Source of the DNA: Candidatus Omnitrophota bacterium
Lineage (GTDB): Bacteria; Omnitrophota; Gorgyraeia; Tantalellales; Tantalellaceae
Assembly (NCBI GenBank): GCA_015231405.1
Contig: JADGBR010000007.1
Coordinates: forward strand, 6,401 to 40,790
Direction: 5' to 3'
DNA length: 34,390 nt
Made by a program: the position numbers and the translations under genes
The notes under the pieces: generated by a model
Seen by the model: only the letters and a program-made list of their open reading frames with translations
Database searches by the model: none
Told to the model about the DNA's origin: nothing
Part shown: piece by piece, positions 1 through 34,390 of the stretch
How positions within the stretch are numbered: position 1 is the first letter of the stretch
Layout: the number at the start of each line of letters is the position of its first letter

Positions 1-106
1 CAACAACAGGATAGGGTGCGTACCGGTCATCGACGAGACCAACTATCTTAAAGGGCTCATTACCCGCGGCGACGTGCTGAAAGAGGTAGTTAAATATTTC
101 GTTTGA
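1..106 (+). CDS. CBS-domain protein, C-terminal fragment
   Basis: The last 34 codons of a gene that begins before the window, read from base 2 and ending in TGA at 104-106. The peptide has the end of a CBS domain: a GCVPVIDE strand, then a YLKGLITRGDVLKEV segment with the 'G-(I/L)-I/T-x-x-D-(I/V)-L' pattern typical of the second half of CBS motifs. CBS pairs usually bind adenine nucleotides and regulate an attached or partner protein. The N-terminal part is missing, so it cannot be said whether this is a stand-alone CBS pair or the tail of a larger enzyme or transporter. It points into the coiled-coil cassette that follows, about 50 bases downstream. Confidence 0.75.
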   Translation, partial: NNRIGCVPVIDETNYLKGLITRGDVLKEVVKYFV

Positions 107-131
107 TCCGTTCGGGGATCTAAATAACTTG

Positions 132-147
132 CCTGCCTCGCGGCAGG
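132..147. repeat. GC-rich palindrome before the small ORF
   Basis: CCTGCC-TCGC-GGCAGG, a perfect 6-bp stem with a 4-base loop. It lies between the CBS gene and the start of the 59-residue ORF and overlaps the left side of its ribosome binding site (GGGAGG at about 146-152). It could fold in the mRNA and compete with ribosome entry. There is no T-run, so it is not a standard terminator. Confidence 0.5.
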
Positions 148-157
148 GAGGGCTTTT

Positions 158-337
158 ATGATGGACGAAGACAGGTCTCTAAAGGATCTCGGCGCCAAGC
201 TTGAGGTCCTTAAGCTCGGGCAAAAGCAGCTGGAACAGGAGATCCTTTCAATTGAGATGTGGCTGGACAAGTGCCTTTTTGAGGCGGATATTCTTGAGGA
301 TAAACTTAAGTCCGGCGGAAATAAGACCGCGCCATAA
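158..337 (+). CDS. Small helical protein, 59 residues, function unknown
   Basis: A short ORF beginning with two consecutive ATGs (158 and 161), preceded by a clear Shine-Dalgarno sequence (GGGAGGG, 6-7 bases upstream) and ending in TAA at 335-337. The product is charged and lacks proline until its end. Leu/Ile spacing (LGAKLEVLKLGQKQLEQEIL) predicts a single long helix that could form a coiled coil. There is one cysteine near residue 40. It ends 17 bases before the 1384-residue coiled-coil gene, so it is probably co-transcribed with it and may pack against it. No family is recognised. Confidence rests on the good RBS, the operon position and the coil-like composition. Confidence 0.6.
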   Translation: MMDEDRSLKDLGAKLEVLKLGQKQLEQEILSIEMWLDKCLFEADILEDKLKSGGNKTAP

Positions 338-354
338 TACGTTAAGGAGAAAAA

Positions 355-3300
355 ATGACTTTCGCCATAATCCTGAGCGTTGTCTGTTTTTTATGGGCAC
401 TTTTCGTGACCATGAAGCTGACATCCGCGTCCCATTCTTTTATCCCCACAGTTGATTTGAAGAAGCTTAAACAGGACCGAGAGCACTCAAATACGCTTCT
501 GGCGCGCAGGGACCAGGAAGTCGAGAGGCTGAAGTCCGAGATCAAAATGCTGAAAGACGATATTTACCTTCAAAGCCTGACCTCAAGAAAGACCGTTCCC
601 GGACAGAAAAACGAGCCCGAAAAAGATGTTAAAGGCGCGGTCCTGGACGAAGCCGAAAAGAACACCCGCCGCCTGAAAGAGATAGCTTCATCCCTTGAGG
701 CCCGCAACGAGGAGGTCAGGGAAAAGGAAAAGGCCAATGCGGCCCTGGCCCAAAAGGTCGAGGAATTGTCCAAGACCTTAAGCAACGTAATGGCCGGGAA
801 GGATATCACGGGCACTATCACCCATGAGCTTAACAACCTTAGGGATGACCTGAAAAACAAGGATGAGAGGATACAGGCCTTGAGCGGTGAGCTGGCCAAG
901 GCGGAGAGGGTCCTTTCCGGCGGGGAAGGGGCCCAGAAGGAGTACGCCGATATGGCGAGACGCTTCGAGACCGTCGAAAAAGAGAGAGACGAGCTCGACA
1001 GGATACTCCGTTCAAGGAACGACGAGCTGGAGGATCTCTCTGTGAAACTTTCGGAGAGCGCCGGGGCTAAAGTGCTGTCGAAACAGGAAATGGTCGAGCT
1101 TGCCGCGTCAAAATCCCAGGCGGAAAAACTTCTGGCCGAACTCGAAGAGGAGAAAACCCGTTCGCGTGAAAAGGATATCGAGATTGACAGGTTGACGGAG
1201 GAGGCCTCGTCCAGGCGAGCCGCTGAGCCTGAGATAAACCGGATGAAAGAAGAGATAGCGAGGCTGACCTCGCAAAAAGAATTCCCGGAGACCTCCGGGT
1301 CGGAGACAGGTTCCATGGGGGCGAGGATAGACGCGCTGGAACATGAGCTCCGGTCCAAAAAGAACGAAAACGCGGCGCTTCGCCGTGAGACGGAAATATT
1401 AAAATCCGAGGTGTCTAAAGGGGCCGCCGCACTGGAAGGAAAAACGCGAGAATGCGCCGAAGCCCTGAAGAAGATCGAGTCGCTGGAAGCCGAAGCCGGT
1501 CGAGGCATTGGAAAGGCAGGGAAGGACAGGGACGAGATTATAAAACTGAACGAGGCTATCGTCAAATTGACAGGTGAAAAGGCGGCTCTCGAGGAGAGCT
1601 CGAAAGAAAGAGATCTTTTGCGGGAGAAAGGCGACCTGCTTGAAAGGGATATAGCCGAAAAAGAAAAGGATCTGGAAGCGAAGAGCCGGGAGATCGAGGT
1701 TTTGAAAATTGATAAAGACGAAGCTTTAAGGGAGAAAGATGAGTTGGGTTCGAGGATCGTGGAATCCGATAACCTTTGGGAAAGACTTAGGTCGTCGGAA
1801 TCCGAGCTGGGGGCTCGCGCGGCGGAAACGGAGAGCTTGAGGGAAAGGCTCAGTGCCGCCGAGGAGGCTCTGGGGATCAAGGGCCGTGAGATCGAATCGT
1901 TGGCGAGGTTCAAATTAGAGGCCGCGAAGGATAAAGAGGAGCTTGGCGCGAGGACCTGGGAAGTGGAGAGTTTGAGGGAAATGCTCCGCGTTTCCGGGGA
2001 GGATCTTGGAACTCGCGCGGCTGAGCTTGTGAGTTTGAGGGAAAAACTAAGTGCGGCAGAGGAAGCGTTAGGGGCGAAAAGCCGTGAGTTGGATGTTTTG
2101 TCGAGGTCAAACGCCGAAACTGTAATTGAAAAAGAAGCGCTCGGCGCGAAAGTGTCGGAATTGGAGAATTTGAGGGGAGAACTAAGGGCCGCCGAAAACG
2201 AGATAGAGTCGAAGGGCCGTGAGGTCGAGGCTCTTTTGATGTCTAACGCCGAGGCCGTAAGGGAAAAAGACGAGCTCGGCGCGAAGCTGGCGGAACTGGA
2301 AGAATTGAAGGCAAGGCTCAAAGCGGCCGAAACCGAGCTTCGGTCGAAGGTCGAGGGTTTTGCTTCCATGGCCGAAGATGCAGACCGGATGAGGGAAAAG
2401 ATAGACACTATCCAGAACGAACTCTGGATGAAGGAAACGGAATCCTCTTTCAGGCTTGAGGAGATGGACAGGCTTAACAGGGAAATAGCGAACGCCGAGG
2501 CCGAAAAAGAGGCTTATCGCGAAAAGGCCGAGGAAGAATCCGCTTCCCGGATCACGGAGACACAGAGGCTTAAGAATGAGCTGGAGAACGCCCTTAAAGA
2601 AAAAGAGGGATACCGCGAAAGGTCCGAAACGGCCGGGGAAACGATAAAGCGGCTGGAGGGAATAGAGAACGAGTACAGGAGCAAAGAGGAGGAATCCGTC
2701 GCGCGGCTGGAAGAGATCGGGCGGCTGAACAGCGAGATATCCGAAGCGTTGAGGGAAAAAGAGGATTACCGAACGAAAGCCGAAGAGCTGGAAGACGTGA
2801 AAGCGAAACTTAAGGAAGCGGAGAACTTCCTGGCGGGGAAGGACGGCGAGATAGCGTTTGCGCTCGGCGAGATCGACAGGCTTAACCTGGAGATCGAAAG
2901 GGAAAGGGCCCGGATCGTATCTCTTGAGGAAAATTCCAGACGCGAGGCTGAAACTTTTAGCGCTAGGGTGGACGCGATCGGAGCCGAGCTATCTTCGGCG
3001 AAGCAGGGCGCGGCAATGGACAAGAGCGAGATAGGGCGCCTCAAAGCCGAGCTGGACGACGCCATAATCGCCCAAAAAGGGTTCGAGGCCATGGAGCTCT
3101 CAGTCAGAGAGGATCTGGGAAAGAGGATATCTTCGCTGGAAAGTGAACTGGAGGCGAGATCGTCCGAGATCGAGCGCCTCAACGAGCGCGCCGCGGGGCT
3201 GGATTCGACCATATCCGCCCTGGCCGCCGAGAAGAAGGAGCTTGAGAGAAAGACCAGGGATATCGACTCCCTTGTCCAGCGGATAGGTTCGATGGAAAGG

Positions 3301-4509
3301 GACCTCAAGATCAAACAGGAAGTTTCGATCGGGCAGTACGATGAGATAGACCGGCTTAAAACCGAGCTGGCCGGCGTTTTATCCGAAAAAACTGCGCTGG
3401 AAAGCAGGGCCTACGAGGCTGACGTTCTCTGTGCGAAAGTATCCAGCCTTGAGGACGAGCTGGAAAGGAGAAGGGAAGAAGCCGAGCGGCTCAACCTTGA
3501 CATAAGCGGGCTCTCCGCCGAACTTTCCTCCATGGCCGCTCTTAAGGACTCCCTTCGCGCCGAGCGCGTTAAGGCCGAGGAATCAGACCGGAGGGCGGAC
3601 CGCCTTACGGAAGAGCTCTTGAGCAAGGAGAAGGAATCCGATATGCGCCAGACCCAGATCGCCTATCTGCACACCGAATTGGCGGCTATTTCGGAAAAGA
3701 ACGCGGCGGGCGCGAAAGAATCAGGCTTTTTGCGTGACAGGATAAAAAACCTCGAGTCCGAGCTGGTCATGAAGGGCGATGCCGACCGGGAAAGAGAGCG
3801 GGAGCGGGAAGAGATAAAGTCCGTTTACGATATCGAGATGAAAAAACTTTCACTTGAGGTGGAATCACTTTACGTCGAAAGGAAGAACGCCGAACAGCTT
3901 AAGAAAGAGATGGCCGAGATAAGATCGCAGCTTAACGACGTGAGGAACCGCCTACTGGAAAGGGACGAGGAGATACGTGGTAAACAGTTGGAGGTCCAGG
4001 TCCTGAATTCAGAGCTCTTGAGGGCCCAGGACGAGAAAAAGAAGATCGGGGACGCCGTCCGGGAGAAAGAGGAGCTTAAAACGAGGCTTGACGCCGTCAG
4101 GAGCGATATTTTCGCGAAAGATAAGGCGCTCGCGGAAAAACAGGCCGAGCTCGATTCCCTTAGGCTTGAGGCCGGTAAGCTTTCGGAGGATACTAAGAGG
4201 TACGATATCAACATGGACAAGGTCAAGGTCCTTGAGCTTTCGCTCGTCCAGATGGAACATTCCATCGAGGAGCAGCGGAGGATTTCCGGGAACATAAAGA
4301 GCCGACTTGAAAAAAGCCGTGAGAAAATAGCCGTCCTGAATAATAAGACCAGGGACAATATTGAGGCCATAGCCGAGTTCGCGGGGACCAGGGAATTCAT
4401 GGAGCTCAGGAGATCGGTTTACATCGACGAGCTGGTGAAAAGATATGAGCGTGAGATCAACGATCTGAGAACGCAGCTCTCATCCGTTAAAAGGACTTCG
4501 GTTGAATAG
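355..4509 (+). CDS. Giant membrane-anchored coiled-coil protein, 1384 residues
   Basis: Starts at an ATG 8 bases after AAGGAG. Residues 3-22 form one hydrophobic segment and almost everything after about residue 36 is Glu/Lys/Arg/Leu-rich heptad sequence with very little proline, i.e. one very long coiled coil. Lysines directly follow the hydrophobic segment (VDLKKLKQ) and none precede it, so the positive-inside rule favours a cytoplasmic coil tethered to the inner membrane; this is inference. Residues about 465-662 carry an internal repeat: a 21-residue unit (G-x-R/K-x-x-E-x-x-x-LRE-x-L...) alternating with a 24-residue unit, giving 45-residue repeats at 486-530, 552-596 and 597-641. SMC/myosin-like annotations would be composition artefacts, since no ATPase or head domain is present. 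A structural, scaffolding or polar-localisation role is plausible but unproven. It is followed 17 bases later by a membrane pseudo-kinase. Confidence 0.88.
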   Translation: MTFAIILSVVCFLWALFVTMKLTSASHSFIPTVDLKKLKQDREHSNTLLARRDQEVERLKSEIKMLKDDIYLQSLTSRKTVPGQKNEPEKDVKGAVLDEAEKNTRRLKEIASSLEARNEEVREKEKANAALAQKVEELSKTLSNVMAGKDITGTITHELNNLRDDLKNKDERIQALSGELAKAERVLSGGEGAQKEYADMARRFETVEKERDELDRILRSRNDELEDLSVKLSESAGAKVLSKQEMVELAASKSQAEKLLAELEEEKTRSREKDIEIDRLTEEASSRRAAEPEINRMKEEIARLTSQKEFPETSGSETGSMGARIDALEHELRSKKNENAALRRETEILKSEVSKGAAALEGKTRECAEALKKIESLEAEAGRGIGKAGKDRDEIIKLNEAIVKLTGEKAALEESSKERDLLREKGDLLERDIAEKEKDLEAKSREIEVLKIDKDEALREKDELGSRIVESDNLWERLRSSESELGARAAETESLRERLSAAEEALGIKGREIESLARFKLEAAKDKEELGARTWEVESLREMLRVSGEDLGTRAAELVSLREKLSAAEEALGAKSRELDVLSRSNAETVIEKEALGAKVSELENLRGELRAAENEIESKGREVEALLMSNAEAVREKDELGAKLAELEELKARLKAAETELRSKVEGFASMAEDADRMREKIDTIQNELWMKETESSFRLEEMDRLNREIANAEAEKEAYREKAEEESASRITETQRLKNELENALKEKEGYRERSETAGETIKRLEGIENEYRSKEEESVARLEEIGRLNSEISEALREKEDYRTKAEELEDVKAKLKEAENFLAGKDGEIAFALGEIDRLNLEIERERARIVSLEENSRREAETFSARVDAIGAELSSAKQGAAMDKSEIGRLKAELDDAIIAQKGFEAMELSVREDLGKRISSLESELEARSSEIERLNERAAGLDSTISALAAEKKELERKTRDIDSLVQRIGSMERDLKIKQEVSIGQYDEIDRLKTELAGVLSEKTALESRAYEADVLCAKVSSLEDELERRREEAERLNLDISGLSAELSSMAALKDSLRAERVKAEESDRRADRLTEELLSKEKESDMRQTQIAYLHTELAAISEKNAAGAKESGFLRDRIKNLESELVMKGDADREREREREEIKSVYDIEMKKLSLEVESLYVERKNAEQLKKEMAEIRSQLNDVRNRLLERDEEIRGKQLEVQVLNSELLRAQDEKKKIGDAVREKEELKTRLDAVRSDIFAKDKALAEKQAELDSLRLEAGKLSEDTKRYDINMDKVKVLELSLVQMEHSIEEQRRISGNIKSRLEKSREKIAVLNNKTRDNIEAIAEFAGTREFMELRRSVYIDELVKRYEREINDLRTQLSSVKRTSVE

Positions 4510-4526
4510 GAGAAGGTGGATATAAA

Positions 4527-6647
4527 ATGATGGAAAAGCTCGGGCGTGTCCAGCTGATAAAAGGGGCCGTGATCGCGGTCGGCGTACTCATATTCGTCGT
4601 TTCAACGAAGTTCGCTTTCGACAGCATAACGGCCGTGAGCGCGTATACGGTCGTGGGGGACGTATGGGTGAAAGCGAAGCAGGAGCTCATCTATAACGTC
4701 AAGCTGTACAGCGCGACCGGGGAAGAGAAGGACTATTCCAGGTTCAGGTATTTTACGGACCTTCTCTCTGTTTTCAGGAACGCTCACGGGGAGCTCAAGG
4801 AAAAAAGGCCCGATCGGAACGTTATTAACGAGGGTTTCACCGCCAGCGGGATCAGCCGCGGGGACGCGGCCAATATCACGGCGTTCTTTTCGAGGTTCAG
4901 GAACTGGATCTACATAAAGAAGATAACCGAAATATGGGACGAGTCAGACCTCATGATATCCGGATTGGGCCAACTTGGCGAGGAACTGCACCAGATCGTC
5001 CAGGGAGGGCTGGACGGGCAATCCGCGGAAAAGACGTCGGATAAGCTCAGGATACTCGAAAATATCGATATCGTCAATAAGAAGCTGGAGGAAAGCGACG
5101 GGACATTTATTTACCTGCTATCGGAAGTGTCAAAAAGGATCACGGAGCGGGTCGTCTACGCGGTGCTTATCTTCGTCATAGTGATGCTGGCGGTTTTTAT
5201 AGTCGAAGTGGTCGTTGAAAGGGACGCTCTCGCTAAAAGCATGCAATTCCTCTCGTCCCAGCTCACGGGCGACAGGGCACGGACCACGACTCCGGAAGAA
5301 GAGGTGCTACTCCTTTCGGGCGGCACGGCCGTGGTGGACAGGCGGGCGAAGATCGACGGGCTTTACAGGGAGATCACGGACGCGCAGGAGAGGAAGGATG
5401 ACCAGAGGAACGCTTCCGAAATATTCCATAGGGCTCTCAAACAGGCCCGCATCATGGGAGAAGTGAAAAGCCGCATACTGACAAGCATGTGCGAGGAGCT
5501 GAAGGTCCCGATGAAAGCCATCCTGTCCTTTACCGATAAGCTCAAGGAAACGTTCATTCTTGACGAGGTGCAGAAAAATTATATCGACGCCATCGGGGAG
5601 AATTCGAAGACCCTGATAGCTTACATAGACGATGTTTCCGGCATAACAGGGATAGAGCCTAAAGAGATCAAGCTCGAGGAAAAAGAGTTCGACCTTCACA
5701 AGGTGCTTTCGGGCATAGTGGAGATGCTTAAGTTCTCATACGGGTCTAAAGCCGTAACTTTCGATTACCGGTACGACGGATTTTTGCCGAAGAAGTTCAT
5801 AGGGGATACGATACGGATAAGCCAGATCGTATTGAACCTGATAAATAACGCCGTGAAAAAACTCGAGAAAGGGGATATAAGCGTGTTGGTAGAACCCGGC
5901 GAGACGAAAAAGGATGCCGGTTTTTCACGGCAGAGCCCGGAGCGCGAGGATAATTCTCTCTGGCACCCGGTGAACCTGACGGTGAAGTACTCCGGGTTGG
6001 GGATCAAGAGGGGCGAAGAGACGCTTTTCGACAGTATAATCGAGACGGATGTTAAGCCTGAGGCGGACGGCGCCATGGAAAGATACAATATTACCGTGAG
6101 CAGGGCGATAATAGAGAAAATGGGCGGGCATCTGGCTGTCAAGTCCGGAGGCGGGGCGATGAGCGAGTTCCGGGTGACGCTGAACCTCAAAGAGGCCAGA
6201 GGGGACGGTCAGAAGCTCGCGGAAGATGACCACAAGCGGGCGAGGACGCGCATAAAGGCGGTAATAGTCGACCCGGACAAAAACTCGGTGTCTCTTATCG
6301 AGAAATGCCTTTCGAACATCAACGTAAGGGTCATGGCGAGTTTCCTGAACCACCGCGAGGTGATGCAGTGGATGGAACAAGGGCCGGAAATGCCGGAGAT
6401 CATCCTCCTGGATATAATGATGCCAGGCCTGGATATTCTGGAATTCTCGGCGGGACTCGATAAACACCACGGCTCAAACGGGGTGAGGCTGATCGCCATG
6501 ACCCCGGACGCTAACCCCGGAACCGCCAGAAGAGTGAGGGAGGCCGGTTTTCACGATTACATACCTAAACTTCTTTTAAGCAGCGGCCTGGACGAAATGA
6601 TCCAGTCCGCCATAGAAGATGGAATTAAACCGAGAAGATCCGGATAA
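4527..6647 (+). CDS. Membrane hybrid histidine-kinase-like protein with degenerate kinase core
   Basis: 706 residues, ATG preceded by AGGAGAAGGTGG. Order: transmembrane helix (about 11-30), extracytoplasmic sensor region (31-207, mostly helical), second transmembrane helix (about 208-230), linker, dimerisation helix (about 310-345), ATPase-like domain (about 385-555), receiver domain (about 575-700). The H-box reads MCEELKVP at 321-328 where active kinases have a SHELRTP-like sequence, so Glu323 stands in place of the phospho-accepting His. The N-box is kept (LNLINNA, Asn437 and Asn441), but the G1 motif reads YSGLGI (488-493) with the ATP-binding Asp replaced, and the G2 glycine loop is missing. 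The receiver is intact: Asp582/Asp584, phospho-acceptor Asp629 (LLDIMMPG), Thr659 and Lys681. It therefore probably cannot autophosphorylate at His, and may be a pseudokinase whose receiver is phosphorylated by another kinase. Same operon as the coiled-coil protein. Confidence 0.85.
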   Translation: MMEKLGRVQLIKGAVIAVGVLIFVVSTKFAFDSITAVSAYTVVGDVWVKAKQELIYNVKLYSATGEEKDYSRFRYFTDLLSVFRNAHGELKEKRPDRNVINEGFTASGISRGDAANITAFFSRFRNWIYIKKITEIWDESDLMISGLGQLGEELHQIVQGGLDGQSAEKTSDKLRILENIDIVNKKLEESDGTFIYLLSEVSKRITERVVYAVLIFVIVMLAVFIVEVVVERDALAKSMQFLSSQLTGDRARTTTPEEEVLLLSGGTAVVDRRAKIDGLYREITDAQERKDDQRNASEIFHRALKQARIMGEVKSRILTSMCEELKVPMKAILSFTDKLKETFILDEVQKNYIDAIGENSKTLIAYIDDVSGITGIEPKEIKLEEKEFDLHKVLSGIVEMLKFSYGSKAVTFDYRYDGFLPKKFIGDTIRISQIVLNLINNAVKKLEKGDISVLVEPGETKKDAGFSRQSPEREDNSLWHPVNLTVKYSGLGIKRGEETLFDSIIETDVKPEADGAMERYNITVSRAIIEKMGGHLAVKSGGGAMSEFRVTLNLKEARGDGQKLAEDDHKRARTRIKAVIVDPDKNSVSLIEKCLSNINVRVMASFLNHREVMQWMEQGPEMPEIILLDIMMPGLDILEFSAGLDKHHGSNGVRLIAMTPDANPGTARRVREAGFHDYIPKLLLSSGLDEMIQSAIEDGIKPRRSG

Positions 6648-6665
6648 ACCCTCGCCGGTAAAACG

Positions 6666-7772
6666 ATGAAGAAGATATCCCTGAAAATGAATCCGGTATT
6701 TATCGCGGCGTTGCTACTCCTCGTCCTTGAGATCACTGCCCCCGCAACGGAAGCCCCCCGGGAAGGTTACGGCAGAAAAAAGCTTTCCGACGGGATGATA
6801 TACGAGGGCTATTTTAAGGACGGGAAGTTCTCCGGGGACGGGAAACTGTTCAACACTCAAGGGGATATCTATGTCGGGGAGTTCAAGGATAATAAACCTC
6901 ACGGCAAAGGGTTTTCCGTTAAGGCCGGCGGGGACAGGTATGCCGGAGAGTTCTCCGAGGGCAAGGTGTCCGGATACGGCCAGGGCCGCAAAACCCTTGA
7001 TAACGGGGATGTTTACGAGGGAGAGTTCAGTAACGGGCTCCCTGACGGTAAAGGAGTGTACAGGGGTAAGGACGGAAGTTACTACGACGGGTGTTACGAG
7101 AACGGGAACCCATGCGGGATCGCTTCGGGGATCCTCGTACAGGCTGACGGCGGGAAGTATGAGGGCGGGCTTCTTGACGGCATGCCGCACGGAGAAGGTG
7201 TTTTTACCGGGGCTAAAGGAGAGTATTACAAAGGCCAGTATTTTGCCGGGGAGATGAAAGGGAAGGGCTGGGGCATGATCGTCGATAATGACGGGTCAAG
7301 ATACGAAGGCGAAATGAAGGACGGCCTGCCCGACGGTAAAGGCATGCATTTTGGTGTGGACGGGTCCGGCTATAAAGGCACTTATAAGAACGGTGAGATA
7401 ACCGGGAAGGGTACCGGAGTCCTTATCAGCGACAAAGGGCGCTACATAGGGGAGATGACCGACGGCCTTCCCGACGGGCACGGTAAATTCCTGGGGAATG
7501 ACGGCACGGAATACGATGGCGAGTATGTCGCGGGAGCTATCAAAGGAAAAGGAAAGGGAACGATGTTCCGTGACGATAACTCAAAATATACCGGCGAAAT
7601 GGTCGATGGAGAGCCCGCGGGAAAAGGGATACTTATTAAAGGCGACGGCACGACGTACGAGGGAAATTTCAAGGACGGGTCTCCCGACGGAAAGGGTGTC
7701 CTGACGGATGAAAAGGGTGAAAAAAGCGATGTCAGGTATCGTAAAGGGGAGTACGTCGCGTGGAGGAGTTAG
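6666..7772 (+). CDS. Exported MORN-repeat protein, 368 residues
   Basis: N-terminal signal peptide (lysines at 2, 3 and 7, hydrophobic core about 10-24, small residues near 26-30), then 13 recognisable MORN repeats (Y-x-G-x-x-x-x-G-x-x-x-G-x-G) beginning near residues 46, 69, 92, 117, 140, 165, 188, 213, 236, 260, 283, 308 and 331. From about residue 165 on, repeats alternate between a DGLPDGKG type and a GEIKGKG type, so the evolutionary unit is a pair of about 47 residues. MORN arrays form elongated beta-hairpin sheets known for membrane or protein contacts. A periplasmic or outer-surface binding role is likely, but the partner is unknown. The start codon follows the kinase-like gene by 18 bases without a clear Shine-Dalgarno sequence; the Met at residue 8 (6687) is an alternative start. 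Last gene of the cassette. Confidence 0.87.
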   Translation: MKKISLKMNPVFIAALLLLVLEITAPATEAPREGYGRKKLSDGMIYEGYFKDGKFSGDGKLFNTQGDIYVGEFKDNKPHGKGFSVKAGGDRYAGEFSEGKVSGYGQGRKTLDNGDVYEGEFSNGLPDGKGVYRGKDGSYYDGCYENGNPCGIASGILVQADGGKYEGGLLDGMPHGEGVFTGAKGEYYKGQYFAGEMKGKGWGMIVDNDGSRYEGEMKDGLPDGKGMHFGVDGSGYKGTYKNGEITGKGTGVLISDKGRYIGEMTDGLPDGHGKFLGNDGTEYDGEYVAGAIKGKGKGTMFRDDNSKYTGEMVDGEPAGKGILIKGDGTTYEGNFKDGSPDGKGVLTDEKGEKSDVRYRKGEYVAWRS

Positions 7773-7800
7773 GTGAGACGAGACAGGATACATAGTACGG

Positions 7801-7925
7801 AAGACAGAATATAAGATCCAGAATCCAGAAGGGCGGGGGCGGGTGTATTTGGGGAAGTGGGTTTCTATCCTGCATTCTGAATTCTGGCTTCTGGCTTCTG
7901 AATTCTGTCTTCCGGATCCTGTGAC
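7801..7925. repeat. Inverted heptamer array A
   Basis: Right arm 7877-7925 is seven in-phase heptamers beginning CTG or CCG (CTGAATT, CTGGCTT twice, CTGAATT, CTGTCTT, CCGGATC, CTGTGAC). Left arm 7801-7828 is the same word inverted (AAGACAG, AATATAA, GATCCAG, AATCCAG). GGAAGACAGAAT (7799-7810) is perfectly complementary to 7902-7913. The spacer between the arms is about 48 bases. It lies between the MORN gene and the csp promoter. Confidence 0.85.
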
Positions 7926-7934
7926 AAAATAACC

Positions 7935-7963
7935 TTGACAAAACCCCCGAATTAGGGTAAAAA
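7935..7963 (+). promoter_or_regulatory. Probable sigma-70 type promoter of the cold-shock gene
   Basis: TTGACA at 7935-7940, 17-base spacer, TAAAAA at 7958-7963. The -35 element is a perfect consensus match and the -10 matches four of six. Transcription would start near 7970, giving an untranslated leader of about 65 bases before the csp ATG. Long leaders are common in cold-shock mRNAs, but no fold was computed. Confidence 0.6.
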
Positions 7964-8034
7964 AACGCCATTACGGTGAAGAGCGATACCCGCGATACCG
8001 TATTGTCTTAATGTAATATGGGGAGGGAAGATCG

Positions 8035-8235
8035 ATGGTAAAAGGTTCAGTGAAATGGTTCGACAGTAAAAAAGGTTACGGGTTCATCACTCCCGAATCG
8101 GGGAATGACGTGTTCGTACATCACAGTTCGATACAGGAAACAGGGTACAAAACTTTGAACGAGGGCCAGTCGGTGGAGTTCGAGATACGTGACGGCGCCA
8201 AGGGCAAAGAAGCCATAAATGTTGTGAAGAAATAG
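8035..8235 (+). CDS. csp: Cold-shock protein, CspA family
   Basis: 66 residues, the standard length for a single cold-shock domain. It has both RNA-binding motifs: RNP1-like KGYGFI (residues 13-18) and RNP2-like VFVHHS (26-31), plus the opening [16 protein letters not shown] that typifies the family. Such proteins bind single-stranded RNA and DNA and melt mRNA structure, in the cold or constitutively. The ATG follows GGGAGGGAAG. It is a one-gene unit with its own promoter (7935-7963) and an intrinsic terminator (8269-8317). Whether it is cold-induced cannot be told from the sequence. Confidence 0.97.
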
Positions 8236-8268
8236 CCGATAAAGTACGGGGCATAAGGTTTTAATAAT

Positions 8269-8317
8269 TCAGGCTGTGTCATACCCCGAAAGGGTGGGGA
8301 ACACAGCCTGAGTTTTT
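8269..8317 (+). terminator. Intrinsic terminator after csp
   Basis: Perfect 11-bp inverted repeat TCAGGCTGTGT (8269-8279) / ACACAGCCTGA (8301-8311), with a smaller ACCC/GGGT pairing inside, followed by TTTTT at 8313-8317. It ends only five bases before the next ATG (8322), so that gene must rely on read-through or a promoter overlapping this hairpin; a TATAAT sits at 8333-8338. The stem word resembles the hairpin at the end of lipA (23864-23904). Confidence 0.85.
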
Positions 8318-8321
8318 AAAA

Positions 8322-9815
8322 ATGAACATTTTTATAATGGATGATTTAAATTCCCTCTTAAAAGGTTTTCTCGCTGATATCCCCGCTATGTCAGGGGCCT
8401 CCCTGGATAGACCCGAAGACGTGATCGCCAGGTTCGATGACGAGAGGGTCGCGGCGTTCATCGCGCTCTTGATAACCGCCCGCGGAGGTATAGACTCATC
8501 TCTTCTTGGCGTTGTAGAGAAGATGCTTTCCGGGAGGGCAAATGTCAACTCTATCGCGCGCGCGGTATCCGAAGTTCTTATCAGAAAGGATTTCCTCAAT
8601 AAGGACAGGATCGCGGAGTTTCAGATCTCGGCCCGTGAGCTTATGAAGGGCAGGGCGAATAACCGGTTCATATCAGAAATATACAGGCTCTCGGTGGAGA
8701 TCGCGCTTACCATAGACCTTAAGACCGATTCGACGGGATTCAAACTTTTTAAACTGGTGGAGGAGTACAAGCTCGGCATTACCGGAGGAGCGGCCCTTGA
8801 GAGGGACGTATATCTCTTTTTGAACCTGATACTCGCGGAAGATGACGCGGGTGAAAAGCGGAAACTGGCCTCGAGATTGGCGGGCTATTTGGCGGCGCTT
8901 GTCGAGCACAGGAATATCAGGGTCATAGCGGATATATGCCGTTCCATGAGCATGCCCGGAGCGGTTTATGCCGCGCGGTCCGGTGAGGGACCGGAAAGCC
9001 CCGCCGGCATGATCATGGGGGCGTTGAACGGAACGGTTTCTCCGGCTTTTCTGGCAAATCTCATAGAGGGAGAGGACGCGGACGGGCTCTCCGATATAGC
9101 TTATGTTTTTTCGGCTAAGGGCGGCGAGGCGGTTGACGCGCTCATCGATGCCTTCCTTTACGAGCAGAACATATTCGTTAAGGATAAATATTTCAACGTT
9201 TTCTCCGGGCCCATAGCGGATATATCCCCTCGCTTGGCGGCTAAACTGTTGAGGATGAAAGACGATCCCATCCGGGCGAAGGAACTCGTCAATATACTGA
9301 AAGCCATAGATATCGAAAAAGCGAAAAGTGTCTCAGGCGAGCTTTTGGCCAGCAGGGACCCGGATATATGCCTCAAGGCTATCGAGATCTATGAGCCCGT
9401 GGGCCACGACGGGATAGGTCTCTTAAAGGAGATCATCCGGAAGAGCAGGAATAAGAAGGTCCGGGAGGCGGCTTTAAGGAAAATAGTCGGCACAAGGAAC
9501 TGGGCGTATATAAAGGGATTCTTTGAGCCGGGTGAAGATAGCGGGCTCTCGACGGACGGCCTTTTCCCTGAGCTCGTCCGTTCCTCCGGAGACAGCAGGA
9601 TAAACGAGTCGGTGCCGTATCTTTCCAGGATCCTCATGAAAAGCCCGGTTTTTGGAAGTGTCCGGCGCGATGAACTTCGTCTCTCGGCGGTCGTTTCTCT
9701 CGGGCAGATACATACTGCCGAAGCCATCGCCGCGATAAGGGAAGGGATGGCGGGCTCATCCGGGATCGTCAAAAAAATGTGCGAAGTCATCCTTAAGATG
9801 GAAAAGGAAAAGTGA
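8322..9815 (+). CDS. Helical-repeat (HEAT-like) protein, 497 residues
   Basis: An all-helical, Leu/Ala/Ile-rich protein with no signal peptide and no catalytic motif that I recognise. The C-terminal half has paired-helix repeats of HEAT/armadillo character, e.g. VREAALRKIVGT and ELRLSAVVSLGQIHTAEAIAAIREGM, which are typical HEAT signatures. HEAT arrays act as protein-interaction scaffolds. The stop codon overlaps the start of the HD-GYP gene (TGATG), so the two are translationally coupled and probably work together in c-di-GMP signalling; that function is inferred from context only. The start is uncertain: ATG 8322 lacks a Shine-Dalgarno sequence and lies 5 bases after a terminator. Met 8337 and Met 8388 are in-frame alternatives, and a TATAAT at 8333-8338 would favour a later start. 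Confidence 0.75.
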   Translation: MNIFIMDDLNSLLKGFLADIPAMSGASLDRPEDVIARFDDERVAAFIALLITARGGIDSSLLGVVEKMLSGRANVNSIARAVSEVLIRKDFLNKDRIAEFQISARELMKGRANNRFISEIYRLSVEIALTIDLKTDSTGFKLFKLVEEYKLGITGGAALERDVYLFLNLILAEDDAGEKRKLASRLAGYLAALVEHRNIRVIADICRSMSMPGAVYAARSGEGPESPAGMIMGALNGTVSPAFLANLIEGEDADGLSDIAYVFSAKGGEAVDALIDAFLYEQNIFVKDKYFNVFSGPIADISPRLAAKLLRMKDDPIRAKELVNILKAIDIEKAKSVSGELLASRDPDICLKAIEIYEPVGHDGIGLLKEIIRKSRNKKVREAALRKIVGTRNWAYIKGFFEPGEDSGLSTDGLFPELVRSSGDSRINESVPYLSRILMKSPVFGSVRRDELRLSAVVSLGQIHTAEAIAAIREGMAGSSGIVKKMCEVILKMEKEK

Positions 9816-11203
9816 TGTTCGAGGAGAAGACGCGGTCTAAGGTGGGAATATTCGTTTTCGAGCTGGCCAGGACGGGGCAGCTTTATTACCTTTACGGGCG
9901 TGACTCGGACCCGGCCCGTAAGTCCCTCACGAAGTTGTTCTATTCGCTGGAAGAAGTCCTGTTCTCCGAAAAAGTATTTCAGTTGGACGTTTCCGCGGAG
10001 GAGATATCGTTCGAAGGCCTTCCTTACGGCGACATAAGCAAAGAGATAACCCATTTCATAGAAGTTCTCAAGGGTTTGGGCGTCCTCCGGATGACATTTT
10101 TCAGGGGCGTTTCCAAGAACGATATCTCCGGGTTCGTGAACGTTCTCTTTTCCGCTCCCGCGGAAGGGGCCCAGGGGATAGAGTCCAGGCTTGAGAAGCT
10201 GGGGATAAAAAAGATCGCGGTCGGTTCCATCGGACCGGCTGACCAGGCCGGAAGAGAGCTTGTAGACTCCGTGAAGCTCGCAAAGGAGACCTACCATATC
10301 GGCCGGGAGATACTTGACGACGTCGAAAGCGCGGTCCTCGGAGGAAGAAAAATAGACGCTGAAAGCGCCCGCGATTACGTGGACAGCCTGATGAGGAACC
10401 TGATCTCCAATAAAAGCGCGCTTCTCATTCTCGCCGCGGTGAAATGCCATGACGAGCATTCGCATATTCATAATATCAACGTCGCGATCTTCTCAATACT
10501 GGAATCGGAAGCTCTCGGGCTGGACCAGGATAACCTCAGGGAGATAGCTCTGGCGGCGCTTTTCCACGATATCGGCAAGATACTGGTCCCTTCCGGGATA
10601 TTGAAAAAAGAGAGCGCCCTCTCGGACGAGGAGTTCAATATCGTAAAAAAACATCCGGTGTACGGCGCGCGCGTAATACTTGCTAACCCCGATCTGGGGA
10701 CGCTGCCGGCGTTAGTCGCGTTCGAACATCACTTAAGGCACGACGGCCTGGGATATCCAGGCAGGGCGTTCTCTACCGACCAGTCCCTGGCCTCCATGAT
10801 AGTTTCGATCGCGGACGTTTACGACGCGATGAGAAGCCGCAGGGCTTATGCCGGAGAAATGGCTCCGGAGAAAATATACGATGAGATGATGAAGATGTCC
10901 GGGAAGAATTTCAACGCCGATCTTCTCGATAATTTTTTCAGGATCGTAGGCATTTATCCGCCCGGGACGCTCGTCGAAACGGATACGGGCGAGATAGGCC
11001 TTTCCGTAAACGCGAGCATAGTCGATAAAAGAAGGCCGCATGTCGAGCTCTTGTACGGCAGCGACAAAAACCCGATCGATGAGCCGAGGATAGTGAGCCT
11101 GTTCGAGAAGGACCCCGAAAGCGGCGGGTATAAAAGGACGATATTGCACTCTCTGATACCCACGAAGAAGATCGGGGTGCCGGAGAGGTACCGGGGGGAG
11201 TAG
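9815..11203 (+). CDS. HD-GYP domain protein, probable c-di-GMP phosphodiesterase
   Basis: 462 residues from the ATG at 9815 (an in-frame GTG at 9812 is less likely; AAAAGGAAAA precedes). Residues 1-150 are an unassigned N-terminal domain. Residues about 200-380 form the HD-GYP domain: His215, HDIGK at 251-255, His280-Pro, HHLRHDGLGYP at 305-315 and the ADVYDAM segment at 333-339. All the metal-binding His/Asp residues that can be checked are present. The family's usual HHE is HHL here, so one conserved Glu is lost; activity is likely but not certain. The tail after residue 380 (IYPPGTLVETDTGEIG) is the small beta domain common after HD-GYP. The family hydrolyses the second messenger cyclic di-GMP in the cytoplasm. 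Coupled by TGATG to the helical-repeat gene. Confidence 0.88.
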   Translation: MFEEKTRSKVGIFVFELARTGQLYYLYGRDSDPARKSLTKLFYSLEEVLFSEKVFQLDVSAEEISFEGLPYGDISKEITHFIEVLKGLGVLRMTFFRGVSKNDISGFVNVLFSAPAEGAQGIESRLEKLGIKKIAVGSIGPADQAGRELVDSVKLAKETYHIGREILDDVESAVLGGRKIDAESARDYVDSLMRNLISNKSALLILAAVKCHDEHSHIHNINVAIFSILESEALGLDQDNLREIALAALFHDIGKILVPSGILKKESALSDEEFNIVKKHPVYGARVILANPDLGTLPALVAFEHHLRHDGLGYPGRAFSTDQSLASMIVSIADVYDAMRSRRAYAGEMAPEKIYDEMMKMSGKNFNADLLDNFFRIVGIYPPGTLVETDTGEIGLSVNASIVDKRRPHVELLYGSDKNPIDEPRIVSLFEKDPESGGYKRTILHSLIPTKKIGVPERYRGE

Positions 11204-11220
11204 TGTGGGACGGCGTATTT

Positions 11221-11321
11221 CGTGTTACGTGTCACGTGTCACGTATTTGTAGGTTGAATTGGGAGAGGATAACATATTTAGAAACACAACCGCGTGACAC
11301 GTAACACGTGACACGTGACAC
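11221..11321. repeat. Inverted heptamer array B
   Basis: Left arm 11222-11242 reads GTGTTAC, GTGTCAC, GTGTCAC. The right arm (11294-11321) is the inverse complement of four such heptamers. 11221-11235 is perfectly complementary to 11294-11308 (15 bp), with a spacer of about 50 bases. The right arm ends 16 bases before the next start codon and just before its Shine-Dalgarno sequence. Confidence 0.9.
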
Positions 11322-11337
11322 CCCGACAGAGGTGATA

Positions 11338-12819
11338 ATGGCGACTGAAACCCGGAACGTGTTCCCCGAGAAGCTGGTGCGGCAGATAGTTTTTCTTATT
11401 GTCGCGCTGGCGCTTCTTATTATCCCGATACGGGTGCTCGGTTACGGCTATTTCCCGCCTGACGACGTCAGAAGGCACGCCGCTAAAGTGGTTAACGGAA
11501 AACCCTGGAACGAGATACTAGTTCTCCGGAAAGACATTAAGACCGATTCCCACCCCGGATGGCATGCCATCCTCTCCGTGGTGCGGACCCTCACCCGCTG
11601 GGATGTGGACCAGCTGATGATATTTTCCATTATCGCCCTTTTTATCTGCTACTGCATCGTTATGCCGCTTCGCCTCCGCTTCCCGGAGGTATGGCTCCTT
11701 ACACTAGTGATCATTTCAGTGGCGGACCCGCGTCTTATAAAGATCCTCTTGCAGGGAAGGCCGTACATTATTACGATGAGCTCTCTTCTGGTGATATTTT
11801 TTCTCTGGGACCGTCTTAAAGAGGATGATCCGCCCAGGAAAGTCACAATAGGGATAGTATCGGCCGTAGCGGCTTCGGTATGCATTCATGCCAGCTGGTA
11901 TCTTTTCGTCCTGCCCATAGCGGCGTTGTTCATAGCCAGGGAGTGGAAGGCGTGTTCGAAATTCTCTCTGCTCGTTCTGGCCGGGATAGCTATTGGGGCT
12001 ACGCTGACCTTGAACCCTTTCGCGTTCCTGGGCCAGACTTTTTTCCACATGGTGCGTATTTTTACCGGAGGAGAGGAGAAGGGGGTGATGGCCGAAGAGT
12101 TCAGGCCGTCAGACGGGGACCAGTTCATGGTTGTGGCGATACTTGGCCTTTTGGCGTGGCGTTATATGCGCGGTAAGTGGGACCCTAAGAAAGTAGATAA
12201 CCCGGTCTTTATCCTGGGGGTCATGGGATGGATACTGGCTTTTACCGCGAAGAGGTTCTGGTTCGAGTGGGGAGTGCCGGCTTTCTCTTTCTGGATTGCG
12301 CACGAGCTCCAGGAATCTTTCGCGGAAATGGACATGAGGAAAAAGATAGGTGACGTTCAGAGGATCTTCATGACATTGACGTTCGCGGTGGTGCTCTTTC
12401 TCTCTGTGACCAATGACGTGGATAGCAGGTGGACCAAGGCCGCGCATAGGAGATACCTGGATCTCAACGACCCGGCGGTTAAGGAATGGCTGCCCGCAGA
12501 GGGAGGAGTTATTTACAACTCGGGAATGGATGTGTTCTTCGATACTTTCCGTAAAAATCCCAGAGCCCCCTGGCGCTATCAGGTCGGGTTCGAAGCTGCC
12601 ATGATGCCGGATGATGACCTCAAAATATACCGTTACATAAGACAGGCACAACGGAGCGACGAGTCCCTAAGGAACTGGGTCAAAAAAATGACGGCTAAGG
12701 ATATGATGATCATCAGGAGGACCGGGCCCATGGCCGGTGCCGCGCCTAAGATCCCGGAGCTCGAGTGGAGATCATTTCCCGGGGGATACTGGATCGGGCG
12801 CCTGCCGCGCGCGAAGTGA
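11338..12819 (+). CDS. Polytopic membrane protein, GT-C glycosyltransferase-like
   Basis: 493 residues from ATG 11338, chosen because GAGGTGAT lies just upstream; an earlier in-frame GTG at 11308 falls inside the repeat arm. There are roughly nine to ten hydrophobic segments. The first helix is followed by a loop with FPPDDVRRHA, an acidic pair at the position where GT-C enzymes (PMT/ArnT class) carry catalytic Asp/Glu, and a later H-P (DSHPGWHAIL). The C-terminal roughly 110 residues form a soluble domain (after VTNDVDSRW) resembling the periplasmic tails of such enzymes. It may transfer a sugar from a polyprenyl-phosphate donor in the periplasm. The family call is inferred from topology and the acidic loop; a non-enzymatic membrane protein is possible. 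It is followed 11 bases later by a ROK kinase. Confidence 0.65.
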   Translation: MATETRNVFPEKLVRQIVFLIVALALLIIPIRVLGYGYFPPDDVRRHAAKVVNGKPWNEILVLRKDIKTDSHPGWHAILSVVRTLTRWDVDQLMIFSIIALFICYCIVMPLRLRFPEVWLLTLVIISVADPRLIKILLQGRPYIITMSSLLVIFFLWDRLKEDDPPRKVTIGIVSAVAASVCIHASWYLFVLPIAALFIAREWKACSKFSLLVLAGIAIGATLTLNPFAFLGQTFFHMVRIFTGGEEKGVMAEEFRPSDGDQFMVVAILGLLAWRYMRGKWDPKKVDNPVFILGVMGWILAFTAKRFWFEWGVPAFSFWIAHELQESFAEMDMRKKIGDVQRIFMTLTFAVVLFLSVTNDVDSRWTKAAHRRYLDLNDPAVKEWLPAEGGVIYNSGMDVFFDTFRKNPRAPWRYQVGFEAAMMPDDDLKIYRYIRQAQRSDESLRNWVKKMTAKDMMIIRRTGPMAGAAPKIPELEWRSFPGGYWIGRLPRAK

Positions 12820-12830
12820 GGGGAAGAGAT

Positions 12831-13802
12831 ATGAAAAAAAGGAAATATATAATCGGCGTCGACGTCGGCGGAACGAAGACAGCTTCAGGTGTGATCACCG
12901 GTAACGGCCACCTCGTCGGGAAGATCGTGCTCCCCACATGCGCTCGCCGCGGACGGGATGTCTCCGTCAAACAGGTGCTTTCTTCGGTCAGCGCCGTCCT
13001 GGAGAGAACCGGGATCGGAAAAAAAGATCTTAAGGGGATAGGCGTCTGCGCTCCCGGGCCGCTCGATCCGAAAAGGGGGATAGTGCATAACCCGCCGAAC
13101 CTGCCGGGATGGGACAATGTTCCTCTTCCCGCGATAATCGAGAAAAAATTTGGGGTGAGGACGGAGCTTGAGAACGACGCGAACGCCGCCGGTATGGCCG
13201 AGATGATATGGGGCGCCGCCCGCGGATACAAGAATGTTTTTTACGTCACGGTCAGCACCGGCATAGGTACCGGCATCATCATCGGCGGCAGGATATATCA
13301 CGGCAAGAACGGCATGGCGGGTGAAGGCGGCCATTGCACAATTAACTACGACGATACCGGAGGCCCTTGCGGGTGCGGCAATATCGGTTGCGTGGAGAGC
13401 ATGGCGTCGGGCCCGGCGACTTCCAGGCGCCTCATTAAAAAGATGAAGAAATCGGGGGGTAAAAAGTCTATTCTGTACAGGTTGTCCGGGGGGGATTTAG
13501 GCGCGATCACCATGAGGACTATAGCCGATGCTGCCCGGCAGAAAGATAAGCTGGCGATGGATACGATAAAGGAACAGGGTCGGATCCTTGGGATATGGCT
13601 CGGCGGCATGATAAACGTCCTTGACCCCGGCATTATCGTCATAGGAGGCGGAGTTTCGTCCATCGGTAAACTTATTTTCGACGAGATACGTAAGACCGCC
13701 TATAAGTCGACCGTCAATGTTTTCGCCGCCAAAACCCCGATCGTTCCGGCTAAGCTGAAAAGTGACGTAGGTATTTATGGCGCTGCATCGATCGTTATGT
13801 GA
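12831..13802 (+). CDS. ROK-family sugar kinase, probable glucokinase
   Basis: 323 residues from ATG 12831, preceded by GAGGGGAAGAG; upstream in-frame codons overlap the previous gene and are less likely. The phosphate-binding motif DVGGTKT is at 11-17, the catalytic Asp116 lies in ENDANAAG, and the ROK signature at about 143-167 (STGIGTG...GEGGH) is present. A complete structural zinc site has His168 and Cys180/Cys182/Cys187 (CGCGNIGC). The E-N-D and HC-CGCG-GC-E pattern is that of bacterial ROK glucokinases, which make glucose-6-phosphate from glucose and ATP in the cytoplasm. Related members act on N-acetylglucosamine or N-acetylmannosamine, and substrate cannot be fixed from sequence alone. 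It ends next to heptamer array C. Confidence 0.92.
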   Translation: MKKRKYIIGVDVGGTKTASGVITGNGHLVGKIVLPTCARRGRDVSVKQVLSSVSAVLERTGIGKKDLKGIGVCAPGPLDPKRGIVHNPPNLPGWDNVPLPAIIEKKFGVRTELENDANAAGMAEMIWGAARGYKNVFYVTVSTGIGTGIIIGGRIYHGKNGMAGEGGHCTINYDDTGGPCGCGNIGCVESMASGPATSRRLIKKMKKSGGKKSILYRLSGGDLGAITMRTIADAARQKDKLAMDTIKEQGRILGIWLGGMINVLDPGIIVIGGGVSSIGKLIFDEIRKTAYKSTVNVFAAKTPIVPAKLKSDVGIYGAASIVM

Positions 13803-13803
13803 A

Positions 13804-13838
13804 GGTCCATGGTCTATGGTCCATAGTCCATGGTCTGA
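13804..13838. repeat. Heptamer array C (compact palindrome)
   Basis: Five in-phase heptamers: GGTCCAT, GGTCTAT, GGTCCAT, AGTCCAT, GGTCTGA. Because the word is partly self-complementary, the array forms its own hairpin: 13807-13819 pairs with 13821-13833 with 12 of 13 matches. It begins two bases after the ROK stop codon and contains the likely start codon (13816) of the next gene. Confidence 0.85.
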
Positions 13839-14646
13839 TAAGAGATGCGTAGCTACTTCCTCCGACTCCAATTATTTTCCCGGACTGATCGCGCTCTTAC
13901 GAAGCCTCAAAAAGACCAACCCCGGGTTGCCGGTAGTAGTATTCGACGGCGGGCTTACACCCCGCCAGAGGAAAATAACCGCGAAATTCGCCGAGGTCAT
14001 TAAGCGCGAGCCCTTCTTCCGGATAAAGGGAAGAGGCAAATTCAGTTATATCGGCGACACGACCCTTCTCAAATTTTGGGCCGCGAAACTCGACGCGGAT
14101 ATGGTCCTCTACCTTGACGCCGACATGGTCGTCCTCGAGGACCTCTCACCCCTTTTTTCCATACCTGCCGGCAAGGTGGGAGCCGTAATGGAAAAGAATA
14201 CCGTGCGCAACATGTTCCGCAAACAGCACAGGGAGATTTTATCCGCTATGGGGGATGTGGACTGGGACGCTCAAGGGTTCAACGCCGGGCTATTTGTCAT
14301 GCGGCCTTCCGAATGGAGGGATCTCCCCGAAAAGGGGGAAACTCTTTTCCGGTCGATGGATGAGGAAGTGTTCTCGAAGACAAAGGACCAGCAGCTACTG
14401 AACGTCCTTTTCGCCGGCCATGTCGAACCCTTGCCTCTCAGGTACAATTATTCCCCGATCTACGACGCCTCGAACGGGTCGCTTCCCGCGGTCATCCATT
14501 TTCTGTACAATCCCAAGCCATGGCATTATAGCTACCCTTTGGACAAGTACTACCGGTATTACCGGTCTTGTGTTAAAATAAGTGATCATCCGGCTGTGCT
14601 GCTTCTGGATATATACAGGCTTGCAAGGCGTTTGGGTAAGTTTTAA
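13816..14646 (+). CDS. GT8-like glycosyltransferase
   Basis: A soluble nucleotide-sugar glycosyltransferase. It has the opening strand CVATSSDSNYFPGLIALLRSL, the metal-binding DxD in LYLDADMVVLED and the FNAGLFVMR segment. Near the end, HFLYNPKPWHY matches the second metal-binding HxxxxKPW motif of family GT8 (glycogenin/LgtC type), which transfers galactose or glucose from UDP-sugar. The start is ambiguous: ATG 13816 (276 residues) lies within heptamer array C, and ATG 13777 is in frame but overlaps the ROK gene by 26 bases. Either way the first 7 or more residues (MVHSPWS) come from repeat DNA, and family homology begins at RCVATSS. No good Shine-Dalgarno sequence is seen. Probably acts in surface-glycan synthesis with the neighbouring membrane protein and kinase. 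Confidence 0.85.
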   Translation: MVHSPWSDKRCVATSSDSNYFPGLIALLRSLKKTNPGLPVVVFDGGLTPRQRKITAKFAEVIKREPFFRIKGRGKFSYIGDTTLLKFWAAKLDADMVLYLDADMVVLEDLSPLFSIPAGKVGAVMEKNTVRNMFRKQHREILSAMGDVDWDAQGFNAGLFVMRPSEWRDLPEKGETLFRSMDEEVFSKTKDQQLLNVLFAGHVEPLPLRYNYSPIYDASNGSLPAVIHFLYNPKPWHYSYPLDKYYRYYRSCVKISDHPAVLLLDIYRLARRLGKF

Positions 14647-14670
14647 GAGTGATCTTGGCAGAATGACCGA

Positions 14671-14732
14671 GGTGGAAAGTGGAGGGTCGAAGGTGGAAGG
14701 TGAAAAGGTACCGTTCCCTTCGACCTTCCACC
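14671..14732. repeat. Inverted heptamer array D
   Basis: Left arm 14671-14705: GGTGGAA, AGTGGAG, GGTCGAA, GGTGGAA, GGTGAAA. The right arm, about 14714-14732, is the inverse (complement of GGTGGAA, GGTCGAA, GGGAA). 14692-14700 pairs perfectly with 14724-14732, and 14685-14693 with 14717-14725. The same word recurs in array H. It ends 25 bases before the next start codon. Confidence 0.85.
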
Positions 14733-14757
14733 AGTTTTCGCGTTGATCGGTGACAAC

Positions 14758-15585
14758 ATGAAGACCAATAAAACTTTCGTTATCATCCTACTCATGGCGA
14801 CGATGCTACTCGTGCATCGTCCCGCTTTCGCGAGAGATAACTCACCGGACCCGTTCACGACGAGCGAAAATAAAAAGGCTTTCGCCAGGGAAATATCCTT
14901 GATGATAGGGAAAGCCTGGAAAGAGTGGCAGGACAAAGTAGAGATAAACGACGTAGCTGTCGACGGTTCGGGGGGAGTCATTTTTACGGGAGCCATACAT
15001 GAACCGTCCCTGACCAAAAGGGCCATCATGAAGGATTTTGTCCGCGGCGAGAAGTCGAGAGCTTACGCGAAATGTGTTGTCATAATCTCCGAGGCCCTTG
15101 AAGATGGCATGAGAAAGTGGCAGTGGGGTTATTCGAACGGGAAGATAATATTCCCCCAGGGATCGTCGTGCCTGTATACGTTGACGCCATGCCGGAACAT
15201 GCCGCTAGGGGTCAGCAGAGGAAAGTCTTCCGGAAGAGGATCAATGGAGAGCGGGGAATTGTATGATCTCATGTATTACCGGGCCCCGTCCTTAAAAGGT
15301 AACTATCTAAAGATATTTAAAGCCGCTTCGGTCGCGATAGCGGAGTGTTTTACCAAATGGGAAGAAGAATGCGTGATATCCGGTATTACCGCTAAAGGCG
15401 GAGTAGCGCCTTCTCCGTCGCCGCTCGGTCAGGGCCCGGGGCCGGTCAGGGGAGCGACGGGTAACGGCGGCAGGCTCACCGGGGCATATTTCGACGGGGA
15501 GCTGATGTACGTCCGCATGTGCCGGATCCTGGATGAGTTGGAGGGAATAGAAAAGGGTCAAGGGTCAGGGGGGCAAGGGTCATGA
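14758..15585 (+). CDS. Exported protein with three internal repeats, function unknown
   Basis: 275 residues from ATG 14758, preceded by GGTGA. There is a clear Sec signal peptide (residues 1-26, cleavage near AFA-RD), so it is periplasmic or outer-surface. Three related segments can be seen, each with an aromatic K-x-W helix followed by a glycine-rich strand: about 47-80 (KAWKEWQDKVEIND), 108-142 (MRKWQWGYSNGKI) and 188-250 (FTKWEEECVISGI). The third is split by a Pro/Gly-rich insert (about 217-233) encoded by a partly palindromic 46-bp segment at 15415-15460 (CCGTCGC...GCGACGG). The last ten residues (KGQGSGGQGS) are encoded by heptamer array E. No family is recognised. The repeat-derived insert and tail suggest the gene tolerates, or has recently taken up, repeat DNA. 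Confidence 0.75.
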   Translation: MKTNKTFVIILLMATMLLVHRPAFARDNSPDPFTTSENKKAFAREISLMIGKAWKEWQDKVEINDVAVDGSGGVIFTGAIHEPSLTKRAIMKDFVRGEKSRAYAKCVVIISEALEDGMRKWQWGYSNGKIIFPQGSSCLYTLTPCRNMPLGVSRGKSSGRGSMESGELYDLMYYRAPSLKGNYLKIFKAASVAIAECFTKWEEECVISGITAKGGVAPSPSPLGQGPGPVRGATGNGGRLTGAYFDGELMYVRMCRILDELEGIEKGQGSGGQGS

Positions 15586-15705
15586 AAAGGGGTAGTGGTT
15601 GGATGGTCGACGAACAACCAAATACAATTCAGATCGCGATATGATCCAGGAAAGCTCTTTTCCCTTTTCCCTGACCCTAAACCCTTGACCCTTGCCCCTT
15701 TTTAT
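15552..15705. repeat. Inverted heptamer array E
   Basis: The left arm from 15553 reads AAGGGTC, AAGGGTC, then degenerate units. The right arm, about 15658-15705, is its inverse (ACCCTTGACCCTTGCCCC...). 15570-15582 is perfectly complementary to 15686-15698 (13 bp), with about 100 bases between. The left arm lies inside the preceding coding sequence and supplies its C-terminus; the right arm ends 15 bases before the dnaX -35 element. Confidence 0.85.
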
Positions 15706-15720
15706 GTCCGATCAATTATC

Positions 15721-15749
15721 TTGAATTACCCACGCCGCTGTGTTATAAG
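15721..15749 (+). promoter_or_regulatory. Probable dnaX promoter giving a leaderless mRNA
   Basis: TTGAAT at 15721-15726, 17-base spacer, TATAAG at 15744-15749. The dnaX ATG begins only six bases after the -10 box, where transcription would be expected to start, and no Shine-Dalgarno sequence is visible. This fits a leaderless or near-leaderless transcript. Inference from spacing only. Confidence 0.5.
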
Positions 15750-15755
15750 TTTACT

Positions 15756-17471
15756 ATGTACCAGGTATTAGCCCAGAAATACCGGCCCAGGGGATTTGAC
15801 GATGTCCTCGGGCAGGAAGCGGCCGTAAGGACCCTTAAGAACGCCGTTAGTTCCGGCAGGATCGCTAACGCCTATATGTTCTCAGGTCCGAGAGGCGTGG
15901 GTAAAACGTCGCTCGCGCGTCTTCTCGCCAAGATAATAAATTGCGATAAACCGTCCGCGGGAGGTCCCTGCAACAAGTGTCCCCGCTGCGAAGAGATAAC
16001 GAAAGGGAGCAGCATGGATGTGCTGGAGATAGACGGAGCTTCCAATAGGGGCATCGACGAGATCCGGACGCTCCGGGAAAGCGTCAGGTTCCTGCCTTCT
16101 ACCGGGAAATATAAGGTTTATGTCATAGACGAGGTGCATATGCTCACCTCGGAAGCTTTCAACGCGCTTTTAAAGACACTGGAAGAACCTCCCGAACATG
16201 TGAAATTCATTTTCGCCACCACCGAAGCCCATAAGGTGCTTCCGACAATAATGTCGCGCTGCCAGAAGTTCGATTTCAAACGTATACCCCCGAAACTGAT
16301 ATATGAGCAAGTGAAGGATATAGCCAGGAAAGAGAAAATTGAGATCGACGAGAAGGCGATGCTTCTCATAGCGCGCGCGGCGGACGGTAGTCTCCGGGAC
16401 GCGCTCGTCATACTCGACCAGATGGTCTCTTTCACCGCGGGGAAAGTGACCGCTAAAGAGGTGCTCGACCTTCTGGGTATGGTTGGGGGTGAGATAATAT
16501 CCGATCTTTCGGACGCGGTCATACTAAAGGCACCTGAAAAAGTGGCGCGGATACTGGACGACCTTATAAATAACGGGAAGGACCCGGTTTTCATATTGAA
16601 TAATCTCATGTCTCATTTTAGGGATATACTGATCTTGAAGAGCGCCGGGTCTCCGACGACGGATATGGTCTTCCATGACGATGAGCTCGCGGTCCTAGAG
16701 AACCAGGCCGAGAAGATGTCGATTGAAGAGGTCCTGTACATATTACAGAACCTGGCCCATTGCGGTACGCTAATGAAAGGGACAATGTACACTCGCGTTC
16801 CGCTTGAGATATCGCTTATTAAATTGACGAAAAGGGACAGTATCCTTTCGATCGGGGAAGTGCTCGAGCGGCTTGAAAAACTCGAGTCGGGAGAGAACCC
16901 CCTGGGCAGTATCCAGCGGCCGGCTATCCCCTCGGGGAGTAACCAGAAACCAGTAACCAGTGACCAGAGGCCGGTGGGGAGTGACCAGAAACCAGCGGCC
17001 CCTTCAGGGAGTAACCAGAAACCGGTAACCAGTAACCAGAATATGGCGGGGGATGACGAGGAACTTCCGGCCGATGAGCTCGAGTTGACCGGTGAGCCTG
17101 GGACACACTGGGATATGCTGCTGAAATATCTCAAGAACAAGAAGTTCTCCGTGTATACCTTCATCAAACAGGCAAAGCCGATAGATCTTTCGGAGAAAAA
17201 AGCTGTGATCGCTTTTGATAAGGACCACGCGTTCAATAAAGAAATGCTGGAAACACCGGATAATCTCGATCTGATAAAAGAATCCCTTGAGTCGGTGTTC
17301 GGGGCCAGGCCGGCCTTGGAGATAAGGGTGCTCGACCGGATGTCCCAGCAAATAGACGGGCACGGGCTTCTCAAAAAAAAGCAGGAAGAGATACGTAAAA
17401 CATCCAATCCCGCTATCGAGGCGGCATTGGATGTGTTCGGAGGGAAGATCGTCAGGGACCATATCGACTGA
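15756..17471 (+). CDS. dnaX: DNA polymerase III subunit gamma/tau
   Basis: 571 residues. The clamp-loader ATPase of the replisome: it loads the beta clamp and tethers polymerase cores. The N-terminus YQVLAQKYRPRGFDDVLGQ is diagnostic. Walker A GPRGVGKT is at 44-51, the zinc-finger cysteines are 63, 72, 75 and 78, Walker B VIDE at 123-126 and the SRC sensor at 167-169. The AAA+ and lid domains run to about 365. Residues about 385-430 are a low-complexity linker, SNQKPVT/SDQRPVG/SDQKPAA repeats, encoded by heptamer array F. It is followed by a C-terminal domain of about 135 residues of tau-like or shortened type. The start at ATG 15756 matches the family start. recR follows, but the ybaB gene that often sits between the two is absent. 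Confidence 0.97.
   Translation: MYQVLAQKYRPRGFDDVLGQEAAVRTLKNAVSSGRIANAYMFSGPRGVGKTSLARLLAKIINCDKPSAGGPCNKCPRCEEITKGSSMDVLEIDGASNRGIDEIRTLRESVRFLPSTGKYKVYVIDEVHMLTSEAFNALLKTLEEPPEHVKFIFATTEAHKVLPTIMSRCQKFDFKRIPPKLIYEQVKDIARKEKIEIDEKAMLLIARAADGSLRDALVILDQMVSFTAGKVTAKEVLDLLGMVGGEIISDLSDAVILKAPEKVARILDDLINNGKDPVFILNNLMSHFRDILILKSAGSPTTDMVFHDDELAVLENQAEKMSIEEVLYILQNLAHCGTLMKGTMYTRVPLEISLIKLTKRDSILSIGEVLERLEKLESGENPLGSIQRPAIPSGSNQKPVTSDQRPVGSDQKPAAPSGSNQKPVTSNQNMAGDDEELPADELELTGEPGTHWDMLLKYLKNKKFSVYTFIKQAKPIDLSEKKAVIAFDKDHAFNKEMLETPDNLDLIKESLESVFGARPALEIRVLDRMSQQIDGHGLLKKKQEEIRKTSNPAIEAALDVFGGKIVRDHID
16939..17038. repeat. Heptamer array F inside dnaX
   Basis: In-phase heptamers GTAACCA, GAAACCA, GTAACCA, GTGACCA, GAGGCCG, GTGGGGA, GTGACCA, GAAACCA (16939-16994), then a 16-base interruption, then GTAACCA, GAAACCG, GTAACCA, GTAACCA (17011-17038). 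Three heptamers equal seven codons, so the reading frame stays open and encodes a 7-residue repeat (SNQKPVT) at residues 395-428. All copies are direct; no inverted arm is seen. A preceding CCCCTCGGGGAGT / CCCCTTCAGGGAGT pair shows the unit was duplicated. Confidence 0.9.
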
Positions 17472-17499
17472 TAGGGATCATTTGACCGATGACGTTCCC

Positions 17500-17583
17500 G
17501 TGAGACGTAGGATGTAGGACGTGGGACGTAAAGCAACGGCTACTTGCAGTCAACGTCCTACGTCCCACATCCCACGTCCTACG
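17500..17583. repeat. Inverted heptamer array G
   Basis: Left arm 17500-17530: GTGAGAC, GTAGGAT, GTAGGAC, GTGGGAC, GTA. The right arm 17553-17583 is the inverse of GTAGGAC, GTGGGAT, GTGGGAC, GTAGGAC. 17514-17526 pairs perfectly with 17570-17582 (13 bp). The right arm stops 12 bases before the recR start, directly beside its ribosome binding site. Confidence 0.9.
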
Positions 17584-17595
17584 GAACAGGATAAT

Positions 17596-18198
17596 ATGCA
17601 TAAAGCGTTTCCCGATTCTATAAATAGGCTCATCAAAGAGCTGTCCGCCATGCCGGGCATAGGTCCCAGATCCGCGGAACGCATAACTTTCCATATATTG
17701 CAATCTCCCCGGGAAAATATCATCGATCTCCTTAATTCGATCAAGGAAGTTAAGACCAGCGTCAGGTTCTGCGGAGTTTGCTCGAACTTGAGCGACGGCG
17801 GGACCTGCGGTATATGTTCCGATCCGGCGAGGGACAGGACAAGGATATGCGTGGTCGAAGGTCCGGGGGGTATAACGGCCATGGAGAGGAGCGGTGCTTA
17901 TCGGGGATTGTACCATGTTCTCTTGGGCGCTCTCTCCCCCATCGACGGAGTTGGTCCCGATGAGCTCCGGATAGGCGGCCTTCTAAAAAGGCTGAGCGGG
18001 GAAGGGGTGGCGGAGATTATCCTCGCTACCGATTTCACGACCGGCGGAGAGACCACGGCGATGTATCTCAAGAGGGCGCTGGAACCGTTCAATGTGACCG
18101 TGACCAGGCTATCCAGGGGCGTGCCGGTAGGGGGAAGTCTCGAATACGTTGATATCGCCACCCTTCAGCGGGCGTTCGAGGATCGTCGGAAGGCGTGA
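17596..18198 (+). CDS. recR: Recombination mediator protein RecR
   Basis: 200 residues, the normal RecR length, from ATG 17596 (preceded by ACAGGA); an in-frame GTG at 17521 lies in the repeat arm and is rejected. The helix-hairpin-helix PGIGPRSAER is at 20-29, the zinc cysteines are 59, 62, 71 and 74 (CGVC...CGIC), and the Toprim domain starts with ICVVEGP at 84-90. The C-terminal SRGVPVGGSLEYVD motif is typical. With RecF/RecO it loads RecA at gaps and double-strand breaks in the cytoplasm. dnaX-recR linkage is widespread in bacteria. Because array G lies in the gap, expression could come from dnaX transcripts passing through the hairpin. Confidence 0.97.
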   Translation: MHKAFPDSINRLIKELSAMPGIGPRSAERITFHILQSPRENIIDLLNSIKEVKTSVRFCGVCSNLSDGGTCGICSDPARDRTRICVVEGPGGITAMERSGAYRGLYHVLLGALSPIDGVGPDELRIGGLLKRLSGEGVAEIILATDFTTGGETTAMYLKRALEPFNVTVTRLSRGVPVGGSLEYVDIATLQRAFEDRRKA

Positions 18199-18204
18199 TA
18201 CATA

Positions 18205-18287
18205 GGTGAAAGGGAACAGAAGGCTGTCCCTCCTCCCGTGCCCCCATAGCCGCTTCGACCTTCGACCCTCGACCTACCACCTTCGAC
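18205..18287. repeat. Heptamer array H
   Basis: The right part, 18253-18287, is five in-phase heptamers: CTTCGAC, CTTCGAC, CCTCGAC, CTACCAC, CTTCGAC. This is the inverse complement of the word in array D. The left part is short and weak (GGTGAAA, GGGAACA at 18205-18218), but it resembles the left arm of array D. Lies between recR and the promoter at 18303. Confidence 0.75.
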
Positions 18288-18302
18288 CTAGCATGATACG
18301 CC

Positions 18303-18330
18303 TTGACTTAGCCGACTTTATCGTTATACT
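18303..18330 (+). promoter_or_regulatory. Probable promoter of the membrane protein gene
   Basis: TTGACT at 18303-18308, 16-base spacer, TATACT at 18325-18330. A second TATAAT at 18338-18343 has no good -35 element. The leader would be about 38 bases and ends in a strong TAGGAGGTAATA Shine-Dalgarno sequence. Confidence 0.55.
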
Positions 18331-18374
18331 GATATTATATAATCCTGATCCGTGACCAATAATAGGAGGTAATA

Positions 18375-19169
18375 ATGGGTATAGTCGAATCCGTAGTAAA
18401 AGGGTTTACCGGGACAGTGAAGGTCCTGCATGTTATCCTGGTTTTTCTTGTTTTTAACGTGATCGTGGGGCTTGTAAGCCTTCCCATGACCAATCCGGAT
18501 AATGTCAACAATCCGGTAATGGTAGCGATTTCGGCCGTAGCCAGTCTGGTGTTTTTCCTTATTTTCATATTTCTTCAGGGAGGGGCGCTGGGGCTCATCA
18601 GGGATTTTATTAAAACTGACTCGATCCTTTTCTCTCAGTTCAGGGAATACGGAAAAAAATTCTACGTGAAGATACTGCTATTGCTCTTATTGTATTTTGC
18701 CATAGCTCTGGGTGTTGTTCTCATACTGGCGCTCATAAGCGCCGGGCTTCTACTTCTCGGAGATAATGTAGCTATCAGGAGCGTTATAGCCGTAATAATT
18801 ACGGTCGTTTCCGTTATGGTCATAACGGCCCTAATTTATCCTATTTACGCGGTCGTGGTCGAGGACCTGGGGCCAGTCGCGGCTCTTAAAAAGGGCATAA
18901 CGGTAGCGAAACAGAACTTTCTCGGAACGTTGGGACTTTTTCTTCTGCTTCTACTGATCAGCCTTTTGATATCTCTCCTAATAGGTTTTATAGCTGGGGT
19001 CGTGACGATCCCTCTTGGCGATACGGTCAGCCGTATAGTATTATCCCTGGTCAACGCGGTGGTACAGTCGTATATCCCTGTCGTTATGATGATAGCGTTC
19101 ATGAGATTTTATATGGGTTTGATCGTCGGTAAAGGACCGCAGACGGTAAAAGACCCTTCTGTTATCTAG
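18375..19169 (+). CDS. Polytopic membrane protein, function unknown
   Basis: 264 residues with about six hydrophobic segments: around 17-37, 50-72, 95-125, 130-155, 185-215 and 225-250. The sequence is rich in Ile/Leu/Val and has few charged residues inside the membrane. The DLGPVAALKKGITVAKQNFLGTLGLFLLLLLISLL stretch has the look of the glycerophosphodiester-phosphodiesterase membrane-domain or YciC-like integral membrane families, whose role is unknown. Family assignment is tentative. The start at ATG 18375 is firm, with an AGGAGGT Shine-Dalgarno sequence 6-7 bases upstream. It appears to be a single-gene unit with its own promoter, between recR and nifJ. Confidence 0.8.
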   Translation: MGIVESVVKGFTGTVKVLHVILVFLVFNVIVGLVSLPMTNPDNVNNPVMVAISAVASLVFFLIFIFLQGGALGLIRDFIKTDSILFSQFREYGKKFYVKILLLLLLYFAIALGVVLILALISAGLLLLGDNVAIRSVIAVIITVVSVMVITALIYPIYAVVVEDLGPVAALKKGITVAKQNFLGTLGLFLLLLLISLLISLLIGFIAGVVTIPLGDTVSRIVLSLVNAVVQSYIPVVMMIAFMRFYMGLIVGKGPQTVKDPSVI

Positions 19170-19170
19170 G

Positions 19171-19321
19171 GGCGGCTTTATATCCGCGATAACGGTTCAC
19201 TGAACGGCAGGCGGAACTAAGCCGCCTGAGGCGTGTTAATCCGGAATACACGACATTCCAGGCGGGTCGCTCCCTAACGCTGTAAATCTTTGTTTTAGTG
19301 TATCTTCGCCTGTTAAACAGG
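19171..19321 (+). other. Structured leader region upstream of nifJ, unassigned
   Basis: The 178-base gap before nifJ contains several inverted repeats: GGCGGCTT (19171-19178) / AAGCCGCC (19219-19226) enclosing a small GTTCA-C-TGAAC hairpin, then CGTGT (19232-19236) / ACACG (19248-19252), and CCTGT-TAA-ACAGG (19309-19321). The first could be a terminator-like stem of the membrane gene, but it lacks a T-run. No known riboswitch consensus was recognised. It may be a regulatory leader or simply terminator remnants. Confidence 0.35.
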
Positions 19322-19347
19322 TGTTCTTAAAATTCAGGAGGTTCGAA

Positions 19348-22300
19348 ATGGGAAAGATGGTCGCTTATGACGGTAACAGCGCGGTGGCGCGTGTCGCGCA
19401 CGCAACGAACGAGGTAATAGCCATATATCCGATAACCCCTTCATCGACAATGGGGGAGATAGCGGACGAGAAAACGGCGAAAGGGGAGAAGAACATATGG
19501 GGGACCGTTCCCCTTGTCGTCGAGATGCAATCCGAGGCCGGGGCCGCTGGATCAGTGCACGGGGCGCTCGCCACGGGGAGTCTTGTGACCACTTTTACCG
19601 CGTCGCAGGGTCTTCTTCTGATGATACCCAATATGTACAAGATCGCGGGCGAGTTATGCCCCACGGTATTCCACATAGCCGCCAGGTCTCTGGCGTGCCA
19701 GGCGCTGTCCATATTCGGTGACCACTCCGACGTCATGGCCACGAGGGCTACCGGGTTCGCGCTTCTCGCCTCGGACGGTGTGCAGCAGGCCATGGATATG
19801 GCGCTTATCGCCCAGGCGGCAACGCTTGAGTCGAAAGTTCCGTTCCTCCATTTCTTCGAGGGTTTCAGGGTATCTCACGAGATACAGAAGATAAACGAGC
19901 TCACTTTCGACGATATGAAGGCGATGTTAGACCCGGCGCTTATTCACACCCATAGGAGAAGAGGATTGACGCCCGAAAAGCCTGTGATGCGAGGGACCTC
20001 GCAGAACCCGGACGTTTATTTTCAGGGGAGGGAATCCGTTAATAAGTATTACCTGGAATGCCCCGGCGTGGTAGAGAAGGTAATGGATAAATTCGCGGCG
20101 CTAACCGGCAGGAAATACCGTCTTTTCGATTATTTCGGAGCTCCCGACGCCGACAGGATCATAATCATAATGGGTTGCGGCGGGGAAGCGGTGCGCGAGA
20201 CGGTCGAGTATATGAACGCGCGAGGGGAAAAAGTCGGGGTTCTTACCGTAAGGCTGTTCAGGCCGTTTGACGTCAAGTCTTTCGTTGGCGCTTTGCCGGC
20301 CTCGGTCAAGGCGATAGCGGTCCTTGACAGGACGAAAGAGCCGGGAAGTCTCGGAGAGCCGCTTTACGAGGACGTGAGGACGGCTATCGGCGAGGCCATG
20401 CAGGAGAAACTGGTCTCTTTTACCGGCTATCCTAAAATAGTCGGGGGCCGTTACGGCCTCGGGTCGGCCGAATTCACGCCGGCCATGATCAAAGGAGTGT
20501 TCGATAATATTTCAAAGGAAAAACCGAAGAACCATTTCACCGTCGGGATAGACGACGACGTAACTTATTCGAGCCTGGCTTATGACCCGTCTTTCAGCGT
20601 AGAGAAGGAGACAACATACAGGGCCATGTTCTACGGCCTGGGCGCTGACGGGACGGTCGGGGCCAACAAGAACTCCATAAAGATCATAGGCGATAAGACG
20701 CCGAACTATACGCAGGGATATTTTGTCTACGATTCGAAGAAAGCGGGAGCGATAACCATTTCCCATCTCAGGTTCGGGAAGGACGTAATACGGAGCCCAT
20801 ATCTTATCACGCACGCCAATTTCCTCGCGTGCCATAACCCGTCGTTCCTTGAGAAGTATGACATGATCAAGAACCTCGTCGAGGGGGGGATCTTCCTTCT
20901 GAATACCCAGCACGACAAGGATTCGGTGTGGAATACTTTGCCGTTGAAGATACAAAAACAGATCATCGACAAAAAAGTGAAGTTCTACGTGATAAACGCC
21001 ATCGATCTTGCCGAAAAGCTCGGGCTCGGAAGCCGCATAAACGTTATCATGCAGACGGCTTTCTTCAAGATATCGAGGGTCATAGACGATAAAATAGCGC
21101 TGGACGCCATAAGGGACGCGATCAAAAAGACTTACGGAAGTAAAGGCGAGAGAGTCGTCGAGATGAACGTTAAAGCCGTGGATGAAGCGCTTAAGAATAT
21201 TTACGAAGTGGCTGTGCCGTCAAAAGCCACTTCGAACATAGTCGAAAAAGAGACCGTTCCGGCGCATGCTCCCGAATTTGTGAAAGGAACTACGGCCAGG
21301 ATAATGAAGAACGAGGGAGATACGGTGAAGGTTTCGGGCATGCCGGCCGACGGCACATGGCCGACGGGGACGACGCAGTACGAGAAAAGGAATATAGCGG
21401 TCAGTATCCCGGTCTGGAACCCGGCGTCATGCATACAGTGCGGAAAATGTTCGCTTGTCTGTCCCCACGCCGCGATAAGGCCGAAGATGTATAAAGATGA
21501 ACTGCTTAAAGGAGCGCCGAAAACCTTTAAAAGTACGGCGCCGAAGCCGCCTAAAGGGCTCGAAGGGTATGTTTATACTTTGCAGGTAGCTCCCGAGGAT
21601 TGCACCGGATGCGGTACTTGCGTCGAGAACTGTCCCGCCAAGGATAAGGAAGCTATAAAAATGCAGCACCAGGAGCCGTTAAGGGAAGCTGAGAGTGAAA
21701 ATTATAAATTTTTCCTGGACCTGCCGGAAACTGACCCGAAGATCTATCAGAGGAACACCATGAAGGGAAGCCAGTTCATTAAGCCCCTTTTCGAGTATTC
21801 CGGAGCCTGCGCGGGTTGCGGCGAGACGGCCTATGTCAAACTGCTTTCTCAGCTTTTCGGCGACAGGGCGATCATCGCCAACGCGACCGGTTGTTCGTCG
21901 ATATACGGAGGGAATCTTCCCACCACCCCGTATACGACGCGTAAGGACGGCAGGGGCCCGGCATGGGTGAACTCGCTTTTCGAGGATAACGCGGAGATGG
22001 CTTACGGTATGCGCCTTACTGTGGAGAAATATTCCGAATACGCGAAAGAGCTGGCCGACAGGATAATATCGACCGCCACGAGCAATAAAGATCTGGTCGG
22101 GCTCCTCAAAGAGGCCATTAGCCAGGACCAATCCTCTCAGGAGGGTATCGAGACCCAGAGGGAGCGTGTGGACAGGATCAAAAAGCTGCTTTCAACTTGC
22201 GATTCGCCGGATTGCAAAGAGCTACTTTCCATAATCGAGTATTTCATTAAGAAGTCCGTGTGGGCGCTGGGAGGGGACGGATGGGCCTATGATATAGGTT

Positions 22301-22917
22301 ACGGCGGTCTTGACCACGTGCTGGCGCAGGGACGTAACGTGAATATACTGGTCCTCGATACTGAGGTGTATTCGAATACCGGAGGCCAGGCTTCAAAATC
22401 AACGCCCATGGGCGCCGTAGCAAAATTCGCGGAAAGCGGTAAGGCCATCGGGAAAAAAGATATGGGCCTTATAAGCATGAGCTACGGGTATATTTATGTG
22501 GCTAAAGTATCGCTCGGCGCAGACCCGGTGCAGACCATAAAGGCGTTCATCGAGGCTGAGGCTTATGACGGGCCTTCCATCATTCTCGCGTATTCGCACT
22601 GTATCGCTCACGGCATCGATATGACAAAAGGTCTCGAGGAACAGAAAAAGGCCGTCGCTTCCGGGCACTGGCCGCTTTTCAGGTACAACCCCGCGCTCGC
22701 GCTCGAAGGGAAGAACCCCCTCATCGTGGATAGTAAAGCCCCTAGTATCAAGCTGGATGAGTTCATTTACAACGAGAACAGGTTCAGTGTTCTGAAGCGG
22801 AGCAACCCGGAAAAGGCGAAGCTATTCCTCGATAAATCCCAGAAAAAGGTCGAGGACCAGTACGCGCTGTATAAATACCTGTCCGAGAGGAAATCGTCGG
22901 AAGTGAAAGAGAGTTAA
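19348..22917 (+). CDS. nifJ: Pyruvate:ferredoxin (flavodoxin) oxidoreductase
   Basis: 1189 residues, the usual length of the single-chain enzyme. It oxidises pyruvate with CoA to acetyl-CoA and CO2, reducing ferredoxin (reversible in some anaerobes). The start at ATG 19348 follows AGGAGG; an upstream GTG at 19321 is rejected. The N-terminal pyrimidine-binding domain has the YPITPSSTMGE motif. Two [4Fe-4S] ferredoxin motifs are CIQCGKCSLVCP (from Cys 695) and CTGCGTCVENCP (from Cys 752). A CAGCGE motif (Cys 821) belongs to the proximal cluster. The thiamine diphosphate motif GDGWAYDIGYGG...VYSNTGGQ covers about 976-1020. All expected motifs are intact. Its presence indicates anaerobic, ferredoxin-based metabolism. 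Confidence 0.97.
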   Translation: MGKMVAYDGNSAVARVAHATNEVIAIYPITPSSTMGEIADEKTAKGEKNIWGTVPLVVEMQSEAGAAGSVHGALATGSLVTTFTASQGLLLMIPNMYKIAGELCPTVFHIAARSLACQALSIFGDHSDVMATRATGFALLASDGVQQAMDMALIAQAATLESKVPFLHFFEGFRVSHEIQKINELTFDDMKAMLDPALIHTHRRRGLTPEKPVMRGTSQNPDVYFQGRESVNKYYLECPGVVEKVMDKFAALTGRKYRLFDYFGAPDADRIIIIMGCGGEAVRETVEYMNARGEKVGVLTVRLFRPFDVKSFVGALPASVKAIAVLDRTKEPGSLGEPLYEDVRTAIGEAMQEKLVSFTGYPKIVGGRYGLGSAEFTPAMIKGVFDNISKEKPKNHFTVGIDDDVTYSSLAYDPSFSVEKETTYRAMFYGLGADGTVGANKNSIKIIGDKTPNYTQGYFVYDSKKAGAITISHLRFGKDVIRSPYLITHANFLACHNPSFLEKYDMIKNLVEGGIFLLNTQHDKDSVWNTLPLKIQKQIIDKKVKFYVINAIDLAEKLGLGSRINVIMQTAFFKISRVIDDKIALDAIRDAIKKTYGSKGERVVEMNVKAVDEALKNIYEVAVPSKATSNIVEKETVPAHAPEFVKGTTARIMKNEGDTVKVSGMPADGTWPTGTTQYEKRNIAVSIPVWNPASCIQCGKCSLVCPHAAIRPKMYKDELLKGAPKTFKSTAPKPPKGLEGYVYTLQVAPEDCTGCGTCVENCPAKDKEAIKMQHQEPLREAESENYKFFLDLPETDPKIYQRNTMKGSQFIKPLFEYSGACAGCGETAYVKLLSQLFGDRAIIANATGCSSIYGGNLPTTPYTTRKDGRGPAWVNSLFEDNAEMAYGMRLTVEKYSEYAKELADRIISTATSNKDLVGLLKEAISQDQSSQEGIETQRERVDRIKKLLSTCDSPDCKELLSIIEYFIKKSVWALGGDGWAYDIGYGGLDHVLAQGRNVNILVLDTEVYSNTGGQASKSTPMGAVAKFAESGKAIGKKDMGLISMSYGYIYVAKVSLGADPVQTIKAFIEAEAYDGPSIILAYSHCIAHGIDMTKGLEEQKKAVASGHWPLFRYNPALALEGKNPLIVDSKAPSIKLDEFIYNENRFSVLKRSNPEKAKLFLDKSQKKVEDQYALYKYLSERKSSEVKES

Positions 22918-22931
22918 TAGATCTGTTTGTC

Positions 22932-23025
22932 GTCGGTTGCCAGTTGCCTGTTGACGGTTTATGCGGGGTGTGGGAAGAAGAGTGAACCGTTAACCGGCAA
23001 CGGGCAACTGGCAACGGGCAACAAA
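22932..23025. repeat. Inverted heptamer array I
   Basis: Left arm 22935-22960: GGTTGCC, AGTTGCC, TGTTGAC, GGTTT. The right arm 22985-23025 is the inverse of GTTGCCC, GTTGCCA, GTTGCCC, GTTGCCG, GTTAACG, GTT. 22936-22948 pairs perfectly with 23003-23015 (13 bp). The array ends 7 bases before the lipA ATG and takes the place where a Shine-Dalgarno sequence would be. Confidence 0.9.
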
Positions 23026-23032
23026 CTTCAAC

Positions 23033-23917
23033 ATGACTACTTACAACCCCCTTCCCAAATGGGTAAAAACCAAACTTTCCTTGAGCGCTGAATTCCGCGC
23101 AATATCGGACGCGGTCAAAGAATCACGATTGAACACGGTCTGCGGTTCCGCGGCGTGTCCGAATAAGGGGGAGTGCTGGTCGAACAAGCATGTTACGTTC
23201 CTCATCCTGGGCAAGAACTGTACGCGGAGCTGCCGGTTCTGCAATGTAGATAAGAACATACCTTCCCCTCCGGATCCTGGAGAGCCGGAGAGGGTAGCGG
23301 GATTTATCGAGAAATTCGGCATGAAGTATGGCGTGATCACGTCGGTGACCCGCGACGATCTCGCGGATAAAGGCTCAGGGCATTTCATCGATACTGTCCG
23401 GGCGGTAAAGGAAAGAACGCCGGACGTTGACCTGGAGCTTCTTATCCCTGACATGCTCGGCGACGAAGACCTTTTGAGATCGATAGCCCTGTCCCTGGCG
23501 GATGTCATAGGGCATAACGTGGAAACTGCGCCGCGGATATATGAAAAACTCCGGCCGGGGGCAGATTACGGAAGGACCATAAAGGTCCTGGGTACTCTCA
23601 AAAAATATTCCGGGAATATTCCGGTGAAAACAGCGATGATGATCGGCCTGGGGGAGACAGATGAGGAAATAACGGAAGTGTTCCTGGACCTGAAGAAGGC
23701 GGGTGTGGACATCCTTTTCATCGGCCAGTACCTCAGCCCTACAAAAAAGCAGTACCCCGTCCAGAAATACTATACCCCCGAAGAGTTCGATAACTTGCGC
23801 GGGGAAGCTCTGAAAATCGGGATCCCGACGGTCCGTTCTTTCCCGCTTCTCCGGAGCTCGTACTCAGACTGTGTCCCTCAATTACGCGTTACGACACAGT
23901 CTGACTTGTCAGCATAG
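23033..23917 (+). CDS. lipA: Lipoyl synthase
   Basis: 294 residues. A radical-SAM enzyme that inserts two sulfurs into the octanoyl chain on GcvH or E2 domains. The auxiliary-cluster cysteines are 37, 42 and 48 (CGSAACPNKGEC), the radical-SAM cluster cysteines 63, 67 and 70 (CTRSCRFC), and the auxiliary-cluster serine ligand is in RSSY (about 274-277). All are present. In the family the protein normally ends a short distance after RSSY. Here the last 17 residues (SDCVPQLRVTTQ...) are encoded largely by an inverted repeat at 23864-23904, so the tail is probably repeat-derived. No Shine-Dalgarno sequence is seen because array I abuts the ATG. The stop overlaps the convergent epimerase gene by 9 bases. 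Its product is needed by the gcv cluster downstream. Confidence 0.96.
   Translation: MTTYNPLPKWVKTKLSLSAEFRAISDAVKESRLNTVCGSAACPNKGECWSNKHVTFLILGKNCTRSCRFCNVDKNIPSPPDPGEPERVAGFIEKFGMKYGVITSVTRDDLADKGSGHFIDTVRAVKERTPDVDLELLIPDMLGDEDLLRSIALSLADVIGHNVETAPRIYEKLRPGADYGRTIKVLGTLKKYSGNIPVKTAMMIGLGETDEEITEVFLDLKKAGVDILFIGQYLSPTKKQYPVQKYYTPEEFDNLRGEALKIGIPTVRSFPLLRSSYSDCVPQLRVTTQSDLSA
23864..23904. repeat. Inverted repeat at the end of lipA
   Basis: TCAGACTGTGTC (23864-23875) and GACACAGTCTGA (23893-23904) are a perfect 12-bp inverted repeat with a 17-base loop. The word differs by one base from the csp terminator stem (TCAGGCTGTGT at 8269), so the two look like members of one hairpin family. It sits between two convergent genes, but neither strand has a T-run, so terminator function is uncertain. 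Confidence 0.7.
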
Positions 23918-24910
23918 GTCTTCCGCCCAGCTCTCGGGCAGGTTTTCGGTTATTTCTATATCGGCGAATATTTTGCTTTTTCTGGGGCCTACCCTTTTAG
24001 CCCATTCAGCCATCCTGCCGATACCGTCCTCGAGCGTTGTGGCGGCGTGTTCGCCTAAAAACTTCCTGGCCTTGGAATGGTCGCAATATGCGTGCCGGAC
24101 TTCCGAGCGTTCTTTCAGGTGGACGATATTGGCCCTAACTCCCATGGCTTTAGCGGCGGTGTTAGCCAGCTCCAGAACGGTGTATGGCTTTTCCGCTCCG
24201 ATATTAAAGATCTCGCCGCGGGCGGACGGCTCTTCGATCGATCCGGCTATCAAGGGGGCTATATCGGCGATATAGCTGAAGGCCCTCGTCTGTGAGCCAT
24301 CCCCGAAGATCGGCATGGGTTTATCCAGCATTATCTGGTTCATGAATATTCCTATGACGTTCCGGTACTTATCTCCGATATTCTGCTTTTCGCCGTAAAC
24401 ATTGTGCGGACGGAATACTATATAGTCAAGACCGAACATCTCCTTGGATACCCTGAGCTCCTGTTCTACGGCGTATTTGGCGATGCCGTACGGATCTTCC
24501 GGACGGGGGACCATATTCTCGTCCATCGGGAGCTGGTTCTTCCCGTAAACGGCTATGGATGACGTGAAAATAAAACATTTTACCTTATGTATCACCGATG
24601 CGTTGATCAGATTCACCGAACCGATGAGATTATTGGAATAATTGAACCTTTTAATGAAATGGCTTAACCCCTCCGCGGCGTAAGCGGCGAGATGGAAAAC
24701 ATGGTCGAATTGATAACGGTCGAACAGATATTTGATAAAAACCTGGTCCAGGACCGTCCCTTCGAGAAATACGGCATCTTTACTCACATTTTCCCTGAAG
24801 CCGCCGGAAAGGTCGTCGATGGCCACGACCTTGTGGCCCTTCTTTATCAATTCATCGGATACATGGGATCCTATAAAACCGGCTCCCCCGGTTACAAGAA
24901 TGGCAGCCAT
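23909..24910 (-). CDS. NAD-dependent nucleotide-sugar epimerase/dehydratase (extended SDR)
   Basis: 333 residues. The Rossmann motif TGGAGFIGSH is at 7-16, the acidic NAD-specific residue in AIDDLSGG, then FHLAA, and the catalytic TSS...Y-x-x-x-K (YGIAK). PHNVYG and the FSYIADIA segment match the UDP-glucose/UDP-GlcNAc 4-epimerase group (GalE/WbpP-like). These enzymes interconvert nucleotide sugars in the cytoplasm for glycan synthesis; the exact substrate cannot be read from the sequence. A strong AAGGAG lies just before the ATG. It starts 36 bases after the GT2/GT-C gene on the same strand, so the two form an operon. It converges on lipA with a 9-base overlap. Confidence 0.9.
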   Translation of the reverse strand: MAAILVTGGAGFIGSHVSDELIKKGHKVVAIDDLSGGFRENVSKDAVFLEGTVLDQVFIKYLFDRYQFDHVFHLAAYAAEGLSHFIKRFNYSNNLIGSVNLINASVIHKVKCFIFTSSIAVYGKNQLPMDENMVPRPEDPYGIAKYAVEQELRVSKEMFGLDYIVFRPHNVYGEKQNIGDKYRNVIGIFMNQIMLDKPMPIFGDGSQTRAFSYIADIAPLIAGSIEEPSARGEIFNIGAEKPYTVLELANTAAKAMGVRANIVHLKERSEVRHAYCDHSKARKFLGEHAATTLEDGIGRMAEWAKRVGPRKSKIFADIEITENLPESWAEDLC

Positions 24911-24946
24911 CGGAACTCCTTTTTGATATAGAAGCCGGATGTATCC

Positions 24947-27502
24947 CTAATCCTGACTCTTTACGTCTTTTCTGCGCAATATCATGAAATCGTTAAAACT
25001 TTTATCGAGATCATAAAAAGGCCAGAGCAGTTCCAACGCGTTCTTTGGATTGCATGAGGCGTCGATCTGGATGTACCTTGGGTTATTTTCAATTACCGAC
25101 CTCAAGGCGACGGCTTTGTCTTTTTCGGTCGTCGCTCTGAAAATGTAATTATATTGGAAATTCCTTCCCGTTGATCCGTTAGGGTACTTGGTGAGGTAAT
25201 AGCCAATATCTTTTCGCGCGACGAACGGCTCGTCGGGGCCAAGCCGTTCATTCAGGTAAGATATGGTTTCTGCTTCGCCTTTTTCACCGTAGTTGTTCCA
25301 GCTGTTTGCGGTAGTATAGTTCGACGCCTGTTTGATGTCCAGGCTGACCTCGGAGGCGAAGGCTATTATGAAAAGTCCCAGGATGAAGCTGGAAAATATC
25401 TTTCCTTTCGTCGATGTGAAATATAGGAATAGAGGCACCGCGAGGAACGGGCCGAGGGATAACGCGGCAAGAAGAAAAGGCTTATCAGTTAAAAAGGGAG
25501 GGAGCGCAGATCTGCCGTAAAGCATTAATTTAAGGGGATCGTGGGGCAATAAAAAAGTGTGGTAAGCGGTCGTGATAGCCACGAGGGCGCCGATGATCTT
25601 AAACCCCCTTTTATCGATAAGAACGTTTTTTATCGCCGTGTCGTAAATAAAGGAGGAAATAAGGATGATGGAAACGGGGTACAACGGCGTCTGGTACTTC
25701 ATCATAGCCATCCGGGGAAAATAATACAGGTAAAAAACAAAAACGAGGCTCCCTAGCATGAGCAAGAAATCAATGTTACCGGAGATTTTATTTAAGACGC
25801 AAGTCCTCACCCGGGCAAGGGCGCTCCCCGCCATAAGGATCACGAAAGCAGGGGAGACCCATTTGATAAAAAAGACAAGGGATATCAGTACCATGCCGAC
25901 CTTATTCGCGGAGAGGCCCAATCCTCCCTGGCTCATTTTGGTCGAAAAAGTGTAGTGAATGGGGAATAACATATCCACATGGAATATGAGGCAGTATATA
26001 TACCATAAACTGAAGGCCAGGGTCGAGCCGATAATGAAAATTAGAAATGTATTGATCAATGCGCCCTTATAATCTCGGCGTGAAAGGTAGAACAGGAATA
26101 TCGCCGGAGCTATTAGGGGAGGGGTGGTGAATTTTATGAGAAGCATGCATCCTATTAAAACTCCCAGGAAGACCAGTTTGCGCACGGTCATCCCCTCGTT
26201 GTTATAACGTATGAAGAAATAAGCGAAAGCTATGGTCGACAGCATCAATAAGCCGCCGTCTATGTCTATTAGCATGGAATACTGGATCAGGATGGGGTTT
26301 ATCAGATAAAAGGCGCCTGCGATAAGAGTTATCAGATAGAACTCTTTTCCCTTGAAGAGTTCACGGCATGTCAAGAGGAGGAAGATAAAACCCAGGAAGT
26401 AATAGAGAACGCCCAAGCCTCTCGCCACGACAGTGTTTTCGCCGAACATCTTGAAGGCCAGCGCCAGGCTGTAAATATACACGGGCGGGTGCCATAGGCC
26501 TATGTCGGGATCTTTTGAGAAGATCGCCGGGTCTTTTATCACGCTTTGGGCGGCTATCGCGAAATCCGTCTCGTCAAGGTTGAAAGGTTTGGCTATGCTG
26601 AAGGAGAACATTACCGCGGAGAAGAGGATAAAAGCGAGCAGGCCCGTCTGAAGATGTTTGAGGTTGAACTCAAAAGAGGAGCTCAAGGCTGTTCCCAAAA
26701 CGGAGGGAACGCAAGCCGGAGGTTCCGGTATTAGAGGCGCGGAAAAAGTTATTGTCCCGGGGAGGGAGGGGTCATTAGGCTCAGTTCTTTGTTCCTGTCC
26801 GCTTATGAATAGATTACGGAATATTATAGCCAGCATGCCGAGGGCGACGCTTGCCGCTCCGAGAAAAGTGCCGGTTATTTTTGATTTGCCTTTCCTTTCC
26901 AGGTAATTGACGGATATCTCTATGGTCTTGACGCGTTGTTTTAAAGCGGCTATCGTCATTTTCGCTAAAAAAGCTGAGCCTCCGACGTCCAGAAGACTCT
27001 TGATCTTTTCAAGAGATCCTTTCTTGATAAGCCTGTAAGTGCACCCCATGTCCGTTAGGGCCGGGCCGTTATACAGGACCTGCAGGATCTTAGCGACGAG
27101 CCAATTACCCCATTTCAGTCCGAAACGCATGTTGGCGCTTTTGGCGATGAGCTCCTTGGTCGTCCTGGTTCCCTGGACCATGTCAAAGTCATCCGTGTAC
27201 GCCAGGAATTTTATGACATCTCTCGGTGTGAAAGTGTCGTCGGACTCAGTGAGAATGATGTAATCCCCCGACGCTTCAAGGAGGGCCCTCTTGCAGGCAA
27301 ACCCATAGCCCTGATTAAATTCTTTTATGACCCTGGCCCCTGAGGCGGACGCAATTTGGGCCGTGCGGTCGGATGAGTTATTATCCACTACGAGGATCTC
27401 GTCCACATAGCCGAGCTTCTTGAACCCCAGGATAACCCCTTCGATGGAGCTTTCCTCGTTATAAGCCGGCATTACTACCGAAACAGTTCTACCTTCATAC
27501 AT
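24947..27502 (-). CDS. GT2 / GT-C fusion glycosyltransferase, 851 residues
   Basis: Two enzymes in one chain. Residues 1-232 are a family-2 glycosyltransferase of the polyprenyl-phosphate sugar synthase type: VVMPAYNEE at 9-17, VVDNNSSDRT at 38-47 and the acidic ESDDTF at 86-91. Residues about 233-280 are a proline-rich linker. Residues 283-851 are a GT-C membrane enzyme with about a dozen helices, an acidic pair in the first loop (FNLDETDFA, Asp310/Glu311) and WHPP (337-340), as in PMT/ArnT-like transferases. The predicted cycle is that GT2 makes a polyprenyl-phosphate sugar in the cytoplasm and the GT-C part passes the sugar to an acceptor in the periplasm. Start ATG with GAGGTGAG upstream. 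It has its own promoter, divergent from gcvT. Confidence 0.9.
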   Translation of the reverse strand: MYEGRTVSVVMPAYNEESSIEGVILGFKKLGYVDEILVVDNNSSDRTAQIASASGARVIKEFNQGYGFACKRALLEASGDYIILTESDDTFTPRDVIKFLAYTDDFDMVQGTRTTKELIAKSANMRFGLKWGNWLVAKILQVLYNGPALTDMGCTYRLIKKGSLEKIKSLLDVGGSAFLAKMTIAALKQRVKTIEISVNYLERKGKSKITGTFLGAASVALGMLAIIFRNLFISGQEQRTEPNDPSLPGTITFSAPLIPEPPACVPSVLGTALSSSFEFNLKHLQTGLLAFILFSAVMFSFSIAKPFNLDETDFAIAAQSVIKDPAIFSKDPDIGLWHPPVYIYSLALAFKMFGENTVVARGLGVLYYFLGFIFLLLTCRELFKGKEFYLITLIAGAFYLINPILIQYSMLIDIDGGLLMLSTIAFAYFFIRYNNEGMTVRKLVFLGVLIGCMLLIKFTTPPLIAPAIFLFYLSRRDYKGALINTFLIFIIGSTLAFSLWYIYCLIFHVDMLFPIHYTFSTKMSQGGLGLSANKVGMVLISLVFFIKWVSPAFVILMAGSALARVRTCVLNKISGNIDFLLMLGSLVFVFYLYYFPRMAMMKYQTPLYPVSIILISSFIYDTAIKNVLIDKRGFKIIGALVAITTAYHTFLLPHDPLKLMLYGRSALPPFLTDKPFLLAALSLGPFLAVPLFLYFTSTKGKIFSSFILGLFIIAFASEVSLDIKQASNYTTANSWNNYGEKGEAETISYLNERLGPDEPFVARKDIGYYLTKYPNGSTGRNFQYNYIFRATTEKDKAVALRSVIENNPRYIQIDASCNPKNALELLWPFYDLDKSFNDFMILRRKDVKSQD

Positions 27503-27553
27503 ACCGGGAACTCACCTCGCTTTTAAAGGCCGCACAGTTTGGCGTATTTTAAT

Positions 27554-27581
27554 AATATAGCTTATGTCCCGGCATAGTCAA
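27554..27581 (-). promoter_or_regulatory. Probable promoter of the GT2/GT-C operon
   Basis: Reading the - strand: TTGACT (complement of 27576-27581), 16-base spacer, TATATT (complement of 27554-27559). Transcription would start about 45 bases before the ATG at 27502. Confidence 0.55.
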
Positions 27582-27611
27582 GTTAATACACTGTCACGGC
27601 GCGCTTCTTTC

Positions 27612-27640
27612 TTGTTATTTGACCGCGGCGATTATATAAT
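27612..27640 (+). promoter_or_regulatory. Probable promoter of the gcv cluster
   Basis: TTGTTA at 27612-27617, 17-base spacer, perfect TATAAT at 27635-27640. Expected start near 27647, leaving a leader of only about 34 bases before gcvT. This is too short for a glycine riboswitch, and none is recognisable. Divergent from the GT2/GT-C promoter. Confidence 0.65.
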
Positions 27641-27680
27641 TAATGCTCATCTCGCATGAAACGATCCCAGGGGGGTAAAC

Positions 27681-28766
27681 ATGAACGATATGGACAAGCT
27701 CAAACGCACGCCTCTGTATGACGCGCATGTGCGCGCGGGAGGGAGGATGGTGCCTTTTTCGGGGTGGGAGATGCCTGTCCAGTATACCGGGATCCTCGAG
27801 GAACATCTTCATACGCGGTCAGCCGTCGGGATATTCGATATTTGTCATATGGGTGAGTTCGTCCTCTCGGGGCCTAATGCTTTTTCGGATGTGGACAGGC
27901 TTGTCACCTGCGATATGTCCGGTCTTGTTCCGGGAAAATGCAAATACGGGTTCCTGCTTAACGAGGACGCCTGTATGATCGACGATCTTATCGTTTTCAG
28001 GACCGGGATCGAGGAGATCATGCTTGTAGTGAACGCCGGGACGATTTCCGGGGACGCGGATTGGATAAAGAGGCGGATATCCCGGGGAACGGTCTTTAAC
28101 GATATTTCCGCGGGGACGGCCAAGATAGACATACAGGGGCCTCTGGCCCCGTCCGTTATGGACCGGTATTTCGAAGCGAATATTTCGTCTGAGTTAAAAA
28201 GGTTCAACTTCAAGATCATCGAGAAAGAAGGAGAAAGGGGAATAATAAGCGCGACCGGGTATACGGGAGAGAAAGGCTATGAGCTGTTCATCCCGTCAAG
28301 GAACGCCGAGTCGTCGTGGGAAAAACTTTTGTCTTATGAAAATGTTAAACCAGCCGGGCTCGGCGCCAGGGACTCGCTCAGGCTCGAGATGGGATATCCG
28401 CTATACGGACACGACATCGACCCGACCCATACGCCTTTCGAAGCCGGCCTCATGCGTTTTGTGGACATGAAAAAAGATTTTATAGGCAGGAAGAAACTGG
28501 CCGATGAGGAAAAGTCCGGAGCGGCGCGGGTCCTCACGGGTTTTATAGCCGATTCCCGGCGAAGCGCCAGGGAAGGTTTTGTCGTTAAAAAGGACGGAAA
28601 GGACATAGGCGTGGTTACCAGCGGCGTCTTTTCCCCTTGCCTTAAAAAAGGGATTGGGTTATTTTATATTGATAGAGCCTATTCCGGCGAGAATACTCAA
28701 GTGGTGTTGTCGGGCGGGAATGTGGAGATAAGCGCGGTGGTCAATAAACCGCCGTTCGTAAGATAG
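27681..28766 (+). CDS. gcvT: Glycine cleavage system T protein (aminomethyltransferase)
   Basis: 361 residues. The cytoplasmic enzyme that moves the methylene carbon from the aminomethyl-lipoyl arm of GcvH to tetrahydrofolate, releasing ammonia. Recognisable motifs are [24 protein letters not shown] near the start, FDICHMGE, the [15 protein letters not shown] segment with the catalytic Asp, [11 protein letters not shown] and the [20 protein letters not shown] folate-site region. Length is typical. The ATG follows AGGGGGGTAAAC. First gene of gcvT-gcvH-gcvPA-gcvPB-ligase, under the promoter at 27612. Confidence 0.96.
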
Positions 28767-28798
28767 CGTACGGTTTCGTGATATGGTAAAACGAGGCA

Positions 28799-28884
28799 CG
28801 TAGGGGCGGCCTTTATGGCCGCCCTAGACAAGTGTGGTTGATGTAACAAGGACGAGCAGGGCGGCCACAAGGGCCGCCCCTACG
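28799..28884. repeat. GTAGGGGCGG-family double palindrome in the gcvT-gcvH gap
   Basis: Arm 28799-28825 and arm 28858-28884 are inverted copies, 25 of 27 bases complementary. Each arm is itself palindromic (GGGCGGCC...GGCCGCCC), so single or double hairpins can form. The right arm is followed by TTTTTATTTTT, so on the + strand it could also act as an intrinsic terminator or attenuator between gcvT and gcvH. I remember this motif class as recurring between genes in many unrelated bacteria. Confidence 0.85.
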
Positions 28885-28951
28885 GTTTTTATTTTTGTGA
28901 TGAACAACCCGGCGAATCGGGTGTGAAAGTTATTGGCACAAGGAGGAAGCA

Positions 28952-29332
28952 ATGATACCCCAAGGTCTTAAGTATACGAAGGAACACGAGTGGATAAGCG
29001 TACAGGGCGCGATAGGGACTGTCGGGATAACGGCTCATGCCCAGAAGGAGCTTGGGGATATTACGTTCATTGAGCTTCCGGAGAAAGGGAAGACGGTATC
29101 CGCCGGGAACTCGATAGCCACAATAGAATCGGTTAAAGCGGCGAGCGATATATACGCCCCGGTTTCCGGGAAGATAACCGATGTAAATACTATCCTATCC
29201 GATTCTCCCGAAACCATTAACAGTGCGCCTTACGGCGAGGGATGGATATGCAAAATAGAGATGAAGGACCCCGTCCAGCTGAAGGGCCTCATGGACGCCG
29301 CGGCGTATGGGGATTATCTTAAGACGTTGTAA
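28952..29332 (+). CDS. gcvH: Glycine cleavage system H protein
   Basis: 126 residues, normal length. The lipoyl carrier that shuttles the aminomethyl group between P, T and L proteins. The lipoylation site is Lys62 in ESVKAASD; the KYTKEHEW opening and the GEGWICKIE segment are diagnostic. A strong AAGGAGGAAGCA lies before the ATG, a better ribosome site than its neighbours have, as might suit a carrier needed in excess. Its lipoyl group would come from LipA and/or the ligase-family protein in this window. Confidence 0.97.
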
Positions 29333-29353
29333 AAGTTAAGCGAGAAAGCGCGA

Positions 29354-29517
29354 GTGCACGGGTTTGGAAAAGTGCACGGGTGCACGAGTTGTTGGAGGGG
29401 TTTTATGTAGGGGCGGGCCTTGCCTGTCCTCCGAAGCCAGTTAATAGTAAAATGATCCGGCGGAGGAGGATGCCCGCCCTCAAATAACGAATCACGACCC
29501 ACGAATAACGAACCACG
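29354..29517. repeat. Composite repeat K: GTGCACG words, GTAGGGGCGGGC palindrome, AAT(A/C)ACG heptamers
   Basis: Three elements fill the gcvH-gcvPA gap. GTGCACG occurs at 29354-29360, 29372-29378 and 29380-29386. A GTAGGGGCGG-type palindrome has stems GGGCGGGC (29411-29418) / GCCCGCCC (29472-29479) and TCCTCCG (29427-29433) / CGGAGGA (29461-29467). Five in-phase heptamers AATAACG, AATCACG, ACCCACG, AATAACG, AACCACG lie at 29483-29517, ending 6 bases before the gcvPA start. No inverted partner for this last array is seen. Confidence 0.8.
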
Positions 29518-29523
29518 CAAAAC

Positions 29524-30867
29524 ATGCCATACATACCCAATAGCGCCGAGGAGAGAGTCGAAATGCTCAAGGCCGCCGGGATCAAATCCGGCCGGATGGA
29601 TGAGCTTTTTATGGGGATACCTCACGGTCTCAGGGCCAGGTCTTTCGATATCCCGGAAGGGCGGTCAGAGTTCGACGTCGAAAGATATCTCAAGTCGCTC
29701 GGCAATAAGAACCTTACGGATCTCGTGTATTTCGTCGGAGGAGGTTTCTACGACCATTACATCCCGGCGGCGATAGACGCCCTGGTGTCGCGGTCGGAAT
29801 TCTACACCGCTTATACGCCTTATCAGCCCGAGGCGTCACAGGGAACGCTTCAGGCTATTTACGAGTATCAAAGCTGTATTTGCAGGCTTACCGGTATGGA
29901 GGTTTCCAACGCTTCGCTATACGACGGCGGAACCGCACTGTATGAAGCGGTAATGATGGCGATAAGAATAACCGGGCGGAATAAGGTCATAATGGACGGG
30001 GGAGTGAGCCCGATATACCGTAAAATGGTCCGTTCGTATACGAGTAATCTCTCCATAGCTTTTGTCGAAGTCCCGGTCTCGCACGGCCAGAGCAACCGGA
30101 ACGAGCTGGACAAATATATCGACGGTGAGACCGCAGCGGTGATACTACAGAACCCAAATTTCTTCGGGGCGATAGACGACCACACGGACATATCTGAAAA
30201 ATGCCATAAAGCCGGTGCTTTGATGATAGAGAGCGTTTATCCGGTATCTCTGGGGATGTTGAAAACCCCGCGCGAGATGGGCGCGGATATCACAACCGGA
30301 GAAGGCCAGAGCCTGGGGATACCGTTATCGTTCGGCGGGCCTTATCTCGGGTTCATCGGAGTATTAAAACAATACGCCCGTAAGATGCCGGGCAGAATAG
30401 TGGGAGTTACCGAAGACAGCGTTGGGAGGAGAGGTTTCGTCCTCACGCTACAGACGCGTGAGCAGCATATCAGAAGGGAAAAAGCGACTTCGAACATATG
30501 CTCGAACCAGGCGCTGTGCGCTTTGAGAGCGCTCATTTTCATGTCACTTCTCGGGAACGAAGGCCTTAAAGGTCTTGCCGAGATCTGCCGGGACAAAGCT
30601 GAGTTCACTAAGAGCAGGCTGGAAGGCATTAAAGGCGTGGAAGTCATGAAAAGCGCTCCCACTTTCAATGAGTTCACCGTGAAACTCCCGAAAGACGCGA
30701 ACGAGGTGATAGGTAAACTCCTGGATAAAGGTATAGCCGCCGGGTTTCCCCTTGGCAGATATTATCCCGAAATGGACAATTATCTTCTGGTCGCGGTGAC
30801 GGAAAAAAGGACGAAACACGACATAACCCGTTTCGCGGACGCCCTGGAGGATGCTTTATGGAACTAA
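29524..30867 (+). CDS. gcvPA: Glycine dehydrogenase (decarboxylating) subunit 1
   Basis: 447 residues, the N-terminal half of the split P protein, which with GcvPB decarboxylates glycine using PLP. It has the MPYIPNS...EMLKAAGI start typical of bacterial GcvPA, FVGGGFYDHYIPAAID, AYTPYQPEASQGTLQAIYEYQS and the EGQSLGIPLSFGGPYLGFI segment. This subunit lacks the PLP lysine, as expected. The ATG has no Shine-Dalgarno sequence; the heptamers of repeat K stand directly before it. Its stop overlaps gcvPB by 10 bases, so the two subunits are translationally coupled. Confidence 0.96.
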   Translation: MPYIPNSAEERVEMLKAAGIKSGRMDELFMGIPHGLRARSFDIPEGRSEFDVERYLKSLGNKNLTDLVYFVGGGFYDHYIPAAIDALVSRSEFYTAYTPYQPEASQGTLQAIYEYQSCICRLTGMEVSNASLYDGGTALYEAVMMAIRITGRNKVIMDGGVSPIYRKMVRSYTSNLSIAFVEVPVSHGQSNRNELDKYIDGETAAVILQNPNFFGAIDDHTDISEKCHKAGALMIESVYPVSLGMLKTPREMGADITTGEGQSLGIPLSFGGPYLGFIGVLKQYARKMPGRIVGVTEDSVGRRGFVLTLQTREQHIRREKATSNICSNQALCALRALIFMSLLGNEGLKGLAEICRDKAEFTKSRLEGIKGVEVMKSAPTFNEFTVKLPKDANEVIGKLLDKGIAAGFPLGRYYPEMDNYLLVAVTEKRTKHDITRFADALEDALWN

Positions 30868-32303
30868 TTTTCGAGATATCCAAAAAAGGAAAGAAGGGTT
30901 TCAGCCTTCCGACGAGGGATGTGCCGGAGGCTTCTTCTCTTCCCGGGAAATATTTGCGGAACGGCGATACCGGTCTTCCGGAGCTTTCCGAGCCGGAAGT
31001 GGTAAGGCATTTCACCAACCTTTCCAGGATGAATTTCGGGGTGGATTCTCATTTTTATCCGCTCGGGTCATGCACGATGAAATATAATCCGAAATTCCTC
31101 GAGAAGATAGCCCAACTTGAGTGTTTTTCATCTGTCCATCCGCTCCAGCCCCAGCTAATTAAAGGCGGCATACTCACCCAGGGGTCGCTCGAGGTCATTT
31201 ACAATCTCGAAAATCTCTTATCCGAGATCACCGGCATGGACGCTTTTACCACCCAGCCAATGGCCGGGGCGCACGGTGAACTTACCGGCGTCATGCTGAT
31301 GGCCGCGTATCACAGGCATAAAGGCAATAAAAGGAAGTATATACTCATACCCGATTCGGGTCACGGCACAAATCCCGCGAGCGCCGCTATCGCGGGTTAT
31401 GAAATAAAGACGGTAAAGTCCAACGAGAAAGGCGTGCTCGATATGATCGAATTGAAAAAAGCTCTTTCGGAAGAAACGGCCGGTCTCATGATAACCTGCC
31501 CGAACACGCTGGGTATTTTCGAGCCGGCCATTAAGGAAATATCGGACCTCGTGCACGGGGTCGGGGCGCTAATGTATTATGACGGCGCCAATATGAACGC
31601 CATACTGGGGAAAGCCCGTCCGGGCGATCTCGGGTTCGACATCGTACACCTCAACCTGCATAAGACTTTCGCGACCCCGCATGGCGGCGGCGGTCCGGGA
31701 GCCGGGCCGGTCGGGGTTAAAAAGGAACTAGAGGAATTCCTGCCTACTTCGAGGGTGGTCAAGCGGAAGGACGGAACGTTCTTCCTGGAATATGACAAAC
31801 CCCTTTCGATAGGCTATATCTCGCAGTTTTACGGTAACTATTCGGTGCTCCTTAAAGCTTACGCGTATATCCTTTTACTGGGGAAGGAAGGCCTTATAGA
31901 AGTGAGCGAGAACGCGGTCCTCAACGCTAATTACATAAAGGCCCGGCTCAAAGCCCATTACGAAATACCCTGTCCCGACGGATGCCTTCACGAGTTCGTG
32001 ATATCGGCGCGGAAACAGGCTGAAAAGGGAGTGCACGCAATAGATATAGCCAAGGCTCTTATTGACAGAGGCATACATCCGCCGACTGTATACTTCCCCC
32101 TAAACGTGAAAGAAGCCATAATGATTGAGCCGACCGAGACCGAATCCAGGGAAACTCTGGACAGGTTCATAGCCATAATGATAGAGCTTGCCGAACTTGC
32201 CGAAAAAGACCCCGAGAGCTTTAAAGCTTTTCCCAGGACCACCCCGGTCGGCCGCCTTGATGAGGTAAAAGCCGCGAAAGACATGGACCTTGCATATCTA
32301 TAG
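30858..32303 (+). CDS. gcvPB: Glycine dehydrogenase (decarboxylating) subunit 2
   Basis: 481 residues, the PLP-carrying half of the split P protein. The PLP lysine is Lys269 in NLHKTFATPHGGGGPG. HFYPLGSCTMKYNPK and the glycine-rich loop after the lysine are diagnostic. The ATG overlaps the end of gcvPA and is preceded by TGGAGGA. The split form is the usual one in Firmicutes, Thermotogae and many candidate phyla, unlike the fused GcvP of Escherichia coli. It ends 6 bases before a GC-rich palindrome. Confidence 0.97.
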   Translation: MELIFEISKKGKKGFSLPTRDVPEASSLPGKYLRNGDTGLPELSEPEVVRHFTNLSRMNFGVDSHFYPLGSCTMKYNPKFLEKIAQLECFSSVHPLQPQLIKGGILTQGSLEVIYNLENLLSEITGMDAFTTQPMAGAHGELTGVMLMAAYHRHKGNKRKYILIPDSGHGTNPASAAIAGYEIKTVKSNEKGVLDMIELKKALSEETAGLMITCPNTLGIFEPAIKEISDLVHGVGALMYYDGANMNAILGKARPGDLGFDIVHLNLHKTFATPHGGGGPGAGPVGVKKELEEFLPTSRVVKRKDGTFFLEYDKPLSIGYISQFYGNYSVLLKAYAYILLLGKEGLIEVSENAVLNANYIKARLKAHYEIPCPDGCLHEFVISARKQAEKGVHAIDIAKALIDRGIHPPTVYFPLNVKEAIMIEPTETESRETLDRFIAIMIELAELAEKDPESFKAFPRTTPVGRLDEVKAAKDMDLAYL

Positions 32304-32309
32304 TAGTAG

Positions 32310-32328
32310 AGGCGGGGTCCCCCCGCCT
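32310..32328 (+). repeat. GC palindrome after gcvPB
   Basis: AGGCGGGG-TCC-CCCCGCCT, a perfect 8-bp stem, preceded by GTAG. The GTAGAGGCGGGG start resembles the GTAGGGGCGG palindromes in the other gaps of this cluster, of which it is probably a shorter member. No T-run follows, so it is more likely an intercistronic hairpin than a terminator. Confidence 0.7.
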
Positions 32329-32352
32329 GAGACAGCCCAAAACAGTTGAACA

Positions 32353-32979
32353 ATGGAACAAGTAGAATATTCCACAAAAGACCCGTTTATGAACGTCGCG
32401 CTCGACGAGATCCTTCTTCTCAAAGCCGAACGCGGGGAAATTGAGGAGACCGTGCGGTTCTGGAAGTCGGATGAGTATTTTGTCGTTCTCGGTAGGGGCT
32501 CTAAGGCCGAGGAGGATTGCCATGTAGATCGGTGCGCTCTGGACGAGGTAAAAATATTGCGCCGCATTTCCGGAGGCGGCACAGTGCTCCAGGGACCGGG
32601 ATGTTTTAATTATTCTCTCATACTTTCATACCAGACGGATGGTGAATTATGCGGGGTCAATTCCTCATACAGGTACATCCTAGGTAAAATAGTAAAGGCA
32701 TTGGACGGAGAAGGGTTTAGCGCCAGTTTTCTTCCGGTATCGGACCTCGCCGTCGGAGGGAAAAAGATATCCGGTAATGCCCAGGCGAGGAAAAAAAAGT
32801 ACCTTCTTCACCACGGCACGTTCCTTGATTCCATGGATATATCCGCCATAAATAAATACCTCAAACACCCGCCAAAAGAGCCGGGATACAGGGAAGGAAG
32901 GGCACACGGGGATTTTCTCACCAATACGGGAATGGGTTGGTCCAGATTCAAAAAAATGATCCTAGAGGCTTTTTTATAA
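32353..32979 (+). CDS. Lipoate/octanoate protein ligase or transferase family protein
   Basis: 208 residues, short for LplA (about 330) and LipM (about 280), so it carries only the catalytic domain. Motifs: RRISGGGTVLQGPGCFNYSLIL, matching the RR-x-GGG-x-V...NYS lipoyl-binding loop of the LplA/LipB/BirA fold, and DLAVGGKKISGNAQ, in which a Lys matches the position that contacts the lipoyl carbonyl. It would attach lipoate or octanoate to GcvH in the cytoplasm and so feed LipA. Whether it is an ATP-dependent ligase or an octanoyltransferase cannot be settled by eye. The ATG at 32353 lacks an obvious Shine-Dalgarno sequence. Last gene of the gcv cluster. Confidence 0.85.
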   Translation: MEQVEYSTKDPFMNVALDEILLLKAERGEIEETVRFWKSDEYFVVLGRGSKAEEDCHVDRCALDEVKILRRISGGGTVLQGPGCFNYSLILSYQTDGELCGVNSSYRYILGKIVKALDGEGFSASFLPVSDLAVGGKKISGNAQARKKKYLLHHGTFLDSMDISAINKYLKHPPKEPGYREGRAHGDFLTNTGMGWSRFKKMILEAFL

Positions 32980-32984
32980 AATCC

Positions 32985-33012
32985 TTGACCTTTTATAGTA
33001 AAATATTAAAAA
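32985..33012 (+). promoter_or_regulatory. Possible promoter upstream of the exported protein gene
   Basis: TTGACC at 32985-32990, 16-base spacer, TAAAAA at 33007-33012, the same -10 variant as at csp. The region is AT-rich, so chance matches are likely, and a terminator-like hairpin (33084-33107) lies between it and the gene. Confidence 0.3.
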
Positions 33013-33083
33013 GCCAGAAATATTGTTTGCTAGCATCAAAAAATTTAGGCATACTTCATTAAGAAAATAAACATCGATCTCGG

Positions 33084-33107
33084 GCCGTTTAACGGCTATT
33101 TTTTTGT
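33084..33107 (+). terminator. Terminator-like hairpin, or leader attenuator
   Basis: GCCG-TTTAA-CGGC (stem extends to GCCGTT/AACGGC with a one-base loop) followed by a T-rich stretch (TATTTTTTTG). It could end the gcv-ligase transcript at 32979 or, if the promoter at 32985 is real, attenuate the next gene. Confidence 0.55.
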
Positions 33108-33147
33108 ATCCTTATTAAAATGCTTTACCTAAATAAAGGGGTGTAGG

Positions 33148-34390
33148 ATGATCACCAAATTGGCAAATAAATTGTTTAGGAGATCAACTATCGGGGTTGT
33201 TGTGGTATTTACATTAAATTCATCGATCCCGGCATTTTCCGGCGGCCTGGCTGAATTTACCCCGTCCGTCGATACCAAGCAGGGCTTTGAGGATCTCGAT
33301 CTTGGGGCGATCGCGGTACCGTTTAAACTTGGGGAAGTGGATGAAGTATTGGCGGGAAATAACGGAAAAACCATTATTCATATACCAGACGCCCACTGTA
33401 ATTACGCGGCGCAAAAAACTATTGAAGGGTTGATACAGTATCTTATCGATACATACGGGATAAAAATGATATCGCTTGAAGGGGGTAGGGGCTCTTATGA
33501 TCTTTCCGTGTTCACCGGGATACAGGACGCCGTCGAAAGGAAGGAAGTGAGCGATTATTTTCTTCGCGAGGGAAGAATATCTGGCCCTGAGGATATCGCC
33601 ATTAATTCAGCCGCTGAGATGGAACTTTTCGGGGTTGAGGACGACGCCCTTTATTTCAAGAACCTGAACGCGTACAGGTCTTCGCTTGGATCTAAGGATG
33701 AGGCCCTTGGGTATATCGCCGCCTTGAAGAACGCCTTTTCCAATCTTAAAGAGAGGATATATCCCAGTAATATGAGGGAAGCGGACAAGCTTTTTCGGTC
33801 TTACAGGGATAAAGAACTTTCTTTCAAAGAATACATCGCCGCCGCGGTAAATAGCGCCCTCTTGGCCGGAATGGATATGTCTGGCTATCCCTCGATAAAT
33901 GAGTTGATGGCGATACTTGGTATGGAAAAAAGCATAGACTTCAAGAAAGCTAATATAGAAAGGGATGCGCTCGTCGAAAAGCTGTCGAAAAAACTTTCCG
34001 GAGCTAGCGGCGCCGCTCTGGCGGTAAAGACCGCGGCGTTCAAGGACGGGGATATGACCGCCAAGGAATTTTACGCCTTTTTGTTCTCGAAGGCCGATTT
34101 CATATCCTACGACGCTAAACAGCTCGCGAATATGTCCAAATACCGGGAATACGTGACACGATACGAAGCGCTCGACAAAGGTCTTGTAAGTGAGGAGATA
34201 AATTCGATGTTCGAAAGCCTGATGGGCGTTCTTTCCGATACCGGGGACCAGCGTGAGTTGTATGCCATGGACGCCGACCTCAGGTTAATAGAGGATATGT
34301 TCAATATCACGCTTATAAGGAAAGAATTCGACAGATACATCGCCGATAAAGGTAAATTCGACACCTTTAGATATCTGGATTTCATAAAGA
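33148..34390 (+). CDS. Large exported protein, 5' part; Omnitrophota-type conserved family
   Basis: An open frame from ATG 33148 to the window edge, at least 414 residues with no stop. GGGGTGTAGG precedes the ATG. It has an N-terminal signal peptide: basic residues (KLANKLFRR), hydrophobic core TIGVVVVFTLNSSIPAFS, likely cleavage near residue 31-34. Then a predicted alpha/beta domain begins with KTIIHIPDAHCNYAAQKTIEGL...YGIKMISLEGGRG, a histidine- and glutamate-containing pattern that could be catalytic, followed by long helical stretches. I remember similar starts in large secreted proteins of Omnitrophota and loosely in ChaN/TraB/erythromycin-esterase-like folds, but I cannot verify the family. 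Function is unknown. Confidence 0.75.
   Translation, partial: MITKLANKLFRRSTIGVVVVFTLNSSIPAFSGGLAEFTPSVDTKQGFEDLDLGAIAVPFKLGEVDEVLAGNNGKTIIHIPDAHCNYAAQKTIEGLIQYLIDTYGIKMISLEGGRGSYDLSVFTGIQDAVERKEVSDYFLREGRISGPEDIAINSAAEMELFGVEDDALYFKNLNAYRSSLGSKDEALGYIAALKNAFSNLKERIYPSNMREADKLFRSYRDKELSFKEYIAAAVNSALLAGMDMSGYPSINELMAILGMEKSIDFKKANIERDALVEKLSKKLSGASGAALAVKTAAFKDGDMTAKEFYAFLFSKADFISYDAKQLANMSKYREYVTRYEALDKGLVSEEINSMFESLMGVLSDTGDQRELYAMDADLRLIEDMFNITLIRKEFDRYIADKGKFDTFRYLDFIK

Follow-up and report, generated by a model that had tools for sequence, protein, structure and literature searches.

dnaX encodes the gamma/tau subunit of DNA polymerase III, and in a Candidatus Omnitrophota bacterium its reading frame contains a run of seven-base repeats whose word carries a stop codon. 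This raises the question of how such an array came to lie within an essential replication gene and how translation passes through it. The analysis covered the window, meaning the whole stretch of 34,390 nucleotides, together with samples of the same genome and of its relatives.

The dnaX gene and its linker

The gene and the region between its domains are placed as follows.

15756-17471, + strand: dnaX, DNA polymerase III subunit gamma/tau, 571 amino acids (NCBIfam, Pfam domains, identity to relatives)
16893-17096, + strand: interdomain linker, residues 380-447, predicted to be disordered (AlphaFold2 pLDDT <50; unalignable among relatives)

The dnaX product reaches 519 bits with NCBIfam PRK05563, above the cut-off of 400, and 446 bits with TIGR02397. 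DnaX proteins of the same family are 47-58% identical to it. Pfam analysis showed that one ORF holds all expected domains: the AAA+ region, domain III, and the C-terminal domain of tau. Residue 372 is the last of domain III, and the DnaX_C match begins at 450, which agrees with the preliminary description, where the array was placed between the ATPase and C-terminal domains. The low pLDDT of residues 380-447 supports disorder of the linker but is short of proof, because the overall confidence of the model is modest (mean pLDDT 68.6, 15 sequences). Inspection of the linker sequence showed no long homopolymer run, a point that bears on gamma synthesis by programmed frameshifting. A run of A8 followed by G at 17373-17380, near the 3' end of dnaX and distant from the domain III boundary, may be a slippage site.

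Structure of the dnaX array

The array consists of two blocks of heptamers enclosed in a longer duplication.

16928-17072, + strand: 72-bp (24-codon) in-frame tandem duplication enclosing both blocks (TRF period 72, 2.0 copies, 78% matches)
16938-17000, + strand: heptamer block 1, nine units (AGTAACC, AGAAACC, AGTAACC, AGTGACC, AGAGGCC, GGTGGGG, AGTGACC, AGAAACC, AGCGGCC)
17001-17009, + strand: 9-base spacer CCTTCAGGG (codons P S G) separating the blocks; it matches CCCTCGGGG at 16929-16937
17010-17044, + strand: heptamer block 2 (AGTAACC, AGAAACC, GGTAACC, AGTAACC, AGAATAT)

The array starts at 16938, which is codon 395, and ends at 17039-17044. The earlier position was thus right for the linker and one base off at the start (16939). 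About twelve GTAACCA-type heptamers had been counted before. Compared with AGTAACC, ten units agree in 6-7 of 7 bases and a further two in 4 of 7, with the units of block 2 counted in a new register after the spacer. Translation confirmed the open frame and the SNQKPVT-like repeat from residue 395; the encoded residues are SNQKPVT-SDQRPVG-SDQKPAA-PSG-SNQKPVT-SNQNMAG. The internal duplication, previously suspected from a CCCCTCGGGG / CCCCTTCAGGG pair, was recovered as the 72-bp repeat.

Successive heptamers match at lag 7 in 38 of 56 and 20 of 28 positions, and the lag-7 scores in dnaX are 15.5 and 13.0. At lag 21, 28 of 42 positions match, and at lag 72, 56 of 72. The present array fits in-frame steps of 21 and 72 bp equally well as steps of a single heptamer. 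In the two 72-bp copies, the first 11 codons specify identical residues (PSGSNQKPVTS) despite three synonymous differences. This fits the in-frame growth proposed below, and it would also be expected if the linker residues had a specific function, such as partner binding, and the heptamer pattern were a by-product of protein-level repeats. However, the two copies diverge in protein sequence over their second halves, and the sequence is absent from every relative compared, so that a specific function of this kind is very improbable.

The RNA fold of the array region is no better than that of shuffled sequences (z = +1.2), which rules out a role of the array as a terminator or hairpin. The array also lacks an inverted partner, unlike most arrays of the genome sample described below, and so copies the usual intergenic element only in part.

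Heptamer arrays across the genome

Arrays were surveyed in 714 kb of the 3.66-Mb genome with a simple gene caller, excluding runs of N and using other lags as a control. The genomes of the other family members searched measure 1.1-3.1 Mb. The sample contained 55 arrays at lag 7, whereas no lag outside the multiples of 7 gave more than 9 in total, and most of these were coding repeats whose period is a multiple of three. An excess was also found at lags 14 and 21. While 91% of the sample is coding, 33 of the 55 arrays are intergenic, 13 overlap a gene edge, and only 9 fall within called genes. Periods outside the multiples of 7 yielded no more than 2 intergenic arrays each. Among gaps of at least 80 bp, 35 of 172 contain a heptamer array. 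The dnaX repeat thus belongs with head-to-tail 7-bp units that exceed chance and are dispersed through the genome, mainly between genes. No report of heptamer repeats in Omnitrophota was found in a literature search.

Among the nine in-gene arrays, four segments are truly internal, and these belong to three genes. The others lie in the first or last tenth of the ORF, often because a start codon was called inside or before an upstream array, as in recR. Besides dnaX, one internal array lies ahead of a response-regulator receiver domain in a protein of 2625 residues, and another comes after a WD40 repeat in a protein of 6163 residues. All three genes carry their internal arrays outside recognised domains, in what look like linkers. 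Together with the strong depletion in genes, this supports the earlier proposal that selection confines the arrays to flexible linkers. Beside the array of the receiver-domain protein (L035:3460-3490), the linker sequence RLRQGFGGQA may resemble the peptide of a repeat dispersed in environmental genomes.

An inverted partner within 150 bases accompanies 30 of the 55 arrays and 15 of 133 array-free intergenic controls. In an exact search, AGTAACC occurs in tandem at five other loci of the genome, four of which are inverted pairs made of an array, a spacer, and a reverse-complement array; relaxed units add further loci. Several AGTAACC loci begin where the upstream gene ends, at its stop codon or close to it. 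RNA folds of six intergenic inverted pairs, with words of all kinds, gave z values from -3.7 to -7.0. Two such pairs flank dnaX.

15553-15702, no strand assigned: intergenic inverted pair of heptamer arrays upstream of dnaX, AAGGGTC / TTGACCC, a different word (RNA fold z = -5.2)
17504-17583, no strand assigned: inverted pair of heptamer arrays between dnaX and recR, GACGTAG / ACGTCCT (RNA fold z = -7.0)

The intergenic arrays (11214-11321, 15553-15700, 17504-17583, and many loci elsewhere in the genome) are mostly inverted pairs, forming long hairpins between co-directional genes, and often begin about 20 bases or less from the upstream stop codon. At 17521-17598, the recR ORF as listed starts within a heptamer array, and its true start is probably the ATG at 17598. 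At 13777-13835, a GGTCCAT array encodes the N-terminus of a glycosyltransferase-like ORF.

The survey bears on whether the linker holds an ordinary coding tandem repeat that grew by in-frame self-duplications of 21 and 72 bp, with the heptamer sub-period and the intergenic match being coincidental. The matches at lags 21 and 72 are in line with this, and in-frame periods of 18, 21, and 30 are common in the genes of this genome. In contrast, the match of successive heptamers at lag 7 is not accounted for, the word and its variant units are the same as in the intergenic arrays, and scores within genes are almost absent at lags divisible by neither 3 nor 7. A purely coding origin is therefore considered unlikely.

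Reading frame and stop codons

The AGTAACC word carries TAA, and its variant AGTGACC gives TGA. Because 7 is coprime with 3, a perfect array of at least three heptamers reads all seven triplets in any frame, and a pure sense AGTAACC array would stop translation in every frame. MacGregor made this point for the TAACTGA repeat (PMC4679880). The units in the stop-giving phase of dnaX are AGAAACC, AGAGGCC, AGAAACC, AGAAACC, and AGAATAT, all with AGA- in place of AGT-. The earlier statement that three heptamers make seven codons is right as arithmetic and incomplete as an explanation, since a word with TAA or TGA presents its stop in every frame, and in dnaX only the AGA- form of each third unit keeps the frame open.

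AGA- units occupy 5 of 5 stop-giving phases and 0 of 9 other phases (Fisher p 0.0005, for units that are non-independent owing to the 72-bp duplication). By shuffling, the avoidance of stops has a p of 0.009 for all 14 units and 0.12 for the first block alone. With units tied together by the duplication, stop avoidance was not counted as separate proof of selection. When nine units are drawn at the frequencies found in intergenic arrays, about 17% of the resulting arrays are open by luck. The variants AGAAACC and AGTGACC are also present in intergenic arrays of the genome, and hence an open array in dnaX needs no private or special mutation. The phase pattern of AGA- units is what an open frame requires, and it is a record of a filter rather than evidence of adaptive change.

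Simulated changes of one or two units truncated DnaX at residues 397-448 in 36 of 36 cases, mostly at stops from the array itself just past domain III, and changes of three units all left DnaX whole. Such truncation could form a contingency switch, in which slippage by one heptamer would reversibly give a gamma-only DnaX through the stops of the repeat and regulate tau and gamma at the DNA level in part of the population. Bacteria do make gamma in several unrelated ways, including ribosomal frameshifting, transcriptional slippage, and proteolysis (PMC5009743). However, the array is degenerate and interrupted, which should reduce slippage, relatives have no array, and loss of tau at the DNA level is expected to be harmful. 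A switch at this locus is accordingly held to be highly unlikely.

Short tandem repeats can be misassembled, and an assembly artefact might be suspected in a metagenome-type genome. The array, however, is about 100 bp long, degenerate, and in frame, it lies 23 kb from the edge of a contig of 109 kb, and an artefact would hardly keep the frame open; the chance of this is negligible.

dnaX genes of relatives and other phyla

In 14 dnaX genes of the same family and ten of the same class, a set with no member of the same genus, the linker is unalignable and carries no such array. The comparison with relatives proposed earlier thus gave a partial answer: the array is absent from 14 of 14 same-family genes, and in a set of this range no empty site is seen. 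Invasion of the array as a unit is therefore not demonstrated. Conservation of the linker at the protein level, which would speak against the earlier reading, was not found between relatives. Linkers of the family span 44-96 residues between the same anchors. The linker of the window's DnaX, at 89 residues, falls within this range, and therefore a gain in length, as the preliminary description had it for the 7-residue repeat, is not borne out.

Heptamer arrays are patchy among relatives. They are frequent in the sampled parts of three genomes (G002, G010, and G031) and were not seen in 100 kb of G011 or in 80 kb of G008. G010 also has two dnaX-like genes (contigs C5 and C23), with 52% and 51% identity to that of the window, which points to either a genuine duplication or a mixed bin.

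A set of 104 dnaX genes from many phyla, starting at the ATPase, gives four scores at lag 7, of which two fall in the window's dnaX; other lags, divisible by neither 3 nor 7, score 0-1 times. One other linker array was found, in frame at 3614-3643 of an unrelated Kiritimatiellae genome from goat rumen (L089), with a different heptamer, CAGATTT/CAAATCT. The match in L076 was judged to be chance, as it lies in the conserved GG-RDAL motif outside the linker. Arrays at the 5' ends of four dnaX ORFs (L075, L101, L145, and L025) were judged to be upstream arrays read into N-terminal extensions. In a phylum-wide search with the encoded peptide, the other matches were mostly arrays in short frames with stops, and G099 gave one open-frame match.

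Origin and meaning of the dnaX array

Taken together, the array in dnaX is probably a known kind of heptanucleotide repeat (SSR/STRR) that lodged in a tolerant linker, then expanded there in frame, and probably serves as a neutral spacer. It would represent, within a coding region, the heptanucleotide tandem repeats that abound in the intergenic spaces of this genome. A short AGTAACC/AGAAACC stretch may have arisen in, or been copied into, the weakly constrained linker and survived because the reading frame was kept. Replication slippage or unequal recombination would then have enlarged it in frame, in steps of 21 bp and by a single duplication of 72 bp. Polymerase slippage has been proposed for the origin of heptamer arrays (PMC4679880). 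Purifying selection would act as a filter that removes length changes other than multiples of three units, in-frame TAA or TGA units, and arrays inside folded domains, while the encoded residues would serve only as a flexible spacer. The order of these events, the slippage mechanism, and the neutrality of the array are what we infer from its structure and distribution.

The dnaX array offers a clean example of how a non-coding tandem repeat can be tolerated as, and turn into, protein. One word appears in two settings, as hairpin-forming inverted pairs between genes and as a disordered linker inside an essential gene, and the reading frame is visible as a filter on the units permitted in each phase. 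The array is also a natural test of the tolerance of the DnaX linker, and it is a record of heptamer arrays in a bacterial lineage about which little is known. Repeats of this kind are familiar, and the main lesson of the case is how non-coding DNA can be tolerated as protein.

Comparison with known repeats

Direct repeats of the TAACTGA heptamer occur in Beggiatoaceae, some Cyanobacteria, and Bacteroidetes (MacGregor 2015, PMC4679880). The stop codon of this word keeps its forward strand out of coding DNA; a small number of arrays is found within ORFs, for the most part outside regions with assigned function. The arrays of the present genome resemble them as seven-base tandem arrays that are mostly intergenic, have a stop codon in the word, and are few in ORFs. 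In contrast to that one fixed heptamer, words here vary by locus, the dnaX unit being AGTAACC (rotation GTAACCA) with variants. Forward TAACTGA arrays are found only at ORF ends and ORF-internal ones lie in the stop-free reverse orientation (PMC4679880), whereas the dnaX array lies in the stop-bearing orientation and is opened by substituted units.

The STRR or heptanucleotide repeats of cyanobacteria are likewise degenerate 7-bp repeats, often paired in hairpins, that lie between genes and inside RNA genes. They form P6b hairpins of the Nostoc tRNA-Leu intron and hairpins near hydrogenase genes (PMC3488679, PMC2670836), and a case in RNase P RNA is reported (Vioque 1997). The intragenic cases cited are RNA genes, whereas the dnaX array is protein-coding and has no hairpin. 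The GGGNATC heptameric repeats of Xanthomonas and Nostoc (Rehm et al. 2015, PMC4692102) are also genome-wide arrays depleted in coding DNA; their words are G-rich and quadruplex-capable, whereas AGTAACC has no G-tracts.

Rickettsia palindromic elements lie in frame in protein genes, including that of DNA polymerase III alpha, without destroying the genes (PMC3767692, PMC10969869), and are similar to the dnaX array as repeated DNA in frame within protein genes. These elements are palindromic, measure 100-150 bp, and occupy the same or a nearby site in related species, whereas the dnaX array is made of tandem heptamers, found in one genome and absent from its relatives.
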